Source of the DNA: a virus
DNA: 51,429 nt
Direction: 5' to 3' (one strand)
IMG/VR virus record: IMGVR_UViG_3300031772_000050
Location: 1 to 51,429 of that record
Part shown: positions 1-51,429 of the stretch, piece after piece
Numbering within the stretch: the first letter of the stretch is position 1
How the letters are laid out: each line of letters begins with the position of its first letter
Notes under the pieces: model-generated
The model's database searches: none
What the model was told of the DNA's origin: nothing
The model's input: only the letters and a program-made list of their open reading frames with translations
Made by a program: the position numbers and the translations under genes

Positions 1-127
1 CGGAACTTGCGTCTGTATGAACTATCCCAAGTAGTCTGTACAATGTAGAACTGTATTTTTGGTAGCGCCATGGCACCTCTACCGCATTCTCACTTGAATC
101 TGACAAATCTGGCGCCTCTGTTGCCAA
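1..127. repeat. 127-bp direct terminal repeat, left copy
   Basis: These 127 bases are identical to the last 127 bases of the window. The repeat lies inside one long reading frame that continues correctly from the right end into the left end, so the molecule is circular or circularly permuted and the window is one genome plus an overlap. A 127-base overlap equals a commonly used largest assembler k-mer, so it is most likely an assembly overlap. Confidence 0.95.
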
Positions 128-571
128 ACCGTACCCTATAGACCCAGAATTGTTATAGGCATATACATATATGATCCCGCTTGCGGGACGACTATTGCCG
201 TCTATCCAATTCCCAGTAACTATGTCGATATTGGCACTATTAGCAGTAGTCACAAATAACTTACCACCAATATCTATTACACCTGGCGTAACGACAATAT
301 CTTCATTATCAGTACCCTGTTTTAAGGTCATACCACGTCTGTAGTGCTTAATAAGGGGGTAACTTGCGTCTGTGCCGTTATGGGTATGCCCAGTGGTTAA
401 AAAGGCAAGTTTACTCTCTTTAATGGCAGCAGAGGCATTGACGTTAGAGTCTGTAATACCGCCATTGACTACGGTAGTGATATCGTTCTGTAGGTTCTGT
501 ATATCCGCACCGCCTAATACAGTTCCATTATCACTTGCGCTCCAACTATGGGTCCAAGAAATATTTCCGAT
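1..571 (-). CDS. Tail fibre-like protein, N-terminal part (gene spans the circular join)
   Basis: This is the 5' part of a gene that leaves the window at base 1 and resumes at 51302, ending at 50881 (993 nt, 330 residues in total). It is a paralogue of the next gene downstream (49959-50879). Both begin with an xxNIxW motif, then an ADIQN-NDITTVVNGGI block and a GHxHxGTD motif typical of phage tail appendages. The alignment starts at an ATC codon (569-571), where the paralogue has ATG. A GGAGGG ribosome site sits about 10 nt upstream, and an in-frame TAG lies two codons before the ATC. The next in-frame ATG would delete the conserved N-terminus. The start is therefore ATC, or a sequencing error for ATG. 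Confidence 0.85.
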   Translation of the reverse strand, partial: MGNISWTHSWSASDNGTVLGGADIQNLQNDITTVVNGGITDSNVNASAAIKESKLAFLTTGHTHNGTDASYPLIKHYRRGMTLKQGTDNEDIVVTPGVIDIGGKLFVTTANSANIDIVTGNWIDGNSRPASGIIYVYAYNNSGSIGYGLATEAPDLSDSSENAVEVPWRYQKYSSTLYRLLGIVHTDASS

Positions 572-585
572 GGTTTCCTACCCTC

Positions 586-837
586 CTATGTTACCAGGTC
601 AAATGCCTGGCTTGAATACCAACTACCACCATGATACTTATAAACCTTGAACGTCGCGCCAGTAATAACTCGGCGCGTCTCGCCTTCAAATCCTGGAGAA
701 CTTGCTGTAGGGGCTGAGGTATAAGACTTCTCCTCATACGCCCCTTCGTTAAGTATCTCCACCATCTCCTGAAGCATCTGAAGCAAGCGCGGGTCTGTAG
801 TCTGCTTGTTTAACTTTATGTCGCTGACGATGCTCAT
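586..837 (-). CDS. Small virion-associated protein, unknown
   Basis: It encodes 83 residues that I do not recognise. The N-terminal half looks helical (DPRLLQMLQEMVEILNEG) and the C-terminal half, with KVYKYHGGSWYSSQAF, looks like a small beta domain. Its ATG overlaps the stop of the preceding tail gene, and its TAG stop forms part of the ribosome site of the next fibre gene. It therefore sits in the tail operon and is probably a minor tail or adaptor component. Confidence 0.8.
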   Translation of the reverse strand: MSIVSDIKLNKQTTDPRLLQMLQEMVEILNEGAYEEKSYTSAPTASSPGFEGETRRVITGATFKVYKYHGGSWYSSQAFDLVT

Positions 838-2615
838 TTTTCACCCTTCGTTATGGCTATCTGTGTCCCTACAAGATTATAGGAATAAAGAGTCCACGGA
901 TTGGTGGTCAGGCTGTCACTTATCTTAAACTGTATGTAGTTAGATTGGGTATCAAGCCCTATGGTCTTTTCTATTACTGGCTTTGCCGGTCCAAGAGTTC
1001 CTGTCCCAAGAGCAAGACCCCGCCTTGTAGTCCCGAGATAGTATTCCCCACTCGAATTGCCAAGAGGAACGGTTACCGCAGACGACCACGCACCCGTATA
1101 ATCCTCTCTATGACAGAAGTTTACCGTATCGTCGCTTATGGCCTTCATATTCACTATTACCTGCCTCTGTTCCTTTAAGATAGCAGAATTGTCTATAAAC
1201 ATTCTTGGTGTGGTATGGTAAGCAGATACAGTGGCAGTTGTTACAGCAGTAATACTTATTGTGCAACCAGACCCTGTTCCTCCCACTGTGGCTTGTCCAG
1301 TTCCAGTAGCATATCCTACACCACCAGTAACTTTAGTAACGGCAGTTACTATTCCGCTACTTGCAACTACTGAAACTGTACCTCCCATACCACTATCTCC
1401 AACAACCGTCAACACATCTCCTGTAGTATACCCAGTCCCGCCAGCGGTCGGGGCAGAAGCCACAGTGCTAATTGCACCCCAATCTGTATTTCCATAATTC
1501 CACCTGTAAGCGTAGCCATCATAGCCAGCCACAATAACCCATTTCCTACCATTAGAGTCAACGGCTGATGCGCTCGATTTCAATACTTGACCCGAGAAAG
1601 GCCAAACTGCCCCTGTGTAGTAGTTATAGGCAAGGGCATGAGTTATTGTACTTGTCCCACCATTCGGCACAAAGACCACATACCAATGATTAACTGAGTC
1701 CACTATAGCATGAGCATATACCAACCCGCCTTGATTAAGGGTATCCATAGCGATAGGGCAGATTTCATTACTTTCCTCAAAGGCGGCCGATACCGCATTA
1801 CAGTTAGAGCCATCAAACTGATATAGCTTACGGTCTGACCCTAAGAACATAAGGACTTCTTCGCCTGACTTTAGGATAACATTCTTCATCGTTAAGGGCG
1901 AGCGAGTCCCAGCCCATGCCCTTTGTTGCACAGCCCAATACGGTGAACCACCTCTATAGGTTGCTTGGTGTATAGACCATCGCTTTGAGGCGTAAAGCCG
2001 TCCTTCCAGTTCCATCCACCCTGTTAGTTCATCCCCATCATGGGTGTTGATAGGCCAAGTACCGCCACTATCAAAGTCGTCTATATCGGCTGACTCAGTA
2101 TAATAAAAGGTGTAGGGGTAGCCGGGCACTCCCGAAACAATGAAGTGGTCTTTATAGACCTTCGGGTGCTTACCGCGCCCCCCCACGTTAGAAGTATTAA
2201 GATTCGTAAGGGAAGTCCCTCCTGTCTGCATGGTCTTGATATAGTCCCCACCCCAATTACAGATAAAGAGGTTGCCCTGATAGTTTTCGCATTGTATCGT
2301 TTCGTCGCTCATGGTATCTTGGAGACTATCCCACGTACCGTCCATTTCGTCCATCTTATAGTAGGTAGTCCCAAAACTCCCTATCAGCGTTCCTTCCCAG
2401 TCAAAGAGACCATGACCATCCTTACTTCCTGCCCCTGCCTGTGTGGAATTAAGTTTTGTCCTGCCGTTTCGTTTATGGAGAGAACCGTCCAAGTCGGCAT
2501 AAACATCCATACAGTCAGGCGTATGCTTGATACTCATACCGTTAAGTTCTTTAACCTTGGTATTCAAACCTCCGCTAAAGTCTTGTATCCCGCTTACTCT
2601 ATCTGTCCTAAGCAT
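834..2615 (-). CDS. Large tail/hub-like structural protein
   Basis: It encodes 593 residues opening with a DFSGGLNTK-type motif found at the start of many podovirus tail proteins. The middle is rich in Trp, Tyr and Gly with repeated short beta segments, as in a propeller-like fold. Residues of roughly 390-460 hold two copies of a glycine-rich GTGYTTGDVLTV-like repeat, also seen in adhesins and tail fibres. It overlaps both neighbours by a few bases. It is probably part of the short tail tube or hub; the exact role is an inference. Confidence 0.85.
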   Translation of the reverse strand: MLRTDRVSGIQDFSGGLNTKVKELNGMSIKHTPDCMDVYADLDGSLHKRNGRTKLNSTQAGAGSKDGHGLFDWEGTLIGSFGTTYYKMDEMDGTWDSLQDTMSDETIQCENYQGNLFICNWGGDYIKTMQTGGTSLTNLNTSNVGGRGKHPKVYKDHFIVSGVPGYPYTFYYTESADIDDFDSGGTWPINTHDGDELTGWMELEGRLYASKRWSIHQATYRGGSPYWAVQQRAWAGTRSPLTMKNVILKSGEEVLMFLGSDRKLYQFDGSNCNAVSAAFEESNEICPIAMDTLNQGGLVYAHAIVDSVNHWYVVFVPNGGTSTITHALAYNYYTGAVWPFSGQVLKSSASAVDSNGRKWVIVAGYDGYAYRWNYGNTDWGAISTVASAPTAGGTGYTTGDVLTVVGDSGMGGTVSVVASSGIVTAVTKVTGGVGYATGTGQATVGGTGSGCTISITAVTTATVSAYHTTPRMFIDNSAILKEQRQVIVNMKAISDDTVNFCHREDYTGAWSSAVTVPLGNSSGEYYLGTTRRGLALGTGTLGPAKPVIEKTIGLDTQSNYIQFKISDSLTTNPWTLYSYNLVGTQIAITKGEK

Positions 2616-3744
2616 AACGTCTATCCCTCAGAAATGCGCCGTGCTGGCCGTAAATTGCCCGGCCGTCTCTGCCTTTAAGACCCTGCATCTTACTCGTAGC
2701 GATATCACTCCACTTCTTAGCATCCTGGTTATTCGGGTCTAACCGGACCGCGGCAAGGTATATCATCAGGTGGTCAAACTTAGCCGGCCATCTCGATACC
2801 CTTGAAATCGTATAGGTATCGGTTGACGTACCGCTTGATATAGATGTTCCGAGATAGGCACTACTTAGCGCAATCGCGGTATTAGTAGTCGCACTTAAAA
2901 CCTTATACCACTGACTTGCCGAACCTACACCATCGGCATCAACACGAAGGTAATAGTCGTAAGTAGAGGTTGCTATATTCCCATCCCAATCAGATCCAGA
3001 ACCTGTAACGTCCACAGAACCATTTGTAATAGCCGAAATATACCCTGTCGTATACTCTGTCATAGGCACAAGGGCAGGAATATAGTTATAGTATATCGAA
3101 CGCGCACTTGTATCAGCAGGATTAAGATAAAGGTAAGGCGCCCCCGATACGTACTTAACCGCATACTCCCCTGGTGTGCCATAGGTATGACTCCAGTTTC
3201 TATCATACTCTCCACCGTCCATAGGGGTAAGAAAGGCTTTGGACCCACTACGCCAGTAATAAACCGCCTCGGGAATATCTTTATCGTCTATGACCATATG
3301 GTTAAAGTCGCTCGCTAAGGCATACCTGTCCTGAACAAGCCTATATGACGTGTTTGTAGCCACAATAGCTGTACCTACCCACGTTCGGTCTAAGGTAAGG
3401 GCTACAGCACTACTGTACGTAACGCGATAGACCTCATCATACCCTGCTACCTTTAAGAGCATGTTATTCGCTATGGCAGATGTCCAGTCGCAGTCACCAT
3501 CCCCAGTAACCGCGGTAGTACTTATAGCGGTAATATATCCTGTTCCATAGTCAGCTACCGTTGAGACATAACTTTCCGTACGGAGATAGTCCTCATGGAA
3601 CATAAGCATAAGGTCTTCTATGTAGGCTTCGTTAATGGCGCCTTTGTATTTATTCTCGGTAGCCGGATCTGTTGACTTATCACGGACAAGTTCATTCTGT
3701 GCGATCTCGAACATTTCAGAGAATGGTATACGACTTATATTCAT
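2608..3744 (-). CDS. Structural protein with duplicated beta domain, probable tail adaptor
   Basis: It encodes 378 residues. The helical N-terminus (SRIPFSEMFEIAQNEL) and C-terminus (FDHLMIYLAAVRLDPNNQDA) resemble phage head-to-tail adaptor or gatekeeper proteins. Two related beta inserts, each opening with GYI(T/S)AI followed by a DW motif and ending in a Thr/Ser-rich segment, interrupt this helical framework, so an inserted domain seems to have been duplicated. The ribosome site is AAGGAGG, seven bases before the ATG. Its position beside the tail hub supports the adaptor reading. Confidence 0.85.
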   Translation of the reverse strand: MNISRIPFSEMFEIAQNELVRDKSTDPATENKYKGAINEAYIEDLMLMFHEDYLRTESYVSTVADYGTGYITAISTTAVTGDGDCDWTSAIANNMLLKVAGYDEVYRVTYSSAVALTLDRTWVGTAIVATNTSYRLVQDRYALASDFNHMVIDDKDIPEAVYYWRSGSKAFLTPMDGGEYDRNWSHTYGTPGEYAVKYVSGAPYLYLNPADTSARSIYYNYIPALVPMTEYTTGYISAITNGSVDVTGSGSDWDGNIATSTYDYYLRVDADGVGSASQWYKVLSATTNTAIALSSAYLGTSISSGTSTDTYTISRVSRWPAKFDHLMIYLAAVRLDPNNQDAKKWSDIATSKMQGLKGRDGRAIYGQHGAFLRDRRYA

Positions 3745-3753
3745 CTATCCTCC

Positions 3754-3834
3754 TTATTTTACTCTACCCTTCTTATGATGCTCCCCTTCTTCGTGTCTTT
3801 TGCCTCGTATTCTATAACCGCAGGAGCATTTCAT
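3754..3834 (-). CDS. 26-aa basic cysteine-containing miniprotein
   Basis: This short ORF starts with an ATGA overlap on the upstream holin-like gene and ends 10 bases before the next gene. It encodes a strongly basic peptide starting MKCSCGYRIRGKR. Only the coupling and reading frame support it; no function is assigned. Confidence 0.4.
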   Translation of the reverse strand: MKCSCGYRIRGKRHEEGEHHKKGRVK

Positions 3835-4088
3835 TGTTTCCCGTTTATCACCTTATCAGGCATAGCATAGATTATCTTAGCGTTATCAAGTTTAGTCAAT
3901 ATCCTATCTATGCTCTTATCATGTACCTTTACAGTGGTAGTCAGACCACCCCAGAGGACTAAGAACGCACCTACCTGGATTAAAATAGCGAGGGCTATGG
4001 TAAACATGGTAGCCTTCATGCCTTTGGAGTTCTCCATAAACTCCTTAAACTTGCCGATGTTTTCTTTTTGTATGCAATCATGTGTCAT
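3831..4088 (-). CDS. Small membrane protein, holin-like
   Basis: It encodes 85 residues. A charged N-terminal helix of about 25 residues is followed by one membrane segment (TMFTIALAILIQVGAFLVLW) and then a polar C-terminal helix. This layout resembles small single-span holin or XhlA-type proteins. The ATG at 4088 was preferred over GTG at 4091 because GGAG is six bases upstream. It follows two other small genes, one of them an i-spanin-like protein, so this looks like a lysis cluster inside the late operon. Confidence 0.75.
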   Translation of the reverse strand: MTHDCIQKENIGKFKEFMENSKGMKATMFTIALAILIQVGAFLVLWGGLTTTVKVHDKSIDRILTKLDNAKIIYAMPDKVINGKQ

Positions 4089-4099
4089 CACCTTCTCCT

Positions 4100-4273
4100 T
4101 TATTTATCCTCTACTATCGGCGCGGCCTGTTGCCTTTGTGCCTGTTGCGAGTTTCGGATTAACTGATTGGCGAAACTCATCAAATCATTTATGCGTCTAT
4201 GTTCCCACACGCCCCATAAAACCAGGATTACCAGCAATGCACCGCTTAATATAAGAAAAAAATCTCTTTTCAT
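4100..4273 (-). CDS. 57-aa single-span membrane protein, i-spanin-like
   Basis: It encodes 57 residues: a short basic N-terminus, one membrane segment (FFLILSGALLVILVLWGVW) and a Gln-rich, coiled-coil-prone tail. That is the layout of inner-membrane spanins or small Rz-like proteins, although it is short for that family. Its ATG overlaps the stop of the 36-aa gene upstream (ATGA). The position next to a holin-like gene supports a lysis role, which remains an inference. Confidence 0.7.
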   Translation of the reverse strand: MKRDFFLILSGALLVILVLWGVWEHRRINDLMSFANQLIRNSQQAQRQQAAPIVEDK

Positions 4274-4380
4274 TTTACTCCCACCTTTCCCGCCTCTGAA
4301 ATGAGGCTGTCTATCTGGGCTATCTCCAGGTTAATCGAGGCATCACTGAACGCAATCTTTGCTTTCTCAAGTTCTGTCAT
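4270..4380 (-). CDS. 36-aa hypothetical protein
   Basis: It encodes 36 residues, helical and acidic (MTELEKAKIAFSDASINLEI). The start shares one base with the upstream stop (TGATG) and the stop overlaps the next ATG, so it is translationally coupled on both sides. An AGGAGA ribosome site precedes it. I see no recognisable function. Confidence 0.6.
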   Translation of the reverse strand: MTELEKAKIAFSDASINLEIAQIDSLISEAGKVGVK

Positions 4381-4601
4381 CACACTATCTCCTTTGCTTT
4401 AATACCTAATTTTTCACATTCCGCAATCAACCCTTCAACCTCTGCGAGTTCTATGTCCCTCTGGGCGTTATCCCTATCCTTCTGCTCTTGAATCGCCTTC
4501 TTCTGACTGATAAGAAACTCAATATCATAGGTGTTAGTTTTGGTTACTGTCTCGGTCTTGGTTACCTCAAGTCTACCTTCGTCTGTTTTTCTGGATTCCA
4601 T
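4380..4601 (-). CDS. 73-aa coiled-coil protein
   Basis: It encodes 73 residues: a Thr/Lys-rich N-terminus (TKTETVTKTNT), then a long charged helix predicted as a coiled coil (QKKAIQEQKDRDNAQRDIEL) ending near a CEKLG motif. It follows the fibre gene by 8 bases in the late operon. It is possibly a fibre chaperone or small structural protein; no family was recognised. Confidence 0.75.
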   Translation of the reverse strand: MESRKTDEGRLEVTKTETVTKTNTYDIEFLISQKKAIQEQKDRDNAQRDIELAEVEGLIAECEKLGIKAKEIV

Positions 4602-4609
4602 ATTTTCTC

Positions 4610-6412
4610 CTATTTTGTAGTTATTGCCCTGCTACCCAAAGTATCACATTGATAATGTATGCCTGCGGTTTCTATTAAACAATCCCCTAAAAATACATCT
4701 CCGTCTGGTGCTACTCTTGTAAGGGTAAACATAAACTGGTCGCCTATCTTGTAAGTCGTTCCTATGATAGCACCAAAGTCTGTTCTGTAAGCCCTGTATT
4801 GAGTATCTACAGAAGTATCAGCACTATCTATCGTAGTAACTGTCGTTAGGGTTACCCCATCTCTCATTACTACATAAGTCAATCTCCATTGAACTTTATC
4901 CGTTCCCGAAGGTGCGTCTATAATCTGGAAGTGAACGTGGAATACTAAATCTGTCCCCTCTTTGTAGTCGTGTTGTAATTCAAATCCGCCATGAACCTTT
5001 TCATCTACTGCAAAGGCATAGGTTTCTATTCCTGTGTCTGTGGGGGTTGATGTTCTAAAAGTATCAGTTCCTGGATAATTAGCGGTTGGTTTTCCTAAAA
5101 GGTATCCTGATATGTTTATGTCGTTATAGACGGAAACCTCAAGAACAAGTGTTTTTGCTGTTCCGCAATCTATTGTCAGGTCAGAAGCGGCAACTAAATC
5201 AGTATGGATATATCCATTAGTCCCGTCATAAATCATATCCATATCTGACCCTGCCCCCAGCAGTAATTTATATGTATCAGATAATATACCAAAACTATCA
5301 CTTCTTATTTTCAAAAGATTAGTTGAATACTCTACTGCTCCTGCTTCTATTGCTGTTAAATCTGTTCCCGCTGTAAACTTTAACGGTGCTGTGTTTGCGG
5401 TGGCTGTGCCTGTTCCCAGATGAAGATAAGCTGTTGGAGAGGTTACCCCGATGCCAACATGGAAGTCCGCCAATATTTTACTGTTGATTATAATACCCGT
5501 TACCCCTGCGTCAGAACCCCATTGGAACCTCATCAATTCATTTGATTCTGTAGTTGAGTTTCCATAGGTATTGATAGCATACATCCATTTATGCACACCT
5601 ATTGGTGAGATTGTTCCCTTCTCAGGGGCATTGCATTGAAGCAACCCCATATATTGTGTTCCTGCCGTTGCCTCTGTTTTCCATCCCTGAGAAGCCCAAG
5701 ATATCGGTGGTGAATACTGGTCTACGGTGGAAGTGGCGGCTGTCGAATTTAAAAGAAGTAAAACATTAGGGGCTTTATGGGGGTCTTCGGCGTTAGCAAG
5801 TCCCAATATTACAAATCCATTGGAAGTATCAAGATAAAATGGATGAAAAGTCCAAGAACCTGCTCCGAACTTATAGGAGTATCTAAAAGTTAAATTATCA
5901 GCACTTCCGCTTGGAGCCATAGCTTGTGCCCATTGATATTGTTGGTTAGTTGCTCCTTTGCCTTGTGAAGAGAGAATTAAACCAGGGGTTTGTCTAAAAG
6001 TAGTCGTGCCGTCTGCGGCGGTGGGATTTCTTAATAACATCCCAATTCCAGCAAAAGTTCCTGTCGGAGTGCCGTCTGAAAACTCCCAGGTATTATCTGG
6101 GTCGGCTGTGCCAAAACCTATTTTATCGGTATACCCTGCTACATTGACGGCAAGAGTGGGAGTGTCCACAATGAGAGAACCAAGCGTCCCGAGGCCCGTG
6201 GTGGTAAAGTTCCACGCCCCTATGTTTATATTCTGATTGGCGTTGGAGCCGTCGAGTTTGAGGTAGAGGGCATCTGCAGAAGTCTGATTTATACCTTGAT
6301 TATCGAGTTCTCCAGAAAAAGGGTTAAATGTCCAATCGTCCGCATAGACATTAGTAGCTAATAACAATCCTACAATAAGACCTAAAATCTTCTTCAATAT
6401 TCTGTACCCCAT
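4610..6412 (-). CDS. Tail fibre-like protein with N-terminal Sec signal peptide
   Basis: It encodes 600 residues. Residues 1-24 form a clear signal peptide: basic RILKK, a hydrophobic core GLIVGLLLA, and a VYA cleavage site before DDWTF. The rest is fibre-like, with YLKLDGSNANQNINIG and NFTTTG repeats and GIGVTSPTAYLHLG, as in trimeric phage fibres. The C-terminal beta-sandwich contains an HVHFQI motif and ends with a HYQCDTLGSR segment common at fibre tips. A cleavable signal on a virion fibre is unusual: it would send the product across the membrane and may instead mean host-surface display. It overlaps the preceding gene by 19 bases. Confidence 0.88.
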   Translation of the reverse strand: MGYRILKKILGLIVGLLLATNVYADDWTFNPFSGELDNQGINQTSADALYLKLDGSNANQNINIGAWNFTTTGLGTLGSLIVDTPTLAVNVAGYTDKIGFGTADPDNTWEFSDGTPTGTFAGIGMLLRNPTAADGTTTFRQTPGLILSSQGKGATNQQYQWAQAMAPSGSADNLTFRYSYKFGAGSWTFHPFYLDTSNGFVILGLANAEDPHKAPNVLLLLNSTAATSTVDQYSPPISWASQGWKTEATAGTQYMGLLQCNAPEKGTISPIGVHKWMYAINTYGNSTTESNELMRFQWGSDAGVTGIIINSKILADFHVGIGVTSPTAYLHLGTGTATANTAPLKFTAGTDLTAIEAGAVEYSTNLLKIRSDSFGILSDTYKLLLGAGSDMDMIYDGTNGYIHTDLVAASDLTIDCGTAKTLVLEVSVYNDINISGYLLGKPTANYPGTDTFRTSTPTDTGIETYAFAVDEKVHGGFELQHDYKEGTDLVFHVHFQIIDAPSGTDKVQWRLTYVVMRDGVTLTTVTTIDSADTSVDTQYRAYRTDFGAIIGTTYKIGDQFMFTLTRVAPDGDVFLGDCLIETAGIHYQCDTLGSRAITTK

Positions 6413-6945
6413 GATTGATATACGTTTGTCGTTGCGCGGTTAGTCCAACCAGTCGAATATTCACTTGTTCCACCTTCATACGCAAACACATCTGCCCCTG
6501 CACTTACTGTCCACTTCATTATGTACCAAGAACCATCCGCCGCCTCAAATCCATAGTAATTGGGTGAGGCATCGTCGTCTTTATTACATATTATATACTT
6601 CTTGCTATGGATAACAGTCGACAGACCATAATCTCCCCCAACCTTATCGACTTCGGCCTTATAGCCTGTCGTCGTCCTATCCCTAATTACAACCTCTTGA
6701 GCAAAGGCAGACGGACAAAAAATCAAGACAATCATAGCAAGCCCTATAATCCAGTTCAAGAGTTCGAGTTGAGCCTTTAACTTTATTATATCGTCCGACC
6801 GTTCCTGTCTCTCGGCTTCAAGATACTTATCATACAGTTCCTGTTTCTTCAGAAATAGTTCCTTTGAGGTTCGGCGTTGCTCATTTATAGTCTTTATTTT
6901 CTCCTGCTTAGTCCTCCACCATTTATATTTAAGCAACCACTTCAT
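6394..6945 (-). CDS. Coiled-coil plus membrane/signal segment protein
   Basis: It encodes 183 residues. Residues 12-60 form a basic coiled coil. Residues 62-83 form a hydrophobic segment ending in an AFA cleavage-like site before QEVVI. The remaining roughly 100 residues look like a secreted beta domain rich in Tyr and Trp. It directly precedes the signal-bearing fibre gene, so two consecutive genes seem to be membrane-targeted. The role is unknown; surface display or host interaction is an inference. Confidence 0.8.
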   Translation of the reverse strand: MKWLLKYKWWRTKQEKIKTINEQRRTSKELFLKKQELYDKYLEAERQERSDDIIKLKAQLELLNWIIGLAMIVLIFCPSAFAQEVVIRDRTTTGYKAEVDKVGGDYGLSTVIHSKKYIICNKDDDASPNYYGFEAADGSWYIMKWTVSAGADVFAYEGGTSEYSTGWTNRATTNVYQSWGTEY

Positions 6946-7262
6946 CTGTTTGCCTCCTCTACTTTAAGACATACCGTTATCGCTTCGTCAACCGTTACTC
7001 CTGTAAATTGCAAGGTATATATTCCGTCAACAGGCAATGACTCTGTATCATTCCGTAATCCTGTTTCTGATACATACTTTCTGACCGTCCTATTACCCTT
7101 GTCTATAATACTCAAACTCCATTCTGTCGTAGAGGTAGTAGGATTTATATGTATCAACCTTACCATGCCCTTCATTCTGGTCGTATTCACGGATACTGCA
7201 CCAGACGAAGGGGTAATAGAAGAAGATAAGCCATTACCATTCTCTACTGTCTGAAAGAGCAT
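6942..7262 (-). CDS. Small beta-rich structural protein
   Basis: It encodes 106 residues dominated by short beta strands (GMVRLIHINPTTSTTEWSLS and YTLQFTGVTVDEAITVCLKV). It lies between two tandem paralogues and the coiled-coil gene, and overlaps the latter by four bases. The fold and place suggest a head or tail decoration component. No family was recognised. Confidence 0.8.
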   Translation of the reverse strand: MLFQTVENGNGLSSSITPSSGAVSVNTTRMKGMVRLIHINPTTSTTEWSLSIIDKGNRTVRKYVSETGLRNDTESLPVDGIYTLQFTGVTVDEAITVCLKVEEANR

Positions 7263-7263
7263 G

Positions 7264-7626
7264 TTACCTCTCTTCTTTACCTATGAGCCACATATTAAGA
7301 GTAGCTATGGCTGTCGTTTCATTCCAACTAAGATATAGGTATTTATGTATACCTACTACCTCGTACAATGCAGTAGTCGAAGCTGCCCCATACCCTATAG
7401 CCCCATCTGCATCTACATCGCCTGTAAGAACGGGTTTAATACCCAATAGGTATTTGGTAAGAGCCTTATCGTCAACCGCCCCATAGAAGGTAAGCGTACC
7501 GGCGGAGTCCACCCCATCATATACATAGTCCACAAGAAGAAGGACTTTATCGTATTGACCTACCTCGATTACCTTAGTTGTATCAGCTACAGCCGTATCT
7601 ATGATTTTTTGTATGATAGTCTTCAT
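7264..7626 (-). CDS. Tandem-duplicated structural protein, copy B
   Basis: It encodes 120 residues that align end to end with the upstream neighbour (7629-7985): MKT(I/V)xQxIID, VxxYDxxxxxVDYV, DDKxLxK, GxxxVxTGxxDADGAxxY, HKYLYxxWxET and a final GKExR. This is a tandem gene duplication with considerable divergence. The beta-rich pattern fits a small virion surface protein. Confidence 0.85.
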   Translation of the reverse strand: MKTIIQKIIDTAVADTTKVIEVGQYDKVLLLVDYVYDGVDSAGTLTFYGAVDDKALTKYLLGIKPVLTGDVDADGAIGYGAASTTALYEVVGIHKYLYLSWNETTAIATLNMWLIGKEER

Positions 7627-7628
7627 GG

Positions 7629-7985
7629 CTACCTCTTTTCCTTCCCAAGCAACCAGACTGATATGGTTGCTCCTGCCGCAGTCTCAGACCAGTCTATATA
7701 AAGGTATTTATGCACGTTCTTTATCTCGTAGGCCACGGTCGTTGATGTCGTATAGGCCACCGCTCCATCCGCGTCTATAGTACCCGTTATAACGGGAGCT
7801 ATGCCACAAGCACACTTTACAAGTCCCTTATCATCCAGACTTGAATAGAAGGTGATCGTTCCCTCAGCGCTCGCAGCCCTAACGTAGTCTACCACTACCA
7901 TCAGGCTATCATACCTGCTTACGTCCACTATCTTGGCTACAGAATCAACAGATTTGTCTATAATAAGTTGCATCACTGTTTTCAT
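7629..7985 (-). CDS. Tandem-duplicated structural protein, copy A
   Basis: It encodes 118 residues and is paralogous to 7264-7626 over its full length, with the same DADGA and HKYLY blocks. Only two bases separate the copies. Two divergent copies kept side by side suggest subunits that assemble together or that recognise different partners. The function was not identified. Confidence 0.85.
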   Translation of the reverse strand: MKTVMQLIIDKSVDSVAKIVDVSRYDSLMVVVDYVRAASAEGTITFYSSLDDKGLVKCACGIAPVITGTIDADGAVAYTTSTTVAYEIKNVHKYLYIDWSETAAGATISVWLLGKEKR

Positions 7986-7994
7986 CGTTTCTCC

Positions 7995-8555
7995 TTATCC
8001 TTTAGGTCGGTACTTCTCTATACTCCCAATTCTGGGATTATCGGGTTCAAGTACCCTCATTATATTCTTGAACTCCCGCACTTTTTCGTCGTTTTTCTTC
8101 TGCCATGCCCTATTACGTTGAATGAATTTGCCTGATTCCATCTTATCCTTATCCGCTACTACTGCCAATACAGGTTTACCGTTCCTGATTATCTGACGTT
8201 GACTGACCGGATGTAGTTCCTTCTGCGATAGCATTCCTACTGTAAACTCGTCTTTAAGCACCTTAGCACGCTTCCAGAGAGTATTTCGTGCTGCCGGAGA
8301 TAGAGTGGGGGGCAGGCCGCGCTCATAGTCCTTCTTATACTGTTTCATCGACTTCCGTAAATCCCCGATATCCTGAATGTAGTCTAACGGCCTATTATCT
8401 CCGCCCCCCATTAGGTTTGGCGTTCTCTCCCCATTAAGTACCCTTTCCCGATTCTTATACTGCTTCTTTAGTTCGGCAAGCTCTGACGGCTTCCATACTT
8501 CCTTCTTTGCGTCTACCTTCTCGGCATTACCTAAAGTCAAAATTTGTATGCTCAT
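7995..8555 (-). CDS. Hypothetical basic protein in structural operon
   Basis: It encodes 186 residues, Lys/Arg-rich and mostly helical (WKPSELAELKKQYKNRERVL), with a GGGDNRPLDYIQDIGDLRK segment. It overlaps the stop of the zinc-finger-like gene upstream by four bases. It may be a small virion or assembly protein; I recognise no family. Confidence 0.8.
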   Translation of the reverse strand: MSIQILTLGNAEKVDAKKEVWKPSELAELKKQYKNRERVLNGERTPNLMGGGDNRPLDYIQDIGDLRKSMKQYKKDYERGLPPTLSPAARNTLWKRAKVLKDEFTVGMLSQKELHPVSQRQIIRNGKPVLAVVADKDKMESGKFIQRNRAWQKKNDEKVREFKNIMRVLEPDNPRIGSIEKYRPKG

Positions 8556-8854
8556 CTTAGCAACCCTATCTGCCCGCCTATAAGGGCAGGATTCTTATGA
8601 ACTGCATTGTGTTCCTCTGGGATTTTCCCAGGGTGGTCTGCACCATACAGAACCGTCATACCGCAATACTTACACTGGTATTTATAGACGTTCGGCTGGA
8701 CACGCTCTATAAACCTCATCTTAGGCGGAAGTGCGTCTGGGAAGGGGCGGTGTGAGGGACAACCCATCTCAGGGTGGTCCCACGGACACCGAAGGTTCTC
8801 AGACCACATCTTCTTTTTATCGCCCGATGTACCGCTTGACCAAATCCAGGGCAT
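8552..8854 (-). CDS. Zinc-ribbon-like small protein
   Basis: It encodes 100 residues with a CKYCGMTVLYGADH segment and earlier CPWDHPEMGCPSH pairs, a likely zinc site. Its ATG overlaps the stop of a 29-aa lysine-rich ORF (TAATG). Similar small zinc-site proteins recur through this genome. The function is unknown. Confidence 0.75.
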   Translation of the reverse strand: MPWIWSSGTSGDKKKMWSENLRCPWDHPEMGCPSHRPFPDALPPKMRFIERVQPNVYKYQCKYCGMTVLYGADHPGKIPEEHNAVHKNPALIGGQIGLLR

Positions 8855-8943
8855 TACCCGGCATCTCCATTAACACATGGTGGTACTTCTTGTTTCTTTA
8901 CTTCCGGCTTCTTTATTTCCTTCTTAATTTCTTTCTTTGCCAT
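8854..8943 (-). CDS. 29-aa lysine-rich miniprotein
   Basis: It is a short ORF, MAKKEIKKEIKKPEVKK..., with a strong AAAGGAGG site six bases before the ATG and a TAATG overlap with the next gene. The composition is extreme (Lys/Glu). The strong ribosome site and coupling support translation; the function is unknown. Confidence 0.5.
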   Translation of the reverse strand: MAKKEIKKEIKKPEVKKQEVPPCVNGDAG

Positions 8944-8944
8944 A

Positions 8945-9238
8945 CTATCCTCCTTTTACATTTGGATAACCCTTCTTATAAAGAGTATATCCTTTTTCCT
9001 TTCCCAACTTGTTAATATTTTTTTCTAAATCAACACCCATCTCTTTCTTAATCTGAACAGCATCCTCCGTCTTTAGAGAATACCTGTTCCTCCTTTCTGC
9101 ATATTTTATCCTATCATGTTCCTCGACATCTGTTTCAGGAGGCCACCCCTCACTCTGTAAGTTCTTAGCAAAGTCGGTAACGGTCTTTCCTTTGAGTCGA
9201 GTTCTGTTATGCACTTCGTCTTTAACAATTATCTGCAT
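8945..9238 (-). CDS. Hypothetical protein
   Basis: It encodes 97 residues from ATG at 9238 (an upstream TTG would overlap the previous stop). It contains a charged central region (TDVEEHDRIKYAERRNRYSL) and a Gly/Lys-rich end. It lies in a run of small genes between the beta-helix protein and the tail genes. No family was recognised. Confidence 0.7.
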   Translation of the reverse strand: MQIIVKDEVHNRTRLKGKTVTDFAKNLQSEGWPPETDVEEHDRIKYAERRNRYSLKTEDAVQIKKEMGVDLEKNINKLGKEKGYTLYKKGYPNVKGG

Positions 9239-9240
9239 AA

Positions 9241-9417
9241 TCAACTCTTTACGATTGAATATGCGAAGTCTGCACCTACAGAGTCCTTTTTAATAGTCAT
9301 CTCTGCGATACTACATCCCTCAGCAACGGCACCCGTTTTTATGATATTCTTAACCTTATCAGTAGTATCCTCAGCAGTATCAATAACTACTATTATCTTA
9401 ATCAAGCCTCTTTTCAT
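9241..9417 (-). CDS. 58-aa hypothetical protein
   Basis: It encodes 58 residues (MKRGLIKIIVVIDTAEDTTDKV...) with alternating beta and alpha character. The start overlaps the stop of the gene before it, and the ribosome site is GGAGG. It is a good candidate for a real small gene in the structural operon; no function is assigned. Confidence 0.65.
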   Translation of the reverse strand: MKRGLIKIIVVIDTAEDTTDKVKNIIKTGAVAEGCSIAEMTIKKDSVGADFAYSIVKS

Positions 9418-9641
9418 GACATAACCTCCAGATAGTATGTCCTATCGGTTAATGAGGCATCATTTTTCGACAGAGAGTCTAATCCAACCGAATAATTAGA
9501 ACCAGCCCCTGATACAATTATGGCATCAACAAGGTGTGTTATACTTAACTCCATCTGAGCCGGAAGTTCAGGAGGCCCAGCATGCCCGTATATCACAGGC
9601 ATCTGAACATCCAATAATATTCTAAGACACGTTTTTGCCAT
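9414..9641 (-). CDS. Hypothetical beta-rich protein
   Basis: It encodes 75 residues from ATG at 9641, chosen because AGAAGGG lies just upstream; the longer frame upstream is Arg-rich and overlaps the preceding gene. The sequence TCLRILLDVQMPVIYGHAGP followed by THLVDAIIVSGAG looks like a small structural domain. It is coupled to neighbours on both sides. Confidence 0.7.
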   Translation of the reverse strand: MAKTCLRILLDVQMPVIYGHAGPPELPAQMELSITHLVDAIIVSGAGSNYSVGLDSLSKNDASLTDRTYYLEVMS

Positions 9642-9903
9642 CGCCCTTCTCCTTCTTGGGTTTAGTGCGTCCACCAAATAATTTACTACGTTGCTCGAGT
9701 CTTTCCATTATGGCCTCAGCTACCTCCATCTTCCCGTCAATAGTCCATAATGACCCGACTGTATACTCAGGTATTGGAAGTTGTTTTATCTTCAAATTCA
9801 CATCCAATAACATCTTTATATCATCATAAGTTATCAACTCTTGTTCTTTTGATTCCCTACTATACCCTATCGGTCCACGTTCTGTTTCTGGTTTCTTTCT
9901 CAT
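9622..9903 (-). CDS. Hypothetical protein after the beta-helix gene
   Basis: It encodes 93 residues with a basic N-terminus and C-terminus (FGGRTKPKKEKGDGKNV) and a central YTVGSLWTIDGKMEVAEAI segment. It is the first gene after a terminator-like hairpin at 9917-9945. The function was not identified. Confidence 0.75.
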   Translation of the reverse strand: MRKKPETERGPIGYSRESKEQELITYDDIKMLLDVNLKIKQLPIPEYTVGSLWTIDGKMEVAEAIMERLEQRSKLFGGRTKPKKEKGDGKNVS

Positions 9904-9916
9904 ACCTCTCCTTTAG

Positions 9917-9945
9917 AAAAGGGAGGGAGGGGGATACCCCTCCCC
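9917..9945 (-). terminator. GC-rich hairpin after beta-helix gene
   Basis: On the minus strand GGGAGGGG pairs with CCCCTCCC over eight base pairs around a four-base loop, followed by TCCCTTTTC. It sits eight bases after the stop of the beta-helix gene. The weak T-run suggests partial termination, which would lower expression of the distal genes relative to the capsid genes. Confidence 0.55.
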
Positions 9946-9952
9946 ATATCCT

Positions 9953-10978
9953 TTAAGAGTTAACAACCTGTCCATATGGACCGGCGTTTGTCCCTTCGTA
10001 ATAATTACCTGGCATAAAGAACGTGTCCGAAGACTGTACCTCACTACCGTTCTCCGCAAATCCTGACGTTGCTGTAGCAAACCAATTATTTGCCAAAATA
10101 CCGCTACCAGCCGTCTGGTAAGGTGCCTGAAACATTATGAACCGTTTAATGCCACCACTGGAGTATGCGGGCAACCCATCACCAAATATGTTGCTGTAAA
10201 TCATATTCCCGTAACTACCCGCACTATTGATACCGATGACTATATGGGCATCTACGCTTGCGGGATTACCGGCAAAGATATTTCTACGGATAATGTTGTT
10301 TACAACATCACCGGATACAGCGTACATTGTAACACCGCCTAAACACTGATCGAATAAGTTATCTTCAACAATCAGGTTTTGTGCAGTACCAGCCCATATT
10401 GCTCCACTTACAGCACCAATTCCAGGTGAGTGTTTATCCTCACCGAATCTGCACCCACGAATAACATTGTTATAGCATCTTGATGGAGTAGAAGCATTCC
10501 TCTTTAGCATAATAATAGCCTGCGAGGAAGATGCCGTACCTCCATTACAAGTAAGGTGCATATTCGTAATCAGATTACCATTACTGTTAACAGTAATCAA
10601 AGAACCCGTAGCGGTTGATGGTCTCATCAGAACTCCGCCATAACCGTTCATTTGAGGTTCCCCAGCTCCTATCAAGGCTATACCAGACTTTGTATACGGA
10701 AGAACAACATCATCCGTATAATACTGGTATACACTCGTAGTCTGATTATTCCTTATACCAGCAGGTCTGATATAAATAGACGCACCGCCTGAACACGCAT
10801 CCAACGCCTCTGATGGTTTGGCCTTTGCCTTCTTCGGCTCCTTACCAGTATTACCTTGCGAACCCGTTATCGCATCTACAAAGAACATGTTGTCGGATTC
10901 AAACAAGTCCATCAACCTACCCGTTCCTCCCAAATTCGGAGTAGCTAACAAACCATGTGGTAGATGTGTTAAACTCAT
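9953..10978 (-). CDS. Right-handed beta-helix (pectin-lyase-like) virion protein
   Basis: It encodes 341 residues with repeated rungs rich in N and G: GNLITNMHLTCNGG, NNVIRGCRFG, QNLIVEDNLFDQCLGG, NNIIRRNIFAGNPA and GNMIYSNIFGDG. This is the signature of a parallel beta-helix as in tailspikes and polysaccharide lyases. It lies next to the major capsid gene, not with the fibres, so it could be a capsid-bound decoration or a spike. No catalytic residues can be assigned by eye. Confidence 0.85.
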   Translation of the reverse strand: MSLTHLPHGLLATPNLGGTGRLMDLFESDNMFFVDAITGSQGNTGKEPKKAKAKPSEALDACSGGASIYIRPAGIRNNQTTSVYQYYTDDVVLPYTKSGIALIGAGEPQMNGYGGVLMRPSTATGSLITVNSNGNLITNMHLTCNGGTASSSQAIIMLKRNASTPSRCYNNVIRGCRFGEDKHSPGIGAVSGAIWAGTAQNLIVEDNLFDQCLGGVTMYAVSGDVVNNIIRRNIFAGNPASVDAHIVIGINSAGSYGNMIYSNIFGDGLPAYSSGGIKRFIMFQAPYQTAGSGILANNWFATATSGFAENGSEVQSSDTFFMPGNYYEGTNAGPYGQVVNS

Positions 10979-11013
10979 ACAAACCTCCTTGTATTAGGAC
11001 AACCGCCCTGTAG

Positions 11014-11343
11014 TTAGATGAGTGTTAGTTTTCCCTCATGAGCCATGCGATGACAATTCGGACATAAGGTAAGGGTATTATCTTTTGAATAAGCCCCTCC
11101 TGCCCTTACTCTGTGCACATCGCAAGTAGCTTTACCCCATCCACAAACGGCGCATTTCGTATCTCGCAGTTCTCGTTTCGCATGAGTCCTACGATACCCG
11201 CCGCTCGGAGGGTAGTTATGCCTCTTACGATAGCAAGAGTAGCAATGAGGTCTGTACTTTCCGTCTTTCCTACCAGAAAGCATGGCCTTATTACTACATC
11301 CTTCTGTCTTGCATGTTGGTCTCACTTGTTCAACTATCTTCAT
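11014..11343 (-). CDS. HNH endonuclease (free-standing homing type)
   Basis: It encodes 109 residues. Residues 11-37 carry a first zinc ribbon (C11, C16, C34, C37). Residues 64-102 form an HNH domain with C64/C67, DVH at 75-77, N89, CPNCH at 94-98 and H102. It is wedged between the major capsid and beta-helix genes, a common landing site for mobile homing endonucleases. A small hairpin overlaps its ribosome site. It is probably a selfish insertion with no structural role. Confidence 0.88.
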   Translation of the reverse strand: MKIVEQVRPTCKTEGCSNKAMLSGRKDGKYRPHCYSCYRKRHNYPPSGGYRRTHAKRELRDTKCAVCGWGKATCDVHRVRAGGAYSKDNTLTLCPNCHRMAHEGKLTLI

Positions 11344-11347
11344 CTAA

Positions 11348-11362
11348 ATTCCTTTTCGGAAT
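11348..11362 (-). promoter_or_regulatory. Hairpin covering the ribosome site of the HNH gene
   Basis: On the minus strand ATTCC-GAAAA-GGAAT forms a five-base-pair hairpin whose 3' arm is the AAGGAAT ribosome site, five to eight bases before the ATG. Read-through capsid transcripts would hide the site. Hairpin control of this kind is known for phage T4 homing endonuclease genes; here it is inferred. Confidence 0.4.
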
Positions 11363-11450
11363 GGTCATGCGGTGGTGTCGGAAATCGCATCCGACTTTAC
11401 CCACTCCATAAAACTAAGCCCTTCATTACCCCTAAGCCACAAAGAACTAC

Positions 11451-12341
11451 TTACGCGGGAACGTTTTCGAACCCGAAATGCCAATCATCCCAGCTGGTGC
11501 CGCACCTGTAGTAGCTGATATAACTCGCTACCAAGGTATTGCTATCCTTATCCTGGAACATCTGGATTGGTTCGCGGTTCCACCAAATCAAGTATTCCTT
11601 CATCATGGCATAGTCTACCATCCACCAATTTTCGGCGTCTGTCAGCCTATCCCAAACCATGAGCTTATACTTGCCCTGATGGAAGTTGACGTTATTATCC
11701 GCGGTGTCAACCTTTCCCTTCGAATTGATTATCTCAAAACCCGTTTCCTCAAGGAAGCGAGGTATGATGATTGAATCCGGGTTTACCGAGATTTGTTCTC
11801 CTATGTCGCCATAGAAGTCGTACATCGCCAGCCGGGTCGTCTCTACGTTCGTCGCACCAAGAGTAAGCGTACTCTCGTTTGACTGCGTAGCTACGCCGGT
11901 GACGTTTGACGGATGGTCTGAGGCAAACAGCTCGCAACCATCTCCATCCGAAGGTTCATAGGTCGTGCCGAGAATAAATACGTTGGCACCCTGCTTCTCC
12001 CTCGAACGATTTGCCGAAGTAGCTAAACCTGTCGGGAAACGATTTACGACACGGTTCTGGTCATCGCTCGCCAGCTTGTGCTGTATCATAATCTTCGCAG
12101 CATACTCTGTGAACGTAATGACCTTGTCGTAGCCCTGGCTTCTCTCTACTTCGCCTACTTTTCCAGTAAATTCCTGGTGGTCCGGTACCTGTCCAACGGA
12201 CGAGGATTTTTCAAAGGCCTTATCTGAGGTAAGGACATTGAATATATCCGGAACCATCGCAGGAAGCTTCTTATACTGGTCGATATAGATTACTCGAAAG
12301 TCCGTCTCGAGTAGATCCGGCCAATTAGCAGCTAAATGCAT
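11451..12341 (-). CDS. Major capsid protein (HK97 fold)
   Basis: It encodes 296 residues. The order of features matches known phage capsid proteins: an N-arm, an internal FTGKVGEVERSQGYDK segment, a FASDHP loop, the central IIIPRFLEETGFEII and the spine-like KYKLMVWDRLTDAENWWMVD, and a C-terminal SWDDWHFGF. It follows the scaffold-like gene and two small genes, the usual order portal-scaffold-capsid. It is likely the main substrate of the phage chaperonin, an inference. Confidence 0.88.
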   Translation of the reverse strand: MHLAANWPDLLETDFRVIYIDQYKKLPAMVPDIFNVLTSDKAFEKSSSVGQVPDHQEFTGKVGEVERSQGYDKVITFTEYAAKIMIQHKLASDDQNRVVNRFPTGLATSANRSREKQGANVFILGTTYEPSDGDGCELFASDHPSNVTGVATQSNESTLTLGATNVETTRLAMYDFYGDIGEQISVNPDSIIIPRFLEETGFEIINSKGKVDTADNNVNFHQGKYKLMVWDRLTDAENWWMVDYAMMKEYLIWWNREPIQMFQDKDSNTLVASYISYYRCGTSWDDWHFGFENVPA

Positions 12342-12357
12342 GGTTTCAATCCTCCGT

Positions 12358-13170
12358 TTATGCTACTACCCGACTCCAGGTATGACACAACTGGACAATC
12401 TCTGCTTCAAAGGTGGCTAACTTTCCACCCAAACCCTCTAACCCTTTGTCATTCCAATACCTCAACGCATGCGTAGGCGCGCTTTCCCATCTTCCCCAAT
12501 TCTCTATAACCTCAAGGAAAACAGTAGTAGCAACTGCTATGATTGTATTCATACCAGTCGCCGTCGTATTAAGCGGACAGAACCTATGACCAATAGGCAA
12601 TATCTTGATAAAGTCTGTAGACGTATCAACGGTTACGGCACTATCAATCGTGGTCGTACCAGATGTAGAAACCGTAAGATAGCGTAACTTACCTTTATAG
12701 GTAGCCGCACTATCCGTTCCCTCTGTGGTATAAAGCCACGCGCCTTCTATATCATCTTCCAAGGCCGTAATTACCCAAGTCGTGGAAGCTGCTACAGCCG
12801 TTGTACAGCTCTTAGCAAGAGTCTGGTCATAATACGCAAAGTATGTTGCATCAGGGTTCACGATCGCCGGCAACCAGTTAAAACCAGTGGTTGCTACCCT
12901 ACTGTTGCAAAGAGTGGACGAAAAATTATACAACTTAGCATTTTCCTTAGATGCGTATGCATCCGCAGAATTTGCCTGAAGAATACCAATCGTATCTTCA
13001 GCTTCCGTCGCACTCGTAGAGACATAAGCATTTATATACTGCTTATACTCTTGATCGTGAAAGTTGGCATGTCGCATTACCAACTGACCCTTATACATCA
13101 CGCCCGTATCGTATACTGGGATATTGCAGACATAGGGAACATTTCCGCCTAAAAGTCTTGCAAGTTGCAT
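12358..13170 (-). CDS. Capsid-associated structural protein
   Basis: It encodes 270 residues immediately upstream of the major capsid gene. The composition is high in Thr, Ala and Ser with short strands (TTTIDSAVTVDTSTDFIKIL) and the middle resembles a beta-sandwich insert. It is probably a capsid decoration or stabilising protein. There is no recognised family, so the role rests on position. Confidence 0.82.
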   Translation of the reverse strand: MQLARLLGGNVPYVCNIPVYDTGVMYKGQLVMRHANFHDQEYKQYINAYVSTSATEAEDTIGILQANSADAYASKENAKLYNFSSTLCNSRVATTGFNWLPAIVNPDATYFAYYDQTLAKSCTTAVAASTTWVITALEDDIEGAWLYTTEGTDSAATYKGKLRYLTVSTSGTTTIDSAVTVDTSTDFIKILPIGHRFCPLNTTATGMNTIIAVATTVFLEVIENWGRWESAPTHALRYWNDKGLEGLGGKLATFEAEIVQLCHTWSRVVA

Positions 13171-13275
13171 ATTTTCTCCTATGTATACTACACTGTTTAC
13201 TTACTACTCACTGACCTTTGAATATTGTCTGCTCTTGCCAGAGCAAAACAAATTCCCTATTCACTACACCATTGC

Positions 13276-13593
13276 CTATTCGGCCCACCTGAAGGACCCG
13301 CACGCAGGGCATCCTCCAGTTATTTCCGGGACGTAATAATAGTCAGTTACCGACTTTCTACTACCACTCCCTACTGTATACGCAGAGGCAGTCTGTTGAG
13401 ACCCGTAATCTACACCCTTCTCAGCAAAACTACCCTCCTTAATACGCTTATCCCTATCGGGGTCACATATAAAGCCACAGAACTTACATCTCTTAAGCCG
13501 AGACTCATCTCCCTTTATGCCGTATTTATCCTTTACGTCTTTAGCCCGTAGAGGCGACCCTGTATGAGACGTAGGATAGAGAGACCTGAACAT
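13276..13593 (-). CDS. Zinc-ribbon protein between scaffold and capsid genes
   Basis: It encodes 105 residues with two Cys pairs, CKFCGF at about residues 36-41 and CPACGSFRW near the C-terminus, forming a likely split zinc ribbon. It starts with a TAATG overlap on a 41-aa gene. After it, 105 bases (13171-13275) hold only a small GCTCT-GGCA-AGAGC hairpin. The function is unknown. Confidence 0.78.
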   Translation of the reverse strand: MFRSLYPTSHTGSPLRAKDVKDKYGIKGDESRLKRCKFCGFICDPDRDKRIKEGSFAEKGVDYGSQQTASAYTVGSGSRKSVTDYYYVPEITGGCPACGSFRWAE

Positions 13594-13718
13594 TATTCAA
13601 CCTGCTCCCTTACGTTACGAATTAACTCCATCAAGCAAATACCCTTAATGTCCTTGCGTCTAAACCACACTACCTCACCCTTCTTCGTATAAACACCAAC
13701 CTCCCGATATTTCTTCAT
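13593..13718 (-). CDS. 41-aa basic hypothetical protein
   Basis: It encodes 41 residues (MKKYREVGVYTKKGEVVWFR...). It has a strong GGGAGGG ribosome site and TAATG overlaps with both the scaffold-like gene upstream and the zinc-ribbon gene downstream. This tight coupling argues that it is real. No function was recognised. Confidence 0.65.
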   Translation of the reverse strand: MKKYREVGVYTKKGEVVWFRRKDIKGICLMELIRNVREQVE

Positions 13719-14593
13719 TAGAACCCTCCCCGACCGTAGGCAACATCCTTGTTATCACGGATAGCGCAGTAAGTCGCCAAGTCTTTGACCTTACCGCTTG
13801 CGACCGCGCGCTCGGCTGCCGCCCTCTCCGAATCGCTATTGAACTTTACATCGCCTACCGGCTTCTTATCTGGCGCAGGTGAACCGCCGTCCGCTACTCT
13901 ACCCGCCTTAATATCCGCCTGTCTCTGCTTTTCCTTTGTATCCTTCTCCTGCTCTATTTTCTCCTTCAAAGCACCCTCCTCCTGACCTTGTAGGCGCTTT
14001 TCCATGAGCGCCATCACCATCTCCGGACCATCCGCTATCTCAAGGATTCTTGAATCCTTATTTGCGATATCTTGAAAAACCTTTGCCTTCTCACTTTCAG
14101 GATTAAAGACGATACCATGTTCGTTAAAGATAAACTTACCGTCCTTATCCTTCATAAACATATCAGGATGCTTTTCCCTCAACCTCTCGGCTGACTTCTT
14201 CTGGGCACTCTCAAAGGTTATTACGTTATCCTGAAATCTACGCCGTAAGTCCGTTCCGTAGGTAGGATACTGCGCTATAAGGTCATCCCACTCCTCTTCG
14301 GACTGAGGATAGTTTTCCTCACTATAGACATCCCTTAGGGTCTGCGTTCCTTTCGGCTTACCGCTTGTTTCAAGCGCGGCAACCCTTGTTACCAACCCCA
14401 CCTTCTCCTGTTCGGAACGAGACAGTTTCTCTTCCGTTTCCTTCAACTTCTTATAGATTGCGTCTATAGCCTCTTGGGTAACAGGCTTCCCTACCTTGCC
14501 TGCGTCAGCCTTGGCCTGTGCCTCAGCCTGCGCCTGCATCTCCTTGTCTTTTACTTCCTTTTCCTGCTGTGCCTTTAATTCTTCTTCCGTCAT
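13718..14593 (-). CDS. Scaffolding protein
   Basis: It encodes 291 residues, very rich in Glu, Lys, Ala and Gln and predicted mostly coiled coil (residues 1-75 and 205-235), with a more folded middle around SEEEWDDLIAQYPTYGTDLR. Length, composition and location between portal and capsid genes match internal scaffolds, which are removed during maturation. Confidence 0.82.
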   Translation of the reverse strand: MTEEELKAQQEKEVKDKEMQAQAEAQAKADAGKVGKPVTQEAIDAIYKKLKETEEKLSRSEQEKVGLVTRVAALETSGKPKGTQTLRDVYSEENYPQSEEEWDDLIAQYPTYGTDLRRRFQDNVITFESAQKKSAERLREKHPDMFMKDKDGKFIFNEHGIVFNPESEKAKVFQDIANKDSRILEIADGPEMVMALMEKRLQGQEEGALKEKIEQEKDTKEKQRQADIKAGRVADGGSPAPDKKPVGDVKFNSDSERAAAERAVASGKVKDLATYCAIRDNKDVAYGRGGF

Positions 14594-14617
14594 TTCTTTC
14601 TCCTTTACCTTTGCGAG

Positions 14618-14752
14618 CTACTCATTTGCCCAAACGTCTATTAGCTCGCCCTTAAATAGACGCTTGAGAATATCCAACTGCCCCTGATAATAGCGGGCAT
14701 CATAAAAGTTATTGGCCCGGAGGCTGCTGTCCCTGTTCCGCTCCAGGTCCAC
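14618..14752 (-). CDS. 44-aa hypothetical protein overlapping the portal end
   Basis: It encodes 44 residues from a GTG at 14752 with GGGGGAG nine bases upstream. The frame stays open further upstream but there only shadows the Pro/Gly-rich tail of the portal. The distinct part, YYQGQLDILKRLFKGELIDV, looks helical. It overlaps the portal gene by 44 bases. Start choice is uncertain. Confidence 0.55.
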   Translation of the reverse strand: MDLERNRDSSLRANNFYDARYYQGQLDILKRLFKGELIDVWANE

Positions 14753-16961
14753 CGACAGGCACTCCCCCTGTAGGTGTACTTCGAGGCCCGGCTGACCCCA
14801 TATTTTGTCCATAAGGTAAGCCCATGCCTGGTGCGTTACCAGCTCCTTCAATACCCTGCCCTTGCCCTGCGATATTGGCATATTGTTCCATACCTCTCTG
14901 TATGTTCTCCATATATGTTGCCTGAAGTTTCCGCATATAATCATTAAACACGACATTGGCTTCCGGCGTAAGCTGTCTGGTCTTACGAAGCTCTTTAAGT
15001 CGTGGTATAAGGGTAGTCGGATCGCCTAACGGTATATTCACCATCTCTTGCTCAATCATGGTAAAGATACCCTCGGCATCCTCTACGCTTGTCTCTGTCT
15101 GCGGTCGAGGCCCTATGTACTTCTCTACAGGTATTCTCCGCATAGCCTTCAGGTAGTCTGCCCTGATTTCCCACATAAAGGCGGGATTCTGCTGAACAAG
15201 TGGGTCGAAGGCCATAGTCTGGAACATCGCCATAGCAAACTGCCTCTCCGCGTCCATATCCATCGCGGTAAGGTCGAGTTGCATCTTGGCCTCATAGCTA
15301 CCAAGCATATACTCTGGAGACGGCCACTTGTGCATGTTCTCCTTGCCAAGTATCCGAGACCACATGTCCGGAGGCATATTCTCCTCATACTGTTGCCTTA
15401 CATCCGTCAGTATGGCGCAGATAATCCCCTGTACACGCGCCCCTATCAGACCAAACTTCTGTTCTCCTTGGGATATAACCGCAAGCGTACCCCTGGCTGT
15501 CGGTCGGGAAGCCGTCTCCCTACCCATCATGGCTGGAGTAAGGTAAGTAAGGCGTTCTATCAACTCCATCACAAGTTTTTCCTCTTGGAAACTCACCTGT
15601 AGACCATTGGAGGGGAATGTCGGGAACCTCACATCCCTGTCCGGGTCATCCAAAGGAATACCTGTAGCCGGCGCCGCTATAATCCTACGGGCAGGTGTTC
15701 CACTTGCCGACCTATAGAAGAAGAATGGCGCTATGAGCATGTTACCGGCATCTATTCTCTGATTGTGGATGGCATCCAGCTCATCATGGAGATGTCTGAC
15801 AAGTTCGGGTACTGACTTCCCATACGCGCGCCCGGGTCTGCGCAGGAAGGGTCTTATTACCCAAGACGACCGCCCTATCCTCGATACGGCGTGCATAGGT
15901 TTCCCTGACATGTAGAGCTTAAGGTCTTCACATATCAAAAAGACGCACTTCTCACGAATACCATCGTTGTTAATATCGTAGAGTATCTCCGCCTCAAGGC
16001 ACTTTAGCTTGTGATTCTCCTGCCTTATGTCCATCGGCGGTACAGTTCCTTCCGCCTCCATGCGTTGTTTCTGCGTACCCTTAAACTCTTCGGTCTGGCT
16101 TAACCCTGCCTTGATTATCCCTGATGTCTCACCTTGCTTACCCAAGTCAACACCCGGGCTTAAAGCACCGTGATACTGTAATTCACGAAGTTGCGGTAGG
16201 GTATACCACCGTTCGTCTATGATGTATTCGGCATGGTCTTCCCATCTCTTCTCAAAGGTATTGGCATCGTAGGGGATATAGACGTGCTCTAAGGGTCTAA
16301 TTTCAAGGTAACACCGTTCCCTACGGATATAGTCCCGTACAACCCTAAACTTCGGCTTAATGCTCAGGTTGCCATCGTCCGTAGCATAGTATTCCAGACC
16401 ATCGGGTATCTTTCTCGTTACCCACACCCAGTAGGTCTTCCATATCTTCTTAACAGCTATCGTGCCGTCTACCACCAAACAATGTACTATATCGTCAACC
16501 GTGCCGTCTATTTCCATATCAGTAGAGGTAACCCACGACATGACTACCTTATTAGCGGAAGCGGTCTCTATATCATGCTCTTCCGTACCTTCCCAATATA
16601 AGGACTTCGCATTCCAAGCCATAGGATAGAGTTTAGCATGAAGAAGGTCGCAGGCCACGGTTGTTACCATAGTGGAAATATTGGAGTGACCAGGCCACGG
16701 TATATCACTCGCTTCCTTCAAGCCTTCATACTGCTTTATGCACTTCTCCCTGATAGCCATAAAGCCACCGCGCGCCTGTTCTGACTCATCACGCATGGCA
16801 ATAATAGCCTCTACGATAGCCTTCTTCTTATCGTCACTAAGGTCAAACTGTTTAGAGAGGTTCTCTTGCTTCTCTTCCTTTTCCTTCTCTACCGCTTCCT
16901 TCGGCTTATCGAAGAACTCCCCGACCTTCTTGGTTATCTTTCCTACTATACCTTCTGGCAT
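14709..16961 (-). CDS. Portal protein, large P22/podovirus-like
   Basis: It encodes 750 residues, the size of podovirus portals. Recognisable parts are a charged N-terminal helix, the IPWPGHSNIS segment near residue 90, the wing region with VIRPFLRRPGRAYGKSVPEL, the LHDELDAIHNQRIDAGNML helix, and RETASRPTARGTL in the stem/clip area. The C-terminal tail of about 60 residues is Gly/Pro/Gln-rich and probably flexible. It follows TerL with small genes between, the normal packaging order. It forms the ring through which DNA enters and leaves. Confidence 0.9.
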   Translation of the reverse strand: MPEGIVGKITKKVGEFFDKPKEAVEKEKEEKQENLSKQFDLSDDKKKAIVEAIIAMRDESEQARGGFMAIREKCIKQYEGLKEASDIPWPGHSNISTMVTTVACDLLHAKLYPMAWNAKSLYWEGTEEHDIETASANKVVMSWVTSTDMEIDGTVDDIVHCLVVDGTIAVKKIWKTYWVWVTRKIPDGLEYYATDDGNLSIKPKFRVVRDYIRRERCYLEIRPLEHVYIPYDANTFEKRWEDHAEYIIDERWYTLPQLRELQYHGALSPGVDLGKQGETSGIIKAGLSQTEEFKGTQKQRMEAEGTVPPMDIRQENHKLKCLEAEILYDINNDGIREKCVFLICEDLKLYMSGKPMHAVSRIGRSSWVIRPFLRRPGRAYGKSVPELVRHLHDELDAIHNQRIDAGNMLIAPFFFYRSASGTPARRIIAAPATGIPLDDPDRDVRFPTFPSNGLQVSFQEEKLVMELIERLTYLTPAMMGRETASRPTARGTLAVISQGEQKFGLIGARVQGIICAILTDVRQQYEENMPPDMWSRILGKENMHKWPSPEYMLGSYEAKMQLDLTAMDMDAERQFAMAMFQTMAFDPLVQQNPAFMWEIRADYLKAMRRIPVEKYIGPRPQTETSVEDAEGIFTMIEQEMVNIPLGDPTTLIPRLKELRKTRQLTPEANVVFNDYMRKLQATYMENIQRGMEQYANIAGQGQGIEGAGNAPGMGLPYGQNMGSAGPRSTPTGGVPVGGPGAEQGQQPPGQ

Positions 16962-17137
16962 TAGTAAAGTCCTTTCGCCTTGTTACGCTCACGTTCCATA
17001 ATGTGCCGTCTTAACACGGTTTTGGACATACCAGTTCTGCCCTTCTTGCCTTTCTTCTTCCTACTGTATTCCGCCTTAAAGAAACGTTCCTGTTTACCAG
17101 AAACTATCGGTGTATGCTTCTTTCCATGACAAGGCAT
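16961..17137 (-). CDS. 58-aa very basic protein
   Basis: It encodes 58 residues from ATG at 17137, chosen because AGGAGG lies eight bases upstream. The sequence (MPCHGKKHTPIVSGKQERFF... ending RNKAKGLY) is similar in style to short basic phage proteins commonly located near portal genes. The charge suggests nucleic-acid contact. The function is unknown. Confidence 0.78.
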   Translation of the reverse strand: MPCHGKKHTPIVSGKQERFFKAEYSRKKKGKKGRTGMSKTVLRRHIMERERNKAKGLY

Positions 17138-17162
17138 CTTCTTTCCCTCCTGTTTATTCTGG

Positions 17163-17480
17163 TCAAACCACGGACTCTGATGTGTCGCTGTCCCCGGCCC
17201 CGGACTCATGATAGCCTCCCTTTAATGTGCAGAGACCCCTTTCATGCCAATGACAGGTCTCCATAACGACATAGTTGATACGGTTCTTCTTACCCTGAAT
17301 ATTCTTTACGCAACACTGCGCTGTGCAACCCCCGAATTTAATCTCCACGTCTATAGTTTCTCCTGAACCTTTGAACGGGGTTACCCTGTACTCTACGCAA
17401 ATCTTCGTTCTGCATCCGATTGACCTTAAGATTCTGCTTTGCAGGCATATTAAGAGACCTTGGTTGTAGTGGAGTTCCAC
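17163..17480 (-). CDS. Hypothetical Cys-rich protein, overlapping frame
   Basis: It encodes up to 105 residues from GTG at 17480. The convincing part begins around ICVEYRVTPFKGSGETIDVE and continues with Cys/His-rich CTAQCCVKN and METCHWHERGLC. Its first 143 bases overlap the 75-aa gene in another frame, and no good ribosome site precedes the GTG. It could be a frameshift-produced extension of that gene or start at an unusual codon inside the overlap. Confidence 0.55.
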   Translation of the reverse strand: MELHYNQGLLICLQSRILRSIGCRTKICVEYRVTPFKGSGETIDVEIKFGGCTAQCCVKNIQGKKNRINYVVMETCHWHERGLCTLKGGYHESGAGDSDTSESVV

Positions 17481-17565
17481 CCTTCAATATCGTCATAGGC
17501 ATATCCACAAAAACCTTCTTTAACTTATCTGGGTCAAACAAACCACTGTGCCATCTATTCGACAT
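17338..17565 (-). CDS. Hypothetical protein after terminase
   Basis: It encodes 75 residues from ATG at 17565 with an AGGAGG site. The N-terminal part (RWHSGLFDPDKLKKVFVDMP) looks like a normal folded domain, while the last 20 residues are Arg-rich and may be a shadow of the overlapping Cys-rich frame. The function was not recognised. Confidence 0.65.
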   Translation of the reverse strand: MSNRWHSGLFDPDKLKKVFVDMPMTILKGGTPLQPRSLNMPAKQNLKVNRMQNEDLRRVQGNPVQRFRRNYRRGD

Positions 17566-17566
17566 T

Positions 17567-19207
17567 TTATCCTCCTGTATACATAGAACCATGTCCGGCA
17601 ATCACTTCCGCCGGCTCGCCTGTCCACTGTAGTAGGGCAAGATAGTGCAGTAAGTCCGGAAAGTCCGTATTAAGATCCTTCGGCTGTTCTTTAGGGTCTT
17701 TGTCCGTAATAAACTTCCGAGTGTCCCAGACGTAATGCTCTACCTGATAGATACAGTTTACAAGGTCGTTCGCTACCTGCAATATCGGCCTGTTGATAAG
17801 GGAGATAGGTTGTGTGGTATCGTACCACATCAACTCCTCGACCTTCTTCCGGCCGCGCTCTTTATGGTCGTCCCCAAACCTGAATTGCATAGGGTAACCA
17901 AGGTCTCTACTCGCCTCTTCAAAGTCGTCTCTTACCGTACGTTTATTGTTTCCTTGTGTCTTAGGACCGAAGTTCGGGTCCATTATCCGCAGGTCTACCT
18001 TCTCCCGGGCCTCTACCTCCACCTCCATAATATGCTTACAGACCTGCTTAAAGGTACAGTTCTTAAGCCATGCCTCACGGTATATGAACCACCGCTTATA
18101 ATCAGGCTCCATAGCCGCCCATATCAAGGCGTGAGGCTTCTCGTCATGGGGATCTATCAACTGTACCCTCTTCCAATGGCGAGGGGGTTGCCCGGCATAC
18201 ATCGAATTGACGTTAGTCCAGATATTCCTATCAAAGCCGTGAATATTCCTATCCCATATCTTCCAGATACGGCCTGTCAGGTACTTAAACTTCCCATGAA
18301 TACGAGCGTCAAACTCCCCAGCGTCCTTAATTGACCGCTCATACCGTCTTATAGCCTCCTCTGTAAGGCCTATATGCCCCCCTGTTAAGGGATTCGGCCT
18401 TAGGCTATTATGACGTATATCCATAGTGAAGCACTCTACATCCGCGTCTTTTGAGGCATATATCTCATCATAGAGATACGGTTCTGATACAGGCGTAGCA
18501 GTGAACATTTCCCATCCGAAGTAGTCTGTAAGGCCTCTGAGAGTAGCTATACGGTGGGCTTGAGGGGGACATTCATCGTAACAAGCAAGGTGGCCAGACC
18601 ATCCTTCTGCCAGAGTAGGAGACTGTTCGTATGTCATAACGTCCATAGAGGACAGTTTACCGCTTTCGTGCTTAATCCAGTACTTATCATAGACCCCAGC
18701 GTTGTTCTTTTCCCTATCTTTGATACAACCTTCAGGAAACCACTCAGCTATCTTCGGTTCAACGACCTCGCCAACACCCTTCTTGAAGTCTGTAGTAAAG
18801 AAACGCGCCCTTATGGCTGTCGGCCACCGCTTTGTCTTCGGCCACCAGTCAGGATACTGCCCTGTAAGGTGAATAGCGACCTCTACGACCGCGGGAGTAG
18901 TCTTGCCGGAACGGTTGCCACCAAAAAGACCTCTTGTCGTAGCTAAACTGGTATGAAAGGCGAACTGGGGACAGCCCTCTATGGTATATTCCGTGCCATA
19001 GTAGTCTTTATAGGCGTGCTTTACCTTCCTGCATGAGTGACCGTCACACCCTAAAGCGTGCGGCCAGTAATACTCAAGAGGGTTTTTCTTCTGTCGAGCC
19101 TTTAGTTCCCTGTCTATCTGTACCTTTTTCTGTAGAAGGGTTCTCTCCTCGCCTAACAATAAGGAGCTTTGACTCAACAATACCGCGTTCCCTAAGGAGT
19201 TCGGCAT
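17567..19207 (-). CDS. terL: Terminase large subunit
   Basis: It encodes 546 residues. The packaging ATPase domain carries Walker A GGNRSGKTT at 96-104 and Walker B LACYDE at 207-212. The C-terminal nuclease has the expected acidic positions in VQLIDPHDEKPH, LRIMDPNFG and the final TDFPDLLHYLALLQW. It overlaps TerS by 134 bases; ATG at 19207 was kept, but a TTG a few codons later is possible. It translocates DNA into the prohead through the portal and cuts it. Confidence 0.92.
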   Translation of the reverse strand: MPNSLGNAVLLSQSSLLLGEERTLLQKKVQIDRELKARQKKNPLEYYWPHALGCDGHSCRKVKHAYKDYYGTEYTIEGCPQFAFHTSLATTRGLFGGNRSGKTTPAVVEVAIHLTGQYPDWWPKTKRWPTAIRARFFTTDFKKGVGEVVEPKIAEWFPEGCIKDREKNNAGVYDKYWIKHESGKLSSMDVMTYEQSPTLAEGWSGHLACYDECPPQAHRIATLRGLTDYFGWEMFTATPVSEPYLYDEIYASKDADVECFTMDIRHNSLRPNPLTGGHIGLTEEAIRRYERSIKDAGEFDARIHGKFKYLTGRIWKIWDRNIHGFDRNIWTNVNSMYAGQPPRHWKRVQLIDPHDEKPHALIWAAMEPDYKRWFIYREAWLKNCTFKQVCKHIMEVEVEAREKVDLRIMDPNFGPKTQGNNKRTVRDDFEEASRDLGYPMQFRFGDDHKERGRKKVEELMWYDTTQPISLINRPILQVANDLVNCIYQVEHYVWDTRKFITDKDPKEQPKDLNTDFPDLLHYLALLQWTGEPAEVIAGHGSMYTGG

Positions 19208-19685
19208 CCGACACCTCTGAATAGGGTCCTATTCTCTGAAACAAGGCAATAAGGTCTGGCCGGCGCTCTACTTCCTCACGACCAGCTATTTCTATATCAA
19301 TCAGCCTCTTACTGAGGTTGAGGTACTTGTTTATCCTCTTGTCGGGGATGCCTTCTTTACCGCATATACGGTTTATAGTGGCTATAATACGGATTCTTTC
19401 CCTATTGAGGTCTTCAAGGCGGACTGTCTTATGGAATATCCCTATGGCTTCAGGGTCGGAGAGGTACTTCTGTCTCCACTTTAATACGAGATGATGGGTA
19501 GTCTCACTATGCAGGAAGTTCCATACTGTCTGGTGGGTAACGGGAATACCGGCATCCGTGACTTTCTGGGCTATCTGGTAGGTATTATAACCTTGGGTAT
19601 CAAGTTTACAGACTAACTCCTGTGCAAACTCGCTACCTGTAATCTTACCGGTTGTAGGCTTTGGGGCACCCTTGGTATATGCCAT
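19074..19685 (-). CDS. terS: Terminase small subunit-like DNA-binding protein
   Basis: It encodes 203 residues directly upstream of TerL. Residues 35-60 (YQIAQKVTDAGIPVTHQTVW) form a helix-turn-helix. Residues 80-140 are helical, suited to oligomerisation, and the C-terminus is charged and disordered. It would recognise the packaging site and recruit TerL. A sigma70-type promoter lies 11 bases before its ATG, so the late mRNA would begin almost at the start codon. Confidence 0.82.
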   Translation of the reverse strand: MAYTKGAPKPTTGKITGSEFAQELVCKLDTQGYNTYQIAQKVTDAGIPVTHQTVWNFLHSETTHHLVLKWRQKYLSDPEAIGIFHKTVRLEDLNRERIRIIATINRICGKEGIPDKRINKYLNLSKRLIDIEIAGREEVERRPDLIALFQRIGPYSEVSDAELLRERGIVESKLLIVRRGENPSTEKGTDRQGTKGSTEEKPS

Positions 19686-19695
19686 CTTACCATAG

Positions 19696-19723
19696 AGTTT
19701 ACACTATCTATATATTCTGTCTA
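19696..19723 (-). promoter_or_regulatory. Late-module promoter before terS
   Basis: On the minus strand there is TAGACA (19718-19723), a 16-base spacer and TAAACT (19696-19701). The block from ATAGTG through the -10 to TATGGTAAGA is almost identical to the promoter at 25450-25478, differing at one or two positions. The predicted start lies within a few bases of the terS ATG, so the transcript is nearly leaderless. Confidence 0.6.
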
Positions 19724-19889
19724 TATATAGACTATAGGTCTTATGGAGTGTATGTAATGGCGGGTCTTGCTTTAGGACTACCCAGATATAACGTAACAAA
19801 TTGAGTAACGGAGTGAAGGAATCCATATCTTTACAGAGACAGTTCTTGCGGTAATGTGATTTACATGCCTTACACCAACGGGTCTTCAC
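19704..19889 (-). CDS. 61-aa zinc-finger-like protein
   Basis: It encodes 61 residues from a GTG at 19889 that overlaps the preceding stop. The N-terminus has CKACKSHYRKNCLC, a compact Cys cluster. The remainder is hydrophobic and basic (LLNLLRYIWVVLK). Its 3' end overlaps the terS promoter region. The function is unknown. Confidence 0.55.
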   Translation of the reverse strand: MKTRWCKACKSHYRKNCLCKDMDSFTPLLNLLRYIWVVLKQDPPLHTLHKTYSLYIDRIYR

Positions 19890-20035
19890 ACCAATAGTCC
19901 TATAGTAACCCCTATCAAAATATATATCCCTATCGCCGTCCACATAATCTTATCGTTGTTATTTATGTCGGCTTGGTAGGTATCCCATATACACCATAAC
20001 GTCCAAAGTCTACTCTTTAACGTTTCTTTCCTCAT
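19886..20035 (-). CDS. 49-aa single-span membrane protein
   Basis: It encodes 49 residues: a basic, Trp-rich N-terminal region (KSRLWTLWCIWDTY) then one membrane segment (IMWTAIGIYILIGVTIGLLV) that ends the protein. The ATG overlaps the stop of the preceding gene (ATGA). It could be a small lysis or superinfection-related membrane protein; there is no direct evidence. Confidence 0.6.
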   Translation of the reverse strand: MRKETLKSRLWTLWCIWDTYQADINNNDKIMWTAIGIYILIGVTIGLLV

Positions 20036-20226
20036 GCCATCTCCGATCTTTCAAGTTCTGCCAACATCCTCTCGGCGTGCTTAAACTTTATCCAGGCTTG
20101 AGCCGACCGCCAGCAGAACAGGTCTGAGGCGTCAGGCATTATGCTTTTGACATGCTCGGCCACCGGACGTGTGCAGTCGTCGCATACCTCAAACTCGCAG
20201 GGTTTACCGCAGATTATACAGTTCAT
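20032..20226 (-). CDS. 64-aa zinc-finger protein
   Basis: It encodes 64 residues with CIICGKPCEFEVCDDC at the N-terminus, a treble-clef or rubredoxin-like Cys cluster, then a helical region. It overlaps the previous gene by four bases, so it belongs to the operon driven by the promoter at 20624-20652. Confidence 0.75.
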   Translation of the reverse strand: MNCIICGKPCEFEVCDDCTRPVAEHVKSIMPDASDLFCWRSAQAWIKFKHAERMLAELERSEMA

Positions 20227-20600
20227 TCCTTCTCCTTATTCATACTCGGACGAGCCTCTTTCCATGTCGGTATGAAGTAACCCTGGTCTTTGAGTTCTTC
20301 TACCGACTTCTCTTTAAGCCTTTTCATGAGTTCGGCATACTCGGGGCTTGTCTTCCACGTTACGCCAGGATAGAGATTTATCCTTATATAGAGTTCTTGA
20401 GGCCCCAACGTCGTTACATCCTCACCCCAACGATTTAATGTAGTTGAAACTACTGGCGTAGACGGTATATTCTCCCCTATCCTATCTTTGTCACCACGTC
20501 GACTATGCGACTGCCGACACTTCATCGAACATAGTTTAGCGTCTATTCTCTTGGCTTCGAAATCATTACCACATGCAATACATTTAGCTATCTGTGACAT
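20223..20600 (-). CDS. Zinc-finger protein under an operator-flanked promoter
   Basis: It encodes 125 residues from ATG at 20600, six bases or fewer after GAAGGAGGG. The N-terminal CIACGNDFEAKRIDAKLCSMKC is a four-Cys finger followed by a basic stretch (RQSHSRRGDKDR), so DNA binding is plausible. Its first codons contain the third copy of the operator-like repeat found around its promoter, suggesting autoregulation or control by another phage regulator. Confidence 0.75.
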   Translation of the reverse strand: MSQIAKCIACGNDFEAKRIDAKLCSMKCRQSHSRRGDKDRIGENIPSTPVVSTTLNRWGEDVTTLGPQELYIRINLYPGVTWKTSPEYAELMKRLKEKSVEELKDQGYFIPTWKEARPSMNKEKE

Positions 20601-20665
20601 AAACCCTCCTTCTATCTGTGACAAGTATACCATAAATTGTCACACTTGTCAAGCTATCTGTGACA
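20588..20665 (-). repeat. Three direct repeats TGTCACAGATAG around a promoter
   Basis: Perfect 12-base repeats lie at 20588-20599 (start of the coding region), 20612-20623 (predicted transcription start) and 20654-20665 (just upstream of -35). A fourth 11-base copy is at 20882-20892. Identical orientation and placement around one promoter are what operator sites look like. Confidence 0.75.
20624..20652 (-). promoter_or_regulatory. Consensus sigma70 promoter
   Basis: On the minus strand there is TTGACA (20647-20652), a 17-base spacer and TATACT (20624-20629). The start point would fall near 20617, within an operator-like repeat. It drives the leftward zinc-finger gene group at 20600-19704. 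Confidence 0.8.
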
Positions 20666-20846
20666 GAATTATCAAAATACTTTAGTCGGGGGGTATTCCA
20701 GGGAGGTATAAGTCTTTTTCCTGTATATAGTTGGGGTATCTCTCTATATATATGTAGATGTGCGACGGTATATATATAATCCTCCTATGCCTCCCGGGGG
20801 GTATCGCATTCCTGCCCTTAAAGCCTGTATCCCTACGTACTGTATA

Positions 20847-21120
20847 GCCTTACGAATAGCTACCTATACCTAAGTATGCGTTATCTGTGACACCTTATTA
20901 TAGTGTTGTCCGTTACGCTAACGACTGTTGTCTGACATCTGTTACGCTAATAAGTCTCCACTCCTCAAGGTCTATGTCCTCAAGTATTGTAGCCTTACGA
21001 CCTGCATATCAAAGTATATTGTTACGCTATATGTACCCGTAGAATCATGGACTTGACCATTATACCCTTGTTTAGAGACTTCGGCCTTACGGCCTGCGGA
21101 AGTGAGGCTTGGGCCTTACG
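20847..21120. repeat. Short repeat families in the gene-poor control region
   Basis: GTTACGCTA occurs at 20912-20920, 20941-20949 and 21021-21029. GCCTTACG occurs at 20847-20854, 20992-20999, 21084-21091 and 21113-21120, several with a following CCTGC. The stretch from 20666 to 21046 carries no gene that I can support. It could be a protein-binding control region or a second origin; the role is unknown. Confidence 0.55.
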
Positions 21121-21349
21121 CACTGCGGACCATGCACCCGGCCGGATCCGCCAGTCAAGGCTTAGGCTTGCTATATGGGCTTATAAGATGAGGACTGCGG
21201 GCTTCTACTATACGGAGATATACGGCAAGAAGCCGCCGGCGTGGGTACCTGCTAACACCCTTACAACCGACGGCTTGAAGGTAGGACAACAACGCGGGCT
21301 TAGTGTGGCCCTTGTAAACGTTAAGCAACGGCTAACAACCTATCAATAA
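21047..21349 (+). CDS. Possible plus-strand protein, unknown
   Basis: This is the only plausible plus-strand gene: 100 residues, open where the minus strand has none. The C-terminal part, LRLAIWAYKMRTAGFYYTEI with KKPPAWVPANTLTTDG, looks protein-like, but no clear ribosome site precedes the ATG and the 5' part contains the repeat family GCCTTACG. It converges on and overlaps the end of the minus-strand gene at 21321. Confidence 0.35.
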   Translation: MDLTIIPLFRDFGLTACGSEAWALRTADHAPGRIRQSRLRLAIWAYKMRTAGFYYTEIYGKKPPAWVPANTLTTDGLKVGQQRGLSVALVNVKQRLTTYQ

Positions 21350-21791
21350 CGGCATGCCCACCCTTGTATAGTTCAGGGTAGACAACAACGCCATCCCCTT
21401 TATTATCCGGATGCGCTAAGACCTTGACTTTGTCAAAATGTGGATTGAGTTGGCCCGCGTCTATTGTTACCCGGACGGTTGACGGCTCCCCTACGAAGTT
21501 ATAACAGGCGTTGCCCCTATACATATTATACTCGGTATCGATATGCAAGGGTAGGTCCCATCCTTCGAATACCGCGTCATCAAGGTTAACTATTGGCGCG
21601 TATTGGTAAGACCTCGTCTTTAACGGCAGAACATAAAGTTTACGCTTGCCCCGTGGCTTGAATATTACATCTTGAATAGCCGGATCCAGCTTGTTCGGCT
21701 GGAAGTCGACGACCTCGATTTCCCTTTTATGAGTTAAGGCCATCATACTATCAATATTTACGATGGTATACTTTGTGTTTCGCTTGAACAT
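21321..21791 (-). CDS. Hypothetical protein, 156 aa
   Basis: The start at 21791 was chosen for its AGGAGG site seven bases upstream. The protein is beta-rich (YTIVNIDSMM, KLYVLPLKTRSYQYAPIVNL, STVRVTIDAGQLNP) with an ending reminiscent of small virus-encoded beta-sandwiches. It is the last gene of the early leftward group; the gene-poor region follows. No family was recognised. Confidence 0.8.
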   Translation of the reverse strand: MFKRNTKYTIVNIDSMMALTHKREIEVVDFQPNKLDPAIQDVIFKPRGKRKLYVLPLKTRSYQYAPIVNLDDAVFEGWDLPLHIDTEYNMYRGNACYNFVGEPSTVRVTIDAGQLNPHFDKVKVLAHPDNKGDGVVVYPELYKGGHAVIDRLLAVA

Positions 21792-21805
21792 GATAAATCC
21801 TCCTG

Positions 21806-21976
21806 TTATATTGCCCATGTTATCTTTCCGCAGGTGTTACCGTTTACATCCCTTACGCTTGACGGCTCTTTACCTTGATATATTTGGCGTGCAACATCCT
21901 CAAGGATACGCGCTATTTCTCCGCGCGCGTCCTCAACAAATGCGTCGCTCTCCGTTTTTATTACAATCGTAAACAT
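21806..21976 (-). CDS. Small phage protein with NGN motif
   Basis: It encodes 56 residues from ATG at 21976 with AGGAGG upstream. The layout TIVIKTESDAFVEDARGEIARI... with ...SSVRDVNGNTCGKI resembles a widespread short phage family (helix with EIARIL, then LRDxNGNxVG). That resemblance is from memory; the function of the family is not known to me. Confidence 0.8.
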   Translation of the reverse strand: MFTIVIKTESDAFVEDARGEIARILEDVARQIYQGKEPSSVRDVNGNTCGKITWAI

Positions 21977-21987
21977 GGTATACCCTC

Positions 21988-22083
21988 CTATTGACCACAC
22001 AATGCCCACAAACACACGATCCACACCCACGCACCAACCGCGATAATGAACATCATCACCGCGTCAATAAATAATCGTCTCAT
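21988..22083 (-). CDS. 31-aa hydrophobic peptide
   Basis: MRRLFIDAVMMFIIAVGAWVW followed by a further hydrophobic stretch makes a probable single membrane span. Its ATG overlaps the stop of the gene before and its TAG forms part of the next AGGAGG site, so it is coupled on both sides. Confidence 0.45.
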   Translation of the reverse strand: MRRLFIDAVMMFIIAVGAWVWIVCLWALCGQ

Positions 22084-22211
22084 AGTCCGCACCACCTTTT
22101 CAAGAACATTAAATACCTATACGAACACACGCCGGACAATATCCGCATCCTTGCCCACAAAGACAACCTATGGCAACCGCCAAGCAGGTATTCAAGACTT
22201 CGCTTAGTCAT
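22080..22211 (-). CDS. 43-aa hypothetical protein
   Basis: A very strong GGGGGAGG site precedes this ATG. The 43-aa product is Arg/Leu/Cys-rich with no family. A second frame of the same DNA encodes a striking Cys-rich string (CLCGQGCGYCPAC) without an ATG, so a frameshift or alternative start cannot be excluded. Confidence 0.45.
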   Translation of the reverse strand: MTKRSLEYLLGGCHRLSLWARMRILSGVCSYRYLMFLKRWCGL

Positions 22212-22216
22212 ATATA

Positions 22217-22390
22217 TCACCTCCCCCGAACGTGTAACTCATGGAACAAGACCCCCAAGAGTTCGTTGACTTCTTCAAGCGTCAATTTAGGCGTACCCAT
22301 AACGGCTATACCGCCCTTGCTTAATCGCTCAAGCGTTATTGTCTTAACTTCTACTGTATGCCCTAAGTTTTCAATAAACTCCGCTTGCAT
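22217..22390 (-). CDS. Hypothetical protein, first gene after promoter
   Basis: It encodes 57 residues from ATG at 22390, eight bases after GGAAGG; the in-frame GTG further up is too close to that site. A helical C-terminus (TLEEVNELLGVLFHELHVRG) is visible. It is the first gene after the promoter at 22416-22444. Confidence 0.7.
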   Translation of the reverse strand: MQAEFIENLGHTVEVKTITLERLSKGGIAVMGTPKLTLEEVNELLGVLFHELHVRGR

Positions 22391-22415
22391 GTTAATCACC
22401 TTCCCTTCACCTATA

Positions 22416-22444
22416 AGTATATACTACAATGTCAATTTAGGCAA
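22416..22444 (-). promoter_or_regulatory. Sigma70-type promoter
   Basis: On the minus strand there is TTGCCT (22439-22444), 17 bases and TATACT (22416-22421). It follows directly on the terminator of the spoVG transcript, so one unit ends and the next begins within about 60 bases. Confidence 0.6.
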
Positions 22445-22480
22445 AAAAGAGGCCGGAAGTAGTAAGGGGCTACCTCCGGC
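22441..22480 (-). terminator. Intrinsic terminator after spoVG-like gene
   Basis: On the minus strand GCCGGAGGTAG pairs with CTACTTCCGGC (ten of eleven positions) around a seven-base loop, followed by CTCTTTTTT. The T-run overlaps the -35 box of the next promoter. Confidence 0.85.
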
Positions 22481-22514
22481 ACGAGCGACCTTCGCCATTT
22501 CTCGCTCTCTCTCT

Positions 22515-22763
22515 TTACACCTCGTATGCCTGAACGAGTGCGTCCTCAATCTCTTTCTTGATTTCATCCGTCAATGGCTCAAAGGTACTAAACCACTTGC
22601 CGTTCTTGTTTAACTCTGACGGCATGCCGACAAACAAACCTTCCTTGCCTTCTACGACCTTGAACCCTTTGACGACAAAGGCATCGTCAAACTGTAAATC
22701 AGCGAACGCCTTAAGCACACTACTATTCTCTATACGATGTATACGAACAACCTCTATCTTCAT
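22515..22763 (-). CDS. spoVG: SpoVG-family RNA/DNA-binding regulator
   Basis: It encodes 82 residues, close to the usual SpoVG length. It starts MKIEVVRIHRIENSSVLKAF, followed by the family's AFVVKGFKVVEGKEGLFVGMPS core, and ends with a helix (DEIKKEIEDALVQAYEV). The ATG at 22763 was chosen for GGGAGG seven bases upstream. SpoVG proteins bind nucleic acids and act as global regulators in several bacteria. In a phage it may tune host or phage expression (inference). It sits between the ComM-like ATPase gene and a terminator. Confidence 0.85.
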   Translation of the reverse strand: MKIEVVRIHRIENSSVLKAFADLQFDDAFVVKGFKVVEGKEGLFVGMPSELNKNGKWFSTFEPLTDEIKKEIEDALVQAYEV

Positions 22764-22780
22764 TTCCCTACCTCCCTTTG

Positions 22781-23431
22781 CTATCCCCATAAGTTTCTAT
22801 CAAGCGACCTGTACCCTATGGTCTCGCTAATGTGTCCGGCCTCGATCGTGGTCTTGTTATCAAGAAGGGCTATCGTGCGTGCGACCTTCAACACTTTGTC
22901 ATATGCCCTTGCCGAAAGACCTATCTCCAATATCGCCATTTTGAGTAATTCCTCGCCCTCTTTATCTACCTCCATCAAGGTAGAAGTATTTGCCGGTGTC
23001 ATGGCCTTGTTTATCCTTGCCTTAATCGTGGCACTATCCTCGCTCGCCTTTTTCTGATTGTACTCTATGCTCGGCACTTCGATATGTATGTCAACCTTGT
23101 CAAGCAACCATGTAGGTATACGTGATAGATACCTTTGTATCTTTGCCGGTGTACAATGGCACTCGACCTTCGGGCTTGTGAAATTACCACAAGGACAAGA
23201 CAACATGGTAACAACAAACATGGTACTCTTACCGACAACCGAACGGCACTTACCAAAATCCTTATAGTCATAAATCATAACCGGCTTATCCGTAAGGGTA
23301 CTGACCCTTCGTGCTATCATGGTCTTACCCGATCCATGCGACCCGATTAACAATACGCTATGCTCTCCGGCAACCGCAACCTCTATACCACGCTTTACAT
23401 GCCATTGACCTTTTACTTCTGACATATTCAT
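22781..23431 (-). CDS. Shortened ComM/YifB-type Mg-chelatase-like AAA+ protein
   Basis: It encodes 216 residues against about 500 for ComM/YifB. The N-terminus matches the family chelatase domain (VKGQWHVKRGIEVAVAG, P-loop GSHGSGKT at 30-37). It then jumps to the family C-terminal region: CPCG-x9-CHC (C79, C81, C91, C93), IQRYLSRIPTWLLDKVDIHIEVP and LSARAYDKVLKVARTIA, YRSLDR at 207-212. The N-terminal Lon-like domain and the stretch that normally holds Walker B and the pore insertions are absent. The frame is intact, so it is a compact variant and not a broken gene. ComM helps branch migration during DNA uptake; the phage role is unknown. Confidence 0.85.
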   Translation of the reverse strand: MNMSEVKGQWHVKRGIEVAVAGEHSVLLIGSHGSGKTMIARRVSTLTDKPVMIYDYKDFGKCRSVVGKSTMFVVTMLSCPCGNFTSPKVECHCTPAKIQRYLSRIPTWLLDKVDIHIEVPSIEYNQKKASEDSATIKARINKAMTPANTSTLMEVDKEGEELLKMAILEIGLSARAYDKVLKVARTIALLDNKTTIEAGHISETIGYRSLDRNLWG

Positions 23432-23436
23432 TTTTA

Positions 23437-23673
23437 TTAGACCCCCTTTGTGTTCTTGTCTTGAAAGTATGTCTCTATCAAATGACAGAGCTTTAACGCG
23501 TGCATCTCCGCAAGGGTCAAGGTTACATGATGCTTGTCGGAGACTTCATCCGGCCCCTTACCTGCCGTAATAGTCAAGCGGATCTCCAGCTTACCTATGT
23601 CCTCGACCTCAATATTGAAGTCATCCTCGCTATCTACAAGGATATGCGTACTCGTAAAAAACATCGGCCCCAT
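23437..23673 (-). CDS. Hypothetical protein, 78 aa
   Basis: The start at 23673 was preferred: it has GGGGG eight bases upstream, while the ATG at 23691 lies at the predicted transcription start. The beta-rich segment (EVEDIGKLEIRLTITAG) precedes a Cys/His-containing helix (LTLAEMHALKLCHLIETYF). It is the first gene of a unit that includes the ComM-like and SpoVG-like genes. Confidence 0.75.
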   Translation of the reverse strand: MGPMFFTSTHILVDSEDDFNIEVEDIGKLEIRLTITAGKGPDEVSDKHHVTLTLAEMHALKLCHLIETYFQDKNTKGV

Positions 23674-23696
23674 AACAATCACCCCCTTCATCCTAA

Positions 23697-23725
23697 AGTA
23701 TACACTACTCGCCGACTTATGCCAA
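23697..23725 (-). promoter_or_regulatory. Sigma70-type promoter
   Basis: On the minus strand there is TTGGCA (23720-23725), 17 bases ending TAGTG, and TATACT (23697-23702). The TAGTG before the -10 matches two other promoters of this genome. It drives 23437-22515. Confidence 0.7.
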
Positions 23726-23796
23726 CTTTGTCCTTACGCCGCCAAGTTCCTTTTCGGCTTCTTGCCTTGCCGTTCCTCGCTCTCTCTCGCTCTCGA

Positions 23797-24423
23797 TTAT
23801 TCCTCCTCTTTGAACCATTGTTCTGCCTCGTTAATCTCGTCTTGCGAAAAGACCTTAGCCAAGAAAGTAAAAGCTAAAGTTTCATCACCAGCCGTCAAGT
23901 CAAGATACTCCTTCTTTGTATCCATGACCTTCTGATGCTTCGTGGCCAATTCTTTACACTTCCACCAATCTTCCCACACACCGTTCAGAACTTTGTCTTG
24001 GGCCTCGCACGCCTTCTTATACTTCTGTTCGGCCTCCTCGTTATAAGACTTGGCCTCCTTGTTCTTAGAGAGGATCGTTTTTAGATTAAAGACGTCCTGC
24101 TTTGAGCAAAGAGTTACTTGCTTTACCTCGCTCTCAATCGGCTCGACATACTTATAGTCACAACCACCGCCGTAATAGTCATATGCTTCCCTGAATGGAT
24201 GTAACGCAAGAAAGTCATGTGCAGCCGTTGCAGTTTCAAAAACAATACCCCCAGCCTCAAAATAAGTCTTACGACTTACCTCTATATTCTCAACCGACCG
24301 TAAGACGGGAGGCAAAACTTTGAGTACGCCCTTCTCCATCAATTCGACATCAAGCATACTCTTTACTTCTTCTTCCGACATCTGACTACGTTCCTTCTCT
24401 GAATAATCCCAATATGTTTTCAT
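23797..24423 (-). CDS. Hypothetical protein, 208 aa
   Basis: It is rich in Glu and Lys, with a central coiled-coil-like part (SKNKEAKSYNEEAEQKYKKA) and Trp/Asp pairs (GVWEDWWKCKELATKHQ). It begins MKTYWDYSEKERSQMSEEEV. It starts in a TAATG overlap with the 54-aa gene before it. No family was recognised. Confidence 0.8.
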   Translation of the reverse strand: MKTYWDYSEKERSQMSEEEVKSMLDVELMEKGVLKVLPPVLRSVENIEVSRKTYFEAGGIVFETATAAHDFLALHPFREAYDYYGGGCDYKYVEPIESEVKQVTLCSKQDVFNLKTILSKNKEAKSYNEEAEQKYKKACEAQDKVLNGVWEDWWKCKELATKHQKVMDTKKEYLDLTAGDETLAFTFLAKVFSQDEINEAEQWFKEEE

Positions 24424-24587
24424 TACTTCTTATCCTCCTTCTTTTTGTCGTTCAGGTGCTTCTTGATTAGTTCCCCGACATCGAACGCGTCTCCGGCTAT
24501 ATACCTTTTCGTCGTGCACCCATCGCCTGACGTAAAGATATTGACTACGAATCCATTTTCCACCTTCTCAATATTTGCTTGCTTCAC
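24423..24587 (-). CDS. 54-aa hypothetical protein
   Basis: It encodes 54 residues from GTG at 24587, preceded by GGAGG. It has a small beta motif (NGFVVNIFTSGDGCTTKRYI) and a Lys-rich tail. Its 5' end overlaps the lipoprotein-like gene and its stop overlaps the next ATG. Confidence 0.6.
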   Translation of the reverse strand: MKQANIEKVENGFVVNIFTSGDGCTTKRYIAGDAFDVGELIKKHLNDKKKEDKK

Positions 24588-24738
24588 CTTTCACCTCCTT
24601 TTTATACATCTGTGTATCTTTACCCCAACGAGGGTAAGACCTTAATTCCTGCTGTGAAGGTAAAGGTATATAGATAAACCAGCACCCTTGGCAACACAAC
24701 ATTCCTGCTAACAGTAATACACCTATCACTATCCGCAT
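24568..24738 (-). CDS. Small lipoprotein-like/exported protein
   Basis: It encodes 56 residues from ATG at 24738, eight bases after GGGG. A short signal (MRIVIGVLLLAGMLCCQGC) ends in Cys residues that could act as a lipidation site, though the lipobox is imperfect. A Pro- and polar-rich tail of about 36 residues follows. Candidates are a small outer-membrane spanin partner or an exclusion lipoprotein; both are inferences. Confidence 0.65.
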   Translation of the reverse strand: MRIVIGVLLLAGMLCCQGCWFIYIPLPSQQELRSYPRWGKDTQMYKKEVKGEASKY

Positions 24739-24752
24739 ACTATCATCCCCTT

Positions 24753-24974
24753 TCAGAACGTTTCTTGATACGAACAGAAGTCGCACCCCCGGCCTATGTC
24801 ATACGCTTCGTCATGCTCGTCATCGTAGACACGCGCCATTACCAATGCCCGATTACCACATGCGGGGCAGACACTACATATACCGCTTTGATAATGGTGC
24901 GCCCACCCGTCGGGATAGGCAGCCATCGGCAGTAAGTCCTTGATTGCCTCTATATCTGTATTGTATCTCGGCAT
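24753..24974 (-). CDS. Zinc-ribbon protein
   Basis: It encodes 73 residues with CSVCPACGN and GCDFC pairs about 30 residues apart, a classic zinc ribbon. The acidic linker (VYDDEHDEAYDIG) lies between. It is the second of a run of zinc-binding small proteins read from the promoter at 25450. Confidence 0.78.
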   Translation of the reverse strand: MPRYNTDIEAIKDLLPMAAYPDGWAHHYQSGICSVCPACGNRALVMARVYDDEHDEAYDIGRGCDFCSYQETF

Positions 24975-25241
24975 TTAATTCTCCCTTGTCTTGGTTTCGC
25001 AACCGGTGCAGATCCAAACTCTTATGCCCCCGGCCTCGTAGTCCTTCGGGCTTTCGGCTATACGAGTGCTATGCTCACGCTTGATTTCCTTACTACAAAA
25101 GTAACACTTCGCGGGCTTGACCTCTTTCGTATTACCTTCGACTATCTTGTCGCACAAAGGACAGTAGTCTAACGACTCGTCCTCGCCCGACTTCTTCTGC
25201 GTTATATCTCCGCTACAATATCCGCAAACTCGTATACTCAT
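24975..25241 (-). CDS. Double zinc-ribbon protein
   Basis: It encodes 88 residues with CGYC, CPLC, CYFC and CTGC pairs, giving two four-Cys zinc sites in one small protein. It directly abuts its downstream neighbour and overlaps the upstream one by four bases. It is likely an adaptor or regulator; the partner is unknown. Confidence 0.8.
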   Translation of the reverse strand: MSIRVCGYCSGDITQKKSGEDESLDYCPLCDKIVEGNTKEVKPAKCYFCSKEIKREHSTRIAESPKDYEAGGIRVWICTGCETKTREN

Positions 25242-25426
25242 TTCTGACCCTCCTCGTATGCCTTTGAGTGCTTACATTTTCCGTAAACAGAATTGCCAAT
25301 ACAAGTGCATCTTACCTTACTGCCCGACTGGTATAGCAAATAGGTCTTGCCAGGGTCTGATTCCGACCGCACTTCCTTGATTGGGTTCTTAATACCGAAG
25401 TTCTTTAACCGCAAAGTTCTGACCAT
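25238..25426 (-). CDS. SWIM-like zinc-finger protein
   Basis: It encodes 62 residues from ATG at 25426, chosen because GAGG(GG) precedes it and the longer frame starts before the predicted transcription start. The C-terminal CTCIGNSVYGKCKH fits the CxC...CxH pattern of SWIM-type fingers. It is the first gene of its transcript. Confidence 0.72.
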   Translation of the reverse strand: MVRTLRLKNFGIKNPIKEVRSESDPGKTYLLYQSGSKVRCTCIGNSVYGKCKHSKAYEEGQK

Positions 25427-25449
25427 TATCCTCACCCCTCTTACCATAA

Positions 25450-25478
25450 AGTTTACACTATAATCTCTATAAAGTCAA
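25450..25478 (-). promoter_or_regulatory. Sigma70-type promoter of zinc-finger operon
   Basis: On the minus strand there is TTGACT (25473-25478), 17 bases ending ATAGTG, and TAAACT (25450-25455). The -10 and following TATGGTAAGA are shared with the terS promoter. Confidence 0.75.
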
Positions 25479-25516
25479 GTTTCATCTCAGCAACAGTTGT
25501 GGGGATGAGATAAGAC

Positions 25517-25553
25517 GAGAGAGTTACTCCGAGACCGCTCGTTTCACTCTCTC
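25517..25553 (-). terminator. Possible terminator hairpin
   Basis: GAGAGAGT and ACTCTCTC form eight base pairs around a 21-base loop between the HNH gene and the next promoter. No strong T-run follows, so it may be a weak or factor-assisted stop. The rest of 25479-25603 shows nothing else. Confidence 0.4.
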
Positions 25554-25603
25554 GCTTCTCTGCTCAGGGATGAGGCCGACTGTGGTGGTCGGTGGTAGGA
25601 TTA

Positions 25604-25903
25604 CTACCGCAGAGAATCCCGCTTGGTTCGTCTATACTGCTCTATCGTCACAACTTTATAATCCGGGTATCGCTTCTGAAAGGCCGCCAAACCTATATCA
25701 TGCCGTAGTCTATGATGCCGCGGACACATATCCTTGTGGTAGAGAGGATTATCCCAGTCCGCCCTATCCAGTAGACTGCGTGGCGGATCGTGGTGAGTCG
25801 GGCCGGCATACTCCCGACACGTCCCTATTATGCAAATCTTCGGCGCGTTCACGCTTCTCTGTCTCCAACTTCTCGAAAGCCGTCTGCACGTCTCCACTAT
25901 CAA
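25604..25903 (-). CDS. HNH-type endonuclease-like protein
   Basis: It encodes up to 99 residues from TTG at 25903. The recognisable part is CIIGTCREYAGPTHHDPPRS followed by MCPRHHRLRHDIG, a zinc-bound HNH-like fold near packaging and recombination genes in many phages. Its first 46 codons overlap the 76-aa frame upstream. The N-terminus there looks like shadow sequence, so the true protein may be a frameshift product of both frames. Confidence 0.7.
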   Translation of the reverse strand: MIVETCRRLSRSWRQRSVNAPKICIIGTCREYAGPTHHDPPRSLLDRADWDNPLYHKDMCPRHHRLRHDIGLAAFQKRYPDYKVVTIEQYRRTKRDSLR

Positions 25904-25994
25904 TCCCGCGATGTAGTTTGCTCATAGAGCGTTGCCCCCGGCTGTTAAACTTTCCAGAATATCGGTGTGCACCCCTTTGACGTTGTCTTGGCAT
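25764..25994 (-). CDS. Short protein overlapping the HNH frame
   Basis: It encodes 76 residues. The segment MSKLHRGIDSGDVQTAFEKL and following EKRERAEDL looks genuine, but the last 25 residues, in the overlap, look like shadow. A shift of frame near 25830-25860 would join this N-terminus to the HNH domain. It is either a separate small protein or the 5' part of a frameshifted gene. Confidence 0.5.
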   Translation of the reverse strand: MPRQRQRGAHRYSGKFNSRGQRSMSKLHRGIDSGDVQTAFEKLETEKRERAEDLHNRDVSGVCRPDSPRSATQSTG

Positions 25995-26026
25995 TTTTGC
26001 CCTCTAATAGCCCCGTAGCGAGGCTT

Positions 26027-26377
26027 TTATGGTATATCCAGCACTTCCGGTCTTTTAACGTAATCTCGATAGATAACAACCTGCTTCCGCACGCCTGGTG
26101 GCACCTTAAAGGCCGCTATGACCTCTTTTACGCCAGGAGAACAGTAGTTACTCTTAATTTGAGCAAGAAGAAACTCCCCGGGCCTCCATGCCCAAATATC
26201 CCATATAGCAAAGAAGTCGATAGGCCCATAACCCTTATAGGGTCTTCGGGCCGTCTCCACTATCCACGCTTGAGCCTCCAGTAGTCGTCGATAACGGAGT
26301 TGCTGTCGGTTTCCCTTGGCCGTCGCGTTTATCCGCTTCTTGGGGTTCTCCTGGCTTAATATCTGCTTTTGTTTCAC
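26027..26377 (-). CDS. PD-(D/E)xK-like nuclease, resolvase-type
   Basis: It encodes up to 116 residues from GTG at 26377. The pattern YRRLLEAQAWIVE, GPIDFFAIWDIWAWRPGE, LLAQIKSN and FKVPPGVRKQVVIYRD has the Asp, then Gln/Lys spacing of small VRR-Nuc or Holliday-junction-resolvase-like enzymes. It overlaps the preceding gene by 143 bases, an unusually long overlap, so the true start may lie later than 26377. Confidence 0.75.
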   Translation of the reverse strand: MKQKQILSQENPKKRINATAKGNRQQLRYRRLLEAQAWIVETARRPYKGYGPIDFFAIWDIWAWRPGEFLLAQIKSNYCSPGVKEVIAAFKVPPGVRKQVVIYRDYVKRPEVLDIP

Positions 26378-26621
26378 TGGGCGGCAGTCCTTTCAGTTCA
26401 AACGTTACCTTAAACTGCTTCTCTATCTTGCCGAGATACTCGTCTATGTCGGCCAGATACTTTATCTCCTTCTTCTTAAGGGCTTCCAGATACCCTATCC
26501 TTTCCAGGATATTCTCCTTTAACCGCTTGTAGATGGTCGACTTACCCCTTTCCTTTGTAGGAAAGGTCTTTACATCGGTCTTTACCAAAGTACGAAGTTC
26601 CTCACACATAGACAATTTCAT
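26235..26621 (-). CDS. Hypothetical helical protein
   Basis: It encodes 128 residues with GGGAGG seven bases upstream. The first 75 residues are helical and Lys/Glu-rich (KENILERIGYLEALKKKEIK). The last 45 are Pro/Thr/Ser/Gly-rich and lie in the overlap with the nuclease gene. The function is unknown. Confidence 0.7.
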   Translation of the reverse strand: MKLSMCEELRTLVKTDVKTFPTKERGKSTIYKRLKENILERIGYLEALKKKEIKYLADIDEYLGKIEKQFKVTFELKGLPPSETKADIKPGEPQEADKRDGQGKPTATPLSTTTGGSSVDSGDGPKTL

Positions 26622-26827
26622 CGTCTACCTCCCATATTTCCTGAATCCAATCTTTGATTTAAGATAGAGTCCCTCTCCTTTGATAAAGACTCTACTGCTC
26701 CTACCCACTTTACGATTGCCGTAGTTAATTTCTCAATCTCCGTCAGTAATGCTAACACGGCATATGTCGACCCTGACGTAGACTTTGCCTCCGCTATCGC
26801 CTTCTGTATATACTCTTCTTTCGTCAT
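26618..26827 (-). CDS. Hypothetical protein, 69 aa
   Basis: The start at 26827 is favoured because GGGG is seven bases upstream; ATG 26833 would be too close. It is a helical protein (EEYIQKAIAEAKSTSGSTYA and LLTEIEKLTTAIVKWV), perhaps an oligomerising adaptor. It is coupled to both neighbours. Confidence 0.7.
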   Translation of the reverse strand: MTKEEYIQKAIAEAKSTSGSTYAVLALLTEIEKLTTAIVKWVGAVESLSKERDSILNQRLDSGNMGGRR

Positions 26828-27078
26828 TTCCATGCCCCTTCCCGCAAGTGTTCTCTTGCTTCCTTAAGATTCTTCCGTAAACGCCTTGCCATCGCCTCTG
26901 CCTGAGCTTTTAATCCCCTATCCTCCTCTTCAAGACCATACTCTACCCCTGGCTCGCCATCAGTCATATGTCGCAACGCCAAGAGAACAGTGGTTTCCTC
27001 GGTTGACAAGCCTTCCTTAATCGCCGCTGCCACGATTATAGGATACTCTTCCTTAACGTCTACTGGCCAGATTCTCAT
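26824..27078 (-). CDS. Hypothetical protein, 84 aa
   Basis: It encodes 84 residues starting MRIWPVDVKEEYPIIVAAAI with an acidic middle (EPGVEYGLEEEDRG) and a basic helical C-terminus. It overlaps both neighbours by a few bases within the groEL-groES operon. No family was recognised. Confidence 0.75.
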   Translation of the reverse strand: MRIWPVDVKEEYPIIVAAAIKEGLSTEETTVLLALRHMTDGEPGVEYGLEEEDRGLKAQAEAMARRLRKNLKEAREHLREGAWK

Positions 27079-27263
27079 ATTTTCTTCCTCAAAAAGGTTC
27101 TTCTTAGTGAGATATAAAATCCCTCTAAGGACTTAAGGTCTTTTATCTCAGCACACGCCCCATACTGAATACCGTCAATACGCATTACAGCAGAGACATA
27201 ATCTATATCAGGTGGAGTCTTTATATCATCTACTACCTGATTAAGAATTACTCTTCCTTTCAC
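27075..27263 (-). CDS. Hypothetical protein, 62 aa
   Basis: It encodes 62 residues with mixed beta/alpha character (RVILNQVVDDIKTPPDIDYV, RIDGIQYGACAEI) and a basic end. It overlaps the groES stop by four bases, so it is translated with the chaperonin genes. Confidence 0.7.
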   Translation of the reverse strand: MKGRVILNQVVDDIKTPPDIDYVSAVMRIDGIQYGACAEIKDLKSLEGFYISLRRTFLRKKI

Positions 27264-27544
27264 TTCATATCTCCTTTCTCCAAGACCATAAATATGTCCC
27301 GTTCTTTAATAATATAATGCACTCCTGACTTCAACTCTACCCGATATGCTCTATCCTTACTAAAGAAAATCCTATCGCCAACTTTGACAGACGTAGGCAC
27401 AAAGGCCGGATAGGCATAGTAGTCCCCAGATCCGACAGCAATAACCTCTCCCGTCTCAGGATACTTTTTTGCCTTGTCCGCTACGAGGACTACGCTTTTT
27501 GTTTCGATTTCTTGAATCAAAACATTGTCGTATAAAAGCTTCAT
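27260..27544 (-). CDS. groES: GroES-like co-chaperonin
   Basis: It encodes 94 residues, the normal GroES length. It has the N-terminal LLYDNVLIQEI strand, ETKS mobile-loop start with a VVLV hydrophobic motif at about residues 17-21, then GEVIAVGSGDYY, VKVGDRIFFSKDRAYRVEL and a final FMVLE. It caps GroEL and would pair with the phage GroEL upstream. The strong AAAGGAGG site marks this ATG even though it lies 89 bases inside the preceding gene. Confidence 0.9.
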   Translation of the reverse strand: MKLLYDNVLIQEIETKSVVLVADKAKKYPETGEVIAVGSGDYYAYPAFVPTSVKVGDRIFFSKDRAYRVELKSGVHYIIKERDIFMVLEKGDMK

Positions 27545-27839
27545 ATGTCTTTGCCTCCTTTCTTTTTGCTTCTATTATTGTTTTGGTTATTATGCTCGTC
27601 AGAGCATTACAAATTTGCGTACGGTCTAACTGGTCGTACGCTTCCCTTAACATCTTCTTTGCGTCAGCCATAAGGTTGACGTTGCAGGTATCTATATTCA
27701 CCCTGCCTGTTACGGTATTCGTCGTTACGACAAGGGCCTGAACCTTACCGGCATAGAAGTCCTTACCCAGCTCATGCCGCATCCAGTCCTTTACAAGTTC
27801 GGTAAAATCCCCTTGTACTTCATCGGTAGTCTTGCTCAT
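27456..27839 (-). CDS. Hypothetical protein between groEL and groES
   Basis: It encodes 127 residues. The first 95 look like a folded domain (GDFTELVKDWMRHELGKDFY, GRVNIDTCNVNLMADAKKML); the last 30 are basic and lie in the overlap with groES. The start overlaps the stop of the gene before it (ATGA). The function is unknown, possibly a chaperonin substrate or modulator. Confidence 0.75.
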   Translation of the reverse strand: MSKTTDEVQGDFTELVKDWMRHELGKDFYAGKVQALVVTTNTVTGRVNIDTCNVNLMADAKKMLREAYDQLDRTQICNALTSIITKTIIEAKRKEAKTYEAFIRQCFDSRNRNKKRSPRSGQGKKVS

Positions 27840-28078
27840 ACGCTTTTTGGTCCTCCAGGGTATTCGTCTTCACAACTCATAATGGTATAAAACTGCTTCA
27901 TAAAAGCCTTAGCCGCACTGCGCGGTAAAAGAATAGTAGCAACAGGTATCAACATCTCCTTTCCATCAGGGGCTTTCCCTTCATTCCAAAAAAACCGTAG
28001 TATAACCAATACGGCAGGTTCACCCTTTGCGGTAAGGGTCTTTATCTCACAGCCAGTCGCAAATATGGGGGCTAAAAT
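27836..28078 (-). CDS. 80-aa protein with apparent ATT start, in frame after groEL
   Basis: An open frame directly follows the groEL TAG in the same frame. The only well-placed initiation codon is ATT at 28076-28078, five bases after a perfect AGGAGG; there is no ATG, GTG or TTG near it. The product (IFATGCEIKTLTAKGEPAVL, then RFFWNEGKAPDGKEMLIPVA and LLPRSAAKAFMKQFYTIM) resembles DUF3467-type small proteins. Alternatives are TAG read-through from groEL or a base error at the start codon. Confidence 0.65.
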   Translation of the reverse strand: MLAPIFATGCEIKTLTAKGEPAVLVILRFFWNEGKAPDGKEMLIPVATILLPRSAAKAFMKQFYTIMSCEDEYPGGPKSV

Positions 28079-28087
28079 TTTATCCTC

Positions 28088-29713
28088 CTACATAGAACGA
28101 GCAGGTTCGTAAGGCTTCTTGTCCTCTTCCGGCTTCTCTACGACCAGAACTTCCGTGGTTAAAGCTAATCCTGCAAGGCTCGTGGCATTCTGTAAGGTAT
28201 ACCGCACAACCTTGACCGGGTCTATAACCCCGAGCTTAATCATGTCGCCATACTTCAACCGCAGCACATCAAGACCGTAGTTGGAGTTCTTCTTGTTCTT
28301 GATAACCGACAGAACATCCGAGCCATCCAACCCGGCGTTTCCTACAATCGTGCGTAGGGGCACGCTAAGGACTTCCTCTATAATCTCAAAGCCGACTGCC
28401 TCCTCATGGATTAGCTTGGCCGGGGCTTGGATCTTCTGACCACACCGGAATAGGGCTACCCCACCCCCCGGCACTATACCTTCCTCTATGGCAGCGCGAG
28501 TGGCATGCAGGGCATCCTCGACCCTCATCTTCTTCTCACGCATTTCGGTCTCCGTAACCGCGCCTACCTTAAGGACTGCTACACCGGCCGTCAGCTTGGC
28601 AAGACGCTCTTGGAGCTTCTCCTTATCGTAGTCACTTTCCGAGAGGTTAATCTCGTTCTTAATCTCGCCTATCCGTGCGTCTATGTTCGCCTTGTCGCCG
28701 TTACCTTGAATAAAGACCGTGCTTTCCTTCCCGGACTCAAATGTACCGCAAGTCCCCAAATCTTCAAGACCTATCTCCTTAATATCCTGACCGAGTTCAT
28801 CTGAAACTACCTTCGTCCCGAGGTATATCGCTATATCTTCAAGCATATCCTTACGGCGATCCCCGTATCCGGGAGCCTTCACAACCGCTATGCTCTGACC
28901 ACCCTTCACGCGGTTAAGGATAAGTGTACTAAGGGCACCCCCCGTTACCTCATTGGCTATGATGACAAACGGCCGGGTCGCCTTAATGGTCTTCTCAAAT
29001 ATAGGTACTACGTCTTCCGCGTTACGCAAGTCCTTCGTAGTAACCAAGACAAGAGGCTTCTTATATATGGCCTGTAGTCGCTGGCCGTTCGTTATAAAGT
29101 AAGGGCTTACCAGACCCTCCGATAGCGTCATGCCCTCTACCACATCAAGATAGGTCTCTGAGGAAGAACTATCCTCAAGGGTAATAACCCCGTCCTCACC
29201 CACCTTGTCTATGGCTTTGGTTATAAGGTCGCCTATTAACTTCTCATTATTGGCTGCCACTGTAGCAACGTTCATTATAGATTTCCGATTGCCGGAGATC
29301 TTATCTGACATTACCGTAAGGCAGTTCACCACTTCCTCTACAGCTATATCCATACCACGTTTAAGCATGATAGGATTGATACCAGCCGATAAAGCCTTCA
29401 ACCCGGCCGTATAGATGGCCTGAGCCAGCACTACCGCGGTCGTAGTACCGTCTCCACACGTCTCTACGGTCTTACCGGCAACTTCCTTCCCCATATTAGC
29501 CCCGATATTCTCAAAGGGGTCTTCAAGTACTATCTGCCGCGCTACCGTAACACCGTCCTTCGTAACTGTAGGCGGTAGAAACTTGTTCTCAAAGACTACA
29601 TTCCGACCCTTGGGACCTAAGGTAACCTTTACCGCGTCTGCCAGCGTATCAAGTCCTCTCTTGATAGCGGCGCGTGCCTCCTCACGATACAATAAGAGCT
29701 TAAAACCTTGCAT
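28088..29713 (-). CDS. groEL: GroEL-family chaperonin (HSP60)
   Basis: It encodes 541 residues, the standard length. The ATP site is intact: TLGPKGRNV at 31-39, CGDGTTTAVVLAQAI around 87-100 with the conserved Asp, GEDGVITLEDSS, and EKKMRVEDALHATRAAIEEG with the catalytic Asp, then PGGGVAL. The GGM repeat tail of bacterial GroEL is missing; the end is EEDKKPYEPARSM. AAGGAGG precedes the ATG. A 14-aa ORF with a CQAC motif (29729-29773) and two structured RNAs lie upstream. GroES is two genes downstream, the reverse of the bacterial order. Confidence 0.95.
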   Translation of the reverse strand: MQGFKLLLYREEARAAIKRGLDTLADAVKVTLGPKGRNVVFENKFLPPTVTKDGVTVARQIVLEDPFENIGANMGKEVAGKTVETCGDGTTTAVVLAQAIYTAGLKALSAGINPIMLKRGMDIAVEEVVNCLTVMSDKISGNRKSIMNVATVAANNEKLIGDLITKAIDKVGEDGVITLEDSSSSETYLDVVEGMTLSEGLVSPYFITNGQRLQAIYKKPLVLVTTKDLRNAEDVVPIFEKTIKATRPFVIIANEVTGGALSTLILNRVKGGQSIAVVKAPGYGDRRKDMLEDIAIYLGTKVVSDELGQDIKEIGLEDLGTCGTFESGKESTVFIQGNGDKANIDARIGEIKNEINLSESDYDKEKLQERLAKLTAGVAVLKVGAVTETEMREKKMRVEDALHATRAAIEEGIVPGGGVALFRCGQKIQAPAKLIHEEAVGFEIIEEVLSVPLRTIVGNAGLDGSDVLSVIKNKKNSNYGLDVLRLKYGDMIKLGVIDPVKVVRYTLQNATSLAGLALTTEVLVVEKPEEDKKPYEPARSM

Positions 29714-29817
29714 AATACTCCTCCTTGTTTAACTACGGTTAGCCTTACAAGCCTGACACTTCTTTAGTCTCATGTATCACCTTTAATTACTTATTAGTTC
29801 TTTATCGGTAATTAGAA

Positions 29818-29908
29818 TGAGCAGGAAGGGTGTCGAACCCCCTTTATCCACAATCGCAGTATCATAAATGTTATCACGTGATTCACTTATGACCTTCGCT
29901 ACCTGCCC
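29818..29908 (-). ncRNA. tRNA-like element with acceptor and T arm
   Basis: GGGCAGG (29902-29908) pairs with CCTGCTC (29819-29825) to form a seven-pair acceptor. It is joined directly to a T arm GGGGG-TTCGACA-CCCTT (29826-29842) with a normal TTCGA loop. Between them I find no proper D or anticodon arm. Instead, one long arm (CATAAGTG with CATTTATG) and a single-stranded stretch fill the 57 bases. It would probably be cut by RNase P and could separate the upstream RNA from groEL mRNA. It is not an ordinary tRNA. Confidence 0.5.
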
Positions 29909-29923
29909 ATGTTATCAATTAGA

Positions 29924-30123
29924 GTGAGCAACCCGACAGTTGGTAACTGCTGATGGCGTTATCTTTTTATCGCCAGACTATACCACAGGGTATAGCGGGC
30001 ATATAACACTCGGGGCAGGCTGTTCTTGTTGCCCACTGAAGGGCGAGCCTGCATTTGACCACTTGCCATGTGGCACCTTTCCCTTTGTTCATCTTGGACA
30101 CCGCTGTCCACGGGATTGCTCAC
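29924..30123 (-). ncRNA. Candidate 200-nt structured RNA upstream of groEL
   Basis: The ends close by 12 base pairs with one bulge (GTGAGCAACCCG at 29924-29935 with 30111-30123). Six local hairpins follow inside: 29937-29949, 29954-29975, 29978-29995 (seven pairs, four-base loop), 30016-30051 (six outer pairs plus GCCC/GGGC), 30064-30075 and 30095-30110 (six pairs, four-base loop). So many perfect stems in 200 bases look like a folded RNA, not a gene. The sequence TGCTCA(C/T)TCTAATT at its end recurs after the tRNA-like element. I cannot match it to tmRNA or RNase P RNA. Confidence 0.55.
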
Positions 30124-30125
30124 CG

Positions 30126-30272
30126 TTACTCTCCAAAGATTTCTTTATAAATATCTTTAAGCGTACGCTCAGGTTGTTTATGTTTCTCCCTATTCTGCGG
30201 AGCTTTAAATGTAACTATCCCCTGTTCTCGTTTACTCGTTCCAAGACTACGCTTCCATCCTGTTTTAGCCAT
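30126..30272 (-). CDS. 48-aa basic hypothetical protein
   Basis: It starts at ATG 30272, six bases after GGAG; a TTG at 30344 overlapping the previous stop would give 72 residues. It is very basic (MAKTGWKRSLGTSKREQGIV, then NREKHKQPERTLKDIYKE). Its stop lies two bases from the structured RNA. It may bind nucleic acid; no family was seen. Confidence 0.5.
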   Translation of the reverse strand: MAKTGWKRSLGTSKREQGIVTFKAPQNREKHKQPERTLKDIYKEIFGE

Positions 30273-30337
30273 ATTGGTCTCCATAGTTATAGTAGCCCAC
30301 CCAGACCTTTCAGCTCTTGGCGGCAGGTCTATGTTGG

Positions 30338-30490
30338 CTACCAAATTTCTATCTTTGTTCTTTGACTATCCCTTGAAGCCATTTTACTACATTTTTTATG
30401 CTTACAATATGCCTCTTGGTATTCACATTTAGGACAGCCCTCCTCCCATTCCCAAGTATGTCGTATATGTTTTTTATTTTTTCTCTTCAT
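30338..30490 (-). CDS. 50-aa Cys/His-rich protein
   Basis: It encodes 50 residues starting with a basic MKRKNKKHIRHTW, then GCPKCEYQEAYCKHKKC, a dense Cys/His cluster suggesting a zinc site. It overlaps the gene before it by 17 bases. It has a weak ribosome site. Confidence 0.55.
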   Translation of the reverse strand: MKRKNKKHIRHTWEWEEGCPKCEYQEAYCKHKKCSKMASRDSQRTKIEIW

Positions 30491-30659
30491 AGTGTTCACA
30501 TTCCTTATAACTCTTGTCCCAGTAATACATACAAACATATTTTTGGAGTGGAATTTTATGATAATCAACACAACATTCTGGATGCTCGATTATTTCCCAA
30601 ATCATTTGAGGCTTGATATGTAAATATTTACAGTGAATTATTTTATCTTCGTGTGCCAA
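30474..30659 (-). CDS. 61-aa Cys-containing hypothetical protein
   Basis: It encodes 61 residues from TTG at 30659, with GGATGG upstream. It contains HCKYLH, ECCVDYH and KECEHY, another likely metal site, and aromatic stretches (YVCMYYWD). The function is unknown. Confidence 0.55.
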   Translation of the reverse strand: MAHEDKIIHCKYLHIKPQMIWEIIEHPECCVDYHKIPLQKYVCMYYWDKSYKECEHYEEKK

Positions 30660-30682
30660 GATTCCATCCTTTCGGTAGTGGG

Positions 30683-30853
30683 CTAATCAGATACATCAAA
30701 CTCAGTACCTTTCCGATTTGCCTTGCGAAAGGATTTTTTACAAATACTACTACAATATATTCCTTTTAAGATAGTCTTTTCGCACCATAGGCACGTCTTT
30801 TTATAAGGATAATGTCTTGAAATTTCTTCTTGTCTTTCTTCTAATGTTTTCAT
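30683..30853 (-). CDS. 56-aa zinc-finger protein
   Basis: It encodes 56 residues with CLWC and YCSSICKKSF, an FCS-like finger, followed by a basic region. GGGAGG lies seven bases before the ATG. It belongs to the small-gene cassette array whose spacers share TTTCAACTGGTGCT. Confidence 0.65.
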   Translation of the reverse strand: MKTLEERQEEISRHYPYKKTCLWCEKTILKGIYCSSICKKSFRKANRKGTEFDVSD

Positions 30854-30876
30854 CACACCCTCCCTTTCAACTGGTG

Positions 30877-31074
30877 CTACATAATATCTGTGGTCCCCGA
30901 GCCGATATATGTAGTTGAATCTGTTTTATTTTCTATCATTTTTTGTAGGTAACCTATAAGATGTTTATGTTCTTTAAGAGTAAGCCATTCACATCTTTTT
31001 AAGCCATTTATAGCAGTTGCGGCACACTCCCATAAACATTGATTTGTCCTATCCCATGTTCGGCTTCGCTTCAT
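30877..31074 (-). CDS. Hypothetical protein, 65 aa
   Basis: It encodes 65 residues, helical, starting MKRSRTWDRTNQCLWECAA with a KEHKHLIGYLQKMIENK helix. It is one of the cassette genes with the shared spacer on both sides. No family was recognised. Confidence 0.7.
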   Translation of the reverse strand: MKRSRTWDRTNQCLWECAATAINGLKRCEWLTLKEHKHLIGYLQKMIENKTDSTTYIGSGTTDIM

Positions 31075-31106
31075 TTCTCTATCTCCTCTTTCAACTGGTG
31101 CTCCCC

Positions 31107-31310
31107 TTACTTATCTTCCTGTTCTTCACAATGAAACATAAGTATATATTCATTGGTCTTCTCATTATACTCGTAACACTCATCTACTACTGCTTGTAGG
31201 GGGACACTTTCAAGGTCTTTCATAAAATCCACAAGAGAAGTACCCATCCTAAAAGTTATCTTGTGCTTTGTCCGGATTATTTTTATTTCAAGTTCTTTGG
31301 TATAACTCAT
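31107..31310 (-). CDS. Hypothetical protein, 67 aa
   Basis: It encodes 67 residues with beta strands followed by an acidic end (EYNEKTNEYILMFHCEEQED). It has a strong AAAGGAGG-type site. It is a cassette gene. The function is unknown. Confidence 0.7.
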   Translation of the reverse strand: MSYTKELEIKIIRTKHKITFRMGTSLVDFMKDLESVPLQAVVDECYEYNEKTNEYILMFHCEEQEDK

Positions 31311-31377
31311 TTTCTCTCCCTACCTCCTTTTTTACCTATCAACTGGTGCTCCCCAAGACACAGAGGGAGCATAATGG

Positions 31378-31611
31378 TTACTCTACTGGCTCATAGGTTG
31401 CTTCAAATATATCAGGCTTACAGGGATACTTCTCACTTTTCACGCCCGTTATAATCCAGTCCCCTTTATCTACTCTCATTACTCCTTCAAGAGTGTCAAT
31501 ATAACACCATGAAGGCTTAGTTGAACCGTATTTGTAACAACCGTCAGGCAATGTGCGACCATTCCATTGAACTGCTTCAATTACTATTGGTTTCTTCCTG
31601 TATTTTTTCAC
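31378..31611 (-). CDS. Phage protein of the KKPVVIEA...GDWIITG type
   Basis: It encodes 77 residues. RKKPIVIEAVQWNG, IDTLEGVMRVDKGDWIITGV and YPCKPDIFEATYE match a small protein found in many phages, often called PGDYG-type. The fold is a compact beta domain. The biological role is not known. Confidence 0.82.
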   Translation of the reverse strand: MKKYRKKPIVIEAVQWNGRTLPDGCYKYGSTKPSWCYIDTLEGVMRVDKGDWIITGVKSEKYPCKPDIFEATYEPVE

Positions 31612-31636
31612 CCCTACCTCCTCTTTTACCTGCGGG

Positions 31637-31885
31637 TTAGTTGCCTAATTCTTCCAGCACTTTATCAATAGCGGCGTTCCAATCCTTTATCTCACAGTTT
31701 TTGCGAGACCTAAAATAAATAGAGCATAAAGGTTTCCGTAGCCCCTCAACCAATTCTCTGATGGAGGCGAGGCAAACCTCCATGTTCTCTATACCAGTAA
31801 ATTCGTTATCGTGCTGGCAATAATCACCACCACAGCAACCTAAATGATGTTTATTCAGTATCTTCCTCAACCTACCCTCTGCCAT
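31637..31885 (-). CDS. Hypothetical protein, 82 aa
   Basis: It starts at ATG 31885, five bases after AGGAGG and inside the end of the gene before. It has HHLGCCGGDYCQHDNEF, a Cys/His cluster, followed by two helices (MEVCLASIRELVEGL and NAAIDKVLEEL). It is probably a metal-binding small protein. Confidence 0.7.
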   Translation of the reverse strand: MAEGRLRKILNKHHLGCCGGDYCQHDNEFTGIENMEVCLASIRELVEGLRKPLCSIYFRSRKNCEIKDWNAAIDKVLEELGN

Positions 31886-32093
31886 CTCCGCCTCCTGGTT
31901 CCCCATACACAATATCAAGGTGGTTCTTCAGCTTGGTATTCTCTGCCCGTAGCCTCTCCACCTCATCCAGGGCTTCCAGGGCGGTTTGGAGGATATTATT
32001 ACTATTCTTATCCCGACAATAGAAGATATTGCCTCTACTAAGAAAATCTTTCAATCCTTCCCTCGCCTCTCTTATATCTTCAGGGCTAATCAT
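31872..32093 (-). CDS. Hypothetical coiled-coil protein
   Basis: It encodes 73 residues starting MISPEDIREAREGLKDFL and continuing with an ALEALDEVERLRAENTKLKN coiled coil. It overlaps the flavoprotein gene stop by four bases. Similar short coiled coils are common phage accessory proteins. Confidence 0.7.
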   Translation of the reverse strand: MISPEDIREAREGLKDFLSRGNIFYCRDKNSNNILQTALEALDEVERLRAENTKLKNHLDIVYGEPGGGDGRG

Positions 32094-32632
32094 GGCTCAA
32101 ATCTCCTCAATCTTTGCGCTAACTCTTTTATATTTTTCTTCTGCCAGCCATTAGGATTATCTGGCTGGTCTTGACTACCAAAAAACATCAAGGCATATGA
32201 AGGAATTATCATACCCATTGTATTCAAAGTTAGAGCAAGATTTTCCAAGATATTCGTTGCGCCACCTCCAGGAGAAACGGCTATAATTCCTAACTTTTTA
32301 CCTTCCAAAAGAACACTATTGTTATCCCAATCAATATGCTCCGTAAGCATATCTATAAAGTTCTTGAGTTGGCCTGGTATGTTAAACCAATAAGTTGGAG
32401 TAGCGATAACAATACTATCGGCCTCTTCCATGTCTTTGATAAAAGGATACCAAAGCGGCTTTCTCATTAAATTGCCGTCATGCGGAAAAAAAGCATAATC
32501 ATAAAGATTTACCCTTATGATTGTTACCTGTTTACCTGCCTCCTTCTCAAAGATAGTCAATAATTTATCTACCGTACCCTTTTTGAGAGGAGAAGCATTT
32601 ATTGTAACTATTGATTTCCTTTTCTTCTTCAC
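32090..32632 (-). CDS. Flavodoxin-fold NAD(P)H-dependent FMN reductase
   Basis: It encodes 180 residues. The FMN phosphate site is NASPLKKGTVDKLL at 12-25, followed by IVIATPTYWFNIPGQLKNFI at about 74-93 and a second ring-binding loop AVSPGGGATN at 118-127. These are the marks of the NADPH-dependent FMN reductase/quinone reductase family. It would transfer electrons from NAD(P)H to quinones or other acceptors in the cytoplasm. This is a metabolic gene unusual in a phage of this size; its neighbours are small unknowns. Confidence 0.85.
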   Translation of the reverse strand: MKKKRKSIVTINASPLKKGTVDKLLTIFEKEAGKQVTIIRVNLYDYAFFPHDGNLMRKPLWYPFIKDMEEADSIVIATPTYWFNIPGQLKNFIDMLTEHIDWDNNSVLLEGKKLGIIAVSPGGGATNILENLALTLNTMGMIIPSYALMFFGSQDQPDNPNGWQKKNIKELAQRLRRFEP

Positions 32633-32895
32633 GGCTTCACCTCATCAAACAGCTTATCCAGGGCTTGCTTGACTTCCTCAAGGCAAACATTATGACCATA
32701 AGTTTCGCCTTGAATATACTCATTATCTTGCCTATCCCCTGCTATTTCGAGAGGCATCGCCTTCTTCACCTCCTGCTTGATGGCAAGGAGGGCTTTATCT
32801 AATACTTCTGTCTTATCTTTCATGCCGATTACAGGGCTAAACGTTGCGTAATGCCATTTATTGCCAAAGTCTGCTATTATTTCTCTAATACTCAT
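32629..32895 (-). CDS. Paralogous small protein, copy 1
   Basis: It encodes 88 residues sharing MSIR(E/K)I at the start, LLAIKQEVKK in the middle and QALDKLFDEV(K/R)P at the end with the gene at 33218-33481. The DNA of the 3' end is almost identical for over 30 bases, so the duplication or exchange is recent. It overlaps the flavoprotein start. Confidence 0.75.
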   Translation of the reverse strand: MSIREIIADFGNKWHYATFSPVIGMKDKTEVLDKALLAIKQEVKKAMPLEIAGDRQDNEYIQGETYGHNVCLEEVKQALDKLFDEVKP

Positions 32896-32906
32896 ACTGC
32901 CCTCCC

Positions 32907-32999
32907 TTACTCGTTCGAAATATAACCAAGTAAAAACCCGAGACCAAACATTATTAGTCCAAAAATTAATCCATTAAACCACACTTGGTAAGCACTCAT
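32907..32999 (-). CDS. 30-aa hydrophobic membrane peptide
   Basis: MSAYQVWFNGLIFGLIMFGL and the following GFLLGY form one membrane span. AAGGAGG lies nine bases upstream. It belongs to a set of very short membrane peptides in this region. Confidence 0.55.
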   Translation of the reverse strand: MSAYQVWFNGLIFGLIMFGLGFLLGYISNE

Positions 33000-33032
33000 A
33001 CTACGACGCCTCCTTATATCTACTAATCTTTT

Positions 33033-33155
33033 CTACCGCTTGCTCTCATAGCCACCTGTGAATAAAAGTAGCCATAATAATGCCCACACCTTACAATGAC
33101 AAGCACATACGATAATTACTACATCAACAATAACTACCCCCCAGTTTATCTTCAC
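33033..33155 (-). CDS. 40-aa membrane peptide
   Basis: It encodes 40 residues from GTG at 33155 with GGGGG upstream. Two hydrophobic stretches (VVIVDVVIIVCAC and VWALLWLLLFTGG) are separated by HCK. It overlaps or abuts the 21-aa ORF before it. Its role is unknown. Confidence 0.45.
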   Translation of the reverse strand: MKINWGVVIVDVVIIVCACHCKVWALLWLLLFTGGYESKR

Positions 33156-33221
33156 TCACTCCCCCTCATCCCATAACCAAATAGCGGTTGCTCCCCATAT
33201 ATCGGTTCTGTCTTTTGTCAT
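33156..33221 (-). CDS. 21-aa miniprotein
   Basis: A tiny ORF coupled by ATGA to the preceding paralogue gene, Trp-rich (MTKDRTDIWGATAIWLWDEG). It is weakly supported; it may only serve to carry ribosomes to the next start. Confidence 0.3.
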   Translation of the reverse strand: MTKDRTDIWGATAIWLWDEGE

Positions 33222-33481
33222 GGCCTCACCTCATCAAACAGCTTATCCAGGGCTTGCCTTATCTCGGTCTTGGCTTGGTTATAGGCATCATCTAAATCAT
33301 GTCGGTTAAAGTTTTCATAGTTTTCTCCCTCTGTGCTTCTATCTTCCCCTACCACCTTCTTCACCTCCTGCTTGATAGCGAGGAGGACAACATCTATTCT
33401 TCCACCTTTTCTACAAGCTAAACAAGCACAAGGTTGGAAATGGTTTTCAATCATTTTTAAGAGTATTTTTCTAATACTCAT
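33218..33481 (-). CDS. Paralogous small protein, copy 2
   Basis: It encodes 87 residues, paralogous to 32629-32895 at both ends and in the centre. The variable middle here has a Cys cluster (CACLACRKG) absent from copy 1. Shared ends with different middles fit domain shuffling. Confidence 0.75.
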   Translation of the reverse strand: MSIRKILLKMIENHFQPCACLACRKGGRIDVVLLAIKQEVKKVVGEDRSTEGENYENFNRHDLDDAYNQAKTEIRQALDKLFDEVRP

Positions 33482-33532
33482 ACTGCCTCCTTACTCTGCC
33501 AACAATATGGTTCATATTCCCCTCTCCTTCTT

Positions 33533-33730
33533 TTACTCTTCTATAAATATTCGTTCTAACTCATCTAAACATTCTTTTATTGACCACATAGCGCGTGCAT
33601 CTGGGAGATGAAATCTTAACCATTCTAAATATTTTTGATGTATTTCATCCGCTAAAGTTTTATCACTTCTATATATATTACCATGACGTTTTTTTATCTG
33701 GTCAATAACCGAATCTCTTATTTTATCCAT
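33533..33730 (-). CDS. Hypothetical protein, 65 aa
   Basis: It encodes 65 residues, largely helical (IRDSVIDQIKKRHGNIYRSD, IKECLDELERIFIEE). It starts MDKIRDS. No family was recognised. It is a cassette-region gene. Confidence 0.7.
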   Translation of the reverse strand: MDKIRDSVIDQIKKRHGNIYRSDKTLADEIHQKYLEWLRFHLPDARAMWSIKECLDELERIFIEE

Positions 33731-33758
33731 TTCTCCCTACTCTTTCTCCTCATCCCAG

Positions 33759-34424
33759 TTACGATAGGTGGTCATTCAACCGCTTGATTACCTCGTTAAT
33801 CTTATCCTTACACATCAGCGTTGCTTCATCAGTAGGAGGATAAGTAAAGTAGAGAGGCTCAACCTTCCCCACCTTCTCCTGCGGCTTCTCATTTCCATGT
33901 ATAGGACATTCTTCGTACTCATCTATTCTATCGCAACCACATTGGTATTCCTGCGGCTTCTCTGGCACATGCATTATAAGGCCGTCGTGCTTGGCTGGCT
34001 CATCCAGACGTGGGTCATGTTCCACACAAAACTTATTCCTTGTAGTAGGTGTATTACATCCTACTTGTTGACAGACATTGTAGTATTTCTCCTCACCCTT
34101 GCCATAGACAGTATCAAAGATAGTTTTAGCCGCTTCGGTATAGGGGCGGTTATAGATTATTTCTTCCATTTTCTGTAGTTCCATCTGCCTCGGGATACCC
34201 CCAGCTTGAAGGATGTCATCAGCAAACTTCAACAAATCCTCCCTTAGCCAGGGTATTTCCTCGCCTAATGCGTCTGCTAACTTGTCCCTACTCAACTCCT
34301 TCCCCTGTGCCTCGCTATCCCCCCAGATTTCACGGGCGAGGCGAATGGCATCGAAATCATACAACTCACCCTGTATTCCATACAACTCCTTTACCCTCTT
34401 CTCAAACTGCTCAATTTTACTCAT
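33759..34424 (-). CDS. Hypothetical Zn-site protein, 221 aa
   Basis: It starts MSKIEQFEKRVKELY and has an AIRLAREIWG motif, both shared with the protein at 34844-35407, so their N-termini are paralogous. The C-terminal half has several Cys/His pairs (CQQVGCNTPTTRNKFCVEH and CGCDRIDEYEECPIH). The function was not recognised. Confidence 0.78.
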   Translation of the reverse strand: MSKIEQFEKRVKELYGIQGELYDFDAIRLAREIWGDSEAQGKELSRDKLADALGEEIPWLREDLLKFADDILQAGGIPRQMELQKMEEIIYNRPYTEAAKTIFDTVYGKGEEKYYNVCQQVGCNTPTTRNKFCVEHDPRLDEPAKHDGLIMHVPEKPQEYQCGCDRIDEYEECPIHGNEKPQEKVGKVEPLYFTYPPTDEATLMCKDKINEVIKRLNDHLS

Positions 34425-34509
34425 TTCTCCTCCCCATTACCACCCACACATTCATCACCATGCACAACACCACTCCCACTAACCCTATCCACTCTCTCAT
34501 CGTTATCAT
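34417..34509 (-). CDS. 30-aa membrane peptide
   Basis: It begins with MITMREWIGLVGVVLCMVMN and ends GRRNE, giving one membrane span. The start overlaps the stop of the preceding gene and the end overlaps the next start by eight bases. Confidence 0.5.
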   Translation of the reverse strand: MITMREWIGLVGVVLCMVMNVWVVMGRRNE

Positions 34510-34877
34510 AGTATCACCCTTCCATCTCCACTCTCCACCCCAAGTGGGTGTTTACTTTCATCTAAGGAAATGGGTTTCTCCCTCCAATCTACCTTCACCC
34601 AGGGCGACTCCTCCCTGCCACACACCCTACTCCTTCCACCCTCCACCACAATGCCCTTCCCCTGCCTTCTCGCCAACTCATAATCTATGTGGTGGGTCAG
34701 GTGGTTCAGTCCAGCAAAGGAAAGGGGGAAGTTGGGTATCTGGTACGCAACGCTATCTATTAAGTACCCAATTCCATCTTTAACAGACAATAGTTGCCTT
34801 TCATCCATCAGTGATAACATTACATCTATCTCACTGCTGTGTGTCAGCACACTACATCCTTCATTGTACACTTCCAT
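34506..34877 (-). CDS. Hypothetical protein, 123 aa
   Basis: It starts at ATG 34877, directly after AAGGAGGAGG. It contains VMLSLMDERQLLSVKDGIGY and LNHLTHHIDYELARRQGKG, with His residues that could bind metal. It overlaps the end of the upstream gene by 34 bases. No family was recognised. Confidence 0.72.
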   Translation of the reverse strand: MEVYNEGCSVLTHSSEIDVMLSLMDERQLLSVKDGIGYLIDSVAYQIPNFPLSFAGLNHLTHHIDYELARRQGKGIVVEGGRSRVCGREESPWVKVDWREKPISLDESKHPLGVESGDGRVIL

Positions 34878-35407
34878 ACCTCCTCCTTCATCTCCCTCTG
34901 TGTCCCTAAATACTCTTTCCAATGCTTATCACAAAGAAGGAGGGCGTCGAATGCTCTATTTAACTCTCCTTGCGACCATTCGGGCTGACCGTCATCTTCA
35001 TTTATTGTGGGTACAAACTCACACATGATAGCTCTAAACTCTACCCTACTCAACCTCTTCCCCTGTGCCTGGGCGAGTTGCTTCTTGAGGGAGACGAGTT
35101 CAGAACCTTGCTCATTATATAGTCGTTTTAACCCAGAATATACTCCTTCTGCCAGTTGTGCTTTTGCCCATAAGTCTCTATACTCCTCCATCTCCGCCTT
35201 CAACTTCTTATTTTCTGCTTCAAGTTCTCTTATTCTGTCGCACCACTCTTGAGCTTTCATTTTATAGTATGCTAAATCGTTTTTGTCCTCACCTCCCCAA
35301 ATCTCACGGGCGAGGCGAAGGGCTTCATCAAACATGGCTTTCCTGCGGTGGATTTTACTTTCATAAGCGTGTTGTAACCTCTCCTCAAAATCCGTTAGCT
35401 TGCTCAT
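34844..35407 (-). CDS. Hypothetical coiled-coil protein, 187 aa
   Basis: The N-terminus is paralogous to 33759-34424 (MSK-x-FE-R, ALRLAREIWG). A long coiled coil follows (RIRELEAENKKLKAEMEEYR). The C-terminal third is folded and acidic. It may work with its paralogue as an adaptor pair. Confidence 0.78.
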   Translation of the reverse strand: MSKLTDFEERLQHAYESKIHRRKAMFDEALRLAREIWGGEDKNDLAYYKMKAQEWCDRIRELEAENKKLKAEMEEYRDLWAKAQLAEGVYSGLKRLYNEQGSELVSLKKQLAQAQGKRLSRVEFRAIMCEFVPTINEDDGQPEWSQGELNRAFDALLLCDKHWKEYLGTQREMKEEVWKCTMKDVVC

Positions 35408-35715
35408 TTAAGCCCCTCCTTTAACCGTTTATCCAATTCTGCCTGTAGGTAACGGCTTGCGAAAAACTTTACCTTCAAGCGCGGTGGTATGCGGAGAGGA
35501 GTTCCCATAAACGGGTGCCGACCCATACGCGCCTTTGTTACGTAGACCCTGAAATTACCAAAGTCCCGTATCTCGATACGATCACCCATAATCAGAGCAT
35601 TAGCCATGACCGGGAACAACTCCCTCAATACTGCCTTTAACATGTTGACCGAATACTTACCTTTGGTATTCTCCTTTATCAGCTTACAAAGTGTCTCCTG
35701 ACCGTATGTCATCAT
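35404..35715 (-). CDS. HU/IHF-family DNA-binding protein
   Basis: It encodes 103 residues. After two helices, DRIEIRDFGNFRVYVTKARM leads into GRHPFMG at 65-71 (the family's GRNPxTG arm) and the PPRLKVKFFASRYLQAEL C-terminal helix. It bends DNA as a dimer and could help assemble the origin complex or compact DNA. It lies one gene downstream of the replicative helicase. Confidence 0.85.
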   Translation of the reverse strand: MMTYGQETLCKLIKENTKGKYSVNMLKAVLRELFPVMANALIMGDRIEIRDFGNFRVYVTKARMGRHPFMGTPLRIPPRLKVKFFASRYLQAELDKRLKEGLK

Positions 35716-35722
35716 TGCTTTG

Positions 35723-35929
35723 TTATCTCCTTTCGTCTATATTTAGCTTTCCAACTACATAGTCAATGTATTGACTGTAAACTTCTGTGCTGTAAGGAAT
35801 AATCTTTTCTTCTTCCATGCGCCTAATTATTTTCTTACAGGCTTCATAACAACGCCATTCGTTAAAATCATACTCCCCAGGATTATCTATAAAATTCTGG
35901 ATCTCGGTATCTATCTCGCGTGTTATCAT
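35723..35929 (-). CDS. Hypothetical protein, 68 aa
   Basis: It encodes 68 residues, helical and charged (EIDTEIQNFIDNPGEYDFNE, YEACKKIIRRMEEEK). It overlaps the end of the helicase gene by 47 bases. No family was recognised. Confidence 0.7.
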   Translation of the reverse strand: MITREIDTEIQNFIDNPGEYDFNEWRCYEACKKIIRRMEEEKIIPYSTEVYSQYIDYVVGKLNIDERR

Positions 35930-36770
35930 TTTTTATGTCCTCAAAGGTAAACGTCCATGCGTCAAAATGAACCTTAACGCCATCTTTCGCCTTAACCTTA
36001 CCATGCCGATTCTTCGCTATGAATATCTCATAGTCTCCCCTTGCCCCTGTGTTATACGGCCAGTAACAGAGCATTACCACGTCCGCTATTTCTTCTATTG
36101 CGCCCGAAGACTTAAGTTGACTTAATGTGGGTATCTTCTCAGCTCCCTCACGATTTATCTGGCTGATTACGACGATAGCTATATCCTGTGTCTTAGCGAG
36201 TTCCTTTAACTTGCGGATATACTCACTTACCGCTTCATGCTTACTTGGAAATCCAGCCCAACTAATCATCTGTAAGTGGTCTAAGAACAAGACATCTACC
36301 TTTGGGTTCAGAGACAGGATAAAATCTTCGAGTTCCCTGAACTTGTACCCTATATCATCTTTTATGCCGAACTTTATATCCTTTATCGCTACCTTGAACA
36401 TGTCTATTGCCGAAGCTGTTTTATCAGTAAGATGGTCGAGTTCGAACATTTCGCTGTTTATCCTGGTTTCCCTGCATATAAGCCGCCTTACAAGCTCCTC
36501 TTTCGTCATCTCAAGAGATATATACATAACCTTGACCTGCCTCTGTGCAAGATTCCACGCTAAGTTACAGCTCAAACTCGTTTTGCCCTCCCCTGTCCTG
36601 GCGCCGATTACGTATAATCGTGTTTTCTTTATGGCGATAATAATATCGTCAATGCCTTTAAGACCGGTGCTATACTTTTCTATGTCCCCGGCTTTCCTTG
36701 TCTGCAACTCTGTCCGGATGCCTTCGGTTATCTCACCAATTGACTGGATCGTGAAACTCGGATTTGTCAT
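35883..36770 (-). CDS. DnaB-type replicative helicase, RecA core only
   Basis: It encodes 295 residues from ATG at 36770 (307 if ATG 36806 is used). It has Walker A GARTGEGKTS at 56-65, YISLEMTKEELVRRL, Walker B VDVLFLDHLQM at about 158-168, and AIVVISQINREGAEKIP with ELKSSGAIEE-like order, the marks of DnaB helicases. The DnaB N-terminal domain is missing, as in several phages that use a separate loader. It follows the lambda-O-like initiator and would be loaded at the iterons. Confidence 0.85.
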   Translation of the reverse strand: MTNPSFTIQSIGEITEGIRTELQTRKAGDIEKYSTGLKGIDDIIIAIKKTRLYVIGARTGEGKTSLSCNLAWNLAQRQVKVMYISLEMTKEELVRRLICRETRINSEMFELDHLTDKTASAIDMFKVAIKDIKFGIKDDIGYKFRELEDFILSLNPKVDVLFLDHLQMISWAGFPSKHEAVSEYIRKLKELAKTQDIAIVVISQINREGAEKIPTLSQLKSSGAIEEIADVVMLCYWPYNTGARGDYEIFIAKNRHGKVKAKDGVKVHFDAWTFTFEDIKNDNTRDRYRDPEFYR

Positions 36771-36930
36771 TTTTGTATAACGCTTCCCTTCGTTTACTGG
36801 CTTCATTAAGTAACTTTAAGGCTTCGGGCTTATCCCAAGCCATGCCAAATAGCTTCTTTTCTATCTCCAAGCACATCTTCTCGTTTTCCTTCTTCATAAA
36901 GGCAACCTGCGCCTCTATTACCTTACTCAT
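36733..36930 (-). CDS. Hypothetical protein between initiator and helicase
   Basis: It encodes 65 residues, helical and charged (MSKVIEAQVAFMKKENEKMC, ALKLLNEASKRREALY). The position between O-like initiator and helicase suggests a possible loader or accessory factor, a guess from context. Confidence 0.7.
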   Translation of the reverse strand: MSKVIEAQVAFMKKENEKMCLEIEKKLFGMAWDKPEALKLLNEASKRREALYKNDKSEFHDPVNW

Positions 36931-37597
36931 CCTGGCGACCCTTTCGGACTACACCCTTATTCAGCCTGTTTATCTGGCTATAAAACACGCCTGTGCTGTA
37001 GTCGGATTCCTTTATGAACTTATCCGAGCTGGCAAAAAAACAGGTAATAAGCTCTTTCAGCCGCGGCACGTCAAACATCTTTTGAAGTGCCTTAAAGAGT
37101 TTCCCATCCTTGCCGAAGTTGGCAAAGTACTCCTTGTCAAAAGCCTGTTTGTAAGAGGTATAAAAGAACTTTTGGGGTTCACACAATATTGTTTTCTTTA
37201 GTAAAGTATCTATAGATACTAGTTCACTGTGTCGGTTTTTGTATACACCTGTATCGGTTTTTGTATACGGGTACATTTTTGTATACAGTAGCCATTTGTT
37301 ATAATCCTTTTGAAATGAATAGGTTAGGACTTGACTATGCTCACTTTTGTATACTGTTATCATTTTTGTATACAGTAAGGTTCTTCTTGCCCTATGAATA
37401 GAGGGTTTGCTTAGACCAGTTAAGTTCATAAATTGTTTGGTAGATATTCGGTCTGTTTTTCTACCATAACCATAGGTTTGACGCATTATTACATCTAACA
37501 TTTGCCTTGATTTTCCAGGTATTCTACACTTTGCTAATGCTTCCATAATTTCATGGGCAATGGGTGTAAAACCATTTTCTTTTTGGGGGTTTGCCAT
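36923..37597 (-). CDS. Replication initiator, lambda O-like
   Basis: It encodes 224 residues. The N-terminus NGFTPIAHEIMEALAKCRIP and DVIMRQTYGYGRKTDRIS with TGLSKPSIHRARRTL is the winged-helix domain of phage replication protein O. The middle of the gene contains five iterons (TTTTTGTATAC on the plus strand), which also encode repeated YTKM/VYKS-like peptides. The C-terminal part probably contacts the helicase. As in lambda, the origin lies inside the initiator gene. A leader with terminator/antiterminator precedes it. Confidence 0.85.
   Translation of the reverse strand: MANPQKENGFTPIAHEIMEALAKCRIPGKSRQMLDVIMRQTYGYGRKTDRISTKQFMNLTGLSKPSIHRARRTLLYTKMITVYKSEHSQVLTYSFQKDYNKWLLYTKMYPYTKTDTGVYKNRHSELVSIDTLLKKTILCEPQKFFYTSYKQAFDKEYFANFGKDGKLFKALQKMFDVPRLKELITCFFASSDKFIKESDYSTGVFYSQINRLNKGVVRKGRQDE
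37236..37373. repeat. Iterons: probable origin of replication
   Basis: TTTTTGTATAC occurs at 37236-37246, 37258-37268, 37276-37286 and 37363-37373, with one TTTTGTATAC at 37345-37354. Spacings are about 18-22 bases plus one gap of 68. Each contains the palindrome GTATAC. An AT-rich stretch lies between the groups (37287-37330). A related ATTTTTGTATAA is at the start of the helicase gene. Iterons inside an O-like gene are the lambda-type origin. Confidence 0.8.
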
Positions 37598-37610
37598 TAT
37601 ATTCCTTAAA

Positions 37611-37716
37611 ATAAAAACCCCCTACGCCGTAGCTCAGGAGAGCGGAAGGTTTTTTGAACCTATACGGTTTCGGGGGTCTTTTATCACAAAATAAAAAAAC
37701 CTTCTCACACTCCTGA
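37611..37716 (-). promoter_or_regulatory. Terminator/antiterminator leader before the initiator gene
   Basis: In the transcript, GGGGG (37618-37622) can pair with CCCCC (37672-37676), stacked on TACGG/CCGTA and enclosing two small hairpins (37632-37643; 37647-37661), then TTTTTATTTT. That is an intrinsic terminator before the ATG. Alternatively the 5' leader (37694-37716) pairs with 37634-37655 over ten plus seven base pairs, which excludes the terminator. The plus-strand view of the inner hairpins resembles a degenerate tRNA D and anticodon arm. Confidence 0.55.
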
Positions 37717-37725
37717 ACCACTATA

Positions 37726-37754
37726 AGTATACACTACCTTTCTACTCTTGTCAA
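37726..37754 (-). promoter_or_regulatory. Consensus sigma70 promoter of replication genes
   Basis: On the minus strand there is TTGACA (37749-37754), 17 bases ending TAGTG, and TATACT (37726-37731). The start point, near 37719, lies just before the 5' arm of the antiterminator helix. Confidence 0.85.
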
Positions 37755-37755
37755 G

Positions 37756-38028
37756 TTACTCACCCATTAACTCGTTCTTAGCCGCCCGCGCCTCTTCGTC
37801 TAACCCTGCCTCTACAGCGGTTTCTTTACGAACCGTTGGCGGTAAGGGGAGGGCTTCGGGCTTCTTCTCATACTCCGCTATAAGGTTATCAAGAAGAGAC
37901 TTGGCGTTCTTAACATAGACACGTGGAACGTCTATATAAGGCTCCCGTTCGTTCTTCCCGTCCCTTTTCTCGGCAGTAAGCCCATCGGTAAGGATTTCAC
38001 TTATGGCTTTAAGGATTACAAGCAACAT
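37756..38028 (-). CDS. Hypothetical protein, 90 aa
   Basis: It starts at ATG 38028 with AGGGGAGG upstream; the longer frame above shadows the SSB-like gene. It has a hydrophobic start (MLLVILKAISEILTDGL) and a helical acidic end (AGLDEEARAAKNELMGE). Its last bases abut the -35 box of the next promoter. Confidence 0.7.
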   Translation of the reverse strand: MLLVILKAISEILTDGLTAEKRDGKNEREPYIDVPRVYVKNAKSLLDNLIAEYEKKPEALPLPPTVRKETAVEAGLDEEARAAKNELMGE

Positions 38029-38041
38029 TTTACCTCCCCTC

Positions 38042-38515
38042 TTAGAAAGATGGTTCTTCACGCCCGCCCGCTGCGATACCGCGTGGACCCGGAACATCAT
38101 CCTTACCCAGTTCAGACGCCATGATTTCCCAAGGCGGATTAACGGAGTTCTGGTCGTACCCCTTCGGATTCTTCCCCTTAACGACATTCGCCTCAATAAT
38201 GGCATGGAGGCAGTACCGATTAAGAAAAACCTGTATACGGTCAGGATTGTCCATAGGAACAATGGCCTCTTCCCCAAGACCAAGAGCCGTCAGCCAGGCC
38301 GCAGCAATACCTTCCGCGGCTTCACTCATAGAGAACCCAAGCTCTATTTGAGTGCCTTGTTCAGGACAAGGATTGATGACTATACACATAGGAATAATAT
38401 AAGGCGCCCCAGAGCCACCCGTTACCACATTGAACTCCGTAACACGGAACTTGTAATGCCCGTCCGCTATAACCGACTTACCACCACGCTTAAAATTACC
38501 TAATTTCTTTTCCAT
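38042..38515 (-). CDS. Possible single-stranded DNA-binding protein (DUF669-like)
   Basis: It encodes 157 residues with DGHYKFRVTEFNVVTGGSGA followed by PYIIPMCIVINP..., an OB-like core, then LGLGEEAIVPMDNPDRIQ and a disordered Gly/Pro-rich acidic tail ending EEPSF. Phage DUF669-type proteins occupy this place near recombination ATPases and act as SSB. The assignment is moderate: layout and context fit, but the sequence is divergent. Confidence 0.72.
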   Translation of the reverse strand: MEKKLGNFKRGGKSVIADGHYKFRVTEFNVVTGGSGAPYIIPMCIVINPCPEQGTQIELGFSMSEAAEGIAAAWLTALGLGEEAIVPMDNPDRIQVFLNRYCLHAIIEANVVKGKNPKGYDQNSVNPPWEIMASELGKDDVPGPRGIAAGGREEPSF

Positions 38516-38529
38516 GTCCTCAAATCTCC

Positions 38530-38754
38530 TTATTTTATGACTATTTTTTCCTTTGCCGAGACTATCTGCACCCTCAATGTGCAGTTATCAAGGGTTATTG
38601 CCTGCCTCTTTGACTTGTGAAGTTCCAGAATTAGAGCCTCTTCCGTCTTCTTACAGTCTTCTGTAGCCGTCTTCTTCGCTTCCTTAGCCTTTAGATAGGC
38701 TATGGCCGTTTTCCCTACCGCATCGAGTTTAATGTCTACTAAGTCGTTACTCAT
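38530..38754 (-). CDS. Hypothetical protein, 74 aa
   Basis: It starts at ATG 38754, six bases after AAGGAGG. It has a central charged helix (AYLKAKEAKKTATEDCKKTE) and a small beta end (NCTLRVQIVSAKEKIVIK). It lies in the recombination operon; the role is unknown. Confidence 0.75.
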   Translation of the reverse strand: MSNDLVDIKLDAVGKTAIAYLKAKEAKKTATEDCKKTEEALILELHKSKRQAITLDNCTLRVQIVSAKEKIVIK

Positions 38755-38996
38755 ATCAAACCTCCTTTTTCTGACTCTGAGGACTGCACTTGGCTCTTGT
38801 CTCCGCTCGTAGAACGCTTCTTTATCCACTTCTTGAAGTAAGGATATAGGGGGCAAGACTTCCCAAAGCAATCTTCCCAACTACCTTCCTTTTCACCATT
38901 ACACATAAAGCATTGTGCCTTAATACTTTGCTTCATTGTTAATGGTAATCCTTTCTTGAATTTCTCGTATTCTGCCTGACCTTTAAGTTTACCCAA
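38751..38996 (-). CDS. Zinc-site phage protein (CxxC...CPLYPY)
   Basis: It encodes 81 residues. CFMCNGEKEGSWEDCFGKSC then PLYPYFKKWIKK matches a small Cys-rich protein widespread in phages, often near recombination genes. It probably binds one zinc. The function is unknown. Confidence 0.78.
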   Translation of the reverse strand: MGKLKGQAEYEKFKKGLPLTMKQSIKAQCFMCNGEKEGSWEDCFGKSCPLYPYFKKWIKKRSTSGDKSQVQSSESEKGGLI

Positions 38997-39231
38997 TCTT
39001 CTCTCCTACAAGTGCTATACCAGGAATAACCAGACACAAACCTGATAACGTTCCTACCGCCGATGCAACGATAATCTTTCCTAAACCCCATGCTATATCA
39101 GAGGCAACTATCACAGGAGTTATTCCTTGAATAAGTTGGATTATCCCCTTAATAAACATGAGATAAAATCCTACATACAGACCTAAAATCAGACCTGTAA
39201 TTATCAACACTACTCCTATCAAATCCTTCAT
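38989..39231 (-). CDS. Two-span membrane protein
   Basis: It encodes 80 residues with spans LIGVVLIITGLILGLYVGFY and about residues 41-72 (IVASDIAWGLGKIIVASAVG and onward). It is short and very hydrophobic. In the recombination operon its role is unclear; it may protect against superinfection or link replication to the membrane (guess). Confidence 0.7.
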   Translation of the reverse strand: MKDLIGVVLIITGLILGLYVGFYLMFIKGIIQLIQGITPVIVASDIAWGLGKIIVASAVGTLSGLCLVIPGIALVGEKIG

Positions 39232-40106
39232 ACCTTTTCTCCTTTTAGCTTACGAAATATCGTGGCAAGGTCAGCCTTCTCAAACTTTTCAAGCAGAGGA
39301 AGCCCGTCTCCCTCATCTCTACGCTTACAGGCAACCCTCATGTCGCTTTCAAACTGGAGATACCGTGTTCCTTCCTTGCTTATTCCCATCATAGCAGTCT
39401 GGTCGACAAGACCGATATACTCCATTGTCGTAGATCGCATTACCATAGGGGCTTCGTAGGACGTAAGGTGGCCTTCCGCATCCTCTATCGGCACTACCAT
39501 CTTCCAGAAGTTGAAGATGACGTTGATACCCTTATAGGTAAGACGGCGCATATCCCGTATGTTCTTCCTCATGTAGAAAGCATCGTCGCCCCACTCCTTC
39601 TGCCGGGGAACATTCAACTCTTTAAGCCGAGTCAAGGCCATAAGGATAAACTTCTCATACTCCGACATGTTATCAAAGAAGATAAACTTAAAAGGATGTG
39701 CCTGCTCATGGAGATACTGAACCAGACCTTTCATCCTCACTAGACTATCTATCTCCTCCTCCACGCGATAAACCGTTACTACACGCTTACCTTCATGCTG
39801 AAGAACCATCTCCCCGGCCTCTACGTCTATCACAAGGATTTCTTCTGCCTTGCAGTAGGGCTTATTAACATAACCTTTACCATACTCCCACCCAAGCAAG
39901 GTCTTAGCAAGTGAGGTCTTGCCAACCCCAGGATCTGAGTATATTATCATGCTGATACCCTTATCCTCAATAACAGACCCCGGTTGCTTAAAGGAAGTCT
40001 GTATCTGCTGGCTTATAGAGATAATCTTGGCGGTATCCTCCTTATTGAACTTATCCTTGCCTTCGTCTTGTTGCTTCGGTTCTATACGTTGCGTCGTCAT
40101 AACCAT
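39228..40106 (-). CDS. Sak4-like RecA-fold ATPase
   Basis: It encodes 292 residues with P-loop SDPGVGKTS at 57-65, LVIDVEAGE at 91-99, and Walker B FKFIFFDNM at 139-147. A lid region with NVIFNFWKMVVPIEDAEG and MEYIGLVDQTAMMG follows. This is the layout of Sak4 and related phage ATPases that promote annealing together with an SSB, which is encoded two genes away. Confidence 0.82.
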   Translation of the reverse strand: MVMTTQRIEPKQQDEGKDKFNKEDTAKIISISQQIQTSFKQPGSVIEDKGISMIIYSDPGVGKTSLAKTLLGWEYGKGYVNKPYCKAEEILVIDVEAGEMVLQHEGKRVVTVYRVEEEIDSLVRMKGLVQYLHEQAHPFKFIFFDNMSEYEKFILMALTRLKELNVPRQKEWGDDAFYMRKNIRDMRRLTYKGINVIFNFWKMVVPIEDAEGHLTSYEAPMVMRSTTMEYIGLVDQTAMMGISKEGTRYLQFESDMRVACKRRDEGDGLPLLEKFEKADLATIFRKLKGEKV

Positions 40107-40546
40107 TACACCACCTCTTTCTGTGGCTTAGGTCTACCCGTAAACCGACCTAAGGCCGGGTTGAAAGCCCACATCATATCCTTCTCCTTATGTAAATGAA
40201 GGCGGCGAATCGCGGTATCTACGATAATCTCGGCTTTCTTCTCCTGACTATTCAGGTCATCAAAGGCTTCTTCCTTTAGCCGCCTCATCTTGACTTCCTG
40301 ATAGGAACACTGCTTGAACTTGGTGTCCTTATCCATAATCTTCTGCATGTGCTCCTGCCACTCGGTCTTGAACCAGTCTGGCGGAACAACGAACCTTGAG
40401 ACAGTCCCGTCCGCTTCCCGACACCTTTCATGGTCTTTACCACACTTCGGACACTTGTCGATAAACTTAACCCCCGGACCTATTGGCTGCGGGGTCTCCG
40501 TACCGCACGGACATAACCACATTGCTTGTTTCTTTTCGTCTGTCAT
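40106..40546 (-). CDS. Zinc-ribbon protein in recombination operon
   Basis: It encodes 146 residues with CPCG near the start and CPKCGKDHERC at about 32-42, a zinc ribbon, then a long helical part (YQEVKMRRLKEEAFDDLN) and a RFTGRPKPQKEVV end. It lies between the Cas4-like nuclease and Sak4-like ATPase; perhaps an adaptor. Confidence 0.75.
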   Translation of the reverse strand: MTDEKKQAMWLCPCGTETPQPIGPGVKFIDKCPKCGKDHERCREADGTVSRFVVPPDWFKTEWQEHMQKIMDKDTKFKQCSYQEVKMRRLKEEAFDDLNSQEKKAEIIVDTAIRRLHLHKEKDMMWAFNPALGRFTGRPKPQKEVV

Positions 40547-40558
40547 CTTTATTCTCCT

Positions 40559-41494
40559 CTAAATTTCGTCGTGCTGTCTGCCCTTTAACGTAAAGGTCTG
40601 CGAGATATAGAACCTATCTGTCTCCATACCTTCACAAAGTTTTCGGTATTCGCACCCTTTATAATCCGCGCACCGAGCGGGATTCTTATAGGGATAATAC
40701 CTGTACATGTCGTCCGCAATCTGTAACAACTCCGCGTGCCATTTCGTCAACTCTTCGGGACTACGGTAAATCATCTCGCGCCTGAAGTACTTACGCTTCT
40801 CAGGGGCGTTCTTAACGTCGTCTATAATCGCCTTCCCTATTCGCTTGTGGAAGTGTTCCGAAGTCTCAAATACATTCTGCTTAAGTTTCGGCTTAACCAG
40901 TACATTATAGAGAATACCAACCGCCGGATAGCCCATACGACCGAAGCTATACAAATAAGTATCAGACTGATCGTCCAGTTCAAGGCGAGCAAGGTAATCA
41001 TTAAGGTTAAAAGAGGAAGTAGTCTTAGTCTCAAAGAGGTATGGCATGCCATTCTGTTTAATCTTGGCATCTGTCTTTCCGCATAGAATAAACTTCTTCT
41101 CAGGGAGTCCAGTATGCTCGACTTCAATAGAGAATCGAACCTCAGGAACGTACTCCTGAAACTCGTCTTGCGGATAAATGTCGGCATAGCCCTTAAACAG
41201 GCCGACTGCGATTGTCCTGTGTAAATCCCGTTCCTCCTCCTCATATTCCGTCTCCTTGTCGTAAAGGGTCTCAAGAACCGTTACAATGCCCTGTATTTGG
41301 GGGGTTTTATCAGGTGTTTTAGCGTCTTGCGAGGGGGGTACGCCATAATATGTCTCCAGAGCCAGATGCACGTTAGAGCCGTCTATAAGCGCCCAAGACT
41401 GCTTCTTTGGCTTAAGGAACTGGTTATAGGCAAAGTCGTACTTCTTATGACAGTCCCTGAACGTCTGAATACTACTGTGAGTTAGGACTAACAC
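40559..41494 (-). CDS. Cas4/RecB-like PD-(D/E)xK nuclease with probable Fe-S site
   Basis: It encodes 311 residues from GTG at 41494. The nuclease core has CGKTDAKIK and LFETKTTS (D142, E155, K157). One Cys near the N-terminus (C15) and three near the C-terminus (C275, C281, C287, in CADYKGCEYRKLC) match the four-Cys iron-sulphur cluster of Cas4 and AddB. It would resect DNA ends for the Sak4/SSB system. It overlaps the RHH gene by 23 bases. Confidence 0.85.
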   Translation of the reverse strand: MLVLTHSSIQTFRDCHKKYDFAYNQFLKPKKQSWALIDGSNVHLALETYYGVPPSQDAKTPDKTPQIQGIVTVLETLYDKETEYEEEERDLHRTIAVGLFKGYADIYPQDEFQEYVPEVRFSIEVEHTGLPEKKFILCGKTDAKIKQNGMPYLFETKTTSSFNLNDYLARLELDDQSDTYLYSFGRMGYPAVGILYNVLVKPKLKQNVFETSEHFHKRIGKAIIDDVKNAPEKRKYFRREMIYRSPEELTKWHAELLQIADDMYRYYPYKNPARCADYKGCEYRKLCEGMETDRFYISQTFTLKGRQHDEI

Positions 41495-41642
41495 CTTTCC
41501 TCATCCCTTTATGAATTGTCTTGAAGTATTCGTGGAGTGCGAACTCGACCATCTTGGTAAGCGAAATGCCGGTAAAGTCTTTGGCACGGAGTAACTCTCT
41601 ATGAACATCACCAGATACTCTTACCACTTTACCACTTTTCAT
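41472..41642 (-). CDS. Ribbon-helix-helix-type regulator, near-leaderless
   Basis: It encodes 56 residues from ATG at 41642. MKSGKVVRVSGDVHRELLRA gives the strand and first helix, and TGISLTKMVEFALHEYFKT the second helix, as in Arc/CopG-type repressors. The -10 box is only seven bases before the ATG, so the mRNA starts at or within a base of the start codon. It is the first gene of the recombination and replication cluster and a candidate master regulator. Confidence 0.7.
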   Translation of the reverse strand: MKSGKVVRVSGDVHRELLRAKDFTGISLTKMVEFALHEYFKTIHKGMRKGVSPNSQ

Positions 41643-41649
41643 ACCACAG

Positions 41650-41678
41650 AGTATACCTGATGATATAACATTTGTCAA
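41650..41678 (-). promoter_or_regulatory. Consensus sigma70 promoter of the RHH gene
   Basis: On the minus strand there is TTGACA (41673-41678), 17 bases and TATACT (41650-41655). This would yield leaderless or one-base-leader mRNA, as with the lambda cI gene from PRM. Confidence 0.8.
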
Positions 41679-41690
41679 TAAAAATTTACA

Positions 41691-41876
41691 TTATTTTAAG
41701 TCGGCTTCCCAGTAGCACTTTACTGAACCGACGGGGCCTTTACAAACAAGCCTCATCAAGCCAAACTGCTGAGAGGTATTGATTTCTTTCGGCTCTTTCT
41801 TATTACTCAATACCCACATCCAGTACTTGCCGTACGACCAGCGAAAGAACTTAAAGCCTACTATAAACTCCGTCAG
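41691..41876 (-). CDS. Open frame after holin-like gene, no canonical start
   Basis: The frame continues after the holin TGA in the same frame without another stop. Protein-like sequence (LTEFIVGFKFFRWSYGKYWM, then WVLSNKKEPKEINTSQQFGL and an end YWEADLK) begins well before the only ATG (41819). Possible starts are CTG at 41876 or stop read-through. From ATG it would be 42 residues. The last part lies just downstream of the next promoter's -35. Confidence 0.45.
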   Translation of the reverse strand: MTEFIVGFKFFRWSYGKYWMWVLSNKKEPKEINTSQQFGLMRLVCKGPVGSVKCYWEADLK

Positions 41877-41885
41877 GCTATATAG

Positions 41886-42074
41886 TCACTCGCCCTTGTG
41901 TTTAAACCAATTAGCCGCCATAACGATAAGAGCCGCTATAATAGACCCTACGGTCATCTGCTCTATGTTATCGGGCACTAATTTTAATATAGTCTGCGGA
42001 TTTGCTACCAGATACGCAGTAACAAACGTCCCTATCGCTAACAACCCTTTTACAATCATCTTTCCAAAGTCCAT
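41886..42074 (-). CDS. Holin-like protein, 62 aa
   Basis: It encodes 62 residues with two membrane spans, IVKGLLAIGTFVTAYLVA and MTVGSIIAALIVMAANWF, joined by a short loop and ending in KHKGE. This is the layout of small class II holins. AAAGGAGG precedes the ATG. No endolysin is next to it that I can recognise. Confidence 0.7.
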   Translation of the reverse strand: MDFGKMIVKGLLAIGTFVTAYLVANPQTILKLVPDNIEQMTVGSIIAALIVMAANWFKHKGE

Positions 42075-42089
42075 ATTACCCTCCTTTTG

Positions 42090-42584
42090 TTATACCATGA
42101 ACAACGGACAAAGAAATATACTTATTCCGCAGACCGCTTCCTTATAAGAAGCGTTAAGGTCACCATCAGCCCAGCCCCCAAGAGCACCAAGAGTAACCAT
42201 AGGGCATAAAACACATAAGCTATACACTCCCCAACTCCCCGTAACAATAGCAACAAGAATCGCCGAAGCACCATGTACGCCTCCTACTATAAACTGTTGC
42301 GGTATCCGTCCTATTAGCTTTCTAATCCAACTGTCCGCGCCGTAGGAAAAGACCGACATGGTCAGGTAGTATAAAGGAATAGATAAAAGAATAGCCCCTA
42401 ATAACATTAGTGAGAACTTCCCCATCAGGAACATGAAGACGATCCAATTAACGGCAAGGATAATAGGAAGGTATAAGCGCCGCTTGATACCTACTCCCCG
42501 GCCGGCCAACGAGTATAGCAACCCGATAAGTGCCGCAATAAGGAGTTTAACCCCTGCGAGCCAAGTCAAAGTCATCTCAGTCAT
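42090..42584 (-). CDS. Polytopic membrane protein
   Basis: It encodes 164 residues with about five hydrophobic segments (WLAGVKLLIAALIGLLYSLA, PIILAVNWIVFMFLMG and others). It overlaps the large injection-protein gene end by one base. It could serve in DNA entry, exclusion or lysis; no family was recognised. Confidence 0.7.
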   Translation of the reverse strand: MTEMTLTWLAGVKLLIAALIGLLYSLAGRGVGIKRRLYLPIILAVNWIVFMFLMGKFSLMLLGAILLSIPLYYLTMSVFSYGADSWIRKLIGRIPQQFIVGGVHGASAILVAIVTGSWGVYSLCVLCPMVTLGALGGWADGDLNASYKEAVCGISIFLCPLFMV

Positions 42585-45500
42585 TATAAGCCTTTCCTTT
42601 CCGCTATTAACTTGTCCACTATAGCATGATAGTCAGGGCGAGCACCTTGACGCACTCTGCCAGCACCTAACTTCTTTCTACCAAACTTAAAGGGCTTGGT
42701 CTTCTTACCGTATGTCCGTTCATAAGCCTCACCTAACTCAAAGGGAGTAAGACCCAACGAGAGCATAATCTTCTCCCTCAAGGTATGAGGTTTGTAGATA
42801 GTCTTGATTGCCTTACCACGTTTTACCTTTACACCTTCCGCCGCAAACAACATACCTTTCGAAAAGAATTGTGTTCCTGCTAAAGGAAGGGTCGTTAAAG
42901 CACCTATGGGTCCATATCTATCATACATTATCTTTGCACGTTTTGCTTTATCGGCAAGCATAGTTAATGACCGAATACTAATACCACTCTCAAACCCACG
43001 TAGAGAAACGGGTGCTAAGAACTTTGCCGATACCCCAAGTATACCCGGAAAACCAGCTATCAGGAAGCGGTCGAGTAATCCTTTCTTCATCTTCTTCTTA
43101 ACAAGTCGCCGACCAAAAGGAACACCTGCCATCATCGAAGCGCCTAAGAGCCATAATAACTTCTGCCCAAGTGTCCCTCTGGCAAACTTGTTTATCCAGT
43201 CCATTACCCACTTCATAAATATAAGCCCAGAACGCCTAACAATACCCCAACCTCTTTTCCGCATAAAGACGGGAACGGCGCCCTTATAAAAAGGCTTACC
43301 TTCGTTAAGGAAGTGCCAAGCATATTCATAGGCCGCATCGTCATGTAACCCGGCATCTCTCGCTAACGCAAGGCCAAACTTGAAGGTCTGGCGACTACTC
43401 CAAGCATCTGTTCTCTTTCCTATCATATCGGCATGTTCCAATAGGTCGTCTGCCTTACCGCGTATCTGTTCCTTCATATACGACTTAATCAAGCCCTCTT
43501 CCTTAGCTTTAAGGAGAAGACGACGATACTCCTCTTCTAACGGCTTAAGAAAGCCTACTTTATCCTTAGCACGGTCAAAAGCCATAGTCCAAGACCAGTA
43601 GACTTCCGTTACGTTCTGAATAGCAAAGAGGGGAGAATTGGCAAGTGCCGCAAAGTAAACGAGAGCGTTCGCCGTATCTAAGACAACATTACCTCGCTCA
43701 TCCTCCAAGAGTAAATCCAAGTAATCATTAAGAATGCCTGTGCGGAAAGCCTTATCACGAACCTGACGGCTCTCTTTCAAAGTTGTGATATTCTCCGTTC
43801 CTACTTTAGGGACTTTGCTCTTGAGTTCTTTTAGGTCGTTAGCCCTTACTCTGCCAACCGCTGACTTCGCTATATCAACCATACCTTTACTGATACCTTC
43901 CCAATCTACTCTATATCCGGGGATACCCGTATCTTGGTTTATATGGCTTAGCAGGGTAGACATACCTCGATACGCATTGATAATCTTCTGGGCTTCTTCA
44001 CTCTTAAGGTCTATACCACGCTGGTTAAGCCAGTAGGTAACATCTAAGACATTACCCATATAGAAGTCCATAGATAATGGTGCGTCTAATCCGATATTGA
44101 CCACCCGTTCAGGAAACTGTTGGTTAGAGAGTTCTTTAAGGCGGTTGGCGTATCCAAGGGATGGCACGCGGGCAGAGTACATCATCTCCTGCTTACCCGT
44201 TTCGGGATCTACTTCGCCGGAGATTGTTACCCAATACTTACCCTGAGCCCGCGAGTGTGTAATATACTGCCCCGGACCCCACGGTAAGAGTTCCTTAATA
44301 AGTTGCCTATTCTCCTCACTTAAGATTTCAGGCACTTCGGTAAGGTAATCGTCTATATAGCGAGACTCTTCTACATACTGTCCTGTCTCGGGGTCTACTC
44401 TCTTTATGGTAATCTGCTCTTTCTCTTCAAGGACTTCCATATCAGGAAACTTAGACTTGAGATTATCCTTAGCGGGACCCGTTACCCACTTCTCACTTAC
44501 ACCCTTCTTCGTATTATAGACTACTCTATACCGTTTACCCTTAGAACGTACCCTTACACCAAGCCTTGACTCCATAATCTCTTCCACGATACGGTTGTAA
44601 GCAAACTTGTGAAGGGTAACATAAGCCTTACCGGCATAAAACTCCTTCTCAGTAATTCTTCCTTCTCTTAAGGCGTTCTCTAATATAGAGTCGATATCAA
44701 CAGAGTTATCCCTATCGGCTGCCACAAATATCTCCGCAAGAGCCTTTGAGTTTTTAGCGGCGTCCATCAGACGTTCAGTTACATCTACAGTCTTACGGTA
44801 AGCAAGGGCTTTAGCCATAATGTTTTCTATAGCAAGAGTAAAAGGCTTTGAGTCAGGATTAGCCCGAAGGTAGTTGTGCATTAGTTCCGTGCTGTGAATC
44901 GCCTCTTTAGCGGTCTGGAGGAGGTCGCTCGCTACCTCACCAAACTTCTTACCCATAGACATAGCAAGGTCTTCGTCCGACACGTCCATAACGAACGAAG
45001 CACCGTATTTCTCTTTAGCATTACCACCTTCCCTCGCCTGTATCTTGTCGGTTAGACCTGTCGCCTTACTTACTGACTTCTGCCTTAGCTCGCGGTCTAT
45101 CTTATCCAGCCAGCGCTGGACACGCTTCCGTTGAGAAGGAGTAAAGCGACCCGTATCTAAGGTCTCCTGTATGCCTTGAAGATAGCCCGTCTTACCTGTC
45201 TCTCGATAGTTCTTAATGCTGTCCTTCATAAACTTCCTATAGTCCGTATCGGAGAAAGGCTCAATCTCTAATGTCTTATCGGAAACAGGTTCAAGTTCAG
45301 GAGGCTTGCCCCCACGTTCCGCCCATGTCTTATCTAAGAAGTTCTGTATCGCCTTTCTCTGCGGGGCGGTTAGAGGTGTCTGTAGCTTTGCCTGTAGGTC
45401 GTCCTGGACTTCCATCTTGCCTGCGCGGTATTCCTTTATCTTATCCCGCATGAAGGTCTGGAACTCATCGGTTGGCGGAGGTTTCAATTCCTGCTTTAGA

Positions 45501-47245
45501 CCCGCAATCTTTTGTTTCTCAATCTTCCTTCCCGTCCTTAATTCTTTCGCCTCATCCAGCAAAGCATAGAGTTCTTGGTCGCCACCTTCCAATCCTAACT
45601 GTTGAGCCATCTTGTCGGGGGTAGAACCACCCTTACGCCTGATACGAAGATTAGTATGCCCTCTAAACTCTTCCATTTCCTTCCCACCCGCATATGGCGT
45701 TAAACCACCTTGTTCTATAATAAGGCGTTCTATATTCTCGGCATTGATAGTCGCCTTACTTAAACCAAGTTCTTCTGCTGACGGTCTACCCAATAAAGTC
45801 TCTTCCATCGGCAAAGGCTTCTCTACACCTATATCAAGAGGTTTTACTGGTGGGGCTTGTAGACTTTTCAACTTTATCGTTGCCTGCTTTACAAGTTTAC
45901 CGATAGCCCCTTTTTGTAGGGGGGTAGCCCCCTTATCCCAATCCCTCAACTCGGTTACTATGCGGTCTAAGGACTCTGCGTCAGCAACTCCTTGTATCTG
46001 CTTACGGTAATCTGCGGGCTTAAACTTCGGGAGGGCTTCTACCTTCTCTTCGGCAAAAGGATTATTACCAAACTGCTTTGTGTATGCCTCTATAAACTTA
46101 TCTGCCCACGACTCACCCTTCGTTATTTGACGTAAAACACTTTGAGGCGAACTACCTCCTTCGAGCATTATCTTGGCATTATCAAGAGCTTGCTTAGGAA
46201 CAGTGCCTTTGCTTACACGTGCAAATCCAGCTTCAGATGTAATAATATTCGCTAATCTTTTCTTCTGCGAGTCTACTATAAACGTTAACACTTTTCGAGA
46301 CTCTTGCAAAGTAAGCCCAGATTGCTGTAACTCACCAAGTATCCCCGACTTCTCCGCCATATCTATCGAAATAGAGGTAGGCGCACCTAATGTAAGACCT
46401 ACAAGTGCCGCCATACCAGACCCCTGAAAGATAGACCTTTTTTTATCTATACCACCAAGTTTAACTACTAAGTTTTCACCTGTTTGCTGACTCCACTCTT
46501 GTAATGCCTCTGTTCCACTTCGGATAAAGGTAGTCATTAAACGACCACCATATCGTTTAAGTAGAAAGTCTAATCCTATATATTCAAGAGCGCCTTCTAT
46601 AGCACCACCTAATGTAGATAACTCTCCCGCTCTTTGAGGGGTAAGACCTTTCTCTCGCCCTGTCTGGTAAAGTTGACCTTTCTGGTATAAGCCAAATAAA
46701 GCAGCAGCCGCATGAGGGGTTCTTGTTAATGCCGTTATACCAAGTGCTGCGGCCATGGTAGTAGCCCCGCTGCCAAGCGAATACATAAAGTCCTTAAATT
46801 GCCCTTTACCGCTTGGCCCGTAATCAGGAATGCGTTTTGCTATCCACTTCTTATTACGCTCAATAAGTCCTCGCCCCACATCGGCTAACTGCTCATCTCT
46901 ATCTGTTCTCTTAAACAAAGCTGATTTAGCCATCTTAACAAGGGGAAGCATAGGAAAAATCATATTGGAAGGAGTAGGTCCTAAATCAGGAAGTTCCTCT
47001 GCCCGCTCGCCAAGTTCCTGAATTAAAGAACCCATAACTTGTGGGCTTGAAAGGATTATATCACGTGCACCACGTACAGACTCACGTGCATACGGAGCTG
47101 CCTTTATCCCTTGCTTAACCGCAAAAGGAATAATTCTGGAAGCAGGAAAAGTTTGTTGGAAAGTTTGCTGAACGCCAGAAGCCAACTTGCCGGCAACGTT
47201 TCTCTTTGCAAGGATACGGTCTACCTTCTCCGAAAGGAGGGTCAT
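42584..47245 (-). CDS. Very large internal virion/injection protein (polyvalent type)
   Basis: It encodes 1553 residues, nearly a tenth of the genome. The N-terminal region has hydrophobic segments (SGATTMAAALGITALTRTPH and an EGALEYIGLDFLLKRYGG motif) often seen in podovirus ejection proteins. The middle (about 600-1150) is charged with paired helical repeats (FxxFMRDKIKEYR / FMKDSIKNYR), and the C-terminal 400 residues carry the LNEGKPFYKGAVPVFMRKRG and membrane-like WLLGASMMAG parts typical of phage large polyvalent proteins. I see no clear lytic domain. It is likely ejected with the DNA. Confidence 0.82.
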   Translation of the reverse strand: MTLLSEKVDRILAKRNVAGKLASGVQQTFQQTFPASRIIPFAVKQGIKAAPYARESVRGARDIILSSPQVMGSLIQELGERAEELPDLGPTPSNMIFPMLPLVKMAKSALFKRTDRDEQLADVGRGLIERNKKWIAKRIPDYGPSGKGQFKDFMYSLGSGATTMAAALGITALTRTPHAAAALFGLYQKGQLYQTGREKGLTPQRAGELSTLGGAIEGALEYIGLDFLLKRYGGRLMTTFIRSGTEALQEWSQQTGENLVVKLGGIDKKRSIFQGSGMAALVGLTLGAPTSISIDMAEKSGILGELQQSGLTLQESRKVLTFIVDSQKKRLANIITSEAGFARVSKGTVPKQALDNAKIMLEGGSSPQSVLRQITKGESWADKFIEAYTKQFGNNPFAEEKVEALPKFKPADYRKQIQGVADAESLDRIVTELRDWDKGATPLQKGAIGKLVKQATIKLKSLQAPPVKPLDIGVEKPLPMEETLLGRPSAEELGLSKATINAENIERLIIEQGGLTPYAGGKEMEEFRGHTNLRIRRKGGSTPDKMAQQLGLEGGDQELYALLDEAKELRTGRKIEKQKIAGLKQELKPPPTDEFQTFMRDKIKEYRAGKMEVQDDLQAKLQTPLTAPQRKAIQNFLDKTWAERGGKPPELEPVSDKTLEIEPFSDTDYRKFMKDSIKNYRETGKTGYLQGIQETLDTGRFTPSQRKRVQRWLDKIDRELRQKSVSKATGLTDKIQAREGGNAKEKYGASFVMDVSDEDLAMSMGKKFGEVASDLLQTAKEAIHSTELMHNYLRANPDSKPFTLAIENIMAKALAYRKTVDVTERLMDAAKNSKALAEIFVAADRDNSVDIDSILENALREGRITEKEFYAGKAYVTLHKFAYNRIVEEIMESRLGVRVRSKGKRYRVVYNTKKGVSEKWVTGPAKDNLKSKFPDMEVLEEKEQITIKRVDPETGQYVEESRYIDDYLTEVPEILSEENRQLIKELLPWGPGQYITHSRAQGKYWVTISGEVDPETGKQEMMYSARVPSLGYANRLKELSNQQFPERVVNIGLDAPLSMDFYMGNVLDVTYWLNQRGIDLKSEEAQKIINAYRGMSTLLSHINQDTGIPGYRVDWEGISKGMVDIAKSAVGRVRANDLKELKSKVPKVGTENITTLKESRQVRDKAFRTGILNDYLDLLLEDERGNVVLDTANALVYFAALANSPLFAIQNVTEVYWSWTMAFDRAKDKVGFLKPLEEEYRRLLLKAKEEGLIKSYMKEQIRGKADDLLEHADMIGKRTDAWSSRQTFKFGLALARDAGLHDDAAYEYAWHFLNEGKPFYKGAVPVFMRKRGWGIVRRSGLIFMKWVMDWINKFARGTLGQKLLWLLGASMMAGVPFGRRLVKKKMKKGLLDRFLIAGFPGILGVSAKFLAPVSLRGFESGISIRSLTMLADKAKRAKIMYDRYGPIGALTTLPLAGTQFFSKGMLFAAEGVKVKRGKAIKTIYKPHTLREKIMLSLGLTPFELGEAYERTYGKKTKPFKFGRKKLGAGRVRQGARPDYHAIVDKLIAERKGL

Positions 47246-47994
47246 AGTGCCTCTTCAAGTGCCGCCGCCGCTTCTTCGTAGTCCATACCACCTTCAGCCA
47301 TGAGGCGTTGTATGGCGTCATCATACTCACTACCTTGAGTACTCTGAGCAGACAGTACCTTTTCTTCGATACCTAACACATCTTCAGGCTTAAGGTCGAT
47401 ACCGTAACTCCGGGCAATGGGCGGCCAGAACTTCTTTAAGTAAGGTAGTTTCTCGCTCGCATCCATAGCATCCCAATCCCCACCCATAGAGATTTTTACC
47501 TGACGTTGTAGGTCAAGAATAGCCTTACCGATGTTAGGATTATTCTTTACGGAAGGTGGTAGCCATTTGAATATCTCTTCCATAATAGGAGCATTTTGTT
47601 CTATACCTTCACTACCTTCTTCAAACTGCCCGCCTATACGAGTTCCGCCGGGTCCCGCTACCGATAGACCAGGAGCCATGCCTGTTCTCGTAGTCTGTCC
47701 TGACGCTAAGTATGACGCTATGTCCCCTTGCGGAGTATAGCCCTTAGACAACATCTGACGGGATATTCCCGCACGGGCGCCTATAAGAGAACGTTCCTTT
47801 AATCCTTCTCTTGCCTTAGTGGCTTCACTTTCCTTTTCCCGACTCTTACTGTATTCATCTTCCAGTTTCCACTGGCGTTGCCTCATGGCATCCTGGAACA
47901 AAGCCTTGAGGTTAAGAAATGACGCCATACCTCCACCGACACCTGCGGCAAGGGTGGTAGCCTTACTTGGACCCAAACGAAGTTTTCGTGGCAT
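47242..47994 (-). CDS. Internal virion/ejection protein, 250 aa
   Basis: The N-terminus is glycine-rich and hydrophobic (ATTLAAGVGGGMASFLNLKA), then a charged coiled coil (DEYSKSREKESEATKAREGL), then a folded acidic C-terminus (AMDASEKLPYLKKFWPPIAR). It overlaps the large protein start. Size and place match the second ejection protein of podoviruses. Confidence 0.78.
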   Translation of the reverse strand: MPRKLRLGPSKATTLAAGVGGGMASFLNLKALFQDAMRQRQWKLEDEYSKSREKESEATKAREGLKERSLIGARAGISRQMLSKGYTPQGDIASYLASGQTTRTGMAPGLSVAGPGGTRIGGQFEEGSEGIEQNAPIMEEIFKWLPPSVKNNPNIGKAILDLQRQVKISMGGDWDAMDASEKLPYLKKFWPPIARSYGIDLKPEDVLGIEEKVLSAQSTQGSEYDDAIQRLMAEGGMDYEEAAAALEEAL

Positions 47995-47996
47995 GG

Positions 47997-49274
47997 TTAC
48001 CTCCCCCCCTGATATTTCGAATACAGTATATCACTCAACCCCGCATTCATAAGTTGAGACATAAGATTCTGGAACGCCTCATAGTCCTGACTCTCAAAGG
48101 CCATCGTCAACTCCTGGTCTTTACCCAACGCAGTTGCTAACTCCATAGCAAGTTTCTCGTCCCATTGACCCTGTTGCGCTCCCTGAAGTAAGGCGTTCTG
48201 CTTTATCTCGACTTGAGTCTTATATGCACTGGCTTCTATCTCTTGCCTTGACTGAGAAAGTTCCTTTGCCCTGTCCGCCTTTGCTCTTGCTATGGTCTGT
48301 TGATAATCCTTACTACCTACACCACCAGCCTGAGAAAACTGATGTTGTATAGACTTCTCGTAGTCGTCATAGGACTTATTTATTGCTCCCTCTACCCTGC
48401 CCCACCTTGCGTCCTTCTCGACAGGATAGAGTTCCCCTAAAGGTGTCTGTATCTGCTTCAAGTATTCCTCAGCCACGACTCCAGGAAGTTTCGCCCCCGC
48501 TTCACCAAGATATTTACTCATAATTGACTTCTTGGCCATCTCCATGCGTTCTGTGGAATCGTAATAAGTAAACTCTGGACGTTGAGCCGTCATACTACCT
48601 ATTGCCCCACCAGCTGCAAGCATAGGACCCACCCAATTCATGGTAGAACCTTCCCCTACGCCAGAAAAACCCATACCGCCAGACTTATTAGTAACCTGCT
48701 CTCCTCCGCCTCCTGCAACCCCACCCCAGAACTTAGACATGGCTGGATTAAAGCCATATCTTGACATACTTAAACCAGCACCTTGCATAAACGAACCGCC
48801 AGCACCGTAACCTTGTCCACCGGCTGCAAGAGCCGAACCTGTCGCTGTGCCTGAACCAACACCATATGTCGCACCAGCAGCAGTGCCTTTAGCCGCACCC
48901 ACATAACCAGCCTGCTGTGCAGCACTACCACTCCCAGCCCCAGCCCAACCACCCTGAATACCTGAACCCATCATTCCTTTGCCGTAACCAGTAGCCGCAC
49001 CCCATGCAACATCACCCCAACCTGCACCCTCTACCTCTGGTTGTCCTGCGGCTCTCAAGTCTCTATTACGCGCCTCAGCTGCCTGTTGTTTCTGAGAGTA
49101 ACCACGCCAACCTCCATATCCAGCAGCTAATGCGGGTCCGACAGGACCCATTACACCTAATCCCATAGGAACAGCCCAATCCGCTATCCAGTTACTACTC
49201 TTACCCCACACCGACTTAGGTCGGGTAAATAAGTTACCAATGGGGTGGAATACCGCCTTGCTAAACTTGGACAT
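47997..49274 (-). CDS. Gly/Ala-rich ejection protein, 425 aa
   Basis: Residues 1-200 are dominated by Gly, Ala and Ser (GKSSNWIADWAVPMGLGVMG, then many GAG/GYG repeats). Residues 240-425 are helical and charged (KSYDDYEKSIQHQFSQAGGV). Low-complexity hydrophobic halves followed by coiled coils are typical of proteins that form an ejection channel. It is the first of three consecutive such genes. Confidence 0.8.
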   Translation of the reverse strand: MSKFSKAVFHPIGNLFTRPKSVWGKSSNWIADWAVPMGLGVMGPVGPALAAGYGGWRGYSQKQQAAEARNRDLRAAGQPEVEGAGWGDVAWGAATGYGKGMMGSGIQGGWAGAGSGSAAQQAGYVGAAKGTAAGATYGVGSGTATGSALAAGGQGYGAGGSFMQGAGLSMSRYGFNPAMSKFWGGVAGGGGEQVTNKSGGMGFSGVGEGSTMNWVGPMLAAGGAIGSMTAQRPEFTYYDSTERMEMAKKSIMSKYLGEAGAKLPGVVAEEYLKQIQTPLGELYPVEKDARWGRVEGAINKSYDDYEKSIQHQFSQAGGVGSKDYQQTIARAKADRAKELSQSRQEIEASAYKTQVEIKQNALLQGAQQGQWDEKLAMELATALGKDQELTMAFESQDYEAFQNLMSQLMNAGLSDILYSKYQGGR

Positions 49275-49662
49275 GGTCTAAAGCTCCTTTCATATTTGGG
49301 TAAACCTTAAGACTTCCATCCTTTCGATGAAAGCATATATACTTACAGTCATTCTTTTCCGCCTTCCTTGCCGTAGCAAGAAGCCGCCAAAAGTATTTCT
49401 TTTCCTTCGCGCATAACGTCGTAATGTAGATATAGTCCCCCCGACCTATCAGCGGCATGTCCTTCCAGGTAAAATCTCGCTTCTCGGGTAGATGAGTGCA
49501 TCTCATCCAATCTATGAAGCCCTTTAGTTCGCCGTCTTCCCATATGAACTCCAGATACCCATATCTTTGACAGTCCTTATAGTAACGCAGTAAGTCGACA
49601 TACGTCTCACCAAAGTCTATACCTGACGCACGCCTTAGTTCGATGATTTCGTCTAATATCAC
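49261..49662 (-). CDS. GNAT-like acetyltransferase-fold protein
   Basis: It encodes 133 residues. EFIWEDGELKGFIDWMR, then IYITTLCAKEKKYFWRLLATARKAEK and YICFHRKDGS suggest the strand-helix order of GNAT proteins in which the strand before the helix contacts CoA. The canonical Q/RxxGxG/A signature is not clear, so it may be a catalytically dead or divergent relative. It overlaps the ejection gene by 14 bases. Confidence 0.65.
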   Translation of the reverse strand: MILDEIIELRRASGIDFGETYVDLLRYYKDCQRYGYLEFIWEDGELKGFIDWMRCTHLPEKRDFTWKDMPLIGRGDYIYITTLCAKEKKYFWRLLATARKAEKNDCKYICFHRKDGSLKVYPNMKGALDHVQV

Positions 49663-49665
49663 GCT

Positions 49666-49962
49666 TCATTTGACCTTATCTTCCAACTTTTTTACCCGTT
49701 CTTCCAATGTCGGCTGCTTAGGCGGTTCGTACCGCTCATAACTATCGGGTCGCCATTCGTTTATATCTATAACCTCAACTGTCCTTACCTGCATCGGTAT
49801 CTGGTCTACTCCATGCGTAGCCCACCTTAACGCCCAAGCATATTCGTTGCTACCGTCATCTTTGACGAATGGGTACTCTTTTGTGGTATTCTCTATCGTC
49901 TTTTCTTGTGTGTATTGCCAGCCTGCGAGTTTACCATCTATAAAACGAACGAGTATTTTCAT
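49666..49962 (-). CDS. Small tail-associated protein, 98 aa
   Basis: It has a beta-rich N-terminal half (KILVRFIDGKLAGWQYTQEK), an IPMQVRTVEVIDINEWRPDS segment and a C-terminal coiled coil (TLEERVKKLEDKVK). It overlaps the fibre-like gene by four bases and probably binds it or assists its folding. Confidence 0.75.
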   Translation of the reverse strand: MKILVRFIDGKLAGWQYTQEKTIENTTKEYPFVKDDGSNEYAWALRWATHGVDQIPMQVRTVEVIDINEWRPDSYERYEPPKQPTLEERVKKLEDKVK

Positions 49963-50879
49963 CTGAGACCTCCAATATAATAACTTGATACAATCAAATC
50001 CGTATCACCACCTCCAACTATTTTGTATTCCAAAATCTGGGATGATAATGCTATTAACCCTATTGTCTGGATAAACTCATCAGTTATTATCCATCTTCTT
50101 GCTGTATCGGCAGAACCATTCGCACGAATATATAAATTAGAGCTCATTCCGCGAATATCAAAAAAAGTTAGATTACAAAAAGCAGGAACAAAAGAAGAAC
50201 AATTAACATCTGTCCATGTTGTCGCTGAACCTGTGTCCAATGCTTTTTGAGGTGTATCATAATAAATCCAATCGCCGTCTTGATAAAACTTCAGTATATT
50301 ACTACTTGCATCGTTCCTTACAGCACCGATACAGCGATACCAAGCACCACCTGATTGCCTATAAATTAACGTACCAGAGGTACTCGTTCCGCAGTTAGAA
50401 TACTGGGGGGCAAGATTCCACCACTTAATATCCCAAGAAGCACCAGTATCGTTATAGGCGTAGATATAAAACCAAGTACTTGCGGCATCGGCAGTACCCG
50501 CTACTTTGTTCGCATCTTCACTAACATCTATAGTTGTAGAATCTGCCGTGCGAGTATAGACAGAACCGTTTATCTCGACAACACCAGCAGTGGCATAAAT
50601 AGTTTCCGCAGCCACATACACCAATTCCGCACCAGAGATATAGTCCTTTAAGGCACTGCTAATCAACTTAGAATCTGTACCGTCATGGTCGTGTCCAGTA
50701 GTTGTATTGAAAGCAATCTTACTTTCTACAATGGCGGCACTATCACTAATGTTTGTATTCGTAATACCGCCATTAACGACTGTGGTAATATCGTTCTGGA
50801 TATTCTGAATATCGGCGCCACCAAGTATAGAACCATTATCCGCACTACTGTAACTTTTCGACCAAGTAATATTTGCCAT
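49959..50879 (-). CDS. Tail fibre-like protein, paralogue 2
   Basis: It encodes 306 residues from ATG at 50879 (the longer upstream frame shadows the neighbour). MANITWSKSYSSADNG, ADIQNIQNDITTVVNGG and GHDHDGTDSKLI are shared with the fibre gene spanning the join; the C-terminal two thirds differ, as expected if the tips bind different receptors. One base separates it from the preceding stop. Confidence 0.85.
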   Translation of the reverse strand: MANITWSKSYSSADNGSILGGADIQNIQNDITTVVNGGITNTNISDSAAIVESKIAFNTTTGHDHDGTDSKLISSALKDYISGAELVYVAAETIYATAGVVEINGSVYTRTADSTTIDVSEDANKVAGTADAASTWFYIYAYNDTGASWDIKWWNLAPQYSNCGTSTSGTLIYRQSGGAWYRCIGAVRNDASSNILKFYQDGDWIYYDTPQKALDTGSATTWTDVNCSSFVPAFCNLTFFDIRGMSSNLYIRANGSADTARRWIITDEFIQTIGLIALSSQILEYKIVGGGDTDLIVSSYYIGGLR

Positions 50880-50880
50880 T

Positions 50881-51429
50881 TTACACCACTCTATCTGTCC
50901 ACGCAGTCCAATACACAGCAATAGAAGCAGTCGGGGCATAAATAGTAAACGAACCACCAGTACCTGCTGCCTGTTGCGTTATATCAGTAATATTACCAGC
51001 AGTTGCCTCTGCAAACAATTCATGTTCCAATGTTGCCACTGTGCCATGCCTAAAGGTTACTTCTCCCGTTGCACTACCACCTCCAAGATGGGGGTCAGCA
51101 GTCTTTTCTCCATATTCAAATGTCTCAAACATATCAAACTTATCTGTGGTATCTGGTGTTGTATCAGCAGGACTCCATACCTTCATATAACGTGGTGTCC
51201 ACCCAGTAGTAATTATCATATTAGCAGCGGGACTTACAGCAGTAAAAGAGCCACAAGCAAAGTTACTCAAATCAAAGTTATTGTACAAATCCACTTGAAG
51301 GTCGGAACTTGCGTCTGTATGAACTATCCCAAGTAGTCTGTACAATGTAGAACTGTATTTTTGGTAGCGCCATGGCACCTCTACCGCATTCTCACTTGAA
51401 TCTGACAAATCTGGCGCCTCTGTTGCCAA
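50881..51429 (-). CDS. Tail fibre-like protein, C-terminal part (gene spans the join)
   Basis: It continues from the window's left end (571-1 then 51302-50881). This part holds the segments NNFDLSNFACGSFTAVSP, WSPADTTPDTTDKFDMFE, GSATGEVTFRHGTVATLEHE and a final IAVYWTAWTDRVV, a beta-rich C-terminal domain. The first 127 bases read here duplicate 1-127. See the 1-571 entry for the ATC start. Confidence 0.85.
   Translation of the reverse strand: MATEAPDLSDSSENAVEVPWRYQKYSSTLYRLLGIVHTDASSDLQVDLYNNFDLSNFACGSFTAVSPAANMIITTGWTPRYMKVWSPADTTPDTTDKFDMFETFEYGEKTADPHLGGGSATGEVTFRHGTVATLEHELFAEATAGNITDITQQAAGTGGSFTIYAPTASIAVYWTAWTDRVV
51303..51429. repeat. 127-bp direct terminal repeat, right copy
   Basis: It is identical to 1-127. 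The reading frame that enters this copy continues unbroken at base 128 of the window, which shows that the ends join. Confidence 0.95.

Follow-up and report, generated by a model that had tools for sequence, protein, structure and literature searches.

What is the strongly structured sequence that stands directly ahead of the chaperonin genes of this uncultivated phage, and does it act as an RNA? The window analysed here is the whole 51,429 nt of IMG/VR record IMGVR_UViG_3300031772_000050, in which the initial annotation had placed a structured RNA of 200 nt ahead of a groEL operon. The fold, the lack of an Rfam match, a sharp conserved border and the groES gene all bear this placement out, but the conserved unit is larger than was proposed and extends to position 29818. 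We tentatively favour the explanation that the groEL-groES leader contains, at 29818–30123 of the minus strand, a noncoding RNA module of two parts, which tRNA-maturation enzymes would cut at a tRNA-like element. Since groEL lies on the minus strand, the minus strand is taken as the sense strand of the element. The features discussed below are as follows.

27260–27544, minus strand: groES (Cpn10; PF00166, E 5.7e-17)
28088–29713, minus strand: groEL (phrog_5725, E 3.5e-155)
29729–29773, minus strand: 14-codon ORF MRLKKCQACKANRS between the tRNA-like structure and groEL, from the sequence; its homologue in the related contig L033 is MRLKKCPSCKVNRS
29818–29908, minus strand: tRNA-like structure of 91 nt (Rfam tRNA, 20 bits; only acceptor plus T-arm motif in the window; model R1)
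29826–29842, minus strand: T arm GGGGG-TTCGACA-CCCTT (Rfam alignment and motif search)
29861–29893, minus strand: long anticodon-like arm with the palindrome ATCACGTGAT in its loop (folds and stem search)
29893–29894, minus strand: GG of the D region, a candidate elbow contact with the T loop (from the sequence; elbow role by analogy to mascRNA, PMC11693755)
29924–30123, minus strand: RNA1, a 200-nt multi-branched RNA domain
29924–29934, minus strand: 3' arm of the closing stem, GGGTTGCTCAC (arm complementarity and three-contig alignment)
29936–29950, minus strand: 3' hairpin GCAGT/ACTGT, stacked on the closing stem; a G-U pair is G-C in the relatives
29956–30009, minus strand: helix GTGTTAT/ATAACGC, 30003–30009 with 29956–29962, common to independent MFE folds of the window and L033
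30012–30078, minus strand: variable middle hairpin region, shorter and rewritten in the relatives (alignment)
30079–30089, minus strand: invariant stretch AACAAAGGGAA, mainly unpaired in the folds (alignment)
30095–30110, minus strand: hairpin TGGACA/TGTCCA, stem invariant and loop variable
30112–30123, minus strand: 5' arm of the closing stem, GTGAGCAATCCC, identical across three contigs

The 200-nt domain

The 12-pair closing stem and six perfect local hairpins that the initial annotation described at 29924–30123 are present. On the minus (groEL-sense) strand this stretch has an MFE of -75.5 kcal/mol and a z of -3.56, two of 200 shuffles being equally good, and among 514 windows of 200 nt examined along the minus strand it has the lowest MFE and ranks sixth by z. 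The plus strand likewise folds well (z -4.0), as is expected of hairpin DNA. The arms of the closing stem, 29924–29934 and 30113–30123, are 11 nt each and 91% complementary, and in the MFE fold the stem has 12 pairs with a single bulged U. The larger perfect local stems are of 7 bp (29978–29995), 6 bp (30095–30110) and 5 bp (29954–29975 and 29937–29949), and two more of 4 bp are at 30031–30044 and 30064–30075 (or 30059–30073). The hairpin at 29954–29975 is mutually exclusive with the longer helix 30003–30009/29956–29962, which the MFE favours and which closes the hairpin arm 29971–30001; one pair of this helix is broken in the related contig L034, and the MFE fold of L034 diverges there.

The upstream border of the domain is sharp. 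The genes that precede it in the window and in L033 are unrelated, yet both have their stop codon 2 nt before the closing stem, so the unit appears to start at the stem itself. A gap of 2 nt between gene and stem is too short to hold a promoter, and around the module the minus strand showed neither a sigma-70-like promoter nor a terminator. The 2-nt gap and the lack of a sigma-70-like site together favour processing from a longer transcript.

The tRNA-like structure

Fifteen nt downstream of the closing stem of RNA1 begins a tRNA-like structure that the initial annotation overlooked and that gives the most informative hint at a possible mechanism for the element. Its score against the Rfam tRNA family (RF00005) is 20.0 bits, below the gathering cut-off of 29. 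It has an acceptor stem of 7 pairs (8–9 if the flanking AU/AU is counted), an anticodon-like arm of 9–10 bp with a loop larger than 7 nt, and a small hairpin also within 29818–29908; it has no D stem, no 7-nt anticodon loop and no encoded CCA. The combination of a 7-pair acceptor stem, a 5-pair T stem and a TTCRA loop occurs once on the two strands of the window. In shuffles it arises by chance 0.03 times per strand, and in none of 60 when U8-A9 and length are added, figures that serve only as a guide, the criteria having been chosen after the element was seen. The sequence TGCTCAYTCTAATT is present 3' of each part (29917–29930 and 29810–29823), which suggests that RNA1 and the tRNA-like part may have a shared end or carry an old duplication of the stem.

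ARAGORN in its default mode makes no call on this structure. When introns of up to 3000 nt are allowed it predicts a tRNA-Ile with a 174-nt intron at 29818–30083, its only intron-containing call in the window. We reject this tRNA because the sequence holding its 5' half is missing or rewritten in L033, and because ARAGORN reports 317 genes at a 50% threshold. A permuted tmRNA was likewise rejected (see below).

Conservation in related phages

Three related contigs, all of one phage type, were found in IMG/VR; L032 and L033 carry both parts, and L034 carries the 200-nt part at its contig end. Both parts are kept together with groEL. The covariance model of RNA1, R2, matches only here and in L033 and L034. 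The tRNA-like part is 100% identical in L033, within an identical run of 101 nt, while groEL differs between the window and the relatives at 114 of 1626 bases (7%), with 19% of its fourfold sites changed. This identity is only suggestive, as groEL too has an unbroken identical stretch, of 137 nt, and 3.4% of the 100-nt windows along the gene are without any difference. Since the relatives represent one phage type, conservation among them may partly reflect recent descent.

RNA1 in the relatives is 164 nt long, 36 nt shorter than in the window, with both ends kept and the middle rewritten. The hairpins at 30031–30044 and 30059–30075 are missing and that at 29978–29995 is replaced by another; despite this different middle the L033 domain folds with a z of -3.70. 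Independent MFE folds of the window and L033 have 34 pairs in common, in the same alignment columns. The 68 columns of these pairs contain one substitution (G-U to G-C), and the other 134 columns contain 29 substitutions and 40 gaps, a count biased to agreement in that the shared-pair columns were picked for being shared. RNAalifold finds compensatory changes in none of 54 pairs, which, with two lineages and nearly all pairs invariant, settles nothing about the compensatory changes that the initial annotation had proposed to look for; so small and closely related a set of relatives cannot support a covariation test. Neither RNA1 nor the tRNA-like part is present in L004, the phage with the next closest groEL (75%).

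No Rfam family matches at the gathering threshold, including riboswitch and thermosensor leaders, GOLLD, ROOL and tmRNA, and at relaxed E-values there are only sub-threshold matches, none of them real. A blastn search of named phages and plasmids gave no homologue. Five pattern scans of viral contigs returned only already-known contigs and chance matches, and one of genome contigs gave four matches, all chance; such searches require exact matches and distant relatives would escape them. A model search of 299 genomes from the phylum of one chance-match genome, which may not be the phylum of the host, found none, and contigs related by their portal protein lack the groEL region. The module is unmatched to any described RNA family and is probably a new phage leader or small RNA; its distribution is narrow so far.

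Comparison with described RNAs

The closest likeness is to the human mascRNA and menRNA, which have tRNA-type acceptor and T stems, a reduced D region and a longer anticodon-equivalent stem, with two Gs building the elbow that RNase P and RNase Z recognise (PMC11693755). An acceptor/T-arm stack, a reduced D region with two Gs and a long anticodon-equivalent stem are all found in the phage element, and the order of parts, with the tRNA-like structure lying downstream of another RNA, is that of MALAT1-mascRNA and MENβ-menRNA (PMC11693755). Unlike the human loci, this one is in a phage and has a protein operon downstream; cleavage is proposed by analogy, and no sequence relationship is claimed. 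A search of the limited open-access literature found no phage example of a MALAT1-type arrangement.

Other RNAs resemble the module in part. The tRNA-like domain of tmRNA has a deformed D arm, a long arm where tRNA has its anticodon arm, and a G-U at the third acceptor pair (PMC3985003). The phage element shares the first two of these, but its G-U is at acceptor pair 2, it lacks CCA and an Rfam tmRNA match, and ARAGORN calls a tmRNA, including the permuted form, only at a 40% threshold and with implausible tags. The bacterial Y RNA YrlA is modular, with a stem formed from its ends and a tRNA-like domain (PMC8394870), and the phage module likewise has a stem formed by ends and a tRNA-like domain; here, however, the tRNA-like part stands apart on the 3' side, and YrlA is not listed among Rfam matches up to E 10. 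As to the YrlA partner Rsr/Ro60, Pfam scans of most of the large ORFs found no Rsr-like family (a 425-aa ORF was compared with PHROGs only, and the genome may be incomplete). GOLLD and ROOL are large folded phage noncoding RNAs, often near tRNA genes, and members of GOLLD are often longer than 800 nt (PMC12286853), whereas the phage domain is 200 nt long and has no Rfam match to either. Thus tmRNA, YrlA, GOLLD and ROOL each fail at least one tested feature.

A processing model and its alternatives

In the explanation that we tentatively favour, the module would be transcribed within a long leftward transcript, and its tRNA-like part would stack its acceptor stem on its T arm and form a D-T elbow. 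RNase P might then cut the 5' end of this part and RNase Z, or an equivalent, its 3' end. These cuts would liberate RNA1, a compact molecule whose ends are paired, and would create a 5' end for the groEL mRNA. The analysis shows the fold propensity, the tRNA-like sequence features, the conservation of both parts alongside groEL and the loss of the reading frame; from these we infer that the module is transcribed and cleaved and may have a regulatory effect. If this is correct, a phage tRNA look-alike serves as punctuation that frees a structured RNA and sets the 5' end of a chaperonin mRNA. Against this explanation stand the lack of compensatory pairs, the sub-cut-off tRNA score, the absence of CCA and the absence of both parts from L004. 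It seems unlikely, beyond this, that the module represents a new class of two-domain phage RNA acting in trans during infection. In such a class the folded 200-nt domain and a tRNA mimic, which might dimerise by way of the palindrome in its loop, would for example occupy the tRNA enzymes of the host or defences that cut tRNA, and expression of groEL would be tied to the release of the RNA.

The main rival is a plain cis-acting groEL 5' leader that stabilises the mRNA or tunes its translation, with no released RNA and no cleavage by tRNA enzymes. We regard this as possible but doubtful: each lineage keeps the module beside groEL even though the gene ahead of it has been exchanged, and no terminator lies between module and groEL, but about 104 nt, including the 14-codon ORF, separate the end of the module from groEL, an unsystematic inspection noticed no pairing with the groEL ribosome-binding site, and in L004 a similar groEL occurs without the module. 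A hairpin-rich spacer next to the relic of a decayed tRNA or tRNA-like element, kept by recent descent and without present function, would account for the missing CCA and D stem and the orphan distribution, and 7% divergence in groEL does leave some stretches unaltered. It is nonetheless rather unlikely, as decay should not spare all of the acceptor and T-arm pairs, and the tRNA-like part lies in its 101-nt identical run while 19% of groEL fourfold sites have changed.

The remaining two readings dispense with a noncoding RNA. A small protein gene could start at the GTG of the closing stem, with 54 codons in the window and 39 in the relatives; this GTG is 2 nt past a stop codon, as in coupled translation, the first 15 codons are nearly alike (MSNPxDxGVQDEQRE), and two of the three differences between L033 and L034 are synonymous. 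But the carboxyl halves are unlike, as a 28-nt indel shifts the frame, the 39 codons of L033 stop short of the best-conserved 3' third and lack a ribosome-binding site, and there is no Pfam match. The 54-codon frame (29959–30123), whose conservation as protein would have spoken against the initial annotation, is therefore lost past its first part, and a protein, though possible, is the less likely reading and in our judgement quite improbable. A DNA-level element, a recombination, replication or packaging site built of hairpins, would fit the strong folds on both strands and a position bordering the mosaic region of gene exchange. We consider it very improbable, as the element is single copy, the GC skew is unchanged there, and the T arm, T loop and D-region GG are features of RNA.

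Other features of the window

The 14-codon ORF at 29729–29773 has a CxxC motif and a ribosome-binding site, and it is kept in L033 immediately ahead of groEL. Upstream of groEL, 30292–34433 is a mosaic in which the small genes differ between the window and L033/L034. The mosaic genes are separated by conserved stretches of 28–60 nt, often with a ribosome-binding site, as if these were recombination linkers. The sequence AGCACCAGTTGA stands before start codons three times there on the minus strand (30867–30878, 31091–31102 and 31339–31350), against 0.14 expected by chance. Another long conserved block of noncoding appearance, 33027–33173 (minus strand), was rejected as a candidate RNA, as it encodes a 40-residue membrane peptide; it is 99% identical to L033 amid a diverged region, and recent gene exchange is likely.

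Two coding stretches of the minus strand near the major head protein gene, 12901–13100 and 11101–11900, have z values down to -6.0 against shuffles, and no long inverted repeats were found. We note that the portal protein (14709–16961, minus strand) is distantly similar (24–28%) to those of unclassified Manatee Spring viruses and of a virus assigned to Methanomicrobiales.
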